Part shown: positions 1 to 64,000 of the stretch, one piece after another
How positions within the stretch are numbered: position 1 is the stretch's first letter
How the letters are laid out: each line of letters begins with the position of its first letter
Origin: Polyangium fumosum
GTDB lineage: Bacteria > Myxococcota_A > Polyangia > Polyangiales > Polyangiaceae
Length of the DNA: 64,000 bases
NCBI RefSeq assembly: GCF_005144585.1
Contig: NZ_SSMQ01000001.1
Span: forward strand, 62,001-126,000
Direction: 5' to 3'
Program-made: the position numbers and the translations under genes
Notes under the pieces: model-generated
The model's input: the letters and a program-made list of their open reading frames with translations, nothing else
Told to the model about the DNA's origin: nothing
Database searches by the model: none

Positions 1-843
1 GTCTGCGCGGTGACGCACAAGCTGCTCGAGCTGCGCTTGCCGATGGCGAAGAGCGGCGCGGTGCTCGTCGTGGTCTTTCACGTGACGCTCGTCGCGCTCT
101 CCTCGGAGGAAGCCGGCTACGTCGCGGATCGTGGCAAGCAGCTCGCGGCCGAGGAGTGGACGGACGGCGCGCTCGGCCGGCTGGAGCCGAGCTCGGCGAT
201 CCTCGTGCGCTCGCCGGCGCTCGCGTTCCGGCTCTGGGCGGCGCGGCTCTTGCGCGGCGAGCGGCCCGACGTGTTGATTGTCCCGGAGCGGCTCCTGCAC
301 CGCGGGCGCGTGGCGCTCAGCCTGCTCGCGGTGGATCCGGAGATCGAGCCGCTCCTGCGGGATTATGCGCTTGCCGGGCAGCCGAGCGAGTACGCGCTCT
401 CGAAGCTCGCCGACGTGCGGCCGCTGCACGCGGAGATCGAGCGGAGCTGGCCGCGTCGGCTCGTCTCGCACCTCACGGTGGATGGATGCTGGCTGGAGTA
501 TGCGCCGCAACCGCTCGGGCCTTCGGACCGCAAGCTCTCGACGACCGCCTCGCTCCAGCCGATCCGGCGTGTGATGGCCGCGATCGCCGCGCCGATCGTG
601 CCGGACACGGCGACGTCGACGGTGGTGGCGGGGACCCTGCGGGACCAGAGCGCGGTGCTCTCGATGCTCGGCGAGCACGACGCGGCGCAAGCGTTCCTCG
701 ACGAGGTCGGTCGCCTCGCGCCGGGCGAGGTGGGCCTGACGGGCGCCTCGATCAAGCACGTGATCCTGGCGAAGGCGATGATGGTCGCCGCCAACGCGCG
801 CGCGCCGCGCCGGCCGGGGATCTCGGCGTCCCGCGCGCCCTGA
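1..843 (+). CDS. C-terminal part of a membrane protein, possibly DUF2723-like (5' end outside window)
   Basis: The reading frame is open from the first base, so this is the 3' end of a longer gene. It encodes about 280 residues and stops at 841-843. The visible part is soluble-looking. Phrases such as SSAILVRSPALAFRLW and RPDVLIVPERLL resemble the region after the membrane helices in DUF2723/glycosyltransferase-type proteins, where a dinucleotide-fold-like segment reports on a residue pair and is followed by TPR-like helices (GEHDAAQAFLDEVGRLAPGEVGL). No catalytic motif is visible because the N-terminal half is missing. It converges on the transglutaminase gene with 13 bases between stops. 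The family assignment is tentative; the coding call is firm because composition and third-position GC are consistent. Confidence 0.6.
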   Translation, partial: VCAVTHKLLELRLPMAKSGAVLVVVFHVTLVALSSEEAGYVADRGKQLAAEEWTDGALGRLEPSSAILVRSPALAFRLWAARLLRGERPDVLIVPERLLHRGRVALSLLAVDPEIEPLLRDYALAGQPSEYALSKLADVRPLHAEIERSWPRRLVSHLTVDGCWLEYAPQPLGPSDRKLSTTASLQPIRRVMAAIAAPIVPDTATSTVVAGTLRDQSAVLSMLGEHDAAQAFLDEVGRLAPGEVGLTGASIKHVILAKAMMVAANARAPRRPGISASRAP

Positions 844-856
844 CGCGACGATCCTC

Positions 857-3028
857 TCAGGACGCGGGTGACGTCACGGCCTGCTGGCTCGGCCGCTCGG
901 GCTGACGGATCGACTTCACGCGCCGCTCGAAGCTCCGCCGATCCTCGTCGGAGATCGTCACGCCTCCGAACCGCGCTGCGATGTAGATCTCGGTGAGATC
1001 GAGGATCTCCTCCGCGAGCGGATGCGACATCGACACGAGCGCTTGCGCATGCCGGAGCGGCGGCACGCTCGGCGAACGGCCCACGCCCCGCGCGCCCATC
1101 GCCGCGTCGAGGAGCTCGTACAGCGACGTCGCGAGCACCGCGCTCGCCGAGCGAGGATCCGCCCCGCGCGAGGCCGCGGCCGCGCGTTGTTTCTTCCGCC
1201 GCATCCAGAGCGCCGCGCCGCCGGCCGTCGCGACGATCGCTGCCGCGACGAGGAGGCCCGCGCGGCCTCGCGGCCCGTCCGTGCCCTTCGACCCGCCGCG
1301 GCGGTAGCGCGAGGTGAGGCTGTTCAAGAGCCCCACCTGCTGGCTCAGGTCGTAGCTCACCACGTGCCGATCCCAGCGCTGGCTCGTCGCCTCGATCAGG
1401 TCGCGCAGGTAGGCCCAGACGCCGACGATCTCGCTCTTCGGCGCGGCGTCGGCGGGCGGGGTCGGGTCGAACGTGAGCCAGCCGTATTCGTCGATCCACG
1501 CCTCGACCCACGAGTGCGCGTCGCCCTGGCGCACGGCGTAGAACCGGCCGAAGCGGTTGTAGCTGCCGCCGACGAAGCCCGTCACGTTGCGCGTCGGCAC
1601 GTCGAGCGTGCGCAGCATGATGGCCATCGCGGTCGAGTAGAACTCGCAGTGCCCGCGCTTCGACTCGAACAGGAAGTGGTCGAGCGGCTGCGGGTCCTTG
1701 CCGGACGGCGAGGCGAGGTCGTACCGATAGTCCGTCCTCAAATGATTTTCGATCGCGCGGGCCCGGTCGAGCGGGTTCGTCGATTCCTTCGTCCACTCCG
1801 CGGCGAGATCGCGGATCCGCGTCGACATGTTCCGCGGCAGCGTGAGGTACTTCCAGCGCTCGCCGCTCGGCAGCTTGCGGAACGATGGGGTCTTCTTGCG
1901 CGAGAGGAAGACGTCGTACTTGATGCCGCGGTCGTCGATGGGCTGGTAGCGGAGCTCGCCCTCGGGGCCCTTGAAGGCCATCGCCTGCGGCTCGGGCGCC
2001 ACCGTCGCGCGCGTCCGCAGCCGCAGGCCCGAGGCGTACGGCGGCAGGAACATCACGGGCGGGTCGATCGGCTCGAGGTCGATCCGCATCACCGGATCGA
2101 GCGCGGAGTCGGGCCAGCGGTCGTCGATCGGGACGATGCCCGCCTCGGTCTCGGCCGCGCGCTTCCACGACTCGCTCTGCGTCCACGTGCGCCCGTCGTA
2201 CGCGTCGAGCGCCGCGCCGCGCAGGTGCAGCGGGATCCGCGCGGGCGGCGGATCCGGCAGGTTCGGCATCTCGATGCGCATGACGAGCGTCGGGTCGCTG
2301 CGGAGCACGCCCACCTCGCCGAGGTCGACGCGTCCCGAGAACCCGATCACGCGGCCCGAGTGCCCGCGGTTCAGCAGCAGGAGCGAGAGCCCGACGCGCG
2401 GAAAGAGCACGAAGAGCAGCGCCGTGAACACGAAGATCGGCACCGAGAGCAGGCACGTCACGCCGAGGAACGTGCGGCCGACGACGCGGCGCGAGCGCAG
2501 GATGCGCGGCACGTCGACGGGCAAGCCCGTGCGATCACGCGCGCCTTGCCGGTAGTTGCCCTCGACCTCGCGCCGGAGGTGGCTCAGCACGAGCGCGCCC
2601 GGCGCCACGATGATCACGCCGAGGAAGCAGAGCCCGTAGCCGAGGCCCCCGCCGAGCACCGTGCCCGAGATTAGGTGCAGGAGCGCGAGCACGATCACCT
2701 GCTGGTCGTGCGCCGCGCCCTTGCGCGTCGCGAGCCGGATGATCTGCAGCGCCGCGGCGAACTCGATCACCACGTCGAGCACGTTCGCGTTCGGGTCGAA
2801 GAGCAACCGCCCGATCTGCAGCGCGAGCACGCCGATCAGCGTGATCGCGTCGAAGTGCTTGAGCGCCGGGTACTTCTCCCAGACGTCGCGGATCAGAAGT
2901 GCGATAACGAGCCCACCGATGAGCGAGCCGCTCACCCAGGGCCCGAACTGCCCGCTCGCGAGGAGCGCGAGGATGCCGAGCACCGCGAGCGCGTCGGTCA
3001 TCACCCGGTGAACGAGCCCGAACCTCAT
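857..3028 (-). CDS. DUF3488/transglutaminase-like membrane protein (TgpA type)
   Basis: A 723-residue inner-membrane protein. The first 200 residues hold a cluster of hydrophobic helices (DUF3488-like). A periplasmic transglutaminase domain follows with all three expected catalytic positions: Cys461 in GHCEF, His505 in DAHSWVEAW and Asp521 in FDPTP. One further helix lies near residue 605, followed by a basic cytoplasmic tail. In Pseudomonas, TgpA proteins are essential periplasmic transglutaminase-fold proteins; the substrate here is unknown. The ATG at 3026-3028 overlaps the stop of the DUF58 gene as ATGA, which fixes the start and implies translational coupling. With the preceding DUF58 and MoxR genes it forms the widespread MoxR-DUF58-TgpA gene cluster. 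Confidence 0.9.
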   Translation of the reverse strand: MRFGLVHRVMTDALAVLGILALLASGQFGPWVSGSLIGGLVIALLIRDVWEKYPALKHFDAITLIGVLALQIGRLLFDPNANVLDVVIEFAAALQIIRLATRKGAAHDQQVIVLALLHLISGTVLGGGLGYGLCFLGVIIVAPGALVLSHLRREVEGNYRQGARDRTGLPVDVPRILRSRRVVGRTFLGVTCLLSVPIFVFTALLFVLFPRVGLSLLLLNRGHSGRVIGFSGRVDLGEVGVLRSDPTLVMRIEMPNLPDPPPARIPLHLRGAALDAYDGRTWTQSESWKRAAETEAGIVPIDDRWPDSALDPVMRIDLEPIDPPVMFLPPYASGLRLRTRATVAPEPQAMAFKGPEGELRYQPIDDRGIKYDVFLSRKKTPSFRKLPSGERWKYLTLPRNMSTRIRDLAAEWTKESTNPLDRARAIENHLRTDYRYDLASPSGKDPQPLDHFLFESKRGHCEFYSTAMAIMLRTLDVPTRNVTGFVGGSYNRFGRFYAVRQGDAHSWVEAWIDEYGWLTFDPTPPADAAPKSEIVGVWAYLRDLIEATSQRWDRHVVSYDLSQQVGLLNSLTSRYRRGGSKGTDGPRGRAGLLVAAAIVATAGGAALWMRRKKQRAAAASRGADPRSASAVLATSLYELLDAAMGARGVGRSPSVPPLRHAQALVSMSHPLAEEILDLTEIYIAARFGGVTISDEDRRSFERRVKSIRQPERPSQQAVTSPAS

Positions 3029-4227
3029 GCGTGCCCTCCGCTCGTCCGCGAAGGCCCGCCCCGCGCGAGCCCGCGGCGCTCCTGGATCTCCTGCACCCAC
3101 TCCTCATCGACGGCGTCGAGCAGCGCGAGGAACCGGAGGATCCGATCGGAGCCGATGTTCCTGTCGCCGCGCGCCTCCTCGCCGAGGTTCGTCGCCACCA
3201 CGACGCCGTCGCCGCGCTTGATGTGGGCCACGGCGCGCGAGGCCACCTCGCGGATCCGCTTCTCGAACTGCTGCGCGAACACGTCGCCCGAGCCCTTCGG
3301 CCGCACCACGTCGATCACGAGCCGCACGTCGGGCCGCGTCTCGCGCGCCCGCTCGCGCAGCACCATCTGGTTCGTGATCGCGCTCTTCCGCCAGTAGATG
3401 TCGCGCGGATCGTCCCCCTCGCGCATCGGCCGGAGCGCGTACGTCTCGTCGCTCGTCCCGCGCCCCGCCGTGCCCACGCCGCCGAGCGCGCGGCCCCGAT
3501 CCTCGGGCGGAAGGCGCACCGGATCGACGGCCGGGTAGATCACGAGCTCCCCGTCGGCCGCGACCTCGCGGGATTTCTCGAAGAGCCCGAAAGGAAAACG
3601 CGTCGCGATGCGGAAGCCCGTATGCCGATCGCGGCCGCGGCGCGCGGGCGTGCGCCGGTAGGCGGCGACCTGCGCGCTCGACGGGCTGATCTTCAGGAAA
3701 AAGCAGCGTTTGTCCGCGGGCTGCCCGGCGCGCAGATCCTCGACCTCGATCGCGTACGAGGGGATGCGCTTCTTGTGGTTGTAGACCTCGATCTCCACGA
3801 GGTGCGCCCGGCCCACCTGCGCCCGCGTTGGCAGCCTTCGCGTCACGGTCAGCGTCCGCAGCGACAGCTCGCTCATCACGCTCGACACGACCATCAACGA
3901 GAGCAGCATCCCGAGCAGCAGGTACAGCAGGTTGTTGCCCGTGTTGATCGCCGCGAAGCCCACGCCGAGCGTGATGCCCACGAAGTATTTTCCTTCGCGG
4001 GTGAACTTCAGCCGCCGTGGCATCTTGAAGCTGAAAAACGAGCGCCAGAACCGCGTGAGGGCGTTGTCCGCGCGCGACGAGTTTGCTGTCGGGCCTCCCG
4101 GGAGCGGCGCGAGCGCGCCGGGCACGGTCGGCAGCGGCGTTGCTTCCGGCCTCGTGACGCGGCTGTCCCGGGGCGGTTTGTCGCCTCGAACGGCGAGCGA
4201 CTCGGCCTGCCTCCGGTCCGCCACCAT
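3025..4227 (-). CDS. DUF58 domain-containing protein
   Basis: A 400-residue protein. Two membrane helices near residues 65-105 (FVGITLGVGFAAINTGNNLL and the next segment) precede a soluble domain carrying the DUF58 hallmark ALRPMREGDDPRDIYWRKSA, which is followed by a vWA-like segment (RPDVRLVIDVVR). DUF58 proteins partner with MoxR ATPases and are thought to act in envelope or metal-complex assembly. The ATG at 4225-4227 lies 11 bases after the MoxR stop. Codons upstream of it only shadow the MoxR gene. A later start at MPRRLKF would also keep the membrane helices. The stop overlaps the TgpA start. Confidence 0.88.
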   Translation of the reverse strand: MVADRRQAESLAVRGDKPPRDSRVTRPEATPLPTVPGALAPLPGGPTANSSRADNALTRFWRSFFSFKMPRRLKFTREGKYFVGITLGVGFAAINTGNNLLYLLLGMLLSLMVVSSVMSELSLRTLTVTRRLPTRAQVGRAHLVEIEVYNHKKRIPSYAIEVEDLRAGQPADKRCFFLKISPSSAQVAAYRRTPARRGRDRHTGFRIATRFPFGLFEKSREVAADGELVIYPAVDPVRLPPEDRGRALGGVGTAGRGTSDETYALRPMREGDDPRDIYWRKSAITNQMVLRERARETRPDVRLVIDVVRPKGSGDVFAQQFEKRIREVASRAVAHIKRGDGVVVATNLGEEARGDRNIGSDRILRFLALLDAVDEEWVQEIQERRGLARGGPSRTSGGHA

Positions 4228-4238
4228 GCGCGCCTCGC

Positions 4239-5204
4239 TCAGAGCGGGACCGGCACCCGCGCGACGATGTCCCGCACCGCGTTCTCGCACTCGTCGCGGC
4301 TCGGCATGTAGCCCTCGGCGTGCGCGGCGAGGCGGATCCGGTGCGCGAGCACGGGCACCGCGAGGTCGTGGATGTCGTCGGCGATGCAGTAGGTTCGTCC
4401 GTGCAGAACTGCGCGGCTCCGCGCGGCGCGGGCGAGGTTCATCCCGGCGCGGGGCGAGGCGCCGAGCGAGAGCGTCGGGTTCGTGCGCGTCGCCGACAGC
4501 ACGGCTTGCAGGTACGTCGCGAGCGACGCGTCGAGCTCCACCCGATCCACCTCGCGCTGGAGCGCGACGAGCGCCGAAGGTTCGAGCACCTGCGGCACGG
4601 CCTTGATCCGGTCGCCGTCGCCGCTCTGGAGCAAGAGGCGCATCTCCACGTGCGGCGGCGGATAACCGAGCCGGATGCGCACCATGAACCGGTCGAGCTG
4701 CGACTCCGGCAGCGGGAAGGTGCCTGCGAAGTCCTGCGGGTTTTGCGTGGCGAGCACGAAGAACGGATCGGGGAGCGGCGTCGTCACGCCGTCGACCGAC
4801 ACCTGCCCCTCGTTCATCGCTTCGAGCATCGCCGACTGCGTCCGAGGGCTCGCGCGGTTGATCTCGTCGGCGAGCAGGATGTTCGCGAAGATCGGGCCTT
4901 GCCGGAAGACGAACTGCCCGGTGCGCTGATCGAAGACGCTCACGCCGAGCACGTCGCTCGGCAGAAGGTCGCTCGTGAACTGCACACGCCGGAGCTCGCC
5001 GCCCACGGCCTTCGCGAGGGCGCGCGCCAGCGTCGTCTTGCCGACGCCGGGCACATCCTCGATCAGCACATGGCCGCGCCCGAGCAGCGCGATGAGCGCG
5101 AGCTCGACGGCTTCCGGCTTTCCTTCGAGGGCCTGCTCCACCGCGGAGCGGAGCTCCTGGAGCACGGGCGTCGTTTCCCGCGCGATCGAGAGCGCCGACG
5201 TCAT
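4239..5204 (-). CDS. MoxR-family AAA+ ATPase
   Basis: A 321-residue single-domain AAA+ protein of the usual MoxR length. Walker A is GVGKTT at residues 53-58, Walker B is ILLADEIN, and the MoxR landmarks TQNP and LPESQLDRFM are present, with sensor 2 near SPRAGMNLARAA. MoxR ATPases act as chaperones for vWA-domain partners, here probably the DUF58 protein encoded 11 bases downstream. The chosen start is the ATG at 5202-5204; an in-frame ATG eight codons upstream (5226-5228) is possible. It is the first gene of the three-gene minus-strand operon, with the divergent UbiA-family gene about 165 bases away, so the promoter should lie in 5205-5368. Confidence 0.92.
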   Translation of the reverse strand: MTSALSIARETTPVLQELRSAVEQALEGKPEAVELALIALLGRGHVLIEDVPGVGKTTLARALAKAVGGELRRVQFTSDLLPSDVLGVSVFDQRTGQFVFRQGPIFANILLADEINRASPRTQSAMLEAMNEGQVSVDGVTTPLPDPFFVLATQNPQDFAGTFPLPESQLDRFMVRIRLGYPPPHVEMRLLLQSGDGDRIKAVPQVLEPSALVALQREVDRVELDASLATYLQAVLSATRTNPTLSLGASPRAGMNLARAARSRAVLHGRTYCIADDIHDLAVPVLAHRIRLAAHAEGYMPSRDECENAVRDIVARVPVPL

Positions 5205-5368
5205 TGGGGCTGATGCTAGCACGATCATCGGAGGCGCCCGCGGTAACCTCCTGATTTCTGAAGCACGGGGTACCGAGGCGGCCGTCCTTCCCGGCTCTCG
5301 CCCCCTGCCGGGCTTCCTTTCCGCACTCGTGTGGCCCGACCCCCGGGCCGCATGTATGCTCCGCCGTC

Positions 5369-6442
5369 GTGGCCGTCCCCGGTCCTTCTCGGGCCCCTTC
5401 GAACGATGACGACGAGCGTCGGAACGCCTCCTCCGCGGAGGCCGACGCGCTCGCTTTGACCCCGGCTCCGGGCGGCGCCGCCCTGGAGGTATCCGGGACG
5501 AGCGCGCCGCTCTCGGAGCCGACACCGCTCATTCCGCCCTCGAAACAGGGCAGCGTCCTCTGGCGTGTCCGCGGGATGATCCGCACGGTCCGACCGAGCC
5601 AGTGGGTGAAGAACCTCTTCGTCCTGGCGCCGGTCGTCTTCGCCAAGCACCTCACGCACCCGTCGATCATCAAGAGCGCGATCGGCGCGTTTGGCGTGTT
5701 TTGCCTCCTCGCCGGCGCGGTCTACACGATGAACGACATCGTGGACGCCAAGGCCGACCGGGTGCACCCGGTGAAGCGATTCCGGCCGATCGCGAGCGGC
5801 CAGGTCCCGGTCTCGGTCGCCAAGACGATGGCCGTCGCGCTCGTCCTCACCGCGCTCGGCGGCGCGCTGCTCGGGCCGATCAAGTTCTTCATCGTCGCGC
5901 TCGCGTACTTCGCGCAGAACGTCGCGTACTCCTTCGGCCTGAAGAAGATCGCGTACGTCGACGTCGGCCTCATCGCCCTCGGGTTCGTCCTGCGCGTCCT
6001 CGCCGGCGGCTTCGCGACGAACACGCCGATCTCCGGCTTCATGGTCGGGTGCACCGCGCTCCTCGCGCTCTTCCTCGGCTTCGGCAAGCGCCGCCACGAG
6101 CTCGCGTCGGCCGCGAACGCCGGCAAGCAGCGCGCCGCGCTGGAGGCCTACTCGCCGCAGGCGCTCACCGTCGCGCTCGCGATCACGGGCATCGCCACGA
6201 TCGGCACGTACCTCGCGTACACGCTCGACCACGACACCCAGCGCTTCTTCCAGAACCCCTGGCTCTGGGCCACCACGATTCATCCGCTCTTCGGCGTCGT
6301 GCGCTTCCTCCAGCTCGTCGTGAGCCGCCCCAAGGCCGAGAGCCCCACGCAGGAGATCCTGCGCGACGTCCCCTTCATGATGAACATCATGCTCTGGGTC
6401 GCCGAGGTCGTGTTCATCGTCTACCGGCTGAGGCCCTCCTGA
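5369..6442 (+). CDS. Decaprenyl-phosphate phosphoribosyltransferase-like UbiA-family protein
   Basis: A 357-residue polytopic membrane protein with a disordered N-terminal tail of about 65 residues. The signature RPSQWVKNLFVLAPVVF and the prenyl-diphosphate/Mg-binding motif NDIVDAKADR, then HPVKRFRPIASG, match the DPPR-synthase branch of the UbiA superfamily, which transfers phosphoribose to polyprenyl phosphate on the way to arabinosyl donors. About eight hydrophobic segments follow. The start used is GTG 5369; the next methionine (MIRTVRPSQW near 5578) would remove the tail and cannot be excluded. The stop overlaps the start of the CPBP gene (TGATG), so the two are probably co-translated. 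Confidence 0.85.
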   Translation: MAVPGPSRAPSNDDDERRNASSAEADALALTPAPGGAALEVSGTSAPLSEPTPLIPPSKQGSVLWRVRGMIRTVRPSQWVKNLFVLAPVVFAKHLTHPSIIKSAIGAFGVFCLLAGAVYTMNDIVDAKADRVHPVKRFRPIASGQVPVSVAKTMAVALVLTALGGALLGPIKFFIVALAYFAQNVAYSFGLKKIAYVDVGLIALGFVLRVLAGGFATNTPISGFMVGCTALLALFLGFGKRRHELASAANAGKQRAALEAYSPQALTVALAITGIATIGTYLAYTLDHDTQRFFQNPWLWATTIHPLFGVVRFLQLVVSRPKAESPTQEILRDVPFMMNIMLWVAEVVFIVYRLRPS

Positions 6443-7167
6443 TGGCGGACGAGGCGAAGGCGAAGGAAGAACCGGGCAAAGTCCCGGAGAAAAGCGACGC
6501 CTGGACCGACCTCGGCCTGACGCTCCCCATCTTTCTCCTCTACCACCTCGGCGTCGTCTTCCTCCCCGTACGGAACGCCGCCGATCCCGTCACGGCCGAG
6601 CTCTCGGCGCTCGCGAAAAACAGCCTGCCCACGTATGCGGGGCTCACGGTCGCGATCGGCATCGCGTTCGTCGTCGTCCTCGCCGCCACGGGGCAGAAGC
6701 GCGCGCTCGAAGGCAAGCGCTTCGCGCTCATCGCCCTCGAAGGCACGCTCTACGCGATCCTCATGCGGTTCGCGGCCTCGTACATCGTCGGTTCACTCAC
6801 GCTCGGGCCGAGCGTCGAGACGCGTGGCGTCTTCTCGGGCGTCGTCATGTCGATGGGCGCCGGCTTCTACGAGGAGATCGCCTTCCGCGCCGGGATCTTC
6901 GGCCTCGGCGCGCTCGTCGTGAAGGCGATCTTCGGCCCGGGGATCCGCCGCCTCGTGCTCACGCTCCTCTGGGCCGGCGTCGCGGCGGTCGCGTTCTCGG
7001 CCTGGCATTACGTGGGGTCGCTCGGCGACTCGTGGGACGTCCAATCGTTCGTCTTCCGCGCCGTCTGCGGCCTGGTCCTCACGGCGATCTACGTGTTCCG
7101 CGGCTTCGCGCCTGCGGTCTGGACGCACGCCCTCTACGACGTGTGGGCGATGGTGCTTCACGGATGA
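6442..7167 (+). CDS. CPBP-family intramembrane metalloprotease
   Basis: A 241-residue membrane protein with about six hydrophobic segments. It carries the CPBP (Abi/Rce1-like) motifs: EE at residues 144-145 in YEEIAFRAG, His189 in FSAWHY and a final HALYD. In the family these bind a catalytic metal and cleave within the membrane; some members act in peptide maturation or immunity, but the substrate here is unknown. The ATG overlaps the upstream UbiA-family stop, and its own stop overlaps the start of a small lipoprotein gene (ATGA), so all three look like one operon. Confidence 0.88.
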   Translation: MADEAKAKEEPGKVPEKSDAWTDLGLTLPIFLLYHLGVVFLPVRNAADPVTAELSALAKNSLPTYAGLTVAIGIAFVVVLAATGQKRALEGKRFALIALEGTLYAILMRFAASYIVGSLTLGPSVETRGVFSGVVMSMGAGFYEEIAFRAGIFGLGALVVKAIFGPGIRRLVLTLLWAGVAAVAFSAWHYVGSLGDSWDVQSFVFRAVCGLVLTAIYVFRGFAPAVWTHALYDVWAMVLHG

Positions 7168-7412
7168 ATCGAACAGCCCGCTTGCTCAGCCTCCTCTTGA
7201 GCTCCTTCCTCGCGGCGTGTGTCGCCGGCACACCCGAGACCCCGGCGCGGGGACAGGGCGCGCCTCCGCCCCTGCCGGAGGTCAAGACGGCGCCGCCTGC
7301 GCCGGGCATGCTCTGGATTCCGGGCGCCTGGCACGACGACGGTGTCCAATACGTATGGATTCCAGGGCGGTGGGAGTCCCCACGGCCGGCCACGCAAAAC
7401 CCTGACGGCTAG
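7164..7412 (+). CDS. Small lipoprotein with WIPG repeats
   Basis: An 82-residue protein with a classical lipoprotein signal peptide: a hydrophobic run LLSLLLSSFLAAC ends in a lipobox Cys at residue 19. A proline-rich linker follows, then two copies of a short aromatic motif (MLWIPGAWHD and YVWIPGRWES), resembling the YXWGXW-type repeats of surface or periplasmic proteins. The start is fixed by the ATGA overlap with the CPBP protease. Its role is unknown. Confidence in coding comes from the signal sequence and the translational coupling. Confidence 0.75.
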   Translation: MNRTARLLSLLLSSFLAACVAGTPETPARGQGAPPPLPEVKTAPPAPGMLWIPGAWHDDGVQYVWIPGRWESPRPATQNPDG

Positions 7413-7464
7413 CCGTGGCCGCGATGGGTTGCTTCGACACCAGCGCCGTGCTTTCTCCGCTTAT

Positions 7465-8592
7465 GTGACGCTCGTCGAAGAGATCGCTGCTCTCCCGCCG
7501 GCCCTGCTCGCTCGCCTCCGCGCGCGTGGCTTCGATCCCGACCGTCTCGCCGCGTGGGCCGCCACGATCGGCCAGGATCGCGACAAACGAAATCGTTACG
7601 CGGGTGAAGTGCTTCCCCCCGCCGCGGGGGACGTCGTCGACACACCCGCGCCGGGCAGCCCGGAGCATGCGCGCTTCGAGGCGCTCGGCCGCGAGGCGCT
7701 CGCGCGGGGCGAGGTCGCGCTTTGTGTGCTCGCCGGCGGCATGGCGACGCGCATGGGCGGCGTCGTCAAGGCGCTCGTCGAGGCTCTGCCTGGAACGACG
7801 TTCCTCGATCTGCGCCTCGCCGAGATGGAGGCCCTCGCGCGCCGGGCGGGCGCGACCTGCCCGCTCTGGCTCATGACGAGCGAGGCCACCGAAGGCCCGA
7901 TCCGCGCCGCGCTCGGCGGCCGGCTCGACAAGGGCGACGTCGCCACGTTCGAGCAGTTCGTCTCGCTCCGCCTCACGCACGAGGGGACGATCTTCCGGGA
8001 CGAACACGGCGAGCCGAGCGTCTACGCGACCGGCCACGGCGACCTGCCCGACGCGCTCCGCGCGAGCGGACTTCTCGACCGCTTCATCCAACGAGGGGGC
8101 AAGACCGTGTGGATCGCGAACCTCGACAACCTCGGCGCAACCGTCGATCCGGCGATCCTCGGCTTTCACCTCGCGCACGGCGGCCCGCTCACCGTCGAGG
8201 TCGTGAACAAGGTCGGCAGCGACAAGGGCGGCGGCCCGATTCGCTGGAACGGCCGGAAGATCATCGCCGAGGAGATGCGCCTCCCGCTCGGCTTCGACCC
8301 GGCGCAGATGCCCGTCTTCAGCACGAACACCTTCCTCGTCTCGGCGCAGGCGCTCGCCTCGCTCGACCTGAAGTGGACGTACGTCGAGGTCGACAAGAAG
8401 GTCGGCGAGGCGAAGGCGGTTCAGTTCGAGCGCATCGTCAACGAGATCACGACCGCGCTCGATCCGCAGTTCCTCCGCGTCCCGCGCGATGGGGCCGCGT
8501 CGCGCTTCTTGCCCGTGAAGGACGTACCCGAGCTCGAGCGGCGCAGGCCCGAGATCGAGGCCGCGCTCCGGGCCCGAGGGATTCTTGCGTAA
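7465..8592 (+). CDS. UTP--sugar-1-phosphate uridylyltransferase-like protein (UDPGP family)
   Basis: A 375-residue protein of the eukaryote-like UDPGP/UAP1 family. The nucleotide-binding loop is LAGGMATRMGG at residues 89-99. Later landmarks are WLMTS, VWIANLDNLG, EVVNKVGSDKGGG and VFSTNTFL, which line the sugar-nucleotide site in this fold. The enzyme would make a UDP-sugar such as UDP-GlcNAc or UDP-glucose; the substrate cannot be decided by eye. The start is uncertain: GTG 7465 (TLVEEIAAL) fits the family N-terminus but has no strong ribosome binding site, and the frame is open further upstream. Confidence 0.82.
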   Translation: MTLVEEIAALPPALLARLRARGFDPDRLAAWAATIGQDRDKRNRYAGEVLPPAAGDVVDTPAPGSPEHARFEALGREALARGEVALCVLAGGMATRMGGVVKALVEALPGTTFLDLRLAEMEALARRAGATCPLWLMTSEATEGPIRAALGGRLDKGDVATFEQFVSLRLTHEGTIFRDEHGEPSVYATGHGDLPDALRASGLLDRFIQRGGKTVWIANLDNLGATVDPAILGFHLAHGGPLTVEVVNKVGSDKGGGPIRWNGRKIIAEEMRLPLGFDPAQMPVFSTNTFLVSAQALASLDLKWTYVEVDKKVGEAKAVQFERIVNEITTALDPQFLRVPRDGAASRFLPVKDVPELERRRPEIEAALRARGILA

Positions 8593-8605
8593 TCGAAGGG
8601 CTCCA

Positions 8606-8650
8606 CCCTTCTTCTCCCCTTTCCCGTGAGGGCGAGGGGATGGGGGGAGC
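8606..8650. repeat. Imperfect GC-rich palindromic element, copy 1
   Basis: A pyrimidine-rich arm (TCCCC...CCC) and a purine-rich arm (GGG...GGGGA) pair around the loop GTGA at 8615-8641, and a G-rich tail follows. The same arrangement recurs at 42480-42503 and 54121-54146, where the arms are perfect. Here it lies between two co-directional genes and may end the upstream transcript. Confidence 0.6.
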
Positions 8651-8714
8651 GCATCGTTTCACGGGGGTGAGGGGATCGTTAAACCGGTACGGATCGCGCA
8701 AGGGAGCTACGGAT

Positions 8715-9218
8715 TTGCACTTCGAGATCACGCATGAGTTCGACGTACCCCTCGATGCCCTGGAGCTCGCCGTCCTCTCGCCCGACATCGGCTTGATGAT
8801 GGCCCCCTTCCTCGCGACCACGAGCGTCGCCTCGGTCGAGACGATCGAGCACGTCATCGCGAACGGCGAGCTGCGCCGCGTCCTTCGGTTCCAGGCGAAC
8901 GCGCCGCTCGCCATGTTTCGCGGCTACGACATCGCCCGCGAGGCCCTCTCCTGGGAAGAGCGCTGCGTCTATCGGCTCGGCAATCACGTCGCCTCCTGGT
9001 CCGTCGCCCCGCGCGAGCAATTCCGCAAGTATTTCAGCGCTTCGGGCACCTGCCGCCTCGAACCGGCGCCCGAGGGACGCGCGCGCAGGACCGTCGAGGG
9101 CGACATCGAGATCAAGGCTGGCGTACTCTCGTCGCTCGCCGGCCGCATGGCCTTGGTCGAGATCCGCAAGATCTACGACGCCGAGGCCGAGACGTTGCGC
9201 AAGCTCTCGACCTTATGA
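8715..9218 (+). CDS. DUF2505-like protein
   Basis: A 167-residue protein beginning HFEITHEFDVPLDALE and ending in KIYDAEAETLRKL, a pattern typical of the DUF2505/START-like (helix-grip) group. No enzymatic residues are evident; such folds bind lipids or hydrophobic ligands. The start is a TTG at 8715, preceded by AGGGAG with an 8-base spacing. The nearby ATG in GCATGAG is in another frame. The stop overlaps the ATG of the SppA-like gene as ATGA, so the two are coupled. The intergenic stretch before it contains palindromic element copy 1. Confidence 0.75.
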   Translation: MHFEITHEFDVPLDALELAVLSPDIGLMMAPFLATTSVASVETIEHVIANGELRRVLRFQANAPLAMFRGYDIAREALSWEERCVYRLGNHVASWSVAPREQFRKYFSASGTCRLEPAPEGRARRTVEGDIEIKAGVLSSLAGRMALVEIRKIYDAEAETLRKLSTL

Positions 9219-11692
9219 AGAAGCTCTCCGCCCTGGCCCTCGGGGGCCTCGCCCTCGCCGCGCTCACCACGCCCTCCTCGGATCTCCACGCGCAAAGCGC
9301 GTACGTCCCCGCGCCAGGCCGCCCCGTCGCGGCCGGCGACGATGCCTCGAGCATCGCGTACAACCCGGCGAACCTCGCGTTTTTGCCCGGCGCGGAGCTG
9401 CGCTGGACCATGGCGCAGGCCGGCGCGGGCGCGGGCACGACGAACGGGCATGCCTTTGATCTCGGCCTCCCGATCCTCGGTTTGTCCACGGGCCTACGCG
9501 TCGATCTTCTCGACGTCACGACGCCCATCGGCGCATCGGCCTCGCAACGATGGCTGCGCTGGGCGCTCGCGACGAGCCTCGGCGACATGGTCTCGATCGG
9601 CACCACGTTCGGCTGGTCCTACGCCGAGCGGCGGGACCTCGACGAGCAGTTTGGCGTGACGACCGGCCTCACGATCCGCCCCTTCACCTGGTTCTCGGCC
9701 TCCGCCGTCGCGCGCGACTGGACCACGAACGCCGATCGCCGGTACGACGTCGGCTTCGCGTTTCGCCCCTTCTGGGGACGCAGGTACGCCGAGCTCGGCC
9801 TCGAAGCCTCGATCCACGAGCGCACCGGTGACGTCACGCCGCGCGCCACGCTTGGCCTCGACGTCCCGCACGTCGGCCGTTTGCGCGGTGAAGTCTCCGT
9901 GCGTGACCTCGCTGCGAGCCCCGACGTCACCGCGATGGTCGGCCTCGACGTGAACCTCGCGATGCTCCAGGCCGGCGGCGGAGCGATCTTCGGCGGCGGC
10001 GACGTCGGTTATTACGCGACGGCCGCGCTGCGCTCCTACCGCGAGCCGGGCTTGCCCTTGCCCAAGCGCGTCGCGCGCATCCGCCTCGACGGCACACCCG
10101 GCGTCCGCAAGCACGTCCAGCTCCTCCGGCGCCTCTGGCGGCTCGCCGAGGATCGCAACGTCGACGGCGTCGTCCTCCAGCTCCGCGCCGAGCCTGCGAG
10201 CTCGCTCGCGCACGCCGAGGAGGTCGGCGATGCGATCCGCTTGCTTCGCGCGAGCGGCAAGAAGGTCCTTTGCCACCTCGAAGACGCGGGCGGCCGATCG
10301 CTCCACGTCTGCGCGCAGGCCGACCGCATCGCCATGAACCCGGCCGGCGGCCTGCGCTTCGCGGGCCTCTCCTCGCAGTACATGTATTACGGCGGTGTCC
10401 TCGACAAACTCGGCGTCCGCGCTGACTTCGTCCGCGTCGCCGAGCACAAGCTCGCGGCCGAGCAGTTCACGCGCAAGGAGTCCTCCGAGATCGGGCGCCA
10501 GGACCACAAGGACCTCCTGATGCAGCTCGAAGGCATCTACATGCACGATGTCGGCGGCGGCCGGAGGATGCCGGTCTCCACGCTGCGCAAGACCATCGCG
10601 AAGGGCCCCTTCGTCGCGCCCGAGGCGCGGAGTGGCGGCCTCGTCGACGTCCTCGCGTACGACGACGAGATCGACGAGGTCGTCGAGGAGATGATGGGCG
10701 GTCGCGCGCGCATCATCGACGACGCCACGCCCTCGAATGCGCCCACCTGGTGGGGCACGCCCTCGAAGATCGCGGTCGTCTATCTCTCGGGCGACATGGT
10801 CGACGGCGAGAGCCAGACGATCCCGTTCGTCGGCGTTCGCCTCGCCGGCTCGTACACCATCGCGAAGGCGCTCAAGCGCGCGCGCGAGGACGCGAGCGTG
10901 AAGGCCGTCGTCTTCCGCATCGAGACCGGCGGCGGCTCCTCCCTCGCGGCCGACGTCATTCTTCGCGAGGCCATCCTCACCGCGAAGGCCAAGCCCTTCG
11001 CCGTCTCCATGGGCACGGCCGCGGCGAGCGGCGGGTATTACGCCGCCGTCGCGGGGGGACCGATCTTCGCGAACCGCGCCACGATCACCGGCTCGATCGG
11101 CATCTTCTACGGCAAGGTCGACCTCGTCGGCCTCCTCGGCAAGCTCGGCGTCGGCCTCGAACAGTTCCGCTCTGCACCCCGCGCGGACGCCGAGAGCCTC
11201 TATCGACCCTTCACCGAGGAAGAGCGCATCGAGCTCGGCGTGAAGGTCAAACAGTTCTACGACCTCTTCATCGCGCGTGTCGCCGAGGGCCGCAAAATGA
11301 AGCCCGAGGACGTCGACGCCGTCGCGCGTGGCCGCGTCTGGACCGGCCAGCAGGCGCTCGAACGCAAGCTCGTCGATCGCATCGGCGGCCTCCGCGAGGC
11401 GCTCGACGACGTCCGCTCCCGCGCCGAGCTCCCGCGCGACGCGCCGCTCGTCGAGTTCCCCGAGGACGACGACAACGTCCTGCTCGCGCTCGCCAAGCTC
11501 GCCGGCATCGCCGCGATCATGCCGCAAGCGGGGGCCGTGCCGATCGTCATTCCCCCGGCCTTGCTCGACCTCGCGCGGGGCCTCGCGCCCTTCATGGTCT
11601 ATGACGGGACGAAGCCGCTCGCGCGCCTCGACCTCGTCGGCGACGTCTCCTTCGGCGGCGCTCCGGCGACCGTGGACGACGAACTCCCGTGA
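9215..11692 (+). CDS. sppA: Signal peptide peptidase SppA-like S49 protease with extra N-terminal domain
   Basis: An 825-residue exported protein. The signal peptide ends near LHAQS (residue about 27). Residues 28-270 are rich in alternating hydrophobic/aromatic segments that look like outer-membrane beta strands. The rest is a double S49 domain. The catalytic dyad of the SppA family is visible: Lys412 in EHKLAAEQFTRKE and Ser605 in TAAASGGYYAA, with the usual GSIGIFYGKVDL after it. SppA degrades cleaved signal peptides, but an N-terminal barrel-like domain is unusual, and an envelope location other than the inner membrane is possible. It is flanked by overlaps on both sides: ATGA with the DUF2505-like gene and GTGA with the ABC-like gene. 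Confidence 0.9.
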   Translation: MKKLSALALGGLALAALTTPSSDLHAQSAYVPAPGRPVAAGDDASSIAYNPANLAFLPGAELRWTMAQAGAGAGTTNGHAFDLGLPILGLSTGLRVDLLDVTTPIGASASQRWLRWALATSLGDMVSIGTTFGWSYAERRDLDEQFGVTTGLTIRPFTWFSASAVARDWTTNADRRYDVGFAFRPFWGRRYAELGLEASIHERTGDVTPRATLGLDVPHVGRLRGEVSVRDLAASPDVTAMVGLDVNLAMLQAGGGAIFGGGDVGYYATAALRSYREPGLPLPKRVARIRLDGTPGVRKHVQLLRRLWRLAEDRNVDGVVLQLRAEPASSLAHAEEVGDAIRLLRASGKKVLCHLEDAGGRSLHVCAQADRIAMNPAGGLRFAGLSSQYMYYGGVLDKLGVRADFVRVAEHKLAAEQFTRKESSEIGRQDHKDLLMQLEGIYMHDVGGGRRMPVSTLRKTIAKGPFVAPEARSGGLVDVLAYDDEIDEVVEEMMGGRARIIDDATPSNAPTWWGTPSKIAVVYLSGDMVDGESQTIPFVGVRLAGSYTIAKALKRAREDASVKAVVFRIETGGGSSLAADVILREAILTAKAKPFAVSMGTAAASGGYYAAVAGGPIFANRATITGSIGIFYGKVDLVGLLGKLGVGLEQFRSAPRADAESLYRPFTEEERIELGVKVKQFYDLFIARVAEGRKMKPEDVDAVARGRVWTGQQALERKLVDRIGGLREALDDVRSRAELPRDAPLVEFPEDDDNVLLALAKLAGIAAIMPQAGAVPIVIPPALLDLARGLAPFMVYDGTKPLARLDLVGDVSFGGAPATVDDELP

Positions 11693-12621
11693 GCGACGCC
11701 GCGCCTCCGCCCGTCCTTCATGCCGAGGACGCTCGCATCACGATCGACGACGTCGTCGCGATCGATCGCCTCACGGTCCGCGCGCGCGGCGATCGGGTCC
11801 TCTGCACCGGCGAGGCCGAGGCGCTCTTCGCGGCGCTCACGGCCGTCCCGCTCCGCTCGCGCGCGCCCTCGCACGACGACGCGGCCATGCCGGGCGAAGC
11901 CTCGCTCGCTGCGGGCACCTTGCACGTCGCCGGCTTCGACGTCGCCACGCGCGCGCACCTCGACGCCGCCGGCATCGCCCCGCTCGACCCGCCCTTGCCC
12001 AAGGGCACGACCTCGCACGACTACGTCACCTGGAGCGCGCGCCTCGCCGGTTTCTCTCCCCGCGCGGCGCGTGACCTCGCGGCCTCTGCGCTCGAACGTG
12101 TGGGCCTCTCGGCCTTCCTTCGCCGCACGGTCGACACCCTCGAGCTCCCGACGCGCCGCGCGCTCGTCCTTGCGCACGCCCTCGTCGCCGATCCTCCGGT
12201 CCTCGTCCTCGAAGCGCCGCTCGCGGGCCTCGACGGCCCGGGGGCTGCGTTCGTCATGAACGCTCTTGCGCGCGCGACCGACGGCCGCGGCGCCCTTCTT
12301 TCGGCTGAGCGCCTCGATCCGGGCACGCCGGAGGGCGACCTCGCGCGCGGGGCCACCGACGTCCTCGTCTTCGCGGGCGGCGCGCTCGTCCTCGAAGGCG
12401 CGCCCGAGACGTTGTTTGCCGGCGTCCGCGTGTATGGCGTCACGATCCGCAAGAACCCTGGACCTTTCCGGGAGGAATTGCTCGCGCGCGGGATCGAGGT
12501 CACGGGCGGACCATTGCGGATGAGCGTACGGCTCTCTGCGGCGGCCTCGACGAAGGACATCGTCGCGGCGGCGAGCAAGGCGCGGGCGCCGCTCGTGGAG
12601 ATGTTCCCGATCGTGGGCTAG
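11689..12621 (+). CDS. Degenerate ABC-transporter ATPase-like protein
   Basis: A 310-residue protein with the layout of an ABC ATPase but without its active-site residues. The Walker A position reads GDRVLCTGEAEALF, with no GxxGxGK[ST]. The signature region reads LELPTRRALVLAHAL instead of LSGGQ. Walker B reads LVLEAP (Glu175, Ala176), where Asp-Glu is expected. The D-loop AGLD (179-182) is kept. It could be a non-hydrolysing scaffold or regulatory subunit, or part of a transporter encoded elsewhere. The start is GTG 11689, overlapping the sppA stop. A small gap separates it from the NACHT gene, and co-transcription is possible. Confidence 0.7.
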   Translation: MSDAAPPPVLHAEDARITIDDVVAIDRLTVRARGDRVLCTGEAEALFAALTAVPLRSRAPSHDDAAMPGEASLAAGTLHVAGFDVATRAHLDAAGIAPLDPPLPKGTTSHDYVTWSARLAGFSPRAARDLAASALERVGLSAFLRRTVDTLELPTRRALVLAHALVADPPVLVLEAPLAGLDGPGAAFVMNALARATDGRGALLSAERLDPGTPEGDLARGATDVLVFAGGALVLEGAPETLFAGVRVYGVTIRKNPGPFREELLARGIEVTGGPLRMSVRLSAAASTKDIVAAASKARAPLVEMFPIVG

Positions 12622-12648
12622 GATTCGTCCTCGGGGGAGGGCGGATCC

Positions 12649-15600
12649 ATGGATCGGGACGACGTTGCGTTGTTTGCGGGGACGCTGCCGGGGGCGACGG
12701 CGGCCGTGGAGCTCGCGCCGCTCGTGGAGCGGCTCTCGCCGGGGAACGAGGGCGCGCGGGAGCTCGAGGTCCTCTCCGACGAGCTCGTCTCGGCCTGGGC
12801 GCAGCGCGAGGGGTTCGATCCGCAGGCGCATTATGTCGTCGAGGCGCACCCCACGCATTCCGAGGCCTATTCCATCTCGCTTTATGAGGCCGACGCCGTC
12901 CGCCATTGGTCGACGCCCGAGCTCGTCAAGCTCCTGCGCCTCGTCCCCGCCCTCTTCGCTCGGTATTACCCCGAATCCGCCGAGGCGCGCGCCCTGCTCC
13001 CCGGCTACGATGGCTTCGACTTCCACGCCTTCGGCCGCCTTTATCGCGAGAAAATAGCCCGCGCGTTCGAGCACGTCAGCTTGCTCGGGTTTCCCCCGGA
13101 TGCCCTCCGCCAGAAGGACGCCCGCGGCGACATTCGCCTCGCCGATCTCTTCGTCCCCACCCGGTTCATCACCGACGATCGCGACCAGAAAAAGCCCACG
13201 CTGGCGGGCCTCCTCCAGTATGGCAGCTCGGCCCTCATCCTCGGCGATCCCGGCATGGGGAAGACCACGCTCCTCGCGTTCCTCTCGCTCCTTCATTCGG
13301 ATCCGGGCGTCACCCTCGAAGGGTATCGGCCCTCGCAGCGGCGCATTCCGTTTTTCGTCTCCCTGCGCGAATACGCCATCGAAATCCACAAGAACGAGCT
13401 GACGCTCGTTGATTTCCTCGCCGCGCGCGCCCGCTCGGACCATTCTCTCCCGAATGCGCATCCCGCCTTCTTCGAGGCCACCTTGCGCATGGGCGAGGCC
13501 CTCGTCCTGCTCGACGGCCTCGACGAGGTCGGCGCCTCCACCACCCGGAGCCGCGTCGCCAAGGCCGTCCGTGAATTCCGCGCCGCCTACCCTCGTTGCC
13601 CCGTCTGGGTCACCTCCCGCATTCACGGCTACACGGCGGACATCGCGCTCCCGCGGGGCGAATTCGAGCACCTCCGCATCGGCCCCCTCGCCGACGAGGA
13701 CATCGCCCATTTCATCGAGCGCTGGTACCGCATCCAGATCCGGGAAAACGATCGCCTCCGCGAGAGCCAGCAATCCTCCCTCCGCCGCGCCGTCTTCCGC
13801 ACCTCGCAGGTCCGCGCCCTCGCCACGAACCCGCTCCTGCTCACGCTCATGGCCTTCGTCCACCGCTTCCTCGGCCATTTGCCCCAGGAGCGCGGCGAGC
13901 TCTACGAAAAATGCGTCGACATGCTCCTCCGCACCTGGCTCGACGCCAAGGAGCGCCCGGAAAAACACGCCTTCGAGCGCCGCGCCCTCCCCACCGAGCT
14001 GCCACGCGCATACCTGGAAAAACTCGCGCTCCACGTCCAATCCCGCGCGCCTGGCGACGCCTACAGCGTCCGTGGCCTCTTCTCGCGGGACGACGCCCTC
14101 GATTTCCTGACCCAGCTCCACCGCGAGCGCGCCGAGGACGAAGAGCGCGCCCTCTCCCACGAGGCCGCCCACGCGGAGATGCGCGATTTTATCGATTTCG
14201 CCTGCGACCGCGTCGGCCTCCTCGTCGACCGCGGCGGCGGCAAGCTCTCCTTTTTGCACCTCACCCTCCAGGAATACCTCGCCGCCTACGCCGGCAGCTT
14301 CGACGTCGACGACGACGACGAGGTCCAGTTCGTCCGGGAACACCTCGGCGACGGGGCCTGGGAAGAAGTCCTCCTTTTGCGCTGGTTCGTCCTCGCGAAA
14401 AAACGCGGCGAACGCCGGCGCAAGCTCGTCCGTGATCTCCTCGGGGAAATCGTCGACGCGCTCGCCAAGACACCCGAGCACCCGGGCTGGCTCACGCTCG
14501 GCCGCGCCATTCGTGACGGCCTCGTCTCCCGCGAGCGCGACCGGCGCGTCATCCTCTCCGTCATCCTCTCCCGCTGGGCGCAAAAACCCGCCTTCTCGGG
14601 CGATATCTTTGCGGTCCTCGACGACATCTGCGAGTTCGGCGATTCCGACCTCCGGACCGAGCTTCGCGCCGCCTGCGCCGATCTCCAGGAGAAAGGCACG
14701 TCCGCCGAAGCCCTCGCCGCCGTCCACCTCGAAGGCAAGCTCCTCGGCGACCTCCCCGGCGTCGCCGATCGAATTCGCGCCCGCCCCGACCTCGCCGAGC
14801 TCTTGCCCGACCTCGTCGTGTTCCGCGACGAACCTGCGCTCGGCACCATCGTCGACGAGCGTTCCACCGTCGACCATTGGGCCACGGCCCTCGCCGCGCT
14901 CGGCGGCACGGCCGTCTACCGCACGACCCTCGGCTGGCTCACCGGCCTCTCCGAGAGCCCCGTCCCCTCCGAGGCCCCCTTCCTCGGCGCCGCGCGCTGG
15001 CTCCGCGACCGCATCCGCGCCGAAATCGGCTCGCGCCTCGCTTACACCGAACATTACCCCGAGCGCGTCCATTTCCTCCTGCAATCCCCCTACGGCTGGC
15101 GCCTCTCCGACTGGACGCATACCCTCACCGCGCCGCTCGCCTTCCGGAACATCCCGCAGGCCCTCGCGGCGCTCCCGCAACCCGCGCCGATCACCACCAC
15201 CCTCCGCCACCCGAAGCTCGCCCGGGATCGCATGGGCAACGCCGACCTCGTCGAGGCCCCCATCATCGACCGGTTGGTGCGATTCAACCAGGACGCGCTC
15301 GCCACCTTCTCCGAGGGCGAGCCCATTCCCGAGGACACGGTCCACGACATTGCCGTCGCCTTCGTCCGCACCGTCGTCCGCACGTTCGCCTGGAGCTTCC
15401 CGCGCTCCTTCACCGGCAACCCCAAGCCCACGTTCGTCCGCGAATTCGTCCAGTCCCTCGGCCGCGACCTCCGCAGCGACATCCTCCGCTCCTTCGGCCG
15501 CGCCTTCGCGCAGAACTTCCTGCGTGACTTCTTCCGTTCGCTCGGCCGCGCCTTCCTGCGCGCCTTTGGCCCCGCCCTCGGCCGCGATTTCGTGCGCGAC

Positions 15601-17328
15601 CTCGTGCCCGCGCCCGAGCGCCGTCGATATGCCGCGGTCTTCGGAAACCCCGACACCTTGGCCAGCGCGCTCGACTGGGAAGCCCTTTGGGATCAGGCCC
15701 TCGGCGAGGAGTCCCATGTCGCCCGCGTCCTCGAACAGGACGATTTCTGGTGGCTCATCTACATCCACCGCCCGAGGCTCGGCATTCACGCCGAGGCCCG
15801 CCTGCCGAACCTCACGTTCGACCTGAAAAACCCCCTCGCGTTGCCCGTGCTCCTCGCTGACGTGGGCACGATCGCGGCGAACGAATGGCTGTTCGCCTTG
15901 AGCCGGCACCTCCACGTCCAGCAATCCGACGAAAAATCCTCGGACGAGGCCTGGGAGACGTGGCTCGATCAGAACCCCGTCGATGCCTTCTGGGTCGCCT
16001 TCGCCTGGGACGAGCATGCCAAGCTCATTCGCCAGCACCACGGCCGCCTCGACGGCCCCCTCGGCGCCCTCGCCCTCGCCCACGCCGATTACGCGTCCCT
16101 CATGACCGGCTTCGACCTCGTGGCCACCTGTCCCGCGTGGAAATCCCTGCTCGACGAGGCCGGCGCCGAAACGATCGCCGCCCTCCGCGTCCTCGGATCC
16201 ATGCCCGCGCCCCCGGCCTCCGCGCCCGCCGCCGCCGCGCCCGCCTCCGCTCCTGCGTCCGCGTCCGTATCCGCCTCTGCGCCCGCGCCCGAGGCCGCGC
16301 CGCTCTTCACGTGGCTGCACCTCTCCGACCTGCATTTTGGCCTCCCGGGCGCCGGCGACCGCCACAACCAATCGCAGATCCTCTCGATCCTCCGCGACGA
16401 CCTCTCCGCCCTCGCGCGCCAAAACCTCCCGTGCCCGGACGCCATTCTCGTCACCGGCGACATCGCCTGGAGCGGCAAGCCCGATCAATACGCCGAGGCC
16501 TCGAAATGGCTGCTCGACGTCGCCCAGCGGCTCGGCCTCACCAAAGACCGTATCTTCGTCGTCCCCGGCAACCACGACGTCGATCGCGGCATGGACGCCG
16601 ACCGCACCGTCAAACGCCTCCTCCGCGGCCTCCGCAGCGGCGACGACGACCTCGACGACGCCCTCGAAAATGCAGGCGACCTCGACCTCCTCCGCCGCCG
16701 CCAGGCCGCCTACCTCGATTTCGCCGCCGCCTTCGCGCCCGCCTGCCGGGACCTCTTCTGGTCTTGCACCGAGGCCACCCGCGACGGTTTGTCCCTCCGC
16801 CTCCTTGGCGTGAACACCTCGCTCCTCGCCGCCGGCGACGACGACGCGCGCAAGTTACGCCTCGGCCAGCGCCAGCGCGCGCTCCTCAACGACGCCGCGC
16901 GCGAGCGCGAGCTCGTCCTCGTCCTCGGCCATCACCCGCTCGAAGACGATTGGCTCGCCGAGCAGCGCGACCTCGCCCGATTCCTCGGGAGCCGCGCCCA
17001 CGCCTATCTTGCCGGCCACGTCCACGACGCGAAGAGCGAGCGAATCGTCACGGGCGGCGGCGCCGACGCGCTTCGCATCCTTGCAGGCGCGGTGTATGGC
17101 GGACGCGAGCGCGACATCCCCCATGGCCACGCCTACAGCGTCACGTCCATCCACCGCGCCCCGAGCGGCGCCGTCCTCCGCGTCCACCCGCGCCGTTTTT
17201 CCTTCAAGAACTACGACTTCCGGCTGGATGTCGACAGCACGGACGAGGGCCGCTCCTATGCCGAGCACCCCCTCGCCCGATTGTCGCTCCCCCCCGCGGG
17301 CGGGCGCTTCGTCAGTTCAGCCCCTTGA
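12649..17328 (+). CDS. NACHT-domain STAND NTPase with C-terminal calcineurin-like phosphoesterase
   Basis: A 1559-residue, apparently cytosolic protein. Residues 1-160 form an unassigned N-terminal domain. A NACHT module follows with Walker A GDPGMGKTT (199-207) and Walker B LVLLDGLDEV (285-294), then sensor-like VTSRIHGYT and LLTLMAFVHR and winged-helix-like LHLTLQEYLAAYA. Residues 560-1180 are helical and include a tetrapeptide-repeat segment at 906-985. An Ala/Pro/Ser linker (1185-1218) leads to a metallophosphoesterase whose five metal motifs are all intact: DLH (1227-1229), GD (1270-1271), GNHD (1307-1310), GHHP (1427-1430) and GHVH (1456-1459). NACHT proteins are signal-sensing switches; bacterial ones often defend against phage. 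Here the enzyme is C-terminal. A good ribosome binding site (GGGGGAGGG) precedes ATG 12649. The defence role and the substrate are inferred. Confidence 0.9.
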   Translation: MDRDDVALFAGTLPGATAAVELAPLVERLSPGNEGARELEVLSDELVSAWAQREGFDPQAHYVVEAHPTHSEAYSISLYEADAVRHWSTPELVKLLRLVPALFARYYPESAEARALLPGYDGFDFHAFGRLYREKIARAFEHVSLLGFPPDALRQKDARGDIRLADLFVPTRFITDDRDQKKPTLAGLLQYGSSALILGDPGMGKTTLLAFLSLLHSDPGVTLEGYRPSQRRIPFFVSLREYAIEIHKNELTLVDFLAARARSDHSLPNAHPAFFEATLRMGEALVLLDGLDEVGASTTRSRVAKAVREFRAAYPRCPVWVTSRIHGYTADIALPRGEFEHLRIGPLADEDIAHFIERWYRIQIRENDRLRESQQSSLRRAVFRTSQVRALATNPLLLTLMAFVHRFLGHLPQERGELYEKCVDMLLRTWLDAKERPEKHAFERRALPTELPRAYLEKLALHVQSRAPGDAYSVRGLFSRDDALDFLTQLHRERAEDEERALSHEAAHAEMRDFIDFACDRVGLLVDRGGGKLSFLHLTLQEYLAAYAGSFDVDDDDEVQFVREHLGDGAWEEVLLLRWFVLAKKRGERRRKLVRDLLGEIVDALAKTPEHPGWLTLGRAIRDGLVSRERDRRVILSVILSRWAQKPAFSGDIFAVLDDICEFGDSDLRTELRAACADLQEKGTSAEALAAVHLEGKLLGDLPGVADRIRARPDLAELLPDLVVFRDEPALGTIVDERSTVDHWATALAALGGTAVYRTTLGWLTGLSESPVPSEAPFLGAARWLRDRIRAEIGSRLAYTEHYPERVHFLLQSPYGWRLSDWTHTLTAPLAFRNIPQALAALPQPAPITTTLRHPKLARDRMGNADLVEAPIIDRLVRFNQDALATFSEGEPIPEDTVHDIAVAFVRTVVRTFAWSFPRSFTGNPKPTFVREFVQSLGRDLRSDILRSFGRAFAQNFLRDFFRSLGRAFLRAFGPALGRDFVRDLVPAPERRRYAAVFGNPDTLASALDWEALWDQALGEESHVARVLEQDDFWWLIYIHRPRLGIHAEARLPNLTFDLKNPLALPVLLADVGTIAANEWLFALSRHLHVQQSDEKSSDEAWETWLDQNPVDAFWVAFAWDEHAKLIRQHHGRLDGPLGALALAHADYASLMTGFDLVATCPAWKSLLDEAGAETIAALRVLGSMPAPPASAPAAAAPASAPASASVSASAPAPEAAPLFTWLHLSDLHFGLPGAGDRHNQSQILSILRDDLSALARQNLPCPDAILVTGDIAWSGKPDQYAEASKWLLDVAQRLGLTKDRIFVVPGNHDVDRGMDADRTVKRLLRGLRSGDDDLDDALENAGDLDLLRRRQAAYLDFAAAFAPACRDLFWSCTEATRDGLSLRLLGVNTSLLAAGDDDARKLRLGQRQRALLNDAARERELVLVLGHHPLEDDWLAEQRDLARFLGSRAHAYLAGHVHDAKSERIVTGGGADALRILAGAVYGGRERDIPHGHAYSVTSIHRAPSGAVLRVHPRRFSFKNYDFRLDVDSTDEGRSYAEHPLARLSLPPAGGRFVSSAP
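15364..15603 (+). repeat. Twenty tetrapeptide repeats (xRxF) inside the NACHT-phosphoesterase protein
   Basis: This stretch encodes residues 906-985. Reading in steps of four from Val909 to Leu985, the fourth position is Phe, Leu, Ile or Val in 19 of 20 tetrads (the exception is Pro925), and Arg fills the second position in 13. Examples are VREF, GRDL, LRSF, GRAF, LRDF, FRSL, LRAF and GRDF. The register survives the one interruption (TGNPKPTF). At the DNA level this is a 12-nt period with recurring CTCGGCCGCG. It matches no repeat family I can name. Confidence 0.85.
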
Positions 17329-18538
17329 TCCGGAAGATCAGCCCCAGGCTCTTCGCCTCGTAGTCCTTCGGCGGGTTCTCGGGCGCCTTCTCCTTGTGCG
17401 ACGCGGCCATGTACGCGACGCCGCCCTTCGCCATCACGAGGTCCACCGGCCACGAATACTCCACGCCGAGCAGCCTGTTGATGTCGACGACCCCCACGTA
17501 CTTGCCCTTCGTGTCCCACACCGCGAGGTCACGGCAATTCGAGTCGACTACGCAAATCCCGCCGGCGCACGCGTCCGCGTCGCGCGCCCAGCAGATGTTC
17601 TCGCCGTCGTCCTTCGTGTCCTTGCTGCTCTTGCCGAGCGTGAGCTTCTTTTTCCCGTCCGCCCCGTGGATCGCCACGTAATGCGTGCTGTCGACCGACG
17701 CGGCCATCACCACGTCCTTCCCCCACGAGCGCACGAACTGCACGTTCGGCTTGTCCTTGCTGTCTTTGCCGCTCGGCCAGCCCGTGTATTTCCACGGCGT
17801 CGCCTTGCACTCGGCCATGAGGTCGACGCTCTCGACCTCGTCCGCGAACGACTTCCAGCCCCGCTTGCCGTTTGCGTCGATGCTCTTCAGCGAGCAATCG
17901 AGCGTCTCGAACTTCCCGTCCTTGTACTTGTGGGTCTTCTGGAATTCGAAGCCCACGATCGTGCCGTCGTCGAGCACTTCGATCGCATCGTCGAGCTCGC
18001 CGGGGAACGCGAGCACGCCGCCCTTGCCGAAGGCCGGATCCAGCCCGAGCTTGCATCGCTCGCCCGGCTGCACCACGTACCGCCGCACCTTCTTTTCGTG
18101 ATCGAGCACGATGAGCGCGCCATCGGGAGCGAGCGCCATCGACCGGATCGCCTGGCTGAACCACTCGTGCCGCAGCTCTGGCGCCGACGTGTCGAGCAGG
18201 CACGCCTCCGCCACGAGCTCCTTGCCCGCGAGCGTCAGCGTCTCCCGCTCCTCCCCGGTCGTGATGTCCACGTTCGGCAGCGCGAATTTTTCTTTTTTCC
18301 CTGTAGCCGCGGCGGGCTTTTCCTCCGCCGTCGCCACATCCCCGGCCGGCGCCGCCGCCGCGTCCGCGGGCTTCGATTCACCCGCGGGCTTCGATTCGCC
18401 CGCCGTGGCCTCCTCGCCTGTCTTCGGGTCCGAGGCGGCCGCGCCGCCGCCGCCGCATCCAGCGGCCGCCAAGCAAAGGCCGAGCACGGCCGGGACGAGG
18501 GTCACGAGCATCGAGGGACGCGGACGACGGGACGACAT
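17312..18538 (-). CDS. Lipoprotein, probable beta-propeller
   Basis: A 408-residue protein. The signal sequence ends in the lipobox LAAAGC (Cys near residue 27), followed by a low-complexity Ala/Lys/Glu linker to about residue 80. The remainder has repeated short strand patterns such as GALIVLDHEKKVRRYVV, GICVVDSNCRDLAVWD and GGVAYMAAS, similar to NHL or six-bladed propeller units. The start is ATG 18536-18538 with AGGAG 11 bases upstream; longer in-frame starts give no signal peptide. Its last 17 bases overlap the end of the NACHT gene, which converges on it. A short hairpin (ACCCCG/CGGGGT) at 18558-18574 lies in its 5' leader. Function unknown. Confidence 0.78.
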   Translation of the reverse strand: MSSRRPRPSMLVTLVPAVLGLCLAAAGCGGGGAAASDPKTGEEATAGESKPAGESKPADAAAAPAGDVATAEEKPAAATGKKEKFALPNVDITTGEERETLTLAGKELVAEACLLDTSAPELRHEWFSQAIRSMALAPDGALIVLDHEKKVRRYVVQPGERCKLGLDPAFGKGGVLAFPGELDDAIEVLDDGTIVGFEFQKTHKYKDGKFETLDCSLKSIDANGKRGWKSFADEVESVDLMAECKATPWKYTGWPSGKDSKDKPNVQFVRSWGKDVVMAASVDSTHYVAIHGADGKKKLTLGKSSKDTKDDGENICWARDADACAGGICVVDSNCRDLAVWDTKGKYVGVVDINRLLGVEYSWPVDLVMAKGGVAYMAASHKEKAPENPPKDYEAKSLGLIFRIKGLN

Positions 18539-18708
18539 AGGCGCGGTTTCTCCTGGAACCCCGTTTTCCGGGGTCAAACGCGCGCGGACGTTACAGGAGG
18601 CCCAGGCGGTCCACAACGGCCGCCGTCGTCCGGGACATCGAAGCTTTGGGCACAAATCTGATGTTCTGTCTGGCTCGCTGACAGGAACGATCGTATGCGA
18701 CGGTCGGG

Positions 18709-20286
18709 ATGACGCTCAAGGAGAACCTCGGGAAGGACCACCTCCGCTACGACGCGGCCGCGGGCTTGGTCGTCTTTCTGGTCGCGCTTCCGCTCTGCCT
18801 CGGCATCGCGCTCGCCTCCGGCGCGCCGCTGCTCGCCGGCCTCGTCGCCGGGGTCGTCGGCGGCATCGTCGTCGGCTTCGTGTCGGGCTCGGACGTCAGC
18901 GTGAGCGGCCCGGCCGCGGGCCTCACGGTCATCGTCGCGACCGCGATCCACGGCCTCGGCTACCAGGCCTTCCTCGCCGCCGTCATCTTCTGCGGCGTCC
19001 TCCAGCTCGCCTTCGGCGCCCTCCGCCTCGGCGCCATTGCCGACTACGTCCCCACGGCCGTCATCAAAGGCATGCTCGCGGCGATCGGCATCGTCATCGT
19101 CCTGAAGCAGATCCCGCACGCCCTCGGCCGGGATCTCGACTTCGAGATGGACATGAGCTTCATCGAGCCCGACGGCAAGGAGAACACCCTCTCCGCCATC
19201 GTGAAGTCGCTCCTCAGCGCGAGCGGCGGCGCCGTCGTCATCTCGCTCGTCTCGCTCGTCCTCCTGGTCGCCTGGGACAAACTCGTCGTCCCCCGTGGCA
19301 AGATCTTCAAGCTCATTCCTGCGCCGCTCGTCGTCGTCGTCGTCGGCACCCTGATCAACGAGGCGTTTCGTCTCGGCACGAACGGGTTTCACCTGAAGGG
19401 CGAGGACGGGCACCTCGTCTCGCTCCCGATCCTCCGCTCGCCCGTGGACATCGTCGGCGAGCTGCCGCGCCCGATGTGGGCCGCGTTCAAGGACCAACGC
19501 ATCTACGTCACGGGCGCGACGCTCGCCGCCGTGGCGAGCCTCGAATCGCTGCTCGCCCTCGAAGCCGGGCAGCGCCTCGACCCGTACAAGCGCATCGCCC
19601 TGCCGAACCGTGAGCTCGTCGCGCAGGGCCTCGGCAACATCACCTCGGGCCTGCTCGGCGGTTTGCCCGTCACGTCGGTCGTCGTGCGCACGAGCGCGAA
19701 CGTGTATGCCGGCGGCCGCACCCGCTGGTCGACGATCCTCCACGCGCTCCTCCTGCTCGCCGCGGTCCTCTTCCTCGGCCGCATCCTCAATCACGTCCCG
19801 CTCGCCGCGCTCGCCGCGCTCCTCATCGTCATCGGCTCGAAGCTCGCGCCGCGCGCGCTCTTCCGGCAGATGTGGCACGAGGGCCTCGGCGTGTTCGTCC
19901 CGTTCATCGTGACGATCCTGGCGATCGTCTTCACCGACCTGCTCAAGGGCGTCCTCATCGGCCTCGCCGTCGGCGTCTTCTTCGTCATCCGCACGAACTC
20001 GCACGCGGCGATGATCGTGGTCTCGCAGGACAACTATTCGCTCCTGCGCTTCAACAAGGACATCAGCTTCGTGCACAAGGCCGAGCTCAAGGAGAAGCTC
20101 GCGAGGGTCCCTGAGGGCACGACGCTCATCGTCGACGGCACCCGCGCGCTCCACGTGGATCGGGACGCGTTCGAGGTGCTCGACGACTTCGTCGAGAACG
20201 CGAAGTTCAAGGACATCAAGGTCGAATTCAAGAACCTGCGTGGCAAGCGCCCCGACGGGGAGCTCCCGCCGGCGAGGACATCGTGA
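18709..20286 (+). CDS. SulP-family anion transporter (probable bicarbonate transporter)
   Basis: A 525-residue polytopic protein with about eleven hydrophobic segments and the SulP landmarks [20 protein letters not shown] near the N-terminus and [13 protein letters not shown] shortly after. The C-terminus from about residue 440 is a soluble STAS-like domain ([21 protein letters not shown]). The gene ends inside the start of a beta-carbonic anhydrase gene. SulP proteins paired with carbonic anhydrase are generally interpreted as bicarbonate uptake systems, so inorganic carbon rather than sulfate is the likely substrate. The start is ATG 18709. The gene diverges from the lipoprotein gene across 170 bases. 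Confidence 0.88.
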
Positions 20287-20939
20287 TGGACGCGTACAAG
20301 AAGCTCCTGCTCAGCAACAAGGCCTGGGTCGCCGAGAAGCTCGCCATCCGCGCCGACTACTTCGAGCGCACGGCGACGACCCAGACGCCCGCCTACCTGT
20401 GGATCGGCTGCTCCGACAGCCGTGTCCCTGCCGAGTCTGTCACCAGCACCGAGCCCGGCGAGCTCTTCGTGCACCGGAACATCGCGAACCTCGTCGTCCA
20501 CACCGACCTCAACATGCTCTCGGTGCTCCAGTACGCGGTCGAGGTGCTCGAGGTGAAGCACATCATCGTCTGCGGCCATTACGGGTGCGGCGGCGTGCGC
20601 AACGCGATGACGAACCGCTCCTTCGGCCTCATCGACAAGTGGCTCCGCCACATCAAGGACGTCTATCGCGTGCACCGCCGCGACCTCGAGACCCTCGCCG
20701 ACGTCGACAAACGCCTCGACCGCCTGGTCGAGTTCAACGTCGCCGAGCAGGTGCAGAACCTCGCCGAGACGAGCTTCGTCCAGCACGCCTGGGCGCTTCA
20801 CAACCGCCCCACGCTGCACGGCTGGGTTTACGACATTCGCACCGGCTTTTTGAAGGAGCACGCCCTCATGAAGCCAGGCACCCCGCTCGAAGACATTTAC
20901 CGTTTCGACTTCGACGACGTGCCTCGCTCGGAGACGTGA
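20286..20939 (+). CDS. can: Beta-class carbonic anhydrase
   Basis: A 217-residue protein collinear with E. coli Can. Zinc ligands and active-site residues are visible: [10 protein letters not shown] (Cys, Asp, Arg) and VCGHYGCGG (His, Cys). [15 protein letters not shown] and [13 protein letters not shown] between them are close to the E. coli sequence. It interconverts CO2 and bicarbonate in the cytosol. ATG 20286 shares a base with the SulP stop (TGATG); a GTG one codon earlier is also possible. Coupling with SulP suggests that it hydrates or dehydrates carbon moved by that carrier. Confidence 0.95.
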
Positions 20940-20951
20940 GGCAGGCCGGTC

Positions 20952-20981
20952 CCGAGGGGGACGCCTCGCGTCCCCACTCGG
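20952..20981. terminator. Strong GC hairpin between convergent genes
   Basis: Two nested stems: CCGAG pairs with CTCGG outside, and GGGGACG pairs with CGTCCCC around the loop CCTCG. It sits in the 63 bases between the carbonic anhydrase stop and the stop of the cysteine-rich lipoprotein gene on the other strand. There is no T-tract, so its termination activity is inferred from position. Confidence 0.55.
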
Positions 20982-21002
20982 CCGGTGGTTCGATCCGCCG
21001 CT

Positions 21003-22556
21003 TCAGGGGCAGGGGCCTGCGTACGGGTAACCATTCGCATTCGCGCACGAGGCCGCCTTCGACGACGACATCGCGGCGAACGTGATGTCGGCGCAGCCGT
21101 TGACGTTGCCGGTGTTGTAGGTGTAGGTCCCGACGTTGCCCGTGACGATGTTGTAGCCGGGGAAGGCCGCCTGCCCGCACTGCACGGCCTCGCTCAGCGA
21201 GTTGGCATAAAACGCGTTGGCCTGGAGCAGGCAGCCCCAGTAGTTTTCGATCCCCACGGTGAAGTACTGCGCCTGCGACCCGGCCGGCTGCCCCGAGCAG
21301 GTCGGCACGGGGCACGCGCCGCAGTCTTGCTGACACGAACCGCACGTCTCGCCATTGTCGCAAGTGCCGTTGCCGCAGCACGTGCCTCCGCAGTCGGACG
21401 GGCACGTGCTGCACGACTCGCCAACGCTGGTGTTGCATACACCGTTGCCACAGCAACCGCCGCAATCTTGCGAGCAACTGCCACACCACTCGGAGCCATT
21501 GCAGAGTCCGTCGCCGCATTTGCAGTCGGACGGGCAGCTCGACGGCGTCTCGTCGCTGTTGCACGCGCCGTCGCCGCAGCCGGCCACCCTGCACTCGCCG
21601 AACCACTTGCGACACAGGCCGTGCGTGCTGCCGTCGGGGAAGCACACGTCCCCGTAGCCATGGTTGTAAATCGCGTGCTCCGTGAACTTCGTCTTCTGCG
21701 CGCCGCCGTCGTCGAACAGCTTGCACTCGACCGAGCGCCCGTCGGGCAGCGTCGCCTCGCCGAACCAGCGCCGGCAGATGCCCGCGGCGCCGTTGCCCGG
21801 CACGCACGCCTGCTTGCGACCCGGCGAGAACACCGCATCCGACGGGCCCGCCATGTCGGCCTCGCCGTCGTTGAAGACATTGAAGTACACCGGCGTGTGG
21901 CTCGGGTCGGTGGTTTGGCAGCGGCCGAACCACTTGCGGCAGGTGCCGCCCGGGGTGCCGTCGGGCACGCACGCCCGGCCCGAGCCGCTCTCGAGGTAAA
22001 TCGCCTGCGACGGCCCGACCATGTCGGCGTAGCCGTCGTTGAACACGAAGCACTCGACGCCCTGCCCCGTCGGCAGCGTCGCGCACTGGCCCGGTACACC
22101 CGCCGCGCCGCATGCCTGCCCATAAGCGCACGAGCCGCCGGTGCAGATCCCGCCGCAGCCGTCGGGCGCCCCGCACGCCTGGCCCGAGCACTGGGGCGTA
22201 CACCCACACTGGGCGTACACGCCGCCGCCGCCGCAGGTCGTGCCTGCCGGGCAGGAGCCGCTGGCACACTTGCCGCCGCAGCCGTTGGAGGCCCCGCACA
22301 CCTTGCCCGTACACTTGGGCGTGCAGGTCGGGGGAGGGGGGTCGCCGGGTTCGCACGTTTCGCAGGTGGCGGCAGCGCTGTACGAGGCGACGTTTTCTTC
22401 TTCCAGCGAAGCGTCTTCGGGCGCAACGCCGCACGCGCCGGCGACGAGCGCACCCGCGACCAAGGCCACCGCGACGCCGAGCACGCCCCGGTGGGAGCCC
22501 CTCCGCGGACCGGGAGAACTCGAGAAGGAACGCTTGGAATCGATATGTGGTTTCAT
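21003..22556 (-). CDS. Cysteine-rich lipoprotein with CxDGxC-type repeats
   Basis: A 517-residue exported protein. A basic N-region and a hydrophobic run end at VAGACG (lipobox). Residues 75-180 hold glycine/cysteine repeats (CGASNGCGGKCASGSC and CGAPDGCGGICTGGSC). The centre holds three copies of a segment containing RKWFG or RRWFG with ECFVFNDG or ECKLFDDG. Next come three tandem disulfide-rich units of the form CGDGxCNxxE...C..CxxDCG, often seen in myxobacterial surface proteins. The last 90 residues (YFTVGIENYWGCLLQANAFY) resemble an adhesive or binding domain. ATG 22554-22556 is chosen because it gives the signal peptide directly. No enzymatic motif is seen; surface attachment or ligand binding is likely. 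Confidence 0.8.
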   Translation of the reverse strand: MKPHIDSKRSFSSSPGPRRGSHRGVLGVAVALVAGALVAGACGVAPEDASLEEENVASYSAAATCETCEPGDPPPPTCTPKCTGKVCGASNGCGGKCASGSCPAGTTCGGGGVYAQCGCTPQCSGQACGAPDGCGGICTGGSCAYGQACGAAGVPGQCATLPTGQGVECFVFNDGYADMVGPSQAIYLESGSGRACVPDGTPGGTCRKWFGRCQTTDPSHTPVYFNVFNDGEADMAGPSDAVFSPGRKQACVPGNGAAGICRRWFGEATLPDGRSVECKLFDDGGAQKTKFTEHAIYNHGYGDVCFPDGSTHGLCRKWFGECRVAGCGDGACNSDETPSSCPSDCKCGDGLCNGSEWCGSCSQDCGGCCGNGVCNTSVGESCSTCPSDCGGTCCGNGTCDNGETCGSCQQDCGACPVPTCSGQPAGSQAQYFTVGIENYWGCLLQANAFYANSLSEAVQCGQAAFPGYNIVTGNVGTYTYNTGNVNGCADITFAAMSSSKAASCANANGYPYAGPCP

Positions 22557-22850
22557 ACGTGCAAGCTCCCCGATAGGCCATGCGCCGCGACGTCGTAGGT
22601 CTCGGCGGGCCAAGTCGAACGGGAGCTTGGGATCGGGGGCGTGACGGAAGCGTGACAGGACGCGGTGAGCAGATTTTCGTCGCGCTTCCGCGCCGATAGC
22701 TCGGTCCCTCCCGGGAGCGCGCAGCATCGCCGATTGCTGCTCGATGGTAGCGGCCTGACCCAAGGTGGGGCATGACTCGGTGGGACCGCATCCTTAATCG
22801 CCCCCGCCTCCCGTCGATGGCGCTGGAGGCCTCCGAGGTCACAGCGCCAC

Positions 22851-24950
22851 GTGCACGCTCAGGGCAACTCCACAAAAGGGATCCTCGACTGGCATCTCTC
22901 CGTGCTGGGAGAGGTCCGACTCGTTGGTCCCAACGGCCCGGCGCGGCTCGAAAAGAAGGCGTTCGGGCTCCTTGCTTATCTGGCGGTCGAGGGGGCGACG
23001 CCGAAGTCGAGGCTCGCCGGGCTGTTCTGGTCCGACTCGCCCGAGGCGACGGCGCGGGCCAACCTGCGACAGCTCCTCCGGCGGCTGAAGGTGGCGACCG
23101 GCGACGTGCTCGTGAGCGGCGCAGATCCGCTGGCCCTGGCGGCCTCCGTGGGCGCGGACGTGAGCGCGCTGCGAGGCGCGCGCCGTACGGAGCTCGCGGC
23201 GCGCGCCACCGAGCTGCCCTTGGGCCGGTTGCTCGGTCAGCTCGCGTTCGACGACGCACCGCTGTTCGACGAGTGGCTGCACAGCGCGCGCGCCAACGTG
23301 GACGCCGCGCGGCGTCTGGCGATCACCGCCGCGATCGACGCGCACGAGCGAAGCGGTCGCCTTGCCGACGCGCTCGCGCTCGCCGCGCGTGCCGTGGAGC
23401 TCGAACCACGTTCGGAGGACGCGCACCGGCAGCGGATGCGCCTGCTTTATGCCGCGGGAGATCGGGGCGAAGCGCTCGCGGTCTTTCAGCGCCTGCGCGC
23501 GATGCTGGAGCGGGAGCTCGGGATCGAGCCCTCACGCGCAACGACCGAGCTTGCCCGCGAGATCGCGCGCTCTGTCGAGCAACGGGGGCCGAGGTCCGCG
23601 CCGTCGGCGAGCGCGATCCCGCTCTCCGTGCTCCGGCCTCCGGAGCTCGTGGGCCGCGAGGAGGCGTGGGCGCGGATGGAGGCGGCTTGGGCCGCCGGCC
23701 AGGCCATCGTCATCGGCGGCCCGCCCGGCATCGGGAAGAGCCGCCTCATGCACGATTTCCTCAACGCGGTGGCGAAGCCGTTTTTCTTCTCGGGCCGCCC
23801 CGGCGACCGCGCCGTGCCTTACGGGACGCACGCACGCGTGTACAGCGAAATGCTGGCGAAGATTGACGCGGCGAAGCTCGCTCCCTGGGCGCGCGCCGAG
23901 CTCGCGCGGCTCGTGCCGGCGCTCGGGCAGGCGCCGGGGCCGATGGAGAGCGAGGCGGACAAGATACGCATGCTCCAGGCCGAGATCGAAGCGCATCGCC
24001 TCGCGGCGCGTGAAGGCTACGACGCGTTCGGCGTCGACGACATCCAGTTCGTGGACGCCGCGACCGCGGAAGCCGGGCAATACGTGATGGCGCAGCTCTT
24101 CCAGGACCCGACGGTGAAGCTGCGCGCCGTGCTCTGTTATCGCGCGGGCGAGCTGCCCGAGGCGATCATGGCGTCCATCCGCGAGGGCGTGGCGTTTGGC
24201 CTGGGGATCCATATCGAGCTCGATCCGCTCCCCCCGGCCGGCGTGCGGCAGCTCCTCGGGAGCCTCGACGTGCCCGGCATTGCCGACATGGCCGACTCGA
24301 TCGCGAGCTACGCGGGCGGCAATCCGCTCTTCGTGCTCGAGACCGTGAAGCACGTGATCGCGTCGGGCGCGCTCTCGCGCGCCGAAGTCGCGCGTATGCC
24401 CCCCGGCCGCATCGGCGTGATCCTCGAAGGCACGCTCTTGCGCTTGTCGGAGCCGGCGTTGCAGATGGCGCGCGTCCTCGCGCTGCTCGGCTCGAATTTC
24501 ACGCTCGCGAGCGCGTCGGCCGCGCTCGAAGCCAGCGCCGCTGCCGCTGCCGCTTGCTGGGCGGAGCTCACGGCCGCGCACGTCGTGCATGGCATGGGCT
24601 TCAGCCACGATCTCATCGGGGAGACCGTCCTCGCGACGCTCCCGCGCCCCGTCGAGGTGCTCCTGCGCCGCCGGCTGGCGGTGGCGCTCGAAGCGCTGGG
24701 CGGAGACCCAGCCCTCGTGGCCGAGCAATGGCGCGGCGCAGGCGAACCTTGCATGGTGGGTCGAAAGCTGATGGATGCGGCGACGTCGTCCCGCGCCGTC
24801 TTTTTGCCGCGCGAGGCCGCGGTCTTTTACGAGCGCGCCGCCGAGGCGTTCCGCGAGGGCGGCGACGTGGTCGCGGCGAACGAGGTCTTCAAGATGCGCG
24901 ATCGGCTCCTCCAGCGGGCGGGGGCCGCCGACAGGCAGCCGTCACGGTGA
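22851..24950 (+). CDS. BTAD/AAA (SARP-like) transcriptional regulator
   Basis: A 699-residue protein. The N-terminal 90 residues fit a SARP-type winged helix (LSVLGEVRLVGPNGPARLEKKAFGLLAYLA), and residues 110-235 a bacterial transcriptional activation domain built of TPR-like helices (ERSGRLADALALAARAVELE, DRGEALAVFQRLR). A STAND-like AAA ATPase follows with Walker A GGPPGIGKSR and the Walker B-like DAFGVDDIQFVD. The C-terminus is helical. Such proteins activate secondary-metabolism or development genes. The start at GTG 22851 is the earliest sensible one. The gene converges on the ALDH gene with a 9-base overlap of the ends. The 294-base region 22557-22850 upstream shows no clear promoter. 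Confidence 0.85.
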   Translation: MHAQGNSTKGILDWHLSVLGEVRLVGPNGPARLEKKAFGLLAYLAVEGATPKSRLAGLFWSDSPEATARANLRQLLRRLKVATGDVLVSGADPLALAASVGADVSALRGARRTELAARATELPLGRLLGQLAFDDAPLFDEWLHSARANVDAARRLAITAAIDAHERSGRLADALALAARAVELEPRSEDAHRQRMRLLYAAGDRGEALAVFQRLRAMLERELGIEPSRATTELAREIARSVEQRGPRSAPSASAIPLSVLRPPELVGREEAWARMEAAWAAGQAIVIGGPPGIGKSRLMHDFLNAVAKPFFFSGRPGDRAVPYGTHARVYSEMLAKIDAAKLAPWARAELARLVPALGQAPGPMESEADKIRMLQAEIEAHRLAAREGYDAFGVDDIQFVDAATAEAGQYVMAQLFQDPTVKLRAVLCYRAGELPEAIMASIREGVAFGLGIHIELDPLPPAGVRQLLGSLDVPGIADMADSIASYAGGNPLFVLETVKHVIASGALSRAEVARMPPGRIGVILEGTLLRLSEPALQMARVLALLGSNFTLASASAALEASAAAAAACWAELTAAHVVHGMGFSHDLIGETVLATLPRPVEVLLRRRLAVALEALGGDPALVAEQWRGAGEPCMVGRKLMDAATSSRAVFLPREAAVFYERAAEAFREGGDVVAANEVFKMRDRLLQRAGAADRQPSR

Positions 24951-26447
24951 GGCGTGGGCGATCGCGGCCGCCGGAAAGTCGACCGGAACCGCGATCGTCT
25001 TCGTCTCCAGATACTCCTCGAAGCCTTCGATCCCCATCTCGCGGCCAATGCCCGATTGCTTGTAGCCGCCGAAGGGAGCGTTCGGAGAGAAGAAGAACGC
25101 CCCGTTCACGTTCATGGAACCCGTGCGGATGCGGCGGGCCACCTTCATGGCGCGTTCGGGAGACGCCGAGATCACCGACCCGGAAAGGCCGTAGATCGAG
25201 TCGTTCGCGATACGGATTGCGTCTTCATCATCTTCGAAGGGGATGACGACGAGGACGGGACCGAAGATTTCTTCTTTCGCGATCGTCATCGTGTTCTCGA
25301 CGTCGGCGAAGAGCGTGGGCTCGACGTAGTAGCCTTTCGCGAAGCGCGGAGGCTTGCCCCCGCCCACCACGAGCCGCGCCCCCTCGGCCTTTCCCTTCTC
25401 GATATAGGCGAGAACGCGCTCACGCTGTGCGGCGTTGATCATCGGGCCCATGATGTTCTTCCTGTCGGTCGGGTCGCCGTAGGGCACGTTGCGATAGATC
25501 GACTCCAGAATGGCGATGGCCTCGTCGTAACGCGAGCGCGGAACGAGAAGCCGCGTATTCAGCACGCAGCCCTGGCCGGCGTTCGCGCACACGAAACTGG
25601 CGCCCACCAGGGCGCGAGAGAAATCCGCATCGTCGAGGATGATCATCGCGGACTTCCCGCCGAGCTCGAGCAGCGTCCTCTTGATGGTTTTCGCGGCGCT
25701 CTCCATGACGCGGCGTCCTGTGGCCGTCGACCCCGTGAAGGAGACGACGTCCACACGCGGGTCGGCGGTGAGCATGGCGCCGAGGGATCCGTCGGCCGAC
25801 GACGTCAGCACGTTGAACGCCCCCGGCGGCAGGTCCGGGCATTGCGACGCGACGCGCCCCAACATCGTGGCCGCCCACGGCGTGTCGTGCGCGGCCTTGA
25901 GCACGACCGTGCAGCCGGCCGCCAGCGCGGGAATGGTCTTCTGCAGGTTCGTTTGCACCGGCGCATTCCAAGGGGTGATGGCCACCACCACGCCCGCGGC
26001 CTCCTTGCACACCAGGCGGCGCGCGGCGCCGCCCATGGGCGAGCCGAGGTCCTCGAGCTCGCGCTCGAACGGATAGGTGGCCAGCAACCGGAGCGAATAG
26101 TCGATGTCCGCGACCGAGCTGTCGAGCATCGGCCCGTGCGTGAAGGCGATCGGACATCCGCTCTCGGCGACGATCTGACGCCGCCACGCGTCGGACGCGG
26201 CCTTGAGGCCATCACGAAGCTGGATCAGCGCTCGGGTGCGCCGTGCCTTGTTGGTCGACCAATCCGACTCGTCAAAGCAGCGACGAGCGGCAGCGATCGC
26301 GCGATCGGCATCGGCCAAGGAAGCCGAGGCCACGACCCCCGCGATCTCTTCGGTCGCTGGATTGATGACGTCATAAGTTCGCCCCCCCTCCGCGTCGACC
26401 AACGCGCCGTTGATGAAGAGCCGACGTTCTGCATTCAGGTTTTCCAT
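24942..26447 (-). CDS. Aldehyde dehydrogenase family protein
   Basis: A 501-residue NAD(P)-dependent aldehyde dehydrogenase of standard length. The active-site Asn lies in ITPWNAPVQ, the nucleotide-binding segment is FTGSTATGRRVM, the general-base Glu is in LLELGGKSA and the catalytic Cys294 is in NAGQGCVLN. The substrate aldehyde is unknown. It is the last gene of an ABM-SDR-ALDH run on the minus strand, 34 bases after the SDR stop, suggesting a small oxidoreductase operon for detoxification or catabolism of an aldehyde, alcohol or quinone. Confidence 0.92.
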   Translation of the reverse strand: MENLNAERRLFINGALVDAEGGRTYDVINPATEEIAGVVASASLADADRAIAAARRCFDESDWSTNKARRTRALIQLRDGLKAASDAWRRQIVAESGCPIAFTHGPMLDSSVADIDYSLRLLATYPFERELEDLGSPMGGAARRLVCKEAAGVVVAITPWNAPVQTNLQKTIPALAAGCTVVLKAAHDTPWAATMLGRVASQCPDLPPGAFNVLTSSADGSLGAMLTADPRVDVVSFTGSTATGRRVMESAAKTIKRTLLELGGKSAMIILDDADFSRALVGASFVCANAGQGCVLNTRLLVPRSRYDEAIAILESIYRNVPYGDPTDRKNIMGPMINAAQRERVLAYIEKGKAEGARLVVGGGKPPRFAKGYYVEPTLFADVENTMTIAKEEIFGPVLVVIPFEDDEDAIRIANDSIYGLSGSVISASPERAMKVARRIRTGSMNVNGAFFFSPNAPFGGYKQSGIGREMGIEGFEEYLETKTIAVPVDFPAAAIAHASP

Positions 26448-26481
26448 GGTCTTATCTCACTTTGTCGAGGTGTTGCGATGG

Positions 26482-27216
26482 CTAGACGAGCGCCAAAGCG
26501 TCCGGGCCCGCCGGAAAGCGGAGTTGACTGGAGACGTCGTTCGCGGCTCTCCACACCGCGTCGGCCACGTCCGCTGGCGTGGTCACCGCGGGCGGATTCG
26601 CGAAGCCTGCGAAGATGGGCTCGGCGAACGCGGCGTAGGCCGCGGGAATCAGGTCCGCGACCGGGATGTCCGTGTTCTGCGCGAAATTCGTGGACGGGCC
26701 GTATCCGGGTTCCACGAGCTTGGCGCGCACGTTGAAGGCCTGAAGCTCCAGTGCCAACGACCCCGTGAAACCTTCGATCGCCATCTTGCTTGCGGTGTAG
26801 GCCGACGTGAGCGGCATCGGCGTCAGCGTCACGCTGGAGGTCACGTTCACGACCACACCCGACTTGCGCGCGCGGAACTGCGGGATGACGGCTTGGGTCA
26901 TTGCCATCACGCCGAACGTGTTCGTCTCGAAGACCTTGCGGACGTGCGACATGGGCGTCGCCTCGAATGCTCCGACGACGCCGATGCCGGCGTTGTTGAC
27001 GAGCGCGTCGAGGGGGCCACTCGCGTCGATCGCATTCGCGATGCTCGCCGCGCTCGTCACGTCGAGCGCGAGGACGCGCATCCGCTCCGAACGCGGAAAA
27101 AGGTCTTCGCGCGGGGTTCGCATCGTCGCGATGACCCGCCACCCGCGCTCGTGAAAGCAGCGCGCCGTCTCGAGCCCGTACCCAGACGAGCAACCCGTGA
27201 TCAATACCGTCTTCAT
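26482..27216 (-). CDS. SDR-family oxidoreductase
   Basis: A 244-residue classical short-chain dehydrogenase. It has the cofactor motif GCSSGYG, NNAG, the catalytic Ser in NVTSSV and the YxxxK pair in SAYTASKMA. The start MKTVLITG at 27214-27216 has GGAG seven bases upstream; an ATG two codons earlier is too close to that site. The cofactor is probably NAD(P), and the substrate a small alcohol or ketone. It sits between the ABM and ALDH genes; the 112-base gap from the ABM gene may hold a second promoter. Confidence 0.92.
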   Translation of the reverse strand: MKTVLITGCSSGYGLETARCFHERGWRVIATMRTPREDLFPRSERMRVLALDVTSAASIANAIDASGPLDALVNNAGIGVVGAFEATPMSHVRKVFETNTFGVMAMTQAVIPQFRARKSGVVVNVTSSVTLTPMPLTSAYTASKMAIEGFTGSLALELQAFNVRAKLVEPGYGPSTNFAQNTDIPVADLIPAAYAAFAEPIFAGFANPPAVTTPADVADAVWRAANDVSSQLRFPAGPDALALV

Positions 27217-27328
27217 GCTCATGCTCCGTTTCCGAAAGGGTTGGAAGTGGACGACCCATGCGGGTCGTGTCGTGTCGTGCGTCGCGCTGCTGCTCCGTCG
27301 TGGTGCGCGCAGCGGTCCGCGAGAACTG

Positions 27329-27649
27329 TCATTCGCGTAGGATCCCGCCGACGGGCACGACGTCCTGGTAGTGCGCGGCATCGACGAGCAGGGGGCCGAT
27401 CCGGGCGACCAGGGCTTTCGTCTCCTCTCGCGCGAAGTGCTCGGCGTGGGCGTCCCTCGTCGTCCAGCCCTCCGTCACGTGAATCACGCTCGGATCACCG
27501 ACAGAGCGGCAGACGAGGTAAAGAACGCAATCCGGATTGCTCGTCGGCGTGCCGCTGAGGAGGAGATGAATCAGCTCCTCCGACGTTCCGTCGCGGGCTC
27601 TCATCGTCGCCTGAAAGCCGTGCGTTGCGCTCATTCTGCGTTGGGACAT
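27329..27649 (-). CDS. Antibiotic biosynthesis monooxygenase (ABM) domain protein, putative quinol monooxygenase
   Basis: A 106-residue single-domain protein. The ABM ferredoxin-like pattern is visible: GFQATMRARDGTSEELIHLL, CVLYLVCRS, VIHVTEGWTTRDAHAEHF and ETKALVARIGPLLVD. Such cofactor-free monooxygenases act on quinols or stabilise reactive aromatics. ATG 27649 has AGGAG eight bases upstream. It is the promoter-proximal gene of the ABM-SDR-ALDH group, and a palindrome lies 156 bases upstream. Confidence 0.85.
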   Translation of the reverse strand: MSQRRMSATHGFQATMRARDGTSEELIHLLLSGTPTSNPDCVLYLVCRSVGDPSVIHVTEGWTTRDAHAEHFAREETKALVARIGPLLVDAAHYQDVVPVGGILRE

Positions 27650-27804
27650 GCCCGTTCTCCTTATTGCCTTCGCAATCGTCCAGCGTGCCGAACGAGATTC
27701 GCTGTCGCGGGCGCGCGGGTGTACCCACGCGCTCTCGCGTGCAAGCTCGTCGGGAACGACGCTGATTCGTGCCCTTAACCTATCGTCCGAGACGCGCCTC
27801 TTCC

Positions 27805-27822
27805 ACCCTCTCTTGGTAGGGT
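27805..27822. promoter_or_regulatory. Operator-like palindrome ACCCTCTC-TT-GGTAGGGT
   Basis: An 18-bp imperfect palindrome. The outer five bases of each arm (ACCCT/AGGGT) pair perfectly, with two mismatched positions inside. It closely matches the site at 29436-29453; both fit ACCCTACC-NN-GGTAGGGT. It lies between the kinase stop and the ABM start, that is, upstream of the oxidoreductase operon. Confidence 0.55.
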
Positions 27823-27863
27823 ATGGCGACGTCTCGTCGTGCGCGTCGCAGCGCGAGAGGAAT

Positions 27864-29429
27864 TCAGAGGCGAGGCAGGACCAGATGCACGGCCATTCCG
27901 AACGGCTGCATGGGCTCCGCCCAGATGCGGCCGCCGTGGGCCAATACGATCTTGCGCGTGATCGTCAGGCCGAAGCCGAGCCCGTCCACCTTCGTCGTGA
28001 ACAACGGCTCGAACAGCTTCGCTTGCTGCGCGGGGGAGATCGGATCTCCGACGTCCACGATCGAAACCCGCACGCCGTCACCGTCCACCGCGCTGCGAAG
28101 CGTGAGGAGTCGCTCGCGACCCGCCACGAGTTTGAGCACGTCGATGGCGTTTCGGAGGAGATTGAAGATCGCCTGCTGCAACTGCGTGACGTCACCGTCG
28201 ACCTCCGGCACGTCTTGCAGCTCCACCTGCGTTCGAATGCGCGCCCGATCGAGCTCCACGCGCGTCATGGCCAGCACGTCGCGTAGCAGGTCGTTGATTC
28301 GAACGCGGCTCCGTTGAAGGTCGCTGCCCCTCACGAGCGACCGCAGACCGTTCACCACGGCCACGACACGGTGGACGTCCCGGACCGCGCCTTCCGCGGC
28401 TTCCCTCGCCTCGTCGAGCTCCGGAGGCGCGTGGGCGAGCCAGCGCAGGCTCGCCTCGGCATTCGCCGCGATCGCGGTGAGCGGCTGATTGATCTCGTGA
28501 ATGATGGAACCCGCGAGCTCCCCGAGCGACGCGAGACGAAGCGCGTTCTCGAGTTCGGACTGCTGCCGGCGGAGGGCCGCCTCGGTCTCCCGCCGCTCCG
28601 TCACGTCGGTGAGCACGCCGTAGTAGGAGAGGTCGCCGTGGTGATCACGGTCCACGTCACCGATGCACTGGAGCCGGCGAATCTGCCCATCGAGAACGAC
28701 CCGATACTCGAAGTTCATGGGCAGCAGGTTGGCGACACTCGTGATGAGCTCGTCCACCGTGCGTTGTCGGTCTTCGGGGATGATCTTCTCGGCCCACACC
28801 TCGAAATCGACCACCGCGAGCGTCGGGTCCAGGCCGAAGAGCTTGTAGCACTCGAGCGAAGCGAACGATTGCCGCGTGCGCGTGTTGAACCGGAAGTCTC
28901 CCATCCTCCCGACCTGCTGATGCTTCACGAGCATGCTCGTGGTCTCGCGCAACACGGTCTCGGCATCGAGCCGTGCGCGCCGCTCACGTTCGAGCATGGC
29001 GCCGAGGCGTGCTCTCTCGTGAGCAGCAGCAAATCGTTCGATGAGCGGCAAGAGTGCGGCCAGCGTTTCGTTTCCCACCGAACGGCCGTGCGCGAAGACG
29101 ACCTGCAACACCCCGATCGGCCCGAGCTGGTGGCGCAGCGGAATCAGGAGCTGTTCACCGACCTCGCCTGCCGACGCGAGCCGCAGGGCCTCGCTCCCGT
29201 TCCACACGAGCTCGAGGAGCTCCCGCGGGAGCTCTCCGTCGACGCGTTCTTTCGCCATCGCGGGTGGCTCGGGCGCTGCGAGGTACACGGCCCCGCCGAA
29301 TGCGTTCGCTTGGTCCAGCGTACGCTCGAGCAGCTCCTCGGCCAGGCGAGCGACTTCCGCTTCGGGGGGCGTCCGAAACTCCGCGAACGAACTACGTAAC
29401 GAGAGGCGCTCAAGAATCATGGTTGCCAC
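27864..29429 (-). CDS. GAF/PAS sensor histidine kinase
   Basis: A 521-residue soluble kinase. An N-terminal GAF-like domain (residues 20-150) precedes a PAS domain (about 170-285, with RVVLDGQIRRLQCIGDV and YYGVLTDVTERR). The HisKA phosphoacceptor is His311 in IIHEINQPLTAI. The ATP-binding domain has the N-box QQAIFNLLRNAIDVL and the G2-like GLGFGLTITRK; the G1 position reads VDVGDPIS and is less canonical. There is no membrane segment, so it senses a cytosolic signal. The start is GTG 29429; an ATG three codons inside (29420) is an alternative. A palindrome begins 7 bases upstream of the start. Two FixJ-like regulators are encoded next to it. Confidence 0.92.
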   Translation of the reverse strand: MATMILERLSLRSSFAEFRTPPEAEVARLAEELLERTLDQANAFGGAVYLAAPEPPAMAKERVDGELPRELLELVWNGSEALRLASAGEVGEQLLIPLRHQLGPIGVLQVVFAHGRSVGNETLAALLPLIERFAAAHERARLGAMLERERRARLDAETVLRETTSMLVKHQQVGRMGDFRFNTRTRQSFASLECYKLFGLDPTLAVVDFEVWAEKIIPEDRQRTVDELITSVANLLPMNFEYRVVLDGQIRRLQCIGDVDRDHHGDLSYYGVLTDVTERRETEAALRRQQSELENALRLASLGELAGSIIHEINQPLTAIAANAEASLRWLAHAPPELDEAREAAEGAVRDVHRVVAVVNGLRSLVRGSDLQRSRVRINDLLRDVLAMTRVELDRARIRTQVELQDVPEVDGDVTQLQQAIFNLLRNAIDVLKLVAGRERLLTLRSAVDGDGVRVSIVDVGDPISPAQQAKLFEPLFTTKVDGLGFGLTITRKIVLAHGGRIWAEPMQPFGMAVHLVLPRL

Positions 29430-29435
29430 ACCTCA

Positions 29436-29453
29436 ACCCTACCTTGGTGGGGT
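29436..29453. promoter_or_regulatory. Operator-like palindrome ACCCTACC-TT-GGTGGGGT
   Basis: An 18-bp palindrome with one mismatch, ending 7 bases before the kinase start codon and 94 bases before the single-domain regulator on the other strand. The near match to 27805-27822 suggests one factor binding at both operons, most simply a regulator from this two-component cluster. Confidence 0.6.
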
Positions 29454-29547
29454 GGAGCGGCAGCGGCGGATCGCCTAGCCTGCACCAGGTGGTGGCCTCG
29501 CACGCACAGCCCGTGCTGGCGTTCGCACCCTCGAACGTGAGGAAGAC

Positions 29548-29928
29548 GTGCGCGCGTCGGCCCGCGAACTGATCGCCGTCGTCGACGACGATCCCGGAAT
29601 CCTGAGGTCGCTCAGCAGCCTGTTGAGGTCCGCCGGCTTCCGCGTCGCGACGTTCGGGAGCGCCGAAGCCTTCCTCGCGAGCGCGGACCGAGGCGAGGCT
29701 CAATGCCTGATCCTCGACCTGGAAATGGACGGAATGGGCGGGCTCGCGCTCTTGGCGCAGCTCGGAAAGCCACTGACGATTCCGACGGTCGTGCTCACGG
29801 CGCGGCAGAACGAAGAGCTGCGCACCCGCGCCCTCGACGCCGGGGCGCACGCCTTCCTGCTGAAGCCGCCCGTGGCGGCCGTGCTCTTCGACACGATCGC
29901 CGAGGCGATCACGCGCGCCACGCCCTAG
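29548..29928 (+). CDS. Single-domain response regulator (FixJ-type receiver)
   Basis: A 126-residue receiver domain with nothing attached. It has the acidic pocket VVDDDPG, the phosphoacceptor in CLILDLEMDGM, Thr/Ser in VVLTARQ and Lys in FLLKPP. Proteins of this kind act as phosphate sinks or intermediates in phosphorelays. It is divergent from the kinase gene and its stop is 6 bases from the stop of the second regulator. The start GTG 29548 is the only one that keeps the whole receiver. Confidence 0.88.
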   Translation: MRASARELIAVVDDDPGILRSLSSLLRSAGFRVATFGSAEAFLASADRGEAQCLILDLEMDGMGGLALLAQLGKPLTIPTVVLTARQNEELRTRALDAGAHAFLLKPPVAAVLFDTIAEAITRATP

Positions 29929-29934
29929 CGGCAT

Positions 29935-30546
29935 TCAGCGCCCCAGCCGGGCGGCCATGCGCACGAGCTCGGCCAGGGACCCCGCCTTCATCTTGCGCAT
30001 CACGTGACCCCGCTGCTCCTTGACCGTGAACTCCGCGGTGCCGAACTCCGCCGCGATCTGCTTGTTGAGCTGTCCGTCGACGACACGCGCCATCACTTCG
30101 CGCTCCCGTGGCGTGAGCGCTTCGTATCGCGCACGTAACTCCAAGAGCTCCTGCCGACGGGCGCGTGCTTGCTTGTCCCGTTCGAGGGCGGCGGCGACCG
30201 CGGCCGCGAGCTCGTCCGCGACGAAGGGCTTGGTCAGAAAATCGTCGGCGCCCGCCTTGAGGGCTCGCACCGTGGTCGGAATGTCCCCCCGTCCCGTGAG
30301 GAAGACGATGGGGAGCGCTCGATCCTGCGCCAGGAGCTGACGCTGAAGCTCGAGCCCATCGATGCCGGGGAGTTGCAGGTCCAGGAGCAGGCAGGATGCC
30401 CGATCCTCCAGCTTGGCCCTGAGAAACTGGTCCGCGTCTTCGAAGAGGGTGACGCGGTACCCGAGCGAACGGAGCAACGTGGAGAGCCCCGCGCGGACGC
30501 TCGCGTCGTCGTCGACGACGTAGACCGTCGCGTCGTCTCGACTCAC
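29935..30546 (-). CDS. FixJ/NarL-family response regulator
   Basis: A 203-residue protein. The N-terminal receiver has VVDDDAS, the phosphoacceptor in [16 protein letters not shown] and the Lys in FLTKPF. A linker follows, then a LuxR-type helix-turn-helix ([20 protein letters not shown], then [13 protein letters not shown]). It probably takes phosphate from the PAS kinase and is the best candidate to bind the two palindromes near it. It converges on the single-domain receiver gene. An inverted repeat and TCGTCCA repeats lie upstream of its start. Confidence 0.92.
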
Positions 30547-30656
30547 GTGCCACCGCCGCGGTCGCCCTGGTGGCGCATGGGATCCCCGGGAACGTCAGCT
30601 TTCCCGAGGCGCGCTCCCCGTCGCGGGACGAACATCATGCCCCGAGACCGTACCGC

Positions 30657-30673
30657 GACGACGTGACGTCGTC
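30657..30673. promoter_or_regulatory. Inverted repeat GACGACG-TGA-CGTCGTC
   Basis: A perfect 7-3-7 inverted repeat in the 255-base divergent region between the FixJ-type regulator (start 30546) and the hypothetical gene at 30802. The heptamer TCGTCCA recurs three times just after it (30670-30710). It is a possible regulator site or hairpin; there is no other support. Confidence 0.4.
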
Positions 30674-30801
30674 CATTTTCGGTCGTCCATGATCCATTCG
30701 TGATCGTCCAAATCAAGGAAGACGGTCGCCAGGCGATCTCGCCACGCGCAGCGCGCGGCAGGGCTTGCCCCGACGCCTCACGCTCGGTACGGTCGGCTCC
30801 C

Positions 30802-31470
30802 ATGACGACCCCCGCCCCTGCCGTGCGCCCTCAGAGCCAGAGCACCGTCGCGGTCCCCGTGGCGACGCCCGCGCCGTCCGGCCGCCTCGCCGTGCTCTCC
30901 GCGGCGGCCATGGGCGCGCTCGCCATCCCGCTGCCCATCCTCCCGGACCGCATCGTCACGCGCCTGCGCGGCGCCCTCGCCCATGACACGGCCACGCGCC
31001 ACGGCATCAGCCTCACCTCGGATGCCCGCGCGCTGCTCGCCAGCGTCGAAAGCGAACAGAACGCCGGCCGCGCCATCGCGCGCAGGGCCGCCGAGGTCAT
31101 CGGCTTCGCCATCCTGAAGCGTGGCCTCGGCCCGCTCGGCGCGATCACGAACGTCGCCCGCGCCCTCGAAGTGTTCGCCTTTGGCCACCTCTTCGACCGC
31201 TACGTCACGCAGGTGCGCCGCTCCGGCGCCGTCCGCATCCACGCCGAGGAGGCCCGCAAGATCCGCGAGACCATCGATCGCGCCTTCCTGCACGCCTTCT
31301 CCCCGATGCTCCGCCCGACCCCGATCACCTTGCCGGACACCGTCGAGGATCTGCGCGACGAGTTCACCCGCTGGATGGACTCCGCCATCCTCACGGGCGC
31401 CTCGCTGCCGAGTTACGTCGAGCGGCGCCTCGAGGCCGCCTTCGACGAGGTCGTGAGCCACGATGGTTGA
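30802..31470 (+). CDS. Hypothetical protein upstream of proB
   Basis: A 222-residue protein not recognised. The N-terminus is low-complexity (residues 1-28, Pro/Ala/Ser rich), followed by a helical hydrophobic stretch (LAVLSAAAMGALAIPLPI) that may insert in or lie on a membrane. Later come mixed helices with AEVIGFAILKRGLGPLGAI and a charged C-terminal half (IHAEEARKIRETIDRAF). The start is ATG 30802. Its stop overlaps proB by 8 bases, suggesting translation with it, but nothing in the sequence links it to proline synthesis. Confidence 0.7.
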   Translation: MTTPAPAVRPQSQSTVAVPVATPAPSGRLAVLSAAAMGALAIPLPILPDRIVTRLRGALAHDTATRHGISLTSDARALLASVESEQNAGRAIARRAAEVIGFAILKRGLGPLGAITNVARALEVFAFGHLFDRYVTQVRRSGAVRIHAEEARKIRETIDRAFLHAFSPMLRPTPITLPDTVEDLRDEFTRWMDSAILTGASLPSYVERRLEAAFDEVVSHDG

Positions 31471-32584
31471 GCGCGAGGCGGTCTCCTCGTCCCACCCGCG
31501 CGCCGTCCTCGGAAAAACCCGGCGCGCCATCCTCAAGATCGGCTCGAAGAGCCTCACCGGCGACGCCTGGGACCGCCTGGCCCAGGACGTCGCCGCCTAC
31601 CGTGGCCAGCGCGCCGGGCGCGGCGGCGGGCGCAGCGTCGTCATCGTGTCGAGCGGCGCGATCGCCCACGGCATCCAGAAACTCGGCTTGAAGAGCCGCC
31701 CCAAGGACATCGCCTGGCTCCAGGCCGCGGCCGCCGCCGGCCAGAGCATCCTGATGCAGCGCTACGAAGAGGCCTTCGACAAGGTCGGCATCCCCGTCGC
31801 CCAGGTCCTGCTGACCCACGCCGATCTCGCCGACCGCGCCCGGACGAACAACGCGCGCGGCGCCCTCGGCGCGCTCCTCGAAGCCGGGTGCGTCCCGATC
31901 ATCAACGAAAACGACGCCGTCGCCGTCGAGGAGATCAAGTTCGGCGACAACGACCAGCTCGCCAGCATGGTCGCGCCGCTCGTCGACGCCGACCTCTTGC
32001 TCCTGCTCTCCGACGTCGAGGGCTTGCTCGACGCCGACGGCCGTCGCGTCCCGATCGTCCGCAGCATCGCCGCCGAGGCGCGCCCGCTCGCGGGCGGCTC
32101 GACCTCGGGTGTCGGCACGGGCGGCATGACGAGCAAGGTCGAGGCGGCGCGCCGGGCGACGCTCGCCGGGGCGCACGTCGTCATCGCGCACGCCCGCGAA
32201 CCGGGCATCCTCGGCCGCGTCGTCGCGGGCGAGGACGTCGGCACCTTTTTCCCGGCCGTCCACCAGCGCCTCGGCGCCCGCAAGCACTGGATCGCCTACA
32301 CCTTGCGGCCGCGTGGCGTGATCCTCGTCGATCGGGGCGCCGCCGAGGCCATTTGCGCCAAGAACCGCAGCATCCTCGCGGTGGGCGTGCTCGGCGTCCG
32401 CGGCATGTTCCAGCCGGGAGACGCCGTCTCCGTCGTCGACCCGGACGGCCGGGAGATCGCGCGTGGCCTCTGCCGCCTCTCGCAGTCCGACGCGGCGCGC
32501 GTGGCGGGGCAGAAGCGCGAGGAGGAAGGGGAGGAGATCGTGGTGATCCATCGGGACGACCTGGTCGTGCTTCCGATGGAGTGA
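31463..32584 (+). CDS. proB: Glutamate 5-kinase
   Basis: A 373-residue protein with an amino-acid kinase domain and a C-terminal PUA domain. The motifs ILKIGSKSLTG, VIVSSGAIAHG, IINENDAV, FGDNDQLASMVA and GTGGMTSKVEAA are those of ProB. The PUA region begins near residue 280 (GVILVDRGAAEAI). It phosphorylates glutamate, the first step of proline biosynthesis. ATG 31463 overlaps the upstream gene. proA is not adjacent in this window. Confidence 0.95.
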   Translation: MVEREAVSSSHPRAVLGKTRRAILKIGSKSLTGDAWDRLAQDVAAYRGQRAGRGGGRSVVIVSSGAIAHGIQKLGLKSRPKDIAWLQAAAAAGQSILMQRYEEAFDKVGIPVAQVLLTHADLADRARTNNARGALGALLEAGCVPIINENDAVAVEEIKFGDNDQLASMVAPLVDADLLLLLSDVEGLLDADGRRVPIVRSIAAEARPLAGGSTSGVGTGGMTSKVEAARRATLAGAHVVIAHAREPGILGRVVAGEDVGTFFPAVHQRLGARKHWIAYTLRPRGVILVDRGAAEAICAKNRSILAVGVLGVRGMFQPGDAVSVVDPDGREIARGLCRLSQSDAARVAGQKREEEGEEIVVIHRDDLVVLPME

Positions 32585-32642
32585 GGGGAGGTTCAGGCAG
32601 GAGGGAGAGGGGAGGGGGGCGGGGTCGTCGAGCGGCCGAGCG

Positions 32643-33149
32643 TCAGCCCTGGGCCTTCGCGTCTGCGTCCTCGGCAGCGTCCGCCTTGGCGCTCTTCGTC
32701 CGCGTCTTGACGCCCTTCTTCGCGATGGCCGACCGGTAGGTCCGCGTCTTCTCGTATTTCGCGAGCAGGTGTTTATCGTTCGTCGTCTTCGCGCGGCGCT
32801 CGATCGAATCGGCGAACGCGTTCACCTGCCGCTGCCTTTTGTCGTCCTCGAGCGCCCGCGTCTCTTCCATCATTTCGACGAGCTTCTTCAGGGCGGGCAA
32901 ATGCGCGTCGATCATCCCGACGCGGTGGTTCGACTCCTGGAAGGCCTCGATATCGGATTTCGTGATGCCGGCTTTGTCGCCGAGGAGGGCCTGGTTCGTG
33001 AGGATCTCGGAGACGACCTCGGGGAAACCTTCTTGTTCCGAGCACATCCCCAACCGGGCGCGCGGCGGCAGATCGACGAGGAAGGGCGCGAACGCGGTGC
33101 AATCATGGACGAGCGTGTCGAGCGCGACAGGCTCCAAGGGATTCGGCAT
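32643..33149 (-). CDS. Hypothetical helical protein
   Basis: A 168-residue protein of unknown function, mostly helical, with a Lys/Ala-rich C-terminal tail (residues 140-168) that could bind nucleic acid. The start MPNPLEPV at 33147-33149 has GGAGGAG 9-12 bases upstream. There are no hydrophobic segments and no recognised motif. A 21-bp tandem repeat tract begins 140 bases upstream of the start, an arrangement also seen upstream of the helical protein at 59679-60557. Confidence 0.65.
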   Translation of the reverse strand: MPNPLEPVALDTLVHDCTAFAPFLVDLPPRARLGMCSEQEGFPEVVSEILTNQALLGDKAGITKSDIEAFQESNHRVGMIDAHLPALKKLVEMMEETRALEDDKRQRQVNAFADSIERRAKTTNDKHLLAKYEKTRTYRSAIAKKGVKTRTKSAKADAAEDADAKAQG

Positions 33150-33288
33150 GATGGGATCTCCTCCCCGAAACCGGGGGGAACGGGTGCATTGCAACTCCAC
33201 GCGCAACGGCGCGAGCAAGGTGTGGACGATGTGCACGGCGGATTTATTCGTAGGGGGAAGGGGCAGGATCCTGCTCGCGGGGAGGGGG

Positions 33289-33582
33289 AGGCCGCGGGCG
33301 GGGTCGGCGAGGTTGCCCGCGGCGTTCTGGGGGCCGCGCGCGATGTTCCGGGGGCCGCGGGCGGGGTCTGGGAGGTCGTGCGCGGCGTTCCGGGTGCCGC
33401 GGGCGGGGTCGATCGATGTCGCGGGCAGGGTCTACAATGCCGTACGCGGCTTCCGCGAGGCCGCGGGCGGGGTTTGGGAGGCCGCGGGCAGGGTTTGGGA
33501 GGCTGCGGGCGGGGTTTGGGAGGCCGTCGGCGGCTTGCATGCTGCCGCGTGCAAGCTTCACGAAGCCGCGGGCAGGGTGGTG
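33289..33582. repeat. Fourteen tandem 21-bp repeats in a divergent intergenic region
   Basis: Fourteen consecutive 21-bp units in a strict register (units begin at 33289, 33310, 33331 and so on to 33562). The best conserved three are at 33457-33519, with the core CCGCGGGCGGGGTTTGG. Outer units drift, and some alternate with a CGCGGCGTTC form. The tract fills most of the 577-base gap between the start of the minus-strand hypothetical gene (33149) and the neprosin-like gene (33727). In three frames it would encode heptads such as EAAGGVW, but no start or signal supports translation. The flanks (33150-33288 and 33583-33726) show no other feature. Confidence 0.85.
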
Positions 33583-33726
33583 CGATGCTGCCCGCGGCTT
33601 CGCCGAAGCCGAGGGCGGCCTCCTCGATGCCGCCCTCGGACCACGTGTGTCAGAGACGCTGCCCCGCCCAAGCCTTCCGAGCCAGTGGTGTTGATCCCCA
33701 CGCCGTTACCCACGTATTCTCGGAAG

Positions 33727-35091
33727 ATGCGAAGTACCCAGCTCTTGGAGGCGGTTTCGATTGTCCTGATCACGCACCTCCTCAGCGGGTGCGTGATTCG
33801 CTTCGGTCCCCTCGACGAGGAGGGGAACGAGGAGCGCCCCACGCTGCCGACGCCGAAGCCGCCGGGGGGCGGCACGCCTGCGCCGAGCGAGGACGAGCCC
33901 GTGCTCGACGACGCCGCGAAAGCGCGACAAGCCGAGGTCGAGGGGTACATCTTGGAGGTGATCTACCAGGGCGCCAGCATCGTTGATTCCTACGAGCTCC
34001 CGTCGGGCGATATCGTCGATTTCCTCGACCGGAGCATGCTCCCGGACCTTCCGTACGAGCCACCGGTGTTGCCGTTCTCGCCGGAGGAGCTGACGCTGCC
34101 GCCGGGCGTGGAGCTCGGCGTGAGCGAGCTGGAGCAGGTCCCTGAGCTTTGGGCCCTCGCAGAGACGGCCACGCCCATGACCCGGCCGAGCTTCTGGCCC
34201 TACGTCCTCGGCGAGACCGACGCCACCTCGCTCCTGGACTACCTCGACCGCTACCAACTGGGCGGGGCGCCCGCCGGCAGTGAGCACATCCACGCCGGGG
34301 TCTCCGTCGACGTCCCGAACCGCGGCGTGGGCGGCTTCATGAACCAGTTTCGTCCGGACGTGCAGCCGGGCAGCTTCAGCCTCATCGAGTTCGCCGTCGG
34401 CTGCCCGGCCGAGGGCCCGCTGCAGGAGGTGGTCGGCGTGGTCATCTCCATCGACAAGGTGAACGGCTTTGGCAAGAACAATACGACGCTCACGGACAAC
34501 CACGCGCGGCTGCACGTCGAGTATGCCGTAACGAACCCGAGCACCGGGAAACTCGAGTACACGTGGGACCACAAGGATGGTAATTTCGTTCCAAACAAGT
34601 TGCCCCATCTTCATTATCCCGGGGAAAACGTGGAGGTCTCGGAGATCGGCGGGAAGCAGGTCGAGCATCTCCTCGCCATCTACCAGGATCTGTTCGGCAA
34701 CTGGTGGATCGCATACCAGGGGCACATCCTGGGGCATTATCCGGCGAAATTGTTCAAGTCGCTCAACAGCGAGGCGTGCCGCGCGGACTGGTACGGCGAA
34801 GTCGCCCGGTTCAAGCCGAAGACGCCCATGGCCTGGCCCGCGACGGAGATGGGCAGCGGGAAGTTCCCCAATATCAACGATACGTCGAACACGGCCTACG
34901 TGCGTAATCCTGTATTCTTGAGTTCGTACGTGGCCATCGAGCCTGCGGAGAACATGGTGATCCGCCCGTTGACGAAGAAGCCGCTTTGCTACGATCACTC
35001 GGACTTCAACGACGGCAGCATCCTTGGAGATCGTCTCTTCTATCTCGGAGGCCCTGGAACCAAGAACAATCCGGCGTGCGTGTTGCCATGA
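33727..35091 (+). CDS. Neprosin-family prolyl endopeptidase-like lipoprotein
   Basis: A 454-residue exported protein. The signal peptide ends in LITHLLSGC (lipobox near residue 20) and is followed by a Pro/Thr/Glu linker to about residue 65. The C-terminal half has the neprosin (DUF239) pattern: NWWIAYQGHILGHYPAKLF, then ADWYGEV with Glu358 at a position corresponding to one of the two catalytic glutamates, and MGSGKFP. A preceding strand pair (LHVEYAV, KLEYTWD) fits the same fold. Plant neprosins are acid glutamic proteases that cut after proline; here secretion to the surface for prey or protein digestion is an inference. The frame is open upstream through the repeat tract, but ATG 33727 is chosen because it gives the signal peptide. 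Confidence 0.8.
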   Translation: MRSTQLLEAVSIVLITHLLSGCVIRFGPLDEEGNEERPTLPTPKPPGGGTPAPSEDEPVLDDAAKARQAEVEGYILEVIYQGASIVDSYELPSGDIVDFLDRSMLPDLPYEPPVLPFSPEELTLPPGVELGVSELEQVPELWALAETATPMTRPSFWPYVLGETDATSLLDYLDRYQLGGAPAGSEHIHAGVSVDVPNRGVGGFMNQFRPDVQPGSFSLIEFAVGCPAEGPLQEVVGVVISIDKVNGFGKNNTTLTDNHARLHVEYAVTNPSTGKLEYTWDHKDGNFVPNKLPHLHYPGENVEVSEIGGKQVEHLLAIYQDLFGNWWIAYQGHILGHYPAKLFKSLNSEACRADWYGEVARFKPKTPMAWPATEMGSGKFPNINDTSNTAYVRNPVFLSSYVAIEPAENMVIRPLTKKPLCYDHSDFNDGSILGDRLFYLGGPGTKNNPACVLP

Positions 35092-35744
35092 ACACGATGA
35101 ACGTTTTGCACGTCGCGGGGCTCTGCCTGTTTGGCCTCGCTTGCAGCTCACCCAGCAGTGACGCGCCCGCGGGCGGGCGCGTCGAGCATCCTGCGCAACC
35201 CACACCCTCCGCAATCAGCTCGGCAGCGGCCATCCCGCCGCCCGACGTCTTCACCCCGCTCGATCATGCGATCGCGAGCGAGCGTCGCTCCTACGCCCCC
35301 GATGGGATCAGCCCGCCCTTTTTTCCCCGCGCTTGGTCGCAGAACGTGCCACAGCGTGATTGCACGAAGGATGACGAGTGCGGCGACGGGTTCTGTGATC
35401 GCGGGCGGTGTGCCGCCATCTGGACGTATTATGAGCGGTACGGGCAGCGATGTATCGACGGGCGGACGGCGCCTGGCGCGAATCCCAGGAGGGTCCGGTG
35501 TGATGGGGTGTGCCTGGACGGCCGTTGCCGGTCCTGCCTCTCGGACGAGGAGTGCGTCGAGGACCTCGGCTCTCCGAACGGCCGATGCGCGCCAAACCAA
35601 GTTGCCGACCGTAGTCGAGGTCGCGTATGCGTTCGACAGGCCGAACCGATGAGCCATCCCGTTCCTTCACCGCAACAAGCCTCTCCAGACGCCCCGAGCG
35701 GCGGCCCGTCGAGCACTCCGTCGAACACGCCTCCGTCACCGTAG
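35088..35744 (+). CDS. Cysteine-rich lipoprotein
   Basis: A 218-residue exported protein with signal LCLFGLACSS (lipobox Cys near residue 19). The middle (95-190) contains clustered cysteines in the pattern CTKDDECGDGFCDRGRC, repeated more loosely as CRSCLSDEECVEDLG..NGRC. Such DUF/Dickkopf-like short disulfide units are common in myxobacterial surface proteins. The C-terminus is Pro/Ser-rich. ATG 35088 overlaps the neprosin-like stop (ATGA), so the two are likely made together. Function unknown. Confidence 0.75.
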   Translation: MNTMNVLHVAGLCLFGLACSSPSSDAPAGGRVEHPAQPTPSAISSAAAIPPPDVFTPLDHAIASERRSYAPDGISPPFFPRAWSQNVPQRDCTKDDECGDGFCDRGRCAAIWTYYERYGQRCIDGRTAPGANPRRVRCDGVCLDGRCRSCLSDEECVEDLGSPNGRCAPNQVADRSRGRVCVRQAEPMSHPVPSPQQASPDAPSGGPSSTPSNTPPSP

Positions 35745-35792
35745 GAAGGCCGGGGTCACACCGTGGCTGCCGATCAACCAAGAAGAGGAGCT

Positions 35793-36350
35793 ATGCAGCG
35801 GCCTACTTGGGGAGACACGGTTCGGATCAAGAGCAACGCTCCGCACGAGATGCTTCCCGGGCGTCTGGCGGCCGTTTGCGGCATGCGGGAGGTCGAAAAC
35901 GGCGATCAAGCCAAGCCGTTCGGCTGCGCGATCGGGACGACTCTCTATCTCCTTGAATTCGGGGACGGACACTCGATCGAGATCCCGGAGCACTTGGTGG
36001 AGGTTGCCAACGAGCAATGTTCTTTTCTTGTGTGTGGAACGACTGCCCCCCAGCGTGTCCCCGCCCGGCCGGCAGCAAGCGTTGGTCAACAGCAAGTGAG
36101 AAGCTGGGCAATGAGTTCATCCACAGAGTCTCTCTACCTTCGGGACCTCGGCGGGCTGCTCAAAGAGATGGCACTCCGAGCGAAGAAGGAGGCTCTCTCG
36201 GCCTCCGAAGCAGACCGTGGCTTTGCTCTCGGGCGTCTCATGGCGATGCACGAGGTGGTCTCGCTCATGCAGCAGCATGCAGATGCCTTTGGGCTCGACG
36301 TGAAGGACATCGACCTCGAAGAGATCAGCCCCGAGCAAGACCTTGTTTAG
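35793..36350 (+). CDS. Hypothetical protein, apparently two small modules joined
   Basis: A 185-residue protein without a signal sequence. Module 1 (residues 1-70) is beta-rich with WGDTVRIKS, LAAVCGMRE and EFGDGHSIEIPEHLVEV, reminiscent of small SH3-like or immunity-type domains. Residues 71-106 are cysteine- and proline-containing filler. Module 2 (from Met107, 36111) is helical: LYLRDLGGLLKEMAL, then RLMAMHEVVSLMQQ. Each module looks like a complete small protein, so the gene may be a fusion after loss of a stop. The start used is ATG 35793 after GAGGAG (close spacing); GTG 35763 is also open. No function can be given. Confidence 0.6.
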   Translation: MQRPTWGDTVRIKSNAPHEMLPGRLAAVCGMREVENGDQAKPFGCAIGTTLYLLEFGDGHSIEIPEHLVEVANEQCSFLVCGTTAPQRVPARPAASVGQQQVRSWAMSSSTESLYLRDLGGLLKEMALRAKKEALSASEADRGFALGRLMAMHEVVSLMQQHADAFGLDVKDIDLEEISPEQDLV

Positions 36351-36423
36351 GTAAGCGGCCAGGAAGAGCCGGTATCGACGACGTGGTCGACGCGGCTGGT
36401 TTCCACTTCGGGCTTCCGTCCGA

Positions 36424-37689
36424 ATGACAACTTCGGTTACAGTGCTGGGACTTTTTTCGAAGTCCTGGCCGATGTCCTCTTTCCGTCAACATCTCCTGTG
36501 GTTCCCGGCGGCTTGGCTCGTGGTGCTCGCGGCGCCGGGGGTGGCTGCGCAGGGCACCCCGACGTCGCCGACGCCTTCTCCAAACACGCCGACGCCTTCG
36601 GGAGCATCGGGCGCACAACCTCCACCGACCGGTTCGACGCCACCACCGACCGGTTCGACGCCACCGCCGACCGAGTCGACGCCACCGCCGACCGAGTCGA
36701 CGCCGCCGCCGACCGAGCCGACGCCACCGCCGACCGAGTCAACGCCATCACCGACCGAGCCGACGCCACCGCCGCCCCCACCCGCGCCCATCGCCCCCAA
36801 GCCCACGCCCGCCCCGGAGCTGACGAAGTTCCAGGTGCAGTCACACGCCTACAGCGGCTTTCGGTGGCCGGGGTACACCGTGGGGGCCAGCATCCGCGGC
36901 GGCGGCGGTATGTTCGGCTCTTCCCTCGGCCAGGGCAATCCGCTCGTCACCGGGTACCGCTTCGTCGAGCGGGGCGGCTTCATCTCCGGCTTCGTGGTCG
37001 GCGGCATCTTTTATCTGCTCGGCGCCACCGCGGCGAGCATGCCGGACTCCACCAGCGTCTCGACCTCGTCCTATCTGCGCACGAACAACCGCGGCGAAAC
37101 CGAGCGGGTCACCACCACCACGTACACCGCGACCTCCAGCAGGAGCGCCGCAGAACGCGAGGCCGCCCTCGAGGCCGCCGGGGAGGGCGCCAAGGGCCTC
37201 ATCGCCTATCGCCAGCAATCCTTCGAGCTCGACGTCTTCACCCGCAAGTGGTTCGGCTCGGACCTCGGCGACGCCCGCGGGTATCGAATGAACTTCCTCT
37301 TCACCGTCTACACGGGGAAACGATTCATCCTCGAGGGCGGGTTCGGCTTCGGCGACGTCAGCGCGATCGTCCCCGGCAAGGACATCCTCGTCGAGGAGAA
37401 GTACGTCGGGATCCCGGTCCGCTTCATCGTCCCCTGGGGCCCGTTCTACGCCCAGGCGGCGGTCGACCTGAACTTCCGCGGGCTCGACTTCGGCCTGCTC
37501 GCGGACGACGAGATCGAGACGCGCGAGGTGGACGGGCGCCGCATGCGCGTGGACCCGGTAAGGCCGATTCCGCTCACGATCTCGGTGAATGCGATGCTCT
37601 GGCGGCTGCACCTCTCGGTGGGCGTGGAGACGGCGCGGCCGTGGACGGGCCAGTTCGGGTATGTCGCCACGGCGGGGGCGAGGTTTTAG
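36424..37689 (+). CDS. Outer-membrane beta-barrel-like protein with proline/threonine repeat
   Basis: A 421-residue exported protein. A hydrophobic signal (LLWFPAAWLVVLAAPGVAAQ) is followed by seven PTESTPP-type heptads (residues 68-116) and a Pro/Ala run. From about residue 140 the protein has alternating aromatic strands (YSGFRWPGYTVGASI, MNFLFTVYTGKRFILEGGF) and ends in VATAGARF, a C-terminal Phe typical of outer-membrane barrels. The proline-rich segment may span peptidoglycan. It precedes a second barrel-like gene by two bases. Confidence 0.7.
   Translation: MTTSVTVLGLFSKSWPMSSFRQHLLWFPAAWLVVLAAPGVAAQGTPTSPTPSPNTPTPSGASGAQPPPTGSTPPPTGSTPPPTESTPPPTESTPPPTEPTPPPTESTPSPTEPTPPPPPPAPIAPKPTPAPELTKFQVQSHAYSGFRWPGYTVGASIRGGGGMFGSSLGQGNPLVTGYRFVERGGFISGFVVGGIFYLLGATAASMPDSTSVSTSSYLRTNNRGETERVTTTTYTATSSRSAAEREAALEAAGEGAKGLIAYRQQSFELDVFTRKWFGSDLGDARGYRMNFLFTVYTGKRFILEGGFGFGDVSAIVPGKDILVEEKYVGIPVRFIVPWGPFYAQAAVDLNFRGLDFGLLADDEIETREVDGRRMRVDPVRPIPLTISVNAMLWRLHLSVGVETARPWTGQFGYVATAGARF
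36625..36771 (+). repeat. Seven 21-nt coding repeats (PTESTPP heptads)
   Basis: Seven in-frame 21-nt units starting at 36625 encode PTGSTPP (twice), PTESTPP (twice), PTEPTPP, PTESTPS and PTEPTPP. The period equals that of the non-coding tract at 33289-33582. Slippage here would change only linker length. Confidence 0.85.
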
Positions 37690-37691
37690 CC

Positions 37692-38474
37692 ATGGTCTTG
37701 TGCACACGAATGCCCCGCCCGCTCGCCGCCTCGTTGTTCGTCTTCGCCGCGCTCGCCCTCGCGCCCGGCGTGGCCCGGGCCGACGATTGGAGCCCGCGGG
37801 ACGAGTCCTCCTCGGACGACGTCTTGCAGAGCTACGGCCTCGGCACGAACCACTTCGGCAGCGTGGCGATCGTCTACACGCCGCGCTCCGTGTTCGATTT
37901 CGAGGAGAACGAGCAGGACCCGCCGATCGCCGGCACGGGTGCTCTCACGATCGCGGCGTGTATCCTCCCGCTGCCCACGCTCTTCGGGGGCATGGGCGGC
38001 ATGGAGGGGGACATCACGATCGGGTTCCCGCTCTTCAAATCGTACTTCGGCGGCTTCGGCGCGAACCTGGGCCTCGTCGTGCAGCCGATTTCGTTCCGCC
38101 ACCTGCGCGCGAGCCTCGCGGTCGGCGGCGGCTTCAACGCCCACGGGTATGGGTACTTGAAGCCGCGCATCGCCTTCACGATCGTGCCGCACTACATCGA
38201 CGCCGAGGCGACGTACCGCTGGATCCCGGAGACCGCGAGCAACGTCTTCGGCGGCCGGACGGATGGCCTCGAAGACGAGGGCTTCGGCGAGCACAAGTTC
38301 CGGGCGTCGTTGTTCGTGTCCTTCCGCCAGAGGAAAGACCGCGACGACTTCAGCGTCCCCGGCGTGCACCTCTTCTTCGAGTACACCCGCGTCTCGGGCG
38401 ACACGGAGGAGCTCGCGCGCGTCAGCATTCGCGCCGGCGATTTCATGAGCTTCGGGCTCGGCGCGGCCCTCTGA
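37692..38474 (+). CDS. Exported beta-barrel-like protein
   Basis: A 260-residue protein. The signal peptide (LAASLFVFAALALAPGVARA) ends near residue 30. The mature part has repeated amphipathic strands with aromatic borders (FGSVAIVYTPRSVFDF, GLVVQPISFRHLRASLAVGG, HYIDAEATYRWI, HLFFEYTRVSG), suggesting an outer-membrane or surface barrel. ATG 37692 lies two bases after the preceding stop, so the two genes are probably one operon. There is no family name I can support. Confidence 0.65.
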   Translation: MVLCTRMPRPLAASLFVFAALALAPGVARADDWSPRDESSSDDVLQSYGLGTNHFGSVAIVYTPRSVFDFEENEQDPPIAGTGALTIAACILPLPTLFGGMGGMEGDITIGFPLFKSYFGGFGANLGLVVQPISFRHLRASLAVGGGFNAHGYGYLKPRIAFTIVPHYIDAEATYRWIPETASNVFGGRTDGLEDEGFGEHKFRASLFVSFRQRKDRDDFSVPGVHLFFEYTRVSGDTEELARVSIRAGDFMSFGLGAAL

Positions 38475-38550
38475 CCCAGGCAGCCCCGGACACGCGTCCG
38501 GATTGTTCGAAACGCGGGAACCCTCTCGCCCGAGCGCTGTCGGTTGGACC

Positions 38551-39093
38551 ATGCGCTCGGGCCTCCTCTTCATGAACGGCATCCTCCTCGCAGGCATCGC
38601 TTTCGCCCTGGGCATCGGCCCCGGGACCCACGAAAAGCGCCTCCTGGCCGCCGACACCATCCAGGCCTCCGAGACCCCCGTCGACATGGCCGCCCTCGAA
38701 TCGGCCGCCGCGCTCTCGCCCACCGTCGACTCCGTCGTGGCCCTCGCCTCGGCGTACGTCGACCGTGGCCAGCCCGGCCTCGCGAGCGCCGTCATCGACA
38801 AGGCCCCCCGCGCCCTTCAGCTCGATCCCCGCGTCGCCGACGTCGCGGCCCGCGCCCTTTTCCACCGCGGGCAGGCGCGGAAGGCCCTCGCGGCCGTCGA
38901 GGGCGCGCTCGACGCCTGCGACACCGACGCGGTCGCGTGCAGCTCCTGGCAGGTCGCGAAGGCCCGCCGCCAGGCCGCGTTTCTCCATGAAGTCGTGGCC
39001 GCGGGCGTCGAGGACCCCAGGACGGATCCCGCCGCCGTCCGGGCTGCGTACGAGCGTTCGACGCAGAAGGTCGGTCTTGTCGCGATGCGTTGA
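38551..39093 (+). CDS. Small membrane-anchored TPR-like protein
   Basis: A 180-residue protein with one N-terminal hydrophobic segment (GLLFMNGILLAGIAFALGIG) and then helix pairs of TPR type: SPTVDSVVALASAYVDRGQP, DPRVADVAARALFHRGQARK and DACDTDAVACSSWQVAKARR. It probably anchors in the inner membrane with the TPR domain outside. ATG 38551 is the natural start for the signal-anchor. Function unknown. Confidence 0.65.
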   Translation: MRSGLLFMNGILLAGIAFALGIGPGTHEKRLLAADTIQASETPVDMAALESAAALSPTVDSVVALASAYVDRGQPGLASAVIDKAPRALQLDPRVADVAARALFHRGQARKALAAVEGALDACDTDAVACSSWQVAKARRQAAFLHEVVAAGVEDPRTDPAAVRAAYERSTQKVGLVAMR

Positions 39094-39237
39094 AGCCGCC
39101 CGGGGGCGCGTCCGTCACGTGACGTAAGACGCACCCAAGGAAAATCGGGCGGCGTTGTCGGATGCCCCATCGGCGCCGCCATGTCACGATTCTTTTTCTG
39201 GTTCGTCTCAGGAAGCGATGACTGGAACCCACCGACG

Positions 39238-40149
39238 ATGCGTACGCGGGAGGCCATCGCCAGCGTGCTGAATCGACGCGAGCCCCGCTCCTCCCCGCCT
39301 TCCTCCCTCGGCGCCCGCCTTTCGAGTGGCCTGCCTTGGGCGACCGTCTTCGTCTCCACCTCCCTCCTCGTCGGCTGCGGCCAGCCCACCAAGCGCCCGA
39401 TCGCGACCCCCGCGTCGCACGGTCAGGCCGAGGAGCGCCCCTTCATCTTCCAGCCGCCCGTGGACCTCGACATCGAGAACAAGGTCAACGCGGTCGTGCG
39501 GATCGTGGGGGACGTGACGTGCACGGGCACGCTCATCGCGGAGGACCTCGTGCTCACGGCGCACCACTGCGTCTCGGAGCGCGACGCCGACGGGACGGTG
39601 CATAACCGCGACAAGGATCCGGAGAGCCTCACCATCGAGCTCGGCGGCGACGACCTGCCCTGGGGCGAGGTGAAAGTGCGCGCGATCGTGAGCCCGGATT
39701 GCGGTTACGTGTCAGGCGAAGGCGACATCGCGATCCTCGTCCTCTCGCGGAAGCTCGTCGGCGTGCCCACGCTGAGCCCGCGCATCGAGGAGGCGCCCAC
39801 GCAAAACGAGTCGATTTACCCGATCGGGTTTGGAAGGTGCGCGCTCTCGCGTGGGCCGATCCATCGCATCGAGCGCGTGGGCGGGCCGATCGGCAAGGTG
39901 CGCAGCGGCGATTTCATCGCGGTCGCCTCGGTTTGCCCCGGCGATTCGGGCGGACCGGCCTACAGCGCGAACCGGCAAGACGTGGTCGGCGTGGTCTCGG
40001 CCTCCGTGATGGATGGCGACGACGCGACGGCGGCGCCCTCGATCTTCGTGCGGCTCGACGCGTGGCGTGAGCTCTTCAGCGCCGCCAAGGAAATCGCGAA
40101 CGGGACGAGCCCGAGCGAGCTGCCGCCCTTCCGAAGCTGCCAGCGCTGA
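39238..40149 (+). CDS. Trypsin-like serine protease lipoprotein
   Basis: A 303-residue exported protease. The hydrophobic segment WATVFVSTSLLVGC provides a lipobox near residue 47 after an unusually long n-region. The S1 catalytic triad is intact: His in LTAHHC, Asp in EGDIAILVLS and Ser in CPGDSGGP. Two starts are possible: ATG 39238 (used) and ATG 39181; neither has a strong ribosome binding site. The role may be in extracellular digestion or in envelope quality control. The 3' end is followed by the signal-peptidase-like gene 75 bases on. Confidence 0.8.
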   Translation: MRTREAIASVLNRREPRSSPPSSLGARLSSGLPWATVFVSTSLLVGCGQPTKRPIATPASHGQAEERPFIFQPPVDLDIENKVNAVVRIVGDVTCTGTLIAEDLVLTAHHCVSERDADGTVHNRDKDPESLTIELGGDDLPWGEVKVRAIVSPDCGYVSGEGDIAILVLSRKLVGVPTLSPRIEEAPTQNESIYPIGFGRCALSRGPIHRIERVGGPIGKVRSGDFIAVASVCPGDSGGPAYSANRQDVVGVVSASVMDGDDATAAPSIFVRLDAWRELFSAAKEIANGTSPSELPPFRSCQR

Positions 40150-40224
40150 GCGGCGCGCGCGGCGCAGCCCGCCCCGCCGGATGCTCGCCCGCCCGGCCGC
40201 ACCTGCGATACGATCTGCGCTCCG

Positions 40225-40863
40225 ATGCAGAAATTCGGCAAAGCGCTCGGCTACACCGTCCTCGCCCTCGTGGTGGTCTTCGGGCTCCTCAGGGTGCTGC
40301 TCTTCAAGACCTGGGCCGTGCCGACGACGCTCCGTCTCTCGGCGTCGGTCGCGCCGACGCTCGACGGCGGGGACTTCGTGCTCCTCTTGACCCGAGGCAC
40401 GCCGGGCTTCGGGGATCTCGTCCGTTGCAAGGACCCCGAGGATCCGACCCAGTACGTGGTCGGCCGCATCATCGGCGTCGAGGGCGACAAGATCGAGATC
40501 ACCGCGCGGAGCGTCGAGGTCAACGGCAAGCGCTACAACACCGTCCAGGCGTGCCCGGCGCGCAAGTACCAAACGCTGCACCCGAACACCGAGGCCGAGG
40601 TCGAGCTCGAGTGTGGCGTCGTGGAGATGGGCGGGGGGTGGCATTACCGCGGGCAGACGAAGTCCAAGACGAGCCCCTCGACCTTCAAGGCCGAGGTGGG
40701 CGAGGGCATGGTCTATCTGCTCAGCGACAACATCGACCTCTACGACGATTCCCGCGAGTTCGGTACGCTGGAGCGCGCCACGTGCAAGGAGCGCGTGGTC
40801 TTCCGGTTCGTCGGCAAGAACGGCTGGGGCGACGCGGACGCCCGGATGACGGTGATCCGATGA
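40225..40863 (+). CDS. Signal peptidase I-like (S26) protein lacking the catalytic lysine
   Basis: A 212-residue membrane protein. The N-terminal helix (TVLALVVVFGLLRVLL) is followed by the S26 box SASVAPTLDGGD with the nucleophile position Ser41 present. The box that normally carries the general-base lysine (KR) reads YVVGRIIGVEGD, with Gly80 where Lys is expected. The last box, LLSDNIDLYDDSREFG, is close to the family GDNRxxSxDSRxFG pattern. Without the lysine, the usual Ser-Lys mechanism is not available, so the protein may be inactive, use another base or serve a different role. No lepB is seen nearby. Confidence 0.8.
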   Translation: MQKFGKALGYTVLALVVVFGLLRVLLFKTWAVPTTLRLSASVAPTLDGGDFVLLLTRGTPGFGDLVRCKDPEDPTQYVVGRIIGVEGDKIEITARSVEVNGKRYNTVQACPARKYQTLHPNTEAEVELECGVVEMGGGWHYRGQTKSKTSPSTFKAEVGEGMVYLLSDNIDLYDDSREFGTLERATCKERVVFRFVGKNGWGDADARMTVIR

Positions 40864-40940
40864 CACGCTCGTTCGGATCCTTGTTTGCTTGACCCTCCTC
40901 TCGATCGCCGTTTAGAACCGGGTGTCCCCGAGGAACGACG

Positions 40941-42059
40941 TTGGGCAACGAGCAGCACGAGATAGGCATCGTTTGCGGTCAGTGCGACACGTGGAGCCCC
41001 ATGGGCGCCGCGAGCTGCACGGCGTGCGACAACGATCTGGCCCTGTTCGGGAGCCGGCAATCCGTCCTGCCGACGCCGCTGCCGCCGGCGCCCGTGCGTC
41101 CGGCCGTGTCGGCCCGTCCCGCGACGACGCCTGCGCCGCCGCTGCATCGCCCCGCGACGCCGCTGCCCGCCGCAGCGACCTCCGTGGGACCTCGCCGCGT
41201 CCCCGCGGCGGGCGCCGTTCCCGCGCAAAAAACCCCAGCACGAAGCGAGTTCGCGGACCTATCGCAGGAGGAGCTCATGGAGCAAGCCCGTAACTACGTC
41301 TGCCGTTCCTGCTCGAGCGGCGTCCCCTCGGGCCACAAGTTCTGCGGGAGGTGCGGGACTGCCGTTCCGCTCGAGATCATGAACGCGCAGACGCTCTTCT
41401 TCGGGGACATGCAGAACCCGGCGAAGGCGAAGCTCATCCTGATCCGCGGCGAAGGCATGGACGGCCTGAGCTTCCACCTCAAGGCCGAGCAGCACATCGT
41501 CGGCCGCAACGGTCAGCTCGTCTTCCCCGACGATCCGTTCGTCTCTCCGAAACACGCGAACTTCTTCTACCGAGACGGCAAGCTCGTCGTGCGCGACGAG
41601 GGCTCGCTGAACGGCGTCTACATCCGCGTGCGCGGCACCGTCGACATCGTCCCGAGCGACACGTTCCTCGCCGGCGAGCAGCTCTTCCGCCTCGATTCGA
41701 GCCCCAAGCCCTCCGACGGGCAGGACCCGGACGGCACGTACTTTTATTCGTCGCCGAAGCATCCGAGCCCCTTCCGGCTCACGCAGATCCTCCAGGGCGG
41801 CGCGGTCGGCATGACGGTGTGCGCGCGGGGTTCGTCGCTGCAGATCGGGCGCGAAGGCGGCGACCTGAACTTCCCGGGCGACCTCTACATGTCGGGCTCG
41901 CACTGCCGGATCGAGGAGAGCAGCGGGCGCTTCTCGCTGACCGATCTGAACAGCCGCAACGGCACGTACGTGCGCATCAAGAGCGAGCGCGAGCTCGGGC
42001 ACGGCGACTACCTCTTCATCGGCCGCAAGCTCTTGCGCGTCGAGCTGAACACGAACTAG
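40941..42059 (+). CDS. Zinc-ribbon plus double FHA-domain protein
   Basis: A 372-residue cytosolic protein. Two zinc-ribbon motifs (CGQC..C..C near residue 13 and CRSC..C..CG near 120) flank a Pro/Ala linker (residues 40-95). Two FHA domains follow: residues 165-240 with IVGRNGQLVFPDD and SLNGVYI, and 285-365 with LQIGREGGDL and DLNSRNGTYV. FHA domains bind phosphothreonine, so this is probably an adaptor for Ser/Thr kinase signalling, abundant in myxobacteria. The start is TTG 40941 with GAGGA seven bases upstream. Confidence 0.85.
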   Translation: MGNEQHEIGIVCGQCDTWSPMGAASCTACDNDLALFGSRQSVLPTPLPPAPVRPAVSARPATTPAPPLHRPATPLPAAATSVGPRRVPAAGAVPAQKTPARSEFADLSQEELMEQARNYVCRSCSSGVPSGHKFCGRCGTAVPLEIMNAQTLFFGDMQNPAKAKLILIRGEGMDGLSFHLKAEQHIVGRNGQLVFPDDPFVSPKHANFFYRDGKLVVRDEGSLNGVYIRVRGTVDIVPSDTFLAGEQLFRLDSSPKPSDGQDPDGTYFYSSPKHPSPFRLTQILQGGAVGMTVCARGSSLQIGREGGDLNFPGDLYMSGSHCRIEESSGRFSLTDLNSRNGTYVRIKSERELGHGDYLFIGRKLLRVELNTN

Positions 42060-42070
42060 GCGGATCCCTC

Positions 42071-42460
42071 GTGACCACAAAGCCCCATCGGCCGCTCTGC
42101 TTCGCCGACGCCACAGGCGGCGCGCTCGCGGCTCTCGGCGCCGCGGTGGCGCGCGCGCTCGGTCATACAGACGCGGTGGCCGCGACCTCCGGCGAGGTCT
42201 CGCCGCTGCCCGCCGAGGTGCCGGCGGTGCTCGCGGAGATCGGCCTGGAAACACCGTCGATCCTGAAGCTCGACGAGGCGCTCGTGAACCCGCACGCCGT
42301 CGTGTGGCTCGCGGAGGGAGCAGCGCCGGTGGCGGACGCGCGGACGCTCGCGTGCAAGCTCGCGCCGGCGGACGCGGGCGAGCTCGAACGGATGGCGACG
42401 GCGCGGATCGTGCGGGATCGGATCGAGCGGATGCTCGAGCTCGAGCAAGCGACGGGCTGA
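42071..42460 (+). CDS. Small protein resembling a degenerate low-molecular-weight phosphatase/arsenate reductase
   Basis: A 129-residue protein. The N-terminal segment LCFADATGGALAALGAAVAR occupies the position of the LMW-PTP/ArsC P-loop, and the next part (AVAATSGEVSPLP, then AVLAEIGLETPSILKLDE) follows the order seen in those proteins. The CX5R catalytic cysteine and arginine are absent, so catalysis by that mechanism is unlikely. GTG 42071 is 11 bases after the FHA gene stop. It may be an accessory to the FHA protein; this is speculation. Confidence 0.5.
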   Translation: MTTKPHRPLCFADATGGALAALGAAVARALGHTDAVAATSGEVSPLPAEVPAVLAEIGLETPSILKLDEALVNPHAVVWLAEGAAPVADARTLACKLAPADAGELERMATARIVRDRIERMLELEQATG

Positions 42461-42479
42461 ACGACGCCTTCACCGCCAG

Positions 42480-42503
42480 CCCCTCTCCCTCGCGGGAGAG
42501 GGG
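42480..42503. terminator. Perfect GC-rich palindromic element, copy 2
   Basis: Arms CCCCTCTCCC and GGGAGAGGGG pair perfectly around the loop TCGC. It lies between two convergent genes, 19 bases after one stop and 6 bases before the other, as expected of a bidirectional terminator. It is the same element family as 54121-54146. Confidence 0.65.
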
Positions 42504-42509
42504 AGGAGA

Positions 42510-43181
42510 TCAGCGCTTGCGGCTCGTGCGGCGGAGCGCCTCTTCGTGGTGCGTGGCGATCGTGTCGGCCACGGAGAACGCGGCCTTCACGGCCGTCATG
42601 AGCGCGCGCAGGACGGGCTCGGGGATCAGGGCGATGAGCCGCTCGAGGTCCACCGGGCCGTCCGTGTTCGGCACGTAGCGGTCCATCAGCTCGGCGAAGA
42701 GATCGTACTTGCGCGAGAGGTCGTCGAGCCGCTTGCGGAGCGCGTTCGCCTCGTCGCCCTGCGCGTCGCCGAGCAGGCCGAGGGCGCGGCGCGAGAGGGC
42801 GCGTTTGTCCTGCACGACGCGGCGCAGGCGCGCGAGGTAGGCGCCGATGATCACGTCGGGGTACTTGCCCCGAAGCGTGTACGAGTCGTGCCGCGCGCCG
42901 GACTCGCGGCGGCGCTCGATGATGCCCGCCGCTTCGAGGCCGCGCAGGTTCGCGAAGATGTTGCTCTTCGATCGGCCGAGCTCCATCGAGAGCTCGTCCA
43001 TCGAGCGCGGGCTGTCGGCGAGGTAGAGCGCGGCGACGACCTGCCCGCCGAGCCGCGTGATGCCGGGGAACGAGGCGGCGATCTCCGCGCCCACGCCTTC
43101 GAGCAGCGCAAGGCGCGCGGCGATGACGCGTTCGTCGGGGGCGCTCGGTTCTCCGTCTCCGTCTGGCCTGCGAGAGGTCAT
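42510..43181 (-). CDS. GbsR/MarR-family transcriptional regulator
   Basis: A 223-residue protein. A winged helix-turn-helix of the GbsR type is visible: ITRLGGQVVAALYLADSPR, MDELSMELGRSKSNIFANLR and EAAGIIERRRESGARHDSY. The C-terminal 110 residues are helical (probable dimer or effector region). The start MTSRRPDG at 43179-43181 is 19 bases after the TlpA-like stop, so it is the last gene of a minus-strand radical SAM-Grx-TlpA-GbsR operon and may autoregulate it. Confidence 0.85.
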   Translation of the reverse strand: MTSRRPDGDGEPSAPDERVIAARLALLEGVGAEIAASFPGITRLGGQVVAALYLADSPRSMDELSMELGRSKSNIFANLRGLEAAGIIERRRESGARHDSYTLRGKYPDVIIGAYLARLRRVVQDKRALSRRALGLLGDAQGDEANALRKRLDDLSRKYDLFAELMDRYVPNTDGPVDLERLIALIPEPVLRALMTAVKAAFSVADTIATHHEEALRRTSRKR

Positions 43182-43200
43182 CGCGGGCGCCAATGTAGCT

Positions 43201-43869
43201 TCAGGAGTCGTCCATGCACAGGGACGCGTGTTTGCCGCGCGGCACGCCCTGGAGGAAGTCGACGGGGCAGCCGAAGTCGAGGACCGCGCCCGAGGGCTTC
43301 TTGAGCATCTCGCCGATCTCGACGGCGCTCGCCTCGGACCAGTCGCGCGCGCCGTCGAAGCGGGCGCGGATGATGCCGTTCTTGTCGATGAGCCAGGTCT
43401 CGGGGAAAAGCTTCGTGCCGTAGCGGTCAGCGACGATCTTCGAGTCCGTGTCGAAGAGCACGGGGAAGGGCGCGTCACCGTCGAGCAGCACGCGCAGGAG
43501 GTCACGCACCTTCGTGCGGTCCTCGTCGATCGTGACGGTCAGGAGGACCATGTCCTTGCGGCCGCGCAGCACGCGCGCGAGCGTGGCGAGCGAGGGCATT
43601 TCCTCTTTGCAGGGGCCACACGTCTCGGTCCAAAAGTTCAGGAAGACGACCTTGCCGCGGAAGGACGAGAGCCGGACGGGTTTGCCGTCGAGGTCGGGCA
43701 GCTCGAAGTCGGGCGCGAGCCGATCGCGGCCGGCGTACGCGGGGTTGAGGCCACACATCGCGGTGCAGCTCGCGCGGACCTGATCGTTCTTCGCGGCCGT
43801 GACGAAGCCAAAGACGGCGATGGCCGCGGCCACGATGAAGACGATCTGCAGGAGCGTGGACGACTTCAT
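43201..43869 (-). CDS. TlpA-like thioredoxin-fold protein, membrane-anchored
   Basis: A 222-residue protein with an N-terminal helix (LLQIVFIVAAAIAVFGFVTA) and a periplasm-facing thioredoxin/AhpC-TSA domain. The redox motif is CGPC in FWTETCGPCKEEM, with the cis-Pro context LFPETWLID. A loop with CTAMCGLNPAYAG precedes the domain and may bind haem or form a second disulfide. Probable role: thiol-disulfide exchange outside the cytoplasm. The start ATG 43867-43869 gives the helix at the N-terminus. Confidence 0.88.
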   Translation of the reverse strand: MKSSTLLQIVFIVAAAIAVFGFVTAAKNDQVRASCTAMCGLNPAYAGRDRLAPDFELPDLDGKPVRLSSFRGKVVFLNFWTETCGPCKEEMPSLATLARVLRGRKDMVLLTVTIDEDRTKVRDLLRVLLDGDAPFPVLFDTDSKIVADRYGTKLFPETWLIDKNGIIRARFDGARDWSEASAVEIGEMLKKPSGAVLDFGCPVDFLQGVPRGKHASLCMDDS

Positions 43870-43912
43870 GCCTCGACCTCCATAGCGCAAGGGCGCCCCT
43901 GCGCCCACTCGC

Positions 43913-44160
43913 TCACGCCTCGGACTCGCGGATCAACCGCAGGAGCCGCGCCTCGTCGACGCGGTGCTTCATGATCTTACGGCCGTCGAGCTCCAGGACG
44001 GGCACGTCCCAATCGTAGGCCGCGCGCTTTTCGGCCGGGGCCTCGTGGTCGAGGTCCACGACCAAAAGCTCGAAAGGCTCCGTGCTGCGCACCTGTTCGA
44101 GCGCCTCTTTGGCCACGTCGCAGAGGTGACATCGCTCCCGCGTGTACAGGGTGAGGGTCT

Positions 44161-44164
<4 letters not shown>
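43913..44164 (-). CDS. Glutaredoxin-family (DUF836-like) protein
   Basis: An 83-residue glutaredoxin fold: TLYTRERCHLCDVAKEAL carries the CxxC pair, VPVLELDG the cis-Pro. The short length matches the DUF836/Grx-like group. It is cytosolic. ATG 44164 overlaps the radical SAM stop as ATGA, so it is translationally coupled and may supply thiol reductant to that enzyme; this link is inferred from position. Confidence 0.88.
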
Positions 44165-45642
<1,478 letters not shown>

Positions 45643-45724
45643 TCGGGGAGAGACTCCTTCAGCAGGCTCGGTGGCGCAAGCGATCCCGGCCGATTTCCTC
45701 ACGGAAACACCCAAGATCCCCGCG

Positions 45725-48109
45725 TCAGCGGGCGGAGGGGCGTGTGAGGTGTACGGCCTCGCCGTCGGTCTCCCAGACGATGTCGCCGCCCCGGTCGGTC
45801 CGGGCGATGGTGATGGCGCGGGCGCGCAGCGAGGCGAGGACGCCGGGGTCGGGGTGGCCGTAGCGGTTGCGCACGCCGGAGCAGACGAGGGCCACGCTCG
45901 GGCGTACGGCGTCGAGGAAGGGTGCCGTCGTGGAGGTGCGGCTGCCGTGGTGGCCGAGCTTGAGGAGATCGGCGCGGAGGGCGGCGGGGTTTTTCTCGAT
46001 GAGCGAGCGCTCGGCCGCGGCCTCGGCGTCGCCGACGAGCAGCGCGGACCTTCGGCCGTAGGTGATGCGCAGGACGAAGGAGTTGTCGTTCGCGCTCTCG
46101 TCGGGGACGAACCCGGGGCAGGGGGCGAGGACTTCGATCGTCGCGCCGCCGATCACGTGTTTGCCGCAGAGCGTGTCGGGCCTGCGAATCGGGATCTTTC
46201 GGTGACGCAGGTTCGCGAGCATCGAAGCGTACGTCGGTCCGGCGCCGTGGTCTTCGCCTTGACCCGTGTCCCACAGCTCGCCGACCTCGATCGCGGGGAG
46301 CGTGGAGACGAGCCCGCCGAAGTGATCCGGGTGCGGGTGCGAGAGGACGACCACGTCGACGCGTTCCTTGCGAAGCGCGCGCAGCACGGGGAGCACGACA
46401 CGTGTTCCCGTGTCGACAGGGCTCCCCATGAAGCCGCCGCCGTCGATGAGCATGGTTTTTCCGTCGGGCAGATCGACGAGGATCGAATCCCCCTGGCCCA
46501 CGTCGAGCGTGCGGACGCGGAGCCGGCCTTGGGCGTTCCCCGCATGCGCGGCGCCCTGCTCCAGCACGAGGAGCGCGGCAAACCCGAGCGCAAGCGCGGC
46601 GCCGCGGCGAAGCGCGTCCTTCGCGAGGGCCGCGGCGAGCGCCGTGAGGGCCACGGCCGCGAGCTGCGAGGGCGTGGGCGGTGGGAAGGTGACGATCCCG
46701 CCGAGATCACTCGTCACGCGGGCGACCGCGCGCACCGCGATCAGCGCGCCCGAGCCGAGGAGCGCCGCGCCCCGCTCGACCGGAGGCGCCCATGCGAGTG
46801 TGGCGTGCAGGAGGCACACGGGCAGCGCCGCGAGCTCGCCGATCGGCGCGGCGACGAGGTTCGCGAGGATGCCGAGCAGCGATAAGGAAGGCGTCATCAT
46901 CGCGAGGAACGGCGTGCAGCCGACCATCGCGGCGAGCGTCGTGGCGATCGGGCGCAGCACAGCGCGCACGAGCGCGGGGCCACGCACGAGGTGGTGCGCG
47001 ATGGGTCGATCGAGCCCGAGCAGCCCCGCCGTCGCCGCCGCGGACAGGACGAACGACGGGTCGCTGCCGACGAGCGGATCGAGGATCGCCGCGAGCAGGA
47101 GCGAGCCGCCGAAGGCACGCACGCCGCTCGGGCGACGGCCGAGCGCGCGCACGAGCATCACCACGGAGAGCATGCCGGCGGCGCGCAACGCCGAGCCGCT
47201 GCCGCCTGCGAAGTCCGCATAAAGCCATGACGTGGGGATCGCGAGCGCCGCGGAGATGCGCCCGACGTCGAGGCGCGCCGAGAGCGGCGTGACGCGCAGG
47301 AGCAGGGCCCGCGCGGCGGCCGCGAGGCCCGCGACGGCGAGGACGAGGTGCGTGCCGGAGACCGCGAGCAGATGGGACAAACCGCTCCGGCGGAAGGCCT
47401 CGTTGTCGGCCTCGTGGAGATCCGTCTCGCCGAGGACGAGGGCGCGCGCGAGCGGCTCGGCCTCGGGGTGAAACGTCGCCTCGATGCGGCGGCGCACGTG
47501 GGCGCGGGCGCGATCGATCCATGCGGGGATGCCCTGGCCGCGCGAGATACGTTCGAGATCGACGATACCTCCCGACGCAGCGACGCCGCTCCGCGCGATG
47601 GAGGGGCGCGGGTCGGGCAGGCTCTCGTTCAGGAAGAGATGGACCGGGGCGAGGTCCGCCACGAGACGCACGTGATCGCCCCGCGCGAGATCCTCGGGCG
47701 CGCCGTGGAGCCTCGCGCGGAGCGGCCCTTCGAGCGGGCCACGTTCGCAGCCGCCCTGGACGAGCTCGACCTCGATGCGGGCCTCGCCGCGTTCTTCGCC
47801 TGGAGCCGCGGGTTCGCCGCGCTGCACCACCGGTGAGCGCAGCACGATCGCTTCCCCTTCGCAGCGGCCTGGAGGGCCGAGCGCCTCCGTCACGCGCGCA
47901 TGCAGGGCCGCGGCCTCGTCGATCGCCGCGCGGGCCCGCAGCGCGCCGAGGGCGAGCACGAGCGCGAGGCCCACGAGCGCCCACCGTTCGAGGTGGCGGC
48001 GCAACAGGAAGAGCGAGATCACGGCCGCGAGCGCGGCGGGAAGCGGCGCGCGCGCCAGGGCGGAACCCGCGGCGAGCGCGAGCGCGGTGAGCAGCAGCTT
48101 GTCGGTCAT
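45725..48109 (-). CDS. comEC: ComEC/Rec2-family DNA internalisation protein
   Basis: A 794-residue protein with three parts: a DUF4131-like N-terminus with membrane helices, a Competence domain (residues about 215-510; motif LSHLLAVSGTHL), and a C-terminal metallo-beta-lactamase-like domain with HxHxDH (first His591 in LSHPHPDHFGG), GQGDS and LKLGHHGS. ComEC forms the inner-membrane channel for single-stranded DNA in transformation. The start ATG 48107-48109 precedes MTDKLLLT; an in-frame extension gives no signal. The radical SAM operon starts 82 bases downstream. No other competence gene is in the window. Confidence 0.92.
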   Translation of the reverse strand: MTDKLLLTALALAAGSALARAPLPAALAAVISLFLLRRHLERWALVGLALVLALGALRARAAIDEAAALHARVTEALGPPGRCEGEAIVLRSPVVQRGEPAAPGEERGEARIEVELVQGGCERGPLEGPLRARLHGAPEDLARGDHVRLVADLAPVHLFLNESLPDPRPSIARSGVAASGGIVDLERISRGQGIPAWIDRARAHVRRRIEATFHPEAEPLARALVLGETDLHEADNEAFRRSGLSHLLAVSGTHLVLAVAGLAAAARALLLRVTPLSARLDVGRISAALAIPTSWLYADFAGGSGSALRAAGMLSVVMLVRALGRRPSGVRAFGGSLLLAAILDPLVGSDPSFVLSAAATAGLLGLDRPIAHHLVRGPALVRAVLRPIATTLAAMVGCTPFLAMMTPSLSLLGILANLVAAPIGELAALPVCLLHATLAWAPPVERGAALLGSGALIAVRAVARVTSDLGGIVTFPPPTPSQLAAVALTALAAALAKDALRRGAALALGFAALLVLEQGAAHAGNAQGRLRVRTLDVGQGDSILVDLPDGKTMLIDGGGFMGSPVDTGTRVVLPVLRALRKERVDVVVLSHPHPDHFGGLVSTLPAIEVGELWDTGQGEDHGAGPTYASMLANLRHRKIPIRRPDTLCGKHVIGGATIEVLAPCPGFVPDESANDNSFVLRITYGRRSALLVGDAEAAAERSLIEKNPAALRADLLKLGHHGSRTSTTAPFLDAVRPSVALVCSGVRNRYGHPDPGVLASLRARAITIARTDRGGDIVWETDGEAVHLTRPSAR

Positions 48110-48422
48110 GTACCGCGATGCAGCAATCGCCGGGCCGCCCACGAATCGGCCGGAATTCCGCGCGATCGCTCACCCAACACCCTGGCGCCGCCATGGCGGG
48201 CCCCGGCGGCCGCCACCTTGGCGAAGGTGCGTCGCACGCCCTCTCCCCCACGTCTTGCAATCGGATTGCAGGATTCCGCGCCGCGTAAAACTCTCGGATC
48301 ACGCGGGCGTCGCACAGAGAACGCGTGCGCGTCCGGAGGCGCCTTTCTACAATGGCGCCTCCTTGCGCGTGCTCTCCCGATGCATCGTGGCGCACGCGCG
48401 TGCCGTTCCCTGGAGGTCGCTG
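48110..48422. other. Divergent intergenic region between comEC and a protease gene
   Basis: The 313-base region carries no recognisable gene. The only structured elements are the 15-bp palindrome at 48256-48270 and a weaker GTGCG-T-CGCAC at about 48225-48235. Promoters for both flanking genes presumably lie here but no clear -35/-10 pair was seen. Confidence 0.5.
48256..48270. promoter_or_regulatory. Perfect palindrome TGCAATC-G-GATTGCA
   Basis: A 7-1-7 palindrome, AT-richer than its surroundings, 147 bases before comEC and 152 before the protease gene. It could be an operator for either. No second copy was noticed. Confidence 0.45.
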
Positions 48423-49643
48423 ATGGTGTCGTGTCCGCCCCGCGCTCGTTTTGCCTTGTTCCTTGGCGTTTTCGCGCTCGTCGCCGGCTGCGGTGACGTG
48501 TCGCAGCCGGCGCCCGAGGGTGCCGTTGCCGAGGCGGAGCTCGACATCAGCGGCGGCTATCCGGACGACAAAGACACCGCGGTCGTCGGGATTTACGCGA
48601 CGAACCTCGGCGGTATCTGCACCGGCTCGCTCCTCGCGCCGAACCTCGTGCTCACGGCGCGCCACTGTGTCTCGGAGATCAACAACAACCAGGGCACCGT
48701 CGAGTGCGGCGTGACCAAGTTCTCCCCGCCCGCCGCGCCGAGCAGCTACCTCGTCACCACCGGGCCCGAGCTCTCGCAAGACCCCTCGGTGTACCGGGCC
48801 ACCAAGGAAGTCGTGCTCCTGCCCGCCGGTGACGATTTCTGCGGCCAGGATCAGGCGATCCTGATCCTCGCGGAGAACATCCCCGAGGCAGAAGCGAAGC
48901 CTCTCGTGCCGCGCCTCGACGAGCCGCTCGTCACGGGCGAGAAGTACTCCGCGATCGGGTTCGGCGCGACGGACGGCGCGGGCAACGGCGCGGGCGCGCG
49001 TCGCCGCCGTGACGACCTCACCATCACCTGCGTCACCGAGGAGTGCCCGCAGGGTGCGGTCAAGACGACCGAGTGGATGGGCAACGCCGGCGTCTGCCAG
49101 GGCGACTCCGGCGGACCTGCGATCGACCTGAAGAACCGCGTCATCGGCGTGACCTCGCGCGGCGGCTTCAACTGCTCGACCCCGATCTACGGCTACGTGA
49201 AGGCCTGGGATCAGTGGATCAAGGACACGGCGATCAAGGCCGCGGAGATGGGCGGTTATCCCGTGCCCGCGTGGGCGAACGGCGCGCCGACGAACCCCGA
49301 CTACACGTACACGCCCGGCGACGCCTGCAATGAGCCCTCGGACTGCGCCTCGGGCCGCTGCGTGAACGACGGCAAGGAGCAGTACTGCACGCGCCTCTGC
49401 AACGAGAAGGCGCCCTGTCCCGAAGGCTGGTACTGCGACGCCGACAGCAACGGCCAGGGCGTCTGCTTCAAGGACGAAGGGTCGTCGGGCGCCGGCTGGG
49501 GCGGGGAAGAGACGCCCGGCCCCGAGCTCTCGAACGAAAGCTCCTGCAGCGTGAACGCCGATCCGACGAAGCCCGTGCCCTGGCGCGGCGGCGTCTTCGC
49601 GCTCGCGCTCGTCGCGCTTGGTCTGCGGCGCCGCACGCGGTGA
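48423..49643 (+). CDS. Trypsin-like serine protease with MYXO-CTERM-like tail
   Basis: A 406-residue secreted protease. The signal LFLGVFALVAGC ends in a lipobox-like Cys near residue 24. The triad is intact: His in LTARHC, Asp in GQDQAILILAE and Ser in CQGDSGGP. After it comes a disulfide-rich module (CNEPSDCASGRCVND, CPEGWYCDADSNGQGVC), then a C-terminal sorting region: a Cys (ESSCSV), Pro-Trp, a hydrophobic helix (FALALVALGL) and a basic end RRRTR. This matches the MYXO-CTERM type, which is anchored at the cell surface after processing. ATG 48423 begins the signal. It may digest prey proteins or mature other secreted proteins. The stop overlaps the btuF-like start. Confidence 0.9.
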   Translation: MVSCPPRARFALFLGVFALVAGCGDVSQPAPEGAVAEAELDISGGYPDDKDTAVVGIYATNLGGICTGSLLAPNLVLTARHCVSEINNNQGTVECGVTKFSPPAAPSSYLVTTGPELSQDPSVYRATKEVVLLPAGDDFCGQDQAILILAENIPEAEAKPLVPRLDEPLVTGEKYSAIGFGATDGAGNGAGARRRRDDLTITCVTEECPQGAVKTTEWMGNAGVCQGDSGGPAIDLKNRVIGVTSRGGFNCSTPIYGYVKAWDQWIKDTAIKAAEMGGYPVPAWANGAPTNPDYTYTPGDACNEPSDCASGRCVNDGKEQYCTRLCNEKAPCPEGWYCDADSNGQGVCFKDEGSSGAGWGGEETPGPELSNESSCSVNADPTKPVPWRGGVFALALVALGLRRRTR

Positions 49644-50497
49644 AGCGCCGCTCGTTCACCCTCGCGCTCGTCGCGCTCGCCTCCTCCGCGTGCTCGCGGG
49701 GCTCCGGTCCGAACAAACCCCTGCGCGTCGTCTCGCTCTCGCCGAGCACGACGGAGACGATGTTCGCGATCGGCGCCGGAGGCCTGCTCGTCGGGCGCTC
49801 GCGGTACTGCGACGACCCGAAGGAGGCCGAGGCGCTGCCCGTCGTCGGCGGCTACGCCGATCCGAACGTCGAGGCGATCGTCGCGCTCGCGCCCACGCTC
49901 GTCGTGGGCGCGCGTGGCCCGGCCGGGCCCGTACTCGAAGAGGGGCTGCGCGCCCACGGCATCGACACGTATTTTCCCGAGACCGAGTCCCTCGACGGCA
50001 TCACGAGCATGATCGTCGAGCTCGGTCGCCGCGTGGGCCACGAGGCCGAGGCGAAACAGGTCGCGCAGGGCATCGAGGAGAAACGGAACACGCTCGCCGC
50101 GCTCGTCGCGGGCAAACCCAAAAAACGCGTGCTCTTCGTGTTCGACGTCTCGCCGATCGTCGTCGCCGGTCCGGGCAGCTTCCCCGATGAGCTCGTGCGC
50201 CTCGCGGGCGGCGAGAACGTCATCACCCGCGGCGGCGCGTACCCGACGATCGGCCTCGAGCACCTGCTCGCGCTCGATCCCGACGTCCTGCTCGACGGCG
50301 CCTCCGACATGCGCGCCACGAAGACGCTGCGCGAGCGCGTGGAGAACACGCCCGGCTGGCGTGAGCTCCGCGCCGTCCAGAAAGGCCAGATCCGCGTCGT
50401 CGGCTCAGACGTCTTGCGCCCCGGCCCCCGCATCGGTGATGGACTCTTCGCCGTCGCCCGCGCCATCCACGGCGACGACTTCGCGAAAGCCCCATGA
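49640..50497 (+). CDS. BtuF-like helical-backbone metal/vitamin receptor lipoprotein
   Basis: A 285-residue periplasmic binding protein of the BtuF/TroA-like type. The signal peptide ends in LALASSAC (lipobox). The core has RVVSLSPSTTETMFAIGAG, LVVGARGPAGPVLE and GLEHLLALDPDVLLDGAS, typical of the cobalamin/iron-siderophore class. No permease or ATPase gene follows, so partners must be elsewhere. The GTG start overlaps the protease stop (GTGA), an unusual pairing of unrelated functions. Its stop overlaps tlyA. Confidence 0.85.
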   Translation: MKRRSFTLALVALASSACSRGSGPNKPLRVVSLSPSTTETMFAIGAGGLLVGRSRYCDDPKEAEALPVVGGYADPNVEAIVALAPTLVVGARGPAGPVLEEGLRAHGIDTYFPETESLDGITSMIVELGRRVGHEAEAKQVAQGIEEKRNTLAALVAGKPKKRVLFVFDVSPIVVAGPGSFPDELVRLAGGENVITRGGAYPTIGLEHLLALDPDVLLDGASDMRATKTLRERVENTPGWRELRAVQKGQIRVVGSDVLRPGPRIGDGLFAVARAIHGDDFAKAP

Positions 50498-51255
50498 CCC
50501 GCTCGCCCGCCCGCGTTCGCGCTGATGCCCTCCTCGTCACCCTCGGCCTCGCCGAGACCCGCGCCCAAGCGCAGGCCCTCATCATGGCCGGCAAGGTGAC
50601 GTGCAGCGATGCGCGCGTGGACAAACCCGGCGCGCTCGTCGCGCCCGACGCGCCTCTCCGTGTCGCCGCGCCGCCGCGCTTCGTCTCCCGCGGCGGCGAC
50701 AAGCTCGACCACGCGCTCACGGCCTTCGCCGAGAAGGGCCTCGACGTCGCCGGCCGTCGTTGCCTCGACGTCGGCGCCTCCACGGGCGGCTTCACGGATT
50801 GCCTGCTCCAGCGCGGCGCCGCGCTCGTCGTGGCCGTCGACGTCGGCTACGGCCAGCTCGCCGAGAAGCTCCGCGCAGACCCGCGCGTCGACGTCCGCGA
50901 GCGGGTGAACGCGCGCGACCTTGGGCGCAGCGATCTCCCCGCGGGCGTCGACCTCGTCGTCGTCGACGCCTCGTTCATCGGCATCGGCAAGCTCATCGGC
51001 GCGATCGCGGCCTTGCTCGATCCGGGCGCGGACCTCGTCGCGCTCGTCAAGCCGCAGTTCGAGGCGGGAAAGGAGGCTGCCTCGCGGGGACGGGGCGTCA
51101 TCCGGGATGAGGAGACGCGGCAGGCCGCGATCGCCGCGGCGCGTCGGGCCGTCGAGGAAGGCGGGTTCGAGGTCGTGGCCGAGGTCGACAGCGCGGTTCA
51201 CGGCCCCAAAGGCAACGTGGAGCGGTTCGTCTGGGCGCGCCGCCGCGCCGGCTGA
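50494..51255 (+). CDS. tlyA: TlyA-family rRNA methyltransferase
   Basis: A 253-residue protein with an N-terminal S4 RNA-binding domain (RADALLVTLGLAETRAQAQA, then MAGKVTCSDARVDKPG) and an FtsJ-like methyltransferase domain: the SAM loop DVGASTGGFTDCLL, then VDVGYGQLAEKL, VVVDASFIGIG and VKPQFEAGKEA. In other bacteria TlyA 2'-O-methylates 16S and 23S rRNA. ATG 50494 overlaps the previous gene as ATGA. Confidence 0.93.
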   Translation: MTRSPARVRADALLVTLGLAETRAQAQALIMAGKVTCSDARVDKPGALVAPDAPLRVAAPPRFVSRGGDKLDHALTAFAEKGLDVAGRRCLDVGASTGGFTDCLLQRGAALVVAVDVGYGQLAEKLRADPRVDVRERVNARDLGRSDLPAGVDLVVVDASFIGIGKLIGAIAALLDPGADLVALVKPQFEAGKEAASRGRGVIRDEETRQAAIAAARRAVEEGGFEVVAEVDSAVHGPKGNVERFVWARRRAG

Positions 51256-51364
51256 TCCCGAGGCCGCGCGCGCTCGGGGCTGACGACATGCGGCGATGAT
51301 GGTACTCATCGGCCGGCACGGGGCATCGCGTGGTTTCGCGGCCCTGACCGGCGAGGAGAGGTCG

Positions 51365-52573
51365 ATGCTCGGACGACGGCGTTGGGTGAAGGCGATCGTG
51401 GCCCTCGGCGTGAGCGCGCTGGGGCTTTTCGCGTGCACCCCGAAAGACGCGCCTCAGAAGGAGGGCGCGGGCAAGGATCCGAGCGCCCCCGCGGCGGCCG
51501 AGCCCTGGAAGGTCGGCGCGTACCTGAGCCTGTCGGGCGCCGAGACGCAGTTCGGCATCGAGACCAAGGAAGGCATCGAGCTCGCGGTCGACGAGGTCAA
51601 CAAGAAGGGCGGCGTGAAGGGCCGGCCCGTGAAGGTCTTCTACGAAGACAACAAGTCGAACCCGCAGGAGACGAACAACAAGGTCCTGCAGCTCGTCACG
51701 CGGGACAAGGTCGTGGCGTTGCTCGGCGAGGTCGCCTCCTCGCGCTCCACGATCGGGGGCATCGTCGCGAACAAGCACAAGATCCCGATGATCACGTCCT
51801 CGGCGACGGCGCCGGAGGTCACGCAGATCGGGCCCTTCGTCTTCCGCGTCTGCTTCACGGACGACACACAGGGCCAGATGGGCGCCGAGTTCGTGGTGAA
51901 GACGATGGGCAAGAAGCGCATCGGGATCCTCTACGCCTCCGACGACGTCTACTCGTCGGGCCTCGCCACGCAGTTCCGCGACGCGGCGAAGAAGCTCGGC
52001 GGCGAGATCGTCGTGGAGAAGAGCTTCATCAAGACCGAGACGAACTTCACCACGTACATCAACGAGATCCGCGACGCGAAGCCCGAGCTCGTCTACGCGC
52101 CGATCTACTACAACGCGATGGTCCCGATCGCGCGGCAGGCCAAGGCCGCGGGCATGCCGGGCAGCATGTTCGTCGGCGGCGACGGCTGGGACGCCGAGAC
52201 GCTCCTCCAGGACGCGGGCGAGGAGATGGAGGGCGCGTACTTCACGAACCACTACGCGCCCGACGTCCCCTGGCCGAACGCACAGGCCTTCTTGAAGGCC
52301 TACAAGGAGCGCTTCAAGCGGGATCCGTCGAGCCTCTCGTCGCTCGGCTACGACTCGGCGCAGCTCCTCTTCGACGCCATGGGCCGCGCCAAGGGCGACA
52401 CGCCCGAGTCCATCCGCGACGCGATCGCCGAGACGAAGAACTTCGCCGGCGCGACGGGCACGATCACGATCGACCCGAACCGCAACGCGGACAAATCCAT
52501 CGTGATCGTTCAGATCAAGAACAAGAAGTTCACCTACTTTGCGGCGGTGAACGACAAGGCTCAAAAGCCCTGA
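51365..52573 (+). CDS. LIV-type ABC transporter substrate-binding lipoprotein
   Basis: A 402-residue periplasmic binding protein of Leu/Ile/Val type (type 1 fold). The signal peptide ends with ALGLFAC (lipobox). The mature protein has KVGAYLSLSGAETQFGIETK, PVKVFYEDNKSNPQETNN and RIGILYASDDVYSSGLA, the usual order. The substrate may be amino acids or other small polar compounds. ATG 51365 has GAGGAGAGG just upstream. A permease gene follows 21 bases on; the other transporter genes are missing here. Confidence 0.92.
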   Translation: MLGRRRWVKAIVALGVSALGLFACTPKDAPQKEGAGKDPSAPAAAEPWKVGAYLSLSGAETQFGIETKEGIELAVDEVNKKGGVKGRPVKVFYEDNKSNPQETNNKVLQLVTRDKVVALLGEVASSRSTIGGIVANKHKIPMITSSATAPEVTQIGPFVFRVCFTDDTQGQMGAEFVVKTMGKKRIGILYASDDVYSSGLATQFRDAAKKLGGEIVVEKSFIKTETNFTTYINEIRDAKPELVYAPIYYNAMVPIARQAKAAGMPGSMFVGGDGWDAETLLQDAGEEMEGAYFTNHYAPDVPWPNAQAFLKAYKERFKRDPSSLSSLGYDSAQLLFDAMGRAKGDTPESIRDAIAETKNFAGATGTITIDPNRNADKSIVIVQIKNKKFTYFAAVNDKAQKP

Positions 52574-52594
52574 GGCGCGAGGTCGAGTGATTCC

Positions 52595-53482
52595 ATGGCC
52601 ATGAAGATCCTCAACGCCCTGATCACGGGGCTCGCCCAGGGGTCGATGATCGCGCTCGTCGCCCTCGGCTACACGATGGTCTACGGCATCCTGAAGCTCA
52701 TCAACTTCGCCCACAGCGAGGTGTTCATGATGGGCGCCTTCATCGGCTTCTTCGCCATCACGGCGCTCGGCGGCAAGGACGCGCCGGTCCTCGCCGGCGT
52801 CGGCGGGACGCTCGCCGCCATGGCCTTCGCGGGCCTGCTCGGCATGATCGTCGAGCGCATCGCCTACGCGCCGCTGCGCACGCGCGGCAAGGGCAAGGCG
52901 AACACCCGCGTCACCCCGCTCGTCACGGCGCTCGGCATGAGCGTGCTGCTCCAGAACCTCGCCCAGCTCCTCTTCACCGCGCAGTACCGCGGCTATCCGC
53001 AGCTCTTGCCGATCGAGGACACGCGCAAGGTCATCTTCATCGCGGCCTTCTCCGTGATGAGCGCGCTCTGGTTCGTCGTGCACAAGACCTGGATGGGCAA
53101 GGCGATGCGCGCGCTCAGCGTGAACATCGAGGCCGCGCGCCTCATGGGCATCCGCACGAGCCGCGTCATTTCGATCACGTTCATCACGGGCTCGGTCCTC
53201 GCCGCGCTCGGCGCCGTCCTCTACTGCCTCGATCAGTCGCAGGTCTACCCGACGATGGGCGTCGTCATCGGCAACCGCGCGTTCGTCGCGGCCGTCATCG
53301 GCGGCATCGGCAGCATCCCGGGCGCGATGCTCGGCGGCCTGCTCATCGGCATCATCGGCGAGATGACCAAGCTCACGGCGTACTCCGGCCTGCAGGATGT
53401 CCTGGTCTTCACCGCTCTCATCGCCGTTCTGCTCGTCAAGCCCACGGGCCTGCTCGGAAAGGCCTCGATCGAGAAGGTTTGA
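52595..53482 (+). CDS. livH: Branched-chain amino acid ABC transporter permease (LivH type)
   Basis: A 295-residue membrane protein with about eight hydrophobic segments. The LivH motif GLAQGSMIALVALGYTMVYG near the N-terminus and the conserved loop MRALSVNIEAARLMGI (the ATPase-contact EAA-like loop) are visible, with GAMLGGLLIGIIGE at the C-terminus. It pairs with the binding protein directly upstream. LivM, LivG and LivF genes do not follow; the next gene is an unrelated lipoprotein. Confidence 0.92.
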   Translation: MAMKILNALITGLAQGSMIALVALGYTMVYGILKLINFAHSEVFMMGAFIGFFAITALGGKDAPVLAGVGGTLAAMAFAGLLGMIVERIAYAPLRTRGKGKANTRVTPLVTALGMSVLLQNLAQLLFTAQYRGYPQLLPIEDTRKVIFIAAFSVMSALWFVVHKTWMGKAMRALSVNIEAARLMGIRTSRVISITFITGSVLAALGAVLYCLDQSQVYPTMGVVIGNRAFVAAVIGGIGSIPGAMLGGLLIGIIGEMTKLTAYSGLQDVLVFTALIAVLLVKPTGLLGKASIEKV

Positions 53483-53531
53483 TCGTGCCGGGCCCTGACC
53501 GACGGCCTGCTTGCGTACTATCCTTGGACCG

Positions 53532-54110
53532 ATGATGCGGCGCTTGATCCTCGCCTCCGCCCTCTTCCTCGGCGCATGCGCGCCGGGCGCTCCGGCCAAC
53601 TGGGCCCGCGGTGGCGCGATGCTCGACGTGCCCCGCGCTCGCTGGGTCGTCGGCGTCGCCGTCGTGGATGTCTTCCCCGACGGCCGCGTGATGCTCAACG
53701 ACAGCCAGGAGATGACCGTCGACCGCGGCGGGCGCGTCTACGACCCGAACAACGACCCCGTCGCGCTGCTGGAGCCCGGCGGCAAGCTCGTCGGCCCCGG
53801 CGACAAGCTCCTCGGCAACGTCGGCATCCTCCACGCCTCGCAGGGCGACGACACGAACGCCTGGCTCAGCGTCATGCCCACGGGGGAGGTCGTCCGCTAC
53901 GAGGACGACGGCGGACGCAGCTCGCTCGGCGTCTGGATCGGCTGCAACCAGACCTACCTGCAGCACCAGACGTGCACGCTCGTCAGCCATCTGCTCACGC
54001 CGCGCATCGTCGCCCAGACGCGCAACACGAACACGCTCATGCCGAACGGCCTGGGATATGGCCCCGGCGGCTACATGCCCGGCATGGGCTTCGGGTTGCC
54101 CTACCGCTGA
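53532..54110 (+). CDS. Lipoprotein of unknown function
   Basis: A 192-residue exported protein. The signal LILASALFLGACAPG gives a lipobox Cys at about residue 15. The body reads as beta strands (RWVVGVAVVDVFPDGRVML, KLVGPGDKLLGNVGILHASQ, GVWIGCNQTYLQHQTCTL) with a Gly-rich C-terminus. No family recognised. ATG 53532 is chosen; a second ATG follows immediately. It converges on sdhB across palindromic copy 3. Confidence 0.7.
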   Translation: MMRRLILASALFLGACAPGAPANWARGGAMLDVPRARWVVGVAVVDVFPDGRVMLNDSQEMTVDRGGRVYDPNNDPVALLEPGGKLVGPGDKLLGNVGILHASQGDDTNAWLSVMPTGEVVRYEDDGGRSSLGVWIGCNQTYLQHQTCTLVSHLLTPRIVAQTRNTNTLMPNGLGYGPGGYMPGMGFGLPYR

Positions 54111-54120
54111 CTGACTTGAG

Positions 54121-54146
54121 CCCCCTCTCCCGCGAAGGAGAGGGGG
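54121..54146. terminator. Perfect GC-rich palindromic element, copy 3
   Basis: Arms CCCCCTCTCC and GGAGAGGGGG pair over ten bases around the loop CGCGAA. Followed by GTGGGGGGTGAGGG. It lies between the convergent lipoprotein gene and sdhB, so a bidirectional terminator is likely. Same family as 8606-8650 and 42480-42503. Confidence 0.65.
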
Positions 54147-54169
54147 TGGGGGGTGAGGGCGTCGCTCCG

Positions 54170-54955
54170 CTACTTGAGCAACCAGCCGAACAGCAGCCGC
54201 TTCGTCGCATCCCGCGACACCTGCGCGATCGAATCGACGAGCGGGATCTCCTTCGGACAAACTTCCACGCAGTTCTGCGACTTCCCGCAGTCCTGCACGC
54301 CGCCCTCGCCCATGACCGTCTCCAGCCGCGCGTTCTTATGCAGCGCGCCCGACGGGTGCATGTTGAAGAGCCGCACGAGGTTCAGCGCGAACGGCCCGAC
54401 GAACTGCGTCGAATCGTTGTACTGCGGACACGCCTCGACGCAGCACCCGCACGTCATGCAGCGCGACAGCGGGTAGCGCTCCTGCTGCGCCTCGGGGCTC
54501 TCGCGTGGACCCGGGCCGAGCTCGTGCGTCCCGTCGATGTCGATCCACGCCTTGACCTTCTTCATGTCCTGGAACATGCGCTCGCGGTCGACGATGAGGT
54601 CCCGCACGAGCGGGAACTTCGTCATCGGCTCGACCTGGATCATCTCGCCGTTCGGCGCGATCTGGTCCACGAGCGCCGAGCACGCCTGACGCACGCGCCC
54701 GTTGATCACCATCGTGCAGGCGCCGCAAACCTCTTCGAGGCACGACGACTCCCACACGACCGGCGCGACGTCTTTCCCGTCGACCGTGCGCGGCTCCTTC
54801 TGCACCTGCTGCAGCGCGCTGATGATGTTCATCTGCGGCAGGTAGGGGACCTTGAACTCCTCCCACCGCCGCGTCTCCGGAAGATCGGGGCTGTCCTGGC
54901 GCTTGACGCGCAGATGCACGAGACGCCCGGTGCCCTTCGTCGTGTCGTTCGCCAT
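54170..54955 (-). CDS. sdhB: Succinate dehydrogenase/fumarate reductase iron-sulfur subunit
   Basis: A 261-residue protein. The N-terminal ferredoxin domain has the [2Fe-2S] ligands in SCLEEVCGACTMVING and the later RQAC. The C-terminal domain holds the [4Fe-4S]/[3Fe-4S] clusters (CMTCGCCVEACP and CGKSQNCVEVCP). It passes electrons from SdhA to the quinone site. The start ATG 54953-54955 is two bases after the sdhA stop, so the subunits are made together. Confidence 0.95.
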   Translation of the reverse strand: MANDTTKGTGRLVHLRVKRQDSPDLPETRRWEEFKVPYLPQMNIISALQQVQKEPRTVDGKDVAPVVWESSCLEEVCGACTMVINGRVRQACSALVDQIAPNGEMIQVEPMTKFPLVRDLIVDRERMFQDMKKVKAWIDIDGTHELGPGPRESPEAQQERYPLSRCMTCGCCVEACPQYNDSTQFVGPFALNLVRLFNMHPSGALHKNARLETVMGEGGVQDCGKSQNCVEVCPKEIPLVDSIAQVSRDATKRLLFGWLLK

Positions 54956-54957
54956 GG

Positions 54958-56994
54958 TCAAACGCTCTTCTGCTGCTCCGAGGCAGCGGGTTGCTGGATC
55001 TTCCCGGTCGCAGCGGCGCTCGCGGCGCCCGCCTGCTCGTACTTGCGCTCGCGCGGGGCGACGAGGCTCGCGTCGACGGCGTCCGTCACGTGGACCGACT
55101 GCCCGGCGCACGTGTAGTCGAACTCCCGCAGGTACTTCACGGCGCCCTTCTGCTCGTGCTTCGCGAGCGTCGTGCGCATCCAGTCCGGGTCGTTCCGCTT
55201 CGGGAACGCGGGCTTGTAGTGCGCGCCGCGCGACTCGTCGCGGTTCTTCGCGCCCTGCGCGATGACGCGCGCGAGCACCAGCATGTTCTCGAGGTGCCGC
55301 ACGAACTGCGCGCCCTGGTTCGCGCGCTGCGAGCCGTCGGGGCTGGCGACCTTCTTCACCCGCTCGTCGAACTCCGAGATCTTCCCGAGCACCTGCTCCA
55401 GCGTCGCGTTGTCGCGCTCGATCGTCACGTCGCGCAGCATCATGTCGCCGAGCTCTTGGTGCAGCTTGTACGGGTTCTCGGCGTCCTTCGCGTCCTGGTT
55501 TTGCTTGAGGATGCGCTCGTAGTCGTCCTGGCAGCGCTTCTCGGCCTTCTCGAAGGTCGACTTCGGCAGGTCGAACGCGCTCTTCGCGAGGCTCTTCTGG
55601 TAGCTCGCGACCGAGGGGCCCGTGACCATGCCGCCGTAGATGCACGAGAGCAGCGAGTTCGCGCCGAGCCGGTTCGCGCCGTGGTACTGGTACTCGACCT
55701 CGCCCACCGCGTAGAGCCCGGGGATGCTCGTCGCGTGGTTGCGCGGCGAGCCCGCCTTCAGCGACCCACGCGCGTCCTTCTCGAAGTCGACCCAGAGGCC
55801 GCCCATCGAGTAGTGCACGGCGGGGAAGACCTTCATCGGGTTGTGGTACGGGTCGGTCCCCGCGAACTTCTCGTAGATCTCGAGGATGCCGGCGAGCTTC
55901 GAGCGGAGGAACTTCTCGTCCTTGTGCGTGAGGTCGAGGTAGACCTCGTTCTCGTTGCGCCCGGTCTTCGGGTTGAAGACGCCGCGCTTCTCGTGGAAGC
56001 ACGTCTTGAAGATCGCGCGTGAAGCGATGTCGCGGGGCACGAGGTTGCCGTAACCCGGGTACATGCGCTCGAGGATGTAGTCGCGCTCCTTCTCGGGGAT
56101 CTCCTTGGGGCTCCGCTGATCCTTCGCGTCCTTCGGCACCCACACGCGGCCGCCCTCGCCGCGCGCGCTCTCCGAGATGAGGCGGAGTTTGTCCGCGCCC
56201 GGGATCGCCGTCGGGTGCACCTGGATGAACTCGCCGTTCGCGTAGACCGCGCCTTGCTGGTAGGCCGACGACGCCGCGGTCCCCGTGCAGATCACGCTCA
56301 TCGTCGAGCGACCGAAGATGATGCCGCAGCCTCCCGTGGCGAGCACGACGGCGTCGCCCTGGAAGTACTTGATCTGCATCGTCTTGAGGTCCTGCGCGAT
56401 GCAGCCGACGCACGTGCCGTTGTCGTCGAGCACGGCCTGCAGGTAGTCCCAGAACTCGAACTTGCGGACCATCTTCTCGCCCGGGATCGACACGCCGTGC
56501 TCGTCGACCACGTCGGCGATCTCGTAGCGGCGCACCTGCTCGTCGAGGGCGTAGAGGAGCTGCTGCCCCGTCGTCGCGCCCGCGAACGCCGTGCGGTGGA
56601 AGAGCGTGCCGCCGAAGCGACGGAAGTCGAGCAGGCCCTCGGGCGTGCGGTTGAAGGGCACGCCCATGCGGTCGAGCATGAACACGATGCCCGGCGCTGC
56701 CTCGGCCATGCCCTTGACGGGCGGCTGGTTCGCCAGGAAGTCGCCGCCGTAGGCCGTCTCTTCGAGGTGGATCTGCGGGCTGTCGCCCTCGCCCTTCGTG
56801 TTGACGGAGGCGTTGATCCCGCCTTGCGCGCACACCGAGTGCGAGCGCTTCACGGGGACGAGCGAGATCAGGTCCACCGGGACCTTCGCCTCGCAGAGCT
56901 TGATCACCGTCATGAGGCCCGCGAGGCCTCCACCGACGACGATCACCCTTCGGACCTTGCCCCCCTCGCTCCGGATCGTGCTTTTCGCAGCCAT
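54958..56994 (-). CDS. sdhA: Succinate dehydrogenase/fumarate reductase flavoprotein subunit
   Basis: A 678-residue flavoprotein. The FAD dinucleotide fold VIVVGGGLAGLMTVIKL is at the N-terminus, the covalent-FAD His lies in RSHSVCAQGGINA, and the substrate-site segments HPTAIPGADKLRLISE and GEVEYQYHGANRLGANSLL are present. It oxidises succinate (or reduces fumarate). The long form and C-A-B order fit the cytochrome b558 type with a single membrane subunit, as in Bacillus and many deltaproteobacteria. Confidence 0.96.
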   Translation of the reverse strand: MAAKSTIRSEGGKVRRVIVVGGGLAGLMTVIKLCEAKVPVDLISLVPVKRSHSVCAQGGINASVNTKGEGDSPQIHLEETAYGGDFLANQPPVKGMAEAAPGIVFMLDRMGVPFNRTPEGLLDFRRFGGTLFHRTAFAGATTGQQLLYALDEQVRRYEIADVVDEHGVSIPGEKMVRKFEFWDYLQAVLDDNGTCVGCIAQDLKTMQIKYFQGDAVVLATGGCGIIFGRSTMSVICTGTAASSAYQQGAVYANGEFIQVHPTAIPGADKLRLISESARGEGGRVWVPKDAKDQRSPKEIPEKERDYILERMYPGYGNLVPRDIASRAIFKTCFHEKRGVFNPKTGRNENEVYLDLTHKDEKFLRSKLAGILEIYEKFAGTDPYHNPMKVFPAVHYSMGGLWVDFEKDARGSLKAGSPRNHATSIPGLYAVGEVEYQYHGANRLGANSLLSCIYGGMVTGPSVASYQKSLAKSAFDLPKSTFEKAEKRCQDDYERILKQNQDAKDAENPYKLHQELGDMMLRDVTIERDNATLEQVLGKISEFDERVKKVASPDGSQRANQGAQFVRHLENMLVLARVIAQGAKNRDESRGAHYKPAFPKRNDPDWMRTTLAKHEQKGAVKYLREFDYTCAGQSVHVTDAVDASLVAPRERKYEQAGAASAAATGKIQQPAASEQQKSV

Positions 56995-57005
56995 GCCTCA
57001 GAACC

Positions 57006-57791
57006 TCACTCGATGACCGGCCCGACCGAGGCGGGCTTCTGCGTTTGCTGGAGGATGTCGACGCACGTGCGCGCGTCCGAGCCCCCCTTCTTGCCGAAGA
57101 TCATGTCCTGCACGCTCGACCCGGTGGCGAAGTAGATCGCCGTGTTCGCGCCGAGCAGGAAGATCGCGACGCCGAGCACCCCGAAGACGGCCGCGGCCAT
57201 CTGCTGCGAGCGGCGCGACACCGTCACGCCCCACGAGAAGCAGAAGCCCCAGAGGCCGTTCGCGAAGTGGAAGACGCTCGCCGCGATGCCGAGCACGTAG
57301 AGCAGACCCACGACCGGGATGCCCTTCACCGTCGCCGACATGTTCTGGCAGAGCGCGGGATAGAACTGCTCGGGCGCGAGCTTGCCCGCGAGCTTCTTGC
57401 CCCAGTACTCGTAGAGGTGGAACGCGATGAACGCGAAGGCCAAGAGGCCCGTGACGCGCTGGAGCGTGAAGGCCCAGTTGCGCGTGGTCTTGTACTTCGA
57501 GACGTTGTACTTCGCGTCGAGCGCGAGCTTGACCCCGTACCCTGCGTGGAAAAGCAGGGGGAGCAGGATCAGCCCCCACTCCAGCACCGCGAGGTACGGG
57601 GTGTGCGTGATCTCTGCGACCGCCTTGTCGAAGGGCTCCTGTCCCTGGAGCGCCTTGGCGTTCGTCCACAGGTGAAACACCATGAACGCGCCGACGGGCG
57701 CGACGCCCGTCAGCGAGTGCAGCTTGCGCAGGAGAAACGCGCGTCGGTTCTGCGCGAAGAGTGATTGATCGGCGAGCGCTGCTTCGGACAC
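57006..57791 (-). CDS. sdhC: Succinate dehydrogenase cytochrome b558 subunit
   Basis: A 261-residue membrane anchor with five hydrophobic segments. Candidate haem ligands are His residues in KLHSLTG, FMVFHLW, LLFHAGYG and FIAFHLYEYW. This diheme b558-type single subunit replaces separate SdhC and SdhD. The start is GTG 57789-57791 with AGGAG seven bases upstream. It is the first gene of the sdhCAB operon and diverges from the LpoA-like lipoprotein gene, with 62 bases between starts. Confidence 0.93.
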   Translation of the reverse strand: MSEAALADQSLFAQNRRAFLLRKLHSLTGVAPVGAFMVFHLWTNAKALQGQEPFDKAVAEITHTPYLAVLEWGLILLPLLFHAGYGVKLALDAKYNVSKYKTTRNWAFTLQRVTGLLAFAFIAFHLYEYWGKKLAGKLAPEQFYPALCQNMSATVKGIPVVGLLYVLGIAASVFHFANGLWGFCFSWGVTVSRRSQQMAAAVFGVLGVAIFLLGANTAIYFATGSSVQDMIFGKKGGSDARTCVDILQQTQKPASVGPVIE

Positions 57792-57853
57792 GAATGCTCC
57801 TCGTCGTCTTGCGGGCGACCGGCGATGTATGGGACTCTAGCCAGGACGTCAAG

Positions 57854-59635
57854 GTGCCGCGATCTTTAGGTAACTCGCTCGGCCGCTGGCCCTGGGCGCT
57901 CGCAGGGTTCGGCCTGGCCGTCGCGTGCGCGGGGGCGTGTGGTGGATCGCGGAACGACGCCATCGCGCCGACGGTCCCGCTCTCGTCGTCGATCGAGGCG
58001 CAGACGGAGCTCCGGAGCATCGAGGCCTCGTTCGCGCAGTCGAGCCGGGCCGAACGCCAGGCCCTGGAAGACCGGCTGCTCGCCTTCCAGCAGCGCTTCC
58101 CCAAGGACGCGCTCGGCCCCGTGGCCGACGTCATGCTCGCCTGGATCGCGCTCGAACGCGGCGATCTCAGCCGCGCCACCGAGCTCTCGTCCCGCGCCGA
58201 GACGCAGACGAAATCCGTCGGCACGACCGCGGAGCTCGCCCGGATGATCCAGGGCGCCGCGCTCCGCCGCTCCGGCAAGGCCGAGGCGGCGATGGGCAAG
58301 CTCTTGCCGCTGCTCGGCAAGCTCATCGACCCGCACGCCCGGACGTTCCTGAACGAAGAGGCGACCGCGAGCGCGATCGGCGCCAAGCACCACGGTCAGG
58401 CGATCGAGCTGATGCTCGTGTGGCTGCACGAGGCGTCGATCGAGGAGCGCGGCGAGGTGCGCTCGAAGCTCGCGGAGCTGCTCGCGAGCATCCCGCCGGC
58501 GGCGCTCGCGCCGATCCTCGAAGCGCGGCGCAAGCAGCACCCGGAGCCGCTGCACGAGGAGCTCGAGGTGCAGAAGACGCTCATCGAGCGGCTCTCGGAC
58601 GCGGCGATCTCGGCGCGGGATCAACAACTCGCGCGGCGGCTGCTCGTCGCGGCGATGCCTCTGCTCGGGACGAGCGCCGACGAGATCGCCGAGCTCGCGG
58701 CGGGCGCGGGCGGCGCGCGGGTCGAGGCGCCGACGCTCGGCCTGGTCTTGCCCACGCGCAGCCTCGAAGCGCGGCGGCGCGGCACGCAGGTCATCAGCGG
58801 CGTGCTGTTTGGCCTCGGGCTGCCGGGTTCTGCGGCGCGGCTCGTGACGCGTGACGACCTCGGGCGCGACACGGGCATCGAGGACGCGCTCGAAGGGCTC
58901 GGCGCCGACGGCGCGGCGATCGTGATCGCGGGCGTCGATCGGGAGGAGGCCACGATCGCGGCGAAGTTCGCCGAGCGCGAGTCGATCCCGGTGGTCCTCT
59001 TGCATCCGCCAGCGCCGGACGTGGCCGACTCGGCGTTCGTGTTCGTGGTCGGCGAGGAGCCGGAGCGCGTGCGCAAGGCGCTCGTGGGAGCGCTGCCGGC
59101 GAAGGGGCAGGTCGTGTGGATCGGCGACAAGGGCAGCGTGGACATGGCGCGGGAGGAGGCGTTCGAGTGCACGCGCCTGCCGCCCTCGTGGCGCGGCATC
59201 GGCGGCGTCGTGGTCTACGGGAGCTGCGTGTCCGACGTGCTGCTCTCGGTCTCCGGGTCGAGCGTGAAGACCGCGGTGGGGCTCGACCTCGGCGGGGTGA
59301 GCTTGCCGAAGGGCACGTTCGCGGCGACGGCGGGGGCGTACCCGATCGATCCGCGTGCGCCGGGGCGGGAGTCGCTTTCGGCTTGGATGGCGGCGCACCC
59401 GGATCCGCCGAGCCTGTGGGCGGGGCTCGGGCGGGACGCGGCGGTGCTCGCGTGGGTCGGCGTGGAGGGGTTGCCCACGCAGGGGACACGGGACCCGAAG
59501 GAAGTGAAGCGCCGGCGGGAGCAGGCGGCGGCCGCGCTCGCGGCGGCGGAGCGGGACTTGTGGACGACCGAGGCAAAAGGGTTTGGCGGGGCGCGCAGGC
59601 TTGCGCGGACGATCGGGGTGCGCGAGGTGCGGTGA
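57854..59635 (+). CDS. LpoA/LppC-like penicillin-binding protein activator lipoprotein
   Basis: A 593-residue lipoprotein. The signal WALAGFGLAVACAGAC supplies a lipobox Cys. Residues 30-270 are TPR-like helices (DRLLAFQQRFPKDALGPVAD, ERGDLSRATELSSRAE). Residues 280-590 look like a type 1 periplasmic-binding fold (TLGLVLPTRSLEARRRGTQV, GAAIVIAGVDREEATIAAKF). This TPR-plus-PBP layout is that of LpoA, an outer-membrane activator of penicillin-binding protein 1A. The GTG 57854 start has AGGA seven bases upstream; ATG 57794 is an alternative that lengthens the n-region. Confidence 0.6.
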   Translation: MPRSLGNSLGRWPWALAGFGLAVACAGACGGSRNDAIAPTVPLSSSIEAQTELRSIEASFAQSSRAERQALEDRLLAFQQRFPKDALGPVADVMLAWIALERGDLSRATELSSRAETQTKSVGTTAELARMIQGAALRRSGKAEAAMGKLLPLLGKLIDPHARTFLNEEATASAIGAKHHGQAIELMLVWLHEASIEERGEVRSKLAELLASIPPAALAPILEARRKQHPEPLHEELEVQKTLIERLSDAAISARDQQLARRLLVAAMPLLGTSADEIAELAAGAGGARVEAPTLGLVLPTRSLEARRRGTQVISGVLFGLGLPGSAARLVTRDDLGRDTGIEDALEGLGADGAAIVIAGVDREEATIAAKFAERESIPVVLLHPPAPDVADSAFVFVVGEEPERVRKALVGALPAKGQVVWIGDKGSVDMAREEAFECTRLPPSWRGIGGVVVYGSCVSDVLLSVSGSSVKTAVGLDLGGVSLPKGTFAATAGAYPIDPRAPGRESLSAWMAAHPDPPSLWAGLGRDAAVLAWVGVEGLPTQGTRDPKEVKRRREQAAAALAAAERDLWTTEAKGFGGARRLARTIGVREVR

Positions 59636-59678
59636 GGCGGGAGGATCCTCCGGATCCGCCACCGCGGACCGCGTGCCC

Positions 59679-60557
59679 TTACGGGCCCTTGTTCGATTCG
59701 CCTTCGGAGAGCTCGGAGAGCAGCGCCGCCTCTTGCGCCGCGAGGTCGGCCTTGAGCTTCTGGAGCGCTTCGAGCTTCGCCTTCTTTTCTTGCTCGGCGG
59801 CATGCGCTCGCTGGGCGGCGATCTTCGCTTCTTGGATGGCGATGGCTTCGCGCTGCTTCTTCAATGCGTCGAGCTCTGCCGTGGTCGCGGCGATTTTTTT
59901 GTCGAGCTGGGGCAACGTCAGCTCCTCGGCCGAGTCCTGCATGAAGAACGACTCTGCCCATCCGGTGCCGAGCTTGTGCTCATGCTGGATCTCGCCGAGC
60001 TTCCCATAAAGGGACTTCCGCAATTTGTTGTGATCCTGGTTCAGCTTCACGCGCGTGCCGATCGTGCGGAAATCGACGAGCTTCTGCGTGGCGTTTTTTT
60101 TCTCGTCCGCCGCAAGCGTGCCTGCCTGCGCGCGCGCGGCGACCACGGGGGCGTGGTCCTTCAGCACGGGTTTATCGGCCTCCACCAGCGCTTCGTGCCA
60201 GGTCTTCATGACCTCGAGCTGCCCGCCGAGCGTGGGGCGCTTCAATTCGCTGGGACGCACATCCCCGAAGAGCCGCTGCGCGAGGAGCGAACGCCTGTCC
60301 ACGTTCGCCGCGACGAAATCGACCGAATCATCGAGGTCGTGATCCGCGAACTCGACGGCCGCGGCGGCGGAGGCCTCGGCGATGAGGAGGTTTTTCTCCT
60401 CGGCGATGGCGGCTTCGATACGCGGCTCGAATGCATCCACCTCGGCGACGAGCGCCTGCGTGAGGGGATGGCGCCGGATGCGGGCCGCCATGAAGCGGAA
60501 ATGGGTCTCGGTGGTCGGCGTGGTCGCCGTTTCGGGGAGGGTCTTGACGCCAGGCAT
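59679..60557 (-). CDS. Hypothetical coiled-coil protein
   Basis: A 292-residue soluble, strongly helical protein. The N-terminal half contains helices such as FRFMAARIRRHPLTQALVAE and LTLPQLDKKIAATTAELDAL further on. The last 90 residues are a charged coiled coil (EAIAIQEAKIAAQRAHAAEQ). No motif recognised. The start MPGVKTLPE is at 60555-60557. A palindrome (GGAGGATCCTCC, 59640-59651) lies between its stop and the convergent lipoprotein gene and may end both transcripts. Confidence 0.65.
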   Translation of the reverse strand: MPGVKTLPETATTPTTETHFRFMAARIRRHPLTQALVAEVDAFEPRIEAAIAEEKNLLIAEASAAAAVEFADHDLDDSVDFVAANVDRRSLLAQRLFGDVRPSELKRPTLGGQLEVMKTWHEALVEADKPVLKDHAPVVAARAQAGTLAADEKKNATQKLVDFRTIGTRVKLNQDHNKLRKSLYGKLGEIQHEHKLGTGWAESFFMQDSAEELTLPQLDKKIAATTAELDALKKQREAIAIQEAKIAAQRAHAAEQEKKAKLEALQKLKADLAAQEAALLSELSEGESNKGP

Positions 60558-60642
60558 GGCAGCGGATGGTAGAGAGTGTCCGCGCCAACCGTCAAGGGCG
60601 GTAGGCACCTGGGGAGGGCGCGGTCCTCTGCGCGGGATGGCT

Positions 60643-60810
60643 CGAACGTGTTGGCGACGGCTTGCGAGGGCGTCCGAGGGGGCTGAAGTGGGGTTGCAAC
60701 ACGTTGCGGGGCGGTTCGGGTCGCCCGAAGTGGGGTTGCAACGTCGACGGGTGGGACGGGGGCGCGTGGAACGGCGGCGCGAGCGCTTGCGTCGCTGCTC
60801 GCGGCGCCGG
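60643..60810. repeat. Degenerate 21/42-bp periodic tract in a 554-base intergenic region
   Basis: The 16-mer GAAGTGGGGTTGCAAC occurs exactly twice (60685-60700 and 60727-60742), 42 bases apart. Flanking sequence can be cut into 21-base blocks, alternating a GAA- or CGA-starting form with a G/C-only form. Conservation outside the 16-mer is weak. The rest of 60558-61111 contains frames open on both strands, but none has a convincing start or a recognised family, so no gene is called. Confidence 0.55.
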
Positions 60811-61111
60811 AGGCGCGTGGTGCATGTTTTCGTCGTCTGGCGCTCGACGCTCGGACCGGCATGCCAACGCCACGCGAAGTGGTTTGGGACGAAGCGCGCG
60901 AGGTGGCGACGCGTCGACGTTCGGGTTTCGGCCCCCGAGAGGGCCTGCAGAACTCTCCCTGGGAAGAATGGCGGGCGGAGGCGAGGGCGGCGCTCCGTGG
61001 CGAACGCGGTTCGAACGTTTCAAATGGGATGTCGAGCCGTTGCGGGACGACTTGGGGCATGTCGGCGCGTGAAACAGGGGAGAATGCGCCGGGAGGACGA
61101 GGGAGCCATGC

Positions 61112-62017
61112 TCAGGGCGCGGCGGGCGAGGCGGGGGGCGCGGGCGAGGGGCGGGCGTTGCCGTATTGATGGACAAGCGTGCGGTTTTGCCGCCACCACT
61201 CTGTCCCGGCGAGCGCGGGGCAGGTCTGCTCCATTTCGGCGACGACACAATCGGCCCACCTGATCGGGTCGGGGTTCGGCCCGAGGAAGGGATGCCGCAC
61301 CGTGCAGAGGCCTTCGGCGGCGAAGAGTTGGCGCCAGTGGCGCGCGCCATGGGCATCCTCGCAGGGGGCGCAGCGGACGGGGGCGTCGCCCGTGCAGGCC
61401 ACCTGATCCGGGCACACCGCCCTCAGACAACCCTCCTGGCAAGCTTTCTTGTACTCCTCCGGCTCCAGGACACACCTGTCGTCGTTCTCGCAGCCTCGGA
61501 CACGAAGGTCGAAGTCGTTGTTGCAGCGTTCTTGCTGCTGCTTCCTGGCCTCCGGCGAATCGTACCAATCCGGCTTGTCGGCGAGCGCGGGGCACATGCG
61601 CTCCGCCTCTTTCTCAGCGCACCTGTGGTACTCGAAGCTCTCGATATAATTCGACGGTTGCCAACCCGGCGAAGGCGCGCACTTTCGCTCGGCTTCAAGG
61701 CGAATGCGCCAATAGGGCGCGCCCCGCTCGTCGTCGCAGGGCTTGCACCAGATGGGATCGAGCTCCGTGCAGGCCACGTGGTTCGGGCACTTCATCTGCA
61801 CGCACCCGGCCTGGCAGGCCTCCGCCATCCCTTCGAAGGCCTCGTCGCAGACCTCGCCTCCGGCCTCGCAGTACTCGAAAACGGCCGCGAGGTCTTTCTC
61901 GCAGACGTCGGCGCTCAGCGGGTCGGACCCGGCGCGGCGCGCCGTGAGGCCCACGCCCAGGGCGAGGGCGAGCGGGAGGCTGAGGGCGGCGGCGATGAGC
62001 TTCTTGCGGCGGGTCAT
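61112..62017 (-). CDS. Secreted cysteine-rich protein, tandem paralogue 1
   Basis: A 301-residue exported protein of unknown function. The basic start MTRRKK and hydrophobic run LPLALALGVGL form a signal peptide without a lipobox. The mature protein is an internal duplication: repeat 1 (Cys39 to Trp151) and repeat 2 (Cys165 to Trp274). Each repeat carries ordered landmarks: a cysteine-rich helix pair, CPxxVACT, CxPC, a GAxxW, E..C and CPAL..xxW. The C-terminus is Pro/Ala/Ser rich. The start ATG 62015-62017 is in the same position as in the second paralogue. It diverges from a small lipoprotein gene at 62146. Confidence 0.85.
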   Translation of the reverse strand: MTRRKKLIAAALSLPLALALGVGLTARRAGSDPLSADVCEKDLAAVFEYCEAGGEVCDEAFEGMAEACQAGCVQMKCPNHVACTELDPIWCKPCDDERGAPYWRIRLEAERKCAPSPGWQPSNYIESFEYHRCAEKEAERMCPALADKPDWYDSPEARKQQQERCNNDFDLRVRGCENDDRCVLEPEEYKKACQEGCLRAVCPDQVACTGDAPVRCAPCEDAHGARHWRQLFAAEGLCTVRHPFLGPNPDPIRWADCVVAEMEQTCPALAGTEWWRQNRTLVHQYGNARPSPAPPASPAAP

Positions 62018-62145
62018 GGGTGCTCCCGGGTTCGCGTCTGCGCGATGCTACACGATCAAGGCCTCGCACGCGAAGATATCCGCCCGCCCGATCTTGGCCC
62101 GCTTCGTCCGCACCTCGTAGCATCGCCCGAACGGGGAGACGGGTC

Positions 62146-62631
62146 ATGAGGGCGCTCATCGTGGGCTTCTTGTTCGTCTGGTTCGCCGTGCTGGGTCCGG
62201 CCTGCTTCGAGCCCACGTGCAAGAACCCGAAGCGCGGTCCCCCGAACGGCAGATCCGGCGAGCGGGAGGGGGTCCTCGTCCAGTGCAACGTGGTTCGCCA
62301 CTGTCAGTCAGGCAAAGGCGCAGATCGCTTGCCCCCGACGGTCGACCCACAAATTATTGACACCGGTAGCAACTTCGAGAATGCGACCAGGTGCGAGCTG
62401 AAGACAGAGAAAAATAACCTCAACGATCAGTGCCCCTTCGAAGTCTCCCCCCAAATCATCTGCCTCGACCCACCTGGCTCCAACGGCTGCAATGCAGGCA
62501 CCGGCGAGGGCAGCACCGTGATCCTCGTCGGCAGCGCCGCCAGCGGCGATTATCGCAACGACCCGAGCGGCGAGGGGGAAGCGAGCGGGTATGGCGACGG
62601 CGGCGGCGCGGGCGGCCAAGGGGGCCTCTGA
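62146..62631 (+). CDS. Small secreted protein or lipoprotein between paralogues
   Basis: A 161-residue protein. The signal LIVGFLFVWFAVLGPAC suggests a lipobox-like Cys. The body has several cysteines (CKNPKRG, CNVVRHCQSG, CPFEVSPQIICLD, NGCNAG) and a Gly-rich tail. GGGGAG lies eight bases before ATG 62146. Unrelated to the flanking family by eye; role unknown. It points opposite to them and may have its own regulation. Confidence 0.65.
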   Translation: MRALIVGFLFVWFAVLGPACFEPTCKNPKRGPPNGRSGEREGVLVQCNVVRHCQSGKGADRLPPTVDPQIIDTGSNFENATRCELKTEKNNLNDQCPFEVSPQIICLDPPGSNGCNAGTGEGSTVILVGSAASGDYRNDPSGEGEASGYGDGGGAGGQGGL

Positions 62632-62658
62632 CGCTGCGTCCGCGGCGGGGGGCAACCG

Positions 62659-63573
62659 TTAGGGCGCGGCGGGCGAGGCGGCGGACGCGGGCGAGGGGCG
62701 GGCGTTGCCGTAGTGCTCGACGAGGAACGGCGCTCGCCGCCACCACGCCGTCCCGGCAAGGGCGCGGCACTCCCGCTCCATCTCGGCGACGAAACAAGCG
62801 GCCCACTTGTCCGGCTCGGGGTTCGGCGCGTCCAAGGGATGCAAGGAACCGCAGAGGCCCTCGGTTGCCCAGACGCGACGCCAGTAGAGAGCGCCATGGG
62901 GGTCCTCGCAGGGGGCGCAGCGGACGGGATCATCGCCCGTGCAGGCCACCTGATCCGGGCATTGGGCTAACAGACAAGCCCTCTGGCAAGCCTTCTTGTC
63001 CGCCCCCGGCTCCAGGCCACACTCCTCCTCGTACCGCTCGCACCTTTCGGCAACTTTGTCGAAGTCGTCAAAGCAGCGTTTTTGGTTCCACGACGTGGCC
63101 CTGGACTGCGGCGCCGTCTCCCAATAGGGCTTTTGGGCGAGCGCGGGGCACATGCGCGTCCCTTCTTGCTTGAAGCACCTGACGTAATCTCTTTGCTCGC
63201 GAGGTGTCCACTTGGCCGGATTCGGCGAAGGCGCGCAAAGGCGCTCGGCTTCATGCAGGATGCGCCAGTAGGGCGCCCCCTGCTCGTCGTCGCAGGGCTT
63301 GCACCAGATGGGATCGAGCTCCGTGCAGGCGACGTGGTTCGGGCACGTCCTCATCACGCACCCGGCCTGGCAGGCCTCCTCCATCCCTTCAAAGGGTGAT
63401 CGGCAGATCGCGCCCCCCGCTTCGCAGTACTCGAACACCGCCGCGAGGTCCTTGTCGCAGACATCGGCGCTCAGCGGATCCGACCCGGCGCGACGCACCG
63501 TGAGGCCCACGCCTAGGGCGAGGGCGAGCGGGAGGGCGAGGGCGGCGGCGATGAGCTTCTTCCGGCGGGTCAT
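62659..63573 (-). CDS. Secreted cysteine-rich protein, tandem paralogue 2
   Basis: A 304-residue paralogue of the protein at 61112-62017, with an almost identical first 50 residues (signal and start of repeat 1) and the same two-repeat layout (CPNHVACT, CKPCDDE, then CPDQVACT, CAPCED). The middle of each repeat differs, for example SPNPAKWTPREQ in place of SPGWQPSNY. Its last 160 nucleotides are nearly identical to those of paralogue 3. Unknown function; extracellular or periplasmic. Confidence 0.88.
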   Translation of the reverse strand: MTRRKKLIAAALALPLALALGVGLTVRRAGSDPLSADVCDKDLAAVFEYCEAGGAICRSPFEGMEEACQAGCVMRTCPNHVACTELDPIWCKPCDDEQGAPYWRILHEAERLCAPSPNPAKWTPREQRDYVRCFKQEGTRMCPALAQKPYWETAPQSRATSWNQKRCFDDFDKVAERCERYEEECGLEPGADKKACQRACLLAQCPDQVACTGDDPVRCAPCEDPHGALYWRRVWATEGLCGSLHPLDAPNPEPDKWAACFVAEMERECRALAGTAWWRRAPFLVEHYGNARPSPASAASPAAP

Positions 63574-63599
63574 GGGTGCCTTTTGGTGGAAGAGGACGG

Positions 63600-63620
63600 C
63601 GACAAACCGCTGGTTTGTCG
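63600..63620. terminator. Perfect 9-bp hairpin between paralogues 2 and 3
   Basis: CGACAAACC pairs with GGTTTGTCG around the loop GCT. On the minus strand it lies 31 bases after the stop of paralogue 3 and 27 bases before the start of paralogue 2, so it may end one transcript or form a leader structure of the next. Confidence 0.5.
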
Positions 63621-63650
63621 TCTACACGTACCGAAGGCGGGGTGCAACCG

Positions 63651-64000
63651 TTACGGCGCGGCGGGCGAGGCGGGGGGCGCGGGCGAGGGGCGGGCGTTGC
63701 CGTAGTGCTCGACGAGGAACGGCGCTCGCCGCCACCACGCCGTCCCGGCAAGGGCGCGGCACTCCCGCTCCATCTCGGCGACGAAACAAGCGGCCCACTT
63801 GTCTCGGCTAGCCGACAACCCCGACGGTGGGCCGGAATAGAACTCGCCCTCCGTGTGATGGCAATGGATCTCGGCATCGAAGACGTGGCGCCAATGGAGT
63901 GCTCCATGAGCATCCTCGCAGGGAGCGCAGCGGACGGGATCGTCGCCCGTGCAGGCGACCTGATCCGGGCACATCCGCAACAGACAACCCTCCTGGCAAG
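63651..64000 (-). CDS. Secreted cysteine-rich protein, tandem paralogue 3 (5' end outside window)
   Basis: The C-terminal part of a third family member. The frame runs through to the window edge; its first visible residues read QEGCLLRMCPDQVACTGD, the second-repeat landmark of the other two proteins, so it is not a gene starting here. It keeps CAPCEDAHGA..W and ECRALAGTAWWRR, ending in the same Pro/Ala tail. A nonconserved stretch (HHTEGEFYSGPPSGLS) replaces the corresponding segment of paralogue 2. Confidence 0.88.
   Translation of the reverse strand, partial: CQEGCLLRMCPDQVACTGDDPVRCAPCEDAHGALHWRHVFDAEIHCHHTEGEFYSGPPSGLSASRDKWAACFVAEMERECRALAGTAWWRRAPFLVEHYGNARPSPAPPASPAAP

Follow-up and report, generated by a model that had tools for sequence, protein, structure and literature searches.

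A 21/22-bp tandem dyad array beside an orphan gene family in Polyangium fumosum

An intergenic array between divergent genes

The window, a stretch of 64,000 nucleotides of DNA from Polyangium fumosum, of the Polyangiaceae in the Myxococcota (assembly GCF_005144585.1, contig NZ_SSMQ01000001.1, positions 62,001 to 126,000 of the forward strand), carries a tandem array between two divergent genes, a hypothetical gene on the minus strand (ATG at 33149) and a neprosin-like gene on the plus strand (ATG at 33727), in agreement with the first-pass annotation of this DNA (Table 1). We refer to the hypothetical gene on the left of the array, and to its family, as MPNP, a label taken from its first residues; proB and OmpA-like are likewise working names for neighbour genes. 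Other genomes, contigs and loci are given by our own handles (G, C and L).

Table 1. Features of the array locus in window coordinates
Feature	Position	Strand	Description	Evidence
Tandem array	33267..33643	.	17-18 units; 18-bp dyad + 3-4 bp linker	TRF, autocorrelation, segmentation
Leader, array to MPNP	33150..33266	-	Conserved in 9 aligned relatives	Alignment A4
MPNP-family gene	32643..33149	-	168 aa, basic C-terminus; constant array partner	ORF, paralogue family
Neprosin-domain lipoprotein gene	33727..35091	+	Optional, recurrent neighbour of MPNP + array	Pfam PF03080, E 8.8e-23

The array had been described as fourteen units held in an exact 21-base register over 294 bases. A tandem array does lie at this position, since a TRF call at 33286-33533 (periods 21 and 63) agrees with autocorrelation over 33289-33600, where lags 21, 42 and 63 score 0.58, 0.56 and 0.56 and the remaining tested lags stay at 0.24-0.45. 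These peaks exclude random GC-rich sequence, the outcome that would have undone the original observation. The real array is longer, however, with 18 units by chained motif segmentation (the first of them weak), and the fourteen units form its middle. Nor is the register exact: fifteen spacings are 21 bp and two measure 22 bp, at 33393-33415 and 33562-33584, and thus neither a 21-base register nor a reading frame is kept through the array. We further note that the extra base of the 22-bp spacings often lies in a GATC linker between units (window 33393-33415, and L023, L024 and L027). At window 33562-33601, neighbouring units contain a perfect 12-bp inverted repeat, GAAGCCGCGGGC / GCCCGCGGCTTC, both arms of which are changed in G004.

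The 18-bp unit consensus, GAnGCCGC(SS)GCGGCnTC, derives from 201 units of eleven related arrays, aligned with a palindromic consensus that fixes the register and not the composition. Columns G7 and C12 each reach 98% in these units, and the column frequencies are mirrored about the centre. The profile excludes L017a, L022 and L029, which have a differing unit, and the unit statistics exclude L025 (three units) and L028 (one unit). When arrays are segmented without a palindromic prior, dyad symmetry is found at p<0.05 relative to column shuffles in 21 of 41 arrays and in two of seven arrays added later, or 23/48 overall. The other 25 arrays do not reach p<0.05, the p value of L242 being 0.95. 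Because of these 25 arrays, and because the arrays are partly non-independent, we describe the dyad as common and not universal.

Within individual units, the position pairs 3/16, 4/15 and 9/10 match well below shuffle level, the pair 8/11 matches above it (z 3.6, or z 2.0 on unique units), and the remaining pairs lie near it. This pattern is more in keeping with half-sites that would be recognised separately on duplex DNA than with an RNA hairpin in each unit. Such a hairpin was rejected, with three pairs below shuffle, only 8/11 above and no consistent compensation. The array as a whole folds as RNA far better than its shuffles (z -5.0 in the sense direction to MPNP and -7.7 antisense). A simple scan of 32600-33800 in this window found no Rho-independent terminator, and Rfam gave no match up to E 1 for 32900-34000. 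In the leader, a CCCC..GGGG inverted repeat overlies the MPNP ribosome-binding site GGGGAGGAG, as if translation of MPNP were controlled through it. In the alignment, GGGGAGGAG is the 3' arm of this inverted repeat in 9/9 leaders (window 33150-33185, minus strand).

The MPNP family and same-period arrays across genomes

MPNP paralogues number 11-15 matches per genome in the six Polyangium genomes, and further members occur in G008, G043, G050 and G055, which gives a total of 10/98 genomes of the taxonomic family. A profile search of the class finds MPNP in 6/144 genomes, namely the genome of the window, G055 and four genomes of another family. In each of these four, MPNP is a single-copy gene and the array is present (4/4); indeed, an array is present at all five MPNP matches that this search found in other genomes. 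For the closest MPNP members the array starts about 110-200 bp upstream of the gene in 8/8 cases. The G004 orthologue of the array, 76% identical, also stands before MPNP, as do several other arrays. Distant paralogues have arrays of equal period with unrelated units, also within one genome.

This association extends well beyond background. An array with a period near 21.5n lies upstream of 34/43 MPNP genes versus 22/848 random genes (16/558 in G004 and 6/290 in G043), where an array is a TRF call of at least 70 bp in the 750 bp upstream, or as much of it as was available, with genes from a rough gene caller. The 43 genes are those with sequence at hand among about 102 detected. They include all 13 members of G000 (ten array-positive) and nine of the ten members of G043 (six array-positive), and the result therefore does not rest on close relatives. 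Among genes with any upstream tandem repeat by this definition, 34/34 MPNP genes show this period versus 22/54 control genes. The nine of 43 without an array by this definition are L078, L094, L099, L100, L107, L108, L109, L126 and L127; arrays lie about 0.9-1.6 kb upstream of the MPNP gene at L107 and L109, and only 407 bp upstream were examined at L127. Gene and array are also absent together at one locus: MPNP and its array lie at the proB locus in G000, G004 and G001, and in G002 an OmpA-like gene follows proB after about 45 bp (start placed by eye), with both MPNP and the array absent.

In the MPNP protein the N-terminal part varies, and a basic segment towards the C-terminus, YRSxxAxKAAKTRxKN, is conserved. 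No model of Pfam, NCBIfam or PADLOC is matched by more than two of 33 members, the best single family match being ZorA (E 3.2e-4, one member of 33), and the MPNP profile finds nothing below E 0.08 among solved structures. No recognised DNA-binding domain emerged from any of these four sources. AlphaFold2, given five close sequences, returned a helical model of poor quality (pLDDT 62, pTM 0.32), and a fold search with it gave no match at E<1. That MPNP itself binds DNA is a guess.

Across 26 MPNP loci, the neprosin-like gene apart, MPNP alone recurs at three or more unrelated loci. The two genes that the first-pass annotation had named as neighbours of the array differ in standing: the family of the hypothetical gene is the constant array partner, and the neprosin-like gene is an occasional third. 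The latter has seven matches in three of the six Polyangium genomes, of which four adjoin MPNP and an array, and three of these four sites, the window among them, share the divergent layout. In G001, the neprosin-like genes on C13 (80% identical) and C4 are divergent from MPNP with a 21/22-bp array between, and on C22 the two genes are codirectional and the array precedes MPNP. All three elements thus stand together three times in one congener (L259, L260 and L261); the MPNP genes at L259 and L260 have arrays and fall outside the 34/43 count. At L262, L263 and L264, neprosin-like matches occur with neither MPNP nor an array, and an in-frame query found no neprosin-like gene at six other MPNP or proB loci. 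With four of seven genus matches adjoining MPNP and an array, we rejected the view of the neprosin-like gene as a chance neighbour; it is a recurring, though optional, companion of the pair.

Across 48 arrays, 424 of 678 spacings are 21 bp, 225 are 22 bp and 29 have other values, under a count that allowed 16-28 bp equally and without penalty. Many of these arrays were chosen for such a period, so that the 649/678 spacings of 21 or 22 bp measure the sharpness of the register and not its frequency. At least one 22-bp step occurs in 34/41 arrays. The period was also sampled in G004 in 40 evenly spread 20-kb pieces (800 kb in total; lags 10-110, 68% identity over 130 bp), with multiples of three set aside, where coding repeats fall. 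All 13 frame-breaking lag hits lie at 22, 43 or 86 (one, seven and five, respectively), hits that represent at most about eight arrays, and 8/68 eligible lags lie within 1 bp of 21.5n. The corresponding hits within 1 bp of 21.5n number 5/15 in G043, of another genus, and 1/3 in G031; G050 was set aside, as every frame-breaking lag hit there, probably through a masked run. By TRF, 10/15 apparently non-coding arrays of at least 150 bp in the 800 kb of G004 have period 21, 42 or 43 (a possible ORF overlaps two of the ten, in L117 and in L131), as do 6/10 in G043 with periods 21, 22, 42 or 43, and 0/4 in G031. None of the ten G004 arrays lies at any listed G004 MPNP position, and extrapolation from them gives about 165 such arrays per genome.

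A wider search for 21-bp arrays, which had been proposed at the outset, thus finds same-period arrays to be numerous in the genus, and they are not confined to promoters. They occur in every gene orientation, 7/33 of them between convergent genes according to a rough gene caller that errs in the window too. Arrays of the same unit class as the one in the window also lie away from MPNP genes, some of them between convergent genes, and a promoter-only role was rejected as a general rule on this account. The array profile model R1 finds arrays in 6/6 Polyangium genomes and, under stricter filters, isolated matches in 3/57 non-Polyangium genomes of the family, from three other genera; these isolated matches have four units or none by scan and are uncounted.

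Searches with the array model also meet a false friend. A coding 21-bp tandem array lies in the window at 36622-36809, where PPPTEST heptads occur in a protein taken for OmpA-like, and a G002 relative of this protein contains TSSAPST heptads (L065 6159-6512). L065, from a locus without MPNP, was rejected as a further array, its repeat encoding heptads of the OmpA-like protein.

Conservation and turnover of the units

Comparison of the orthologous arrays of G000 and G004 indicates that the unit positions vary to very different degrees. Positions 7 and 12 differ in 0/34 cases, positions 4, 5, 14 and 15 in 9/68, the other motif positions in 24/136, and the free positions and linker in 43/117. The array as a whole diverges more than the leader, which differs at 12/138 positions between the two genomes. 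By unit position modulo 3, the differences number 16, 19 and 23 of 102. The invariance of positions 7 and 12 supports constraint without proving it, because conversion between units would freeze invariant columns.

Some variation is confined to particular genomes. In the eleven-array set, the half-site GAnGGYGY accounts for 0.35-0.50 of half-sites in four G001 arrays, located at four loci (one of them before MPNP), and for 0-0.07 in seven arrays of four other genomes. The change is not genome-wide, since L076, a fifth G001 array that stands before a close MPNP gene, belongs to another unit class with a consensus that lacks the half-site. A permutation test of within-genome unit similarity is not significant (p 0.06); the half-site count alone clearly differs. 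Either a shared binding protein with changed specificity or exchange between loci would explain this pattern.

Three G004 array sites compared across six genomes display turnover. Arrays are present at the first site in G004 and G000 only (2/6) and at the second in G004 only (1/6), where the neighbourhood differs in the other genomes. At the third site, 43-bp arrays stand in G004, G000, G002 and G001, and G003 retains a remnant of two 42-bp copies; here the sister species G000 and G004 carry unrelated 43-bp units beside a flank that is 96% identical. Units are homogenised within arrays. At L150 (about 1660-2026; G004 C1, around 12.9017 Mb), the start of a 43-bp array adjoins TTTCACGTGAAA, a palindrome that is present in 6/6 species, accompanied by a 43-bp array in four, and that we take to resemble a ParB site (parS).

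Interpretation and comparison with known systems

We favour, with confidence just short of even, a reading in which the array is a helically phased series of dyads that presents one face to a dimeric DNA-binding protein and is inherited with the MPNP gene as one module. About 17 dyad sites spaced two DNA turns apart would let such a dimer cover a single face along about 380 bp. Most likely the protein would load cooperatively into an extended nucleoprotein complex, which might control MPNP and, in the window, possibly the divergent neprosin-like gene as well; alternatively, the complex may mark or organise DNA in the way of plasmid centromere repeats. A plain promoter operator would not account for everything, because arrays of the same class occur without MPNP, some between convergent genes, and a structural, centromere-like or nucleoid role fits these MPNP-less arrays at least as well.

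A more specific and rather unlikely version holds that MPNP and array form a new two-part element, in which each MPNP recognises only its own array, with the spacing fixed and the letters free. It takes the binding protein to be MPNP itself, each paralogue reading its own array, which is speculative. Each genome would then carry roughly a dozen orthogonal pairs of protein and array. The neprosin-like protease would serve as optional cargo or as an optional effector, and arrays without MPNP would be orphan or trans-bound copies.

The most serious competitor to the phased dyad array, though we consider it unlikely, is a mutational origin, in which the arrays are selfish, functionless minisatellites with fast birth and loss and a unit length set by amplification on protein-coated or supercoiled DNA. 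The ten same-period arrays that lie apart from MPNP in the 800-kb sample of G004, the occurrence of arrays in all gene orientations, the turnover at the three tested sites and the homogenisation of units within arrays are all as expected under it. It leaves unexplained, however, the excess upstream of MPNP genes (34/43 vs 22/848), the arrays that accompany MPNP in different families, the lack of both gene and array in G002, the invariant dyad core and the GAnGGYGY half-sites of the four G001 arrays. Far less credible still is the heptad-peptide coding repeat, decayed or cryptic, that the first-pass annotation had offered beside an array of protein sites on one DNA face. The period near 21 and the real heptad arrays nearby (PPPTEST at 36622-36809 and TSSAPST at L065) speak for it, but the two 22-bp steps break any frame in this array, 22-bp spacings make up 225/678 overall with at least one in 34 of 41 arrays, 43-bp arrays occur elsewhere, and the orthologous differences follow no codon-position pattern or clear third-position excess. 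A coding repeat was thus rejected for this array, and the 21/22 spacing, the dyad and its invariant core make the other suggestion, one-face protein sites, preferable, with protein binding itself remaining our inference.

An RNA role is improbable, at a level between the mutational and the coding explanations. Here the array would be transcribed towards MPNP, its repeats would act like a type III antitoxin RNA, and MPNP would be the protein partner. The layout of array, short leader and gene of about 165 aa resembles type III systems as described in PMC5086642, the leader is conserved, the array RNA folds better than its shuffles, and the pair 8/11 exceeds shuffle level. Against this, the antisense strand folds more strongly, the pairs 3/16, 4/15 and 9/10 fall well below shuffle, the simple scan of 32600-33800 revealed no Rho-independent terminator, the 33 MPNP members gave no ToxN-like family match, similar arrays lie between convergent genes, and the 21/22 spacing suits the phase of the DNA helix.

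Several known repeat systems resemble the array in part. It does not have the identical repeats and unique spacers of CRISPR, as its units follow one another directly, with linkers of 3-4 bp. REP/BIME elements are intergenic palindromic clusters, found also at the 3' ends of genes, with a shared consensus within a genome. The array is likewise intergenic and palindromic, and such arrays also occur at 3' ends of genes; here, in contrast, the period is constant and distant arrays have unrelated units. Some arrays share a unit class, but no palindrome consensus is shared across the MPNP paralogues of one genome.

The nearest system in form is the F-plasmid centromere, which has twelve 43-bp repeats with ten 16-bp inverted repeats as described in PMC6238139. 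The likeness, on that description, lies in helically phased tandem repeats with dyads and in the 43-bp length, which is the commonest frame-breaking period in G004. As in ParABS systems, the arrays offer dyad sites in helical phase (649/678 spacings at 21/22; dyad in 23/48 arrays). Unlike these, the 26 MPNP loci have no linked parA and parB by gene sharing and no conserved parA-like neighbour on the same measure, MPNP gives no ParB-type family match, and each genome holds many arrays with unrelated units. Because par genes do not recur beside the arrays, we do not file the array as a centromere member. In pSM19035, arrays of parS heptads are bound by its ParB, and several copies are needed (PMC9499535). 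The account given there is of contiguous short repeats, as here, with units of 7 bp; no ParA partner was seen for the array in the window.

In type III ToxIN/AbiQ systems, RNA repeats of 34-36 nt in 2.8-5.5 copies precede the toxin gene, and within families the repeats diverge in sequence and copy number but keep their length (PMC5086642). The parallels to that description are an array placed immediately ahead of a gene of about 165 aa and a repeat length that is kept as the sequence diverges. The present arrays differ in a repeat length of 21-22 in mostly about 10-20 copies, in occurring also without the gene, and in the lack of a terminator in the scanned part of the window (32600-33800) and of a toxin family match; no ToxN, CptN or TenpN family toxin is among the listed Pfam, NCBIfam and PADLOC matches of the 33 MPNP members.

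A literature search, at the level of search results, returned no report of such arrays in Polyangium or other myxobacteria. To our knowledge, no described system consists of tandem arrays with free sequence and a fixed helical period that are tied to an orphan gene family across families of a class. The recurrence of equally spaced arrays, often with quite different letters, before relatives of MPNP suggests that the gene and its array are an undescribed pair. If the period is mutational, tandem duplication in these bacteria would be quantised by the DNA helix. If instead the arrays bind protein, they would provide a natural series of matched protein and DNA-array pairs in which to follow the joint divergence of binding specificity and site.
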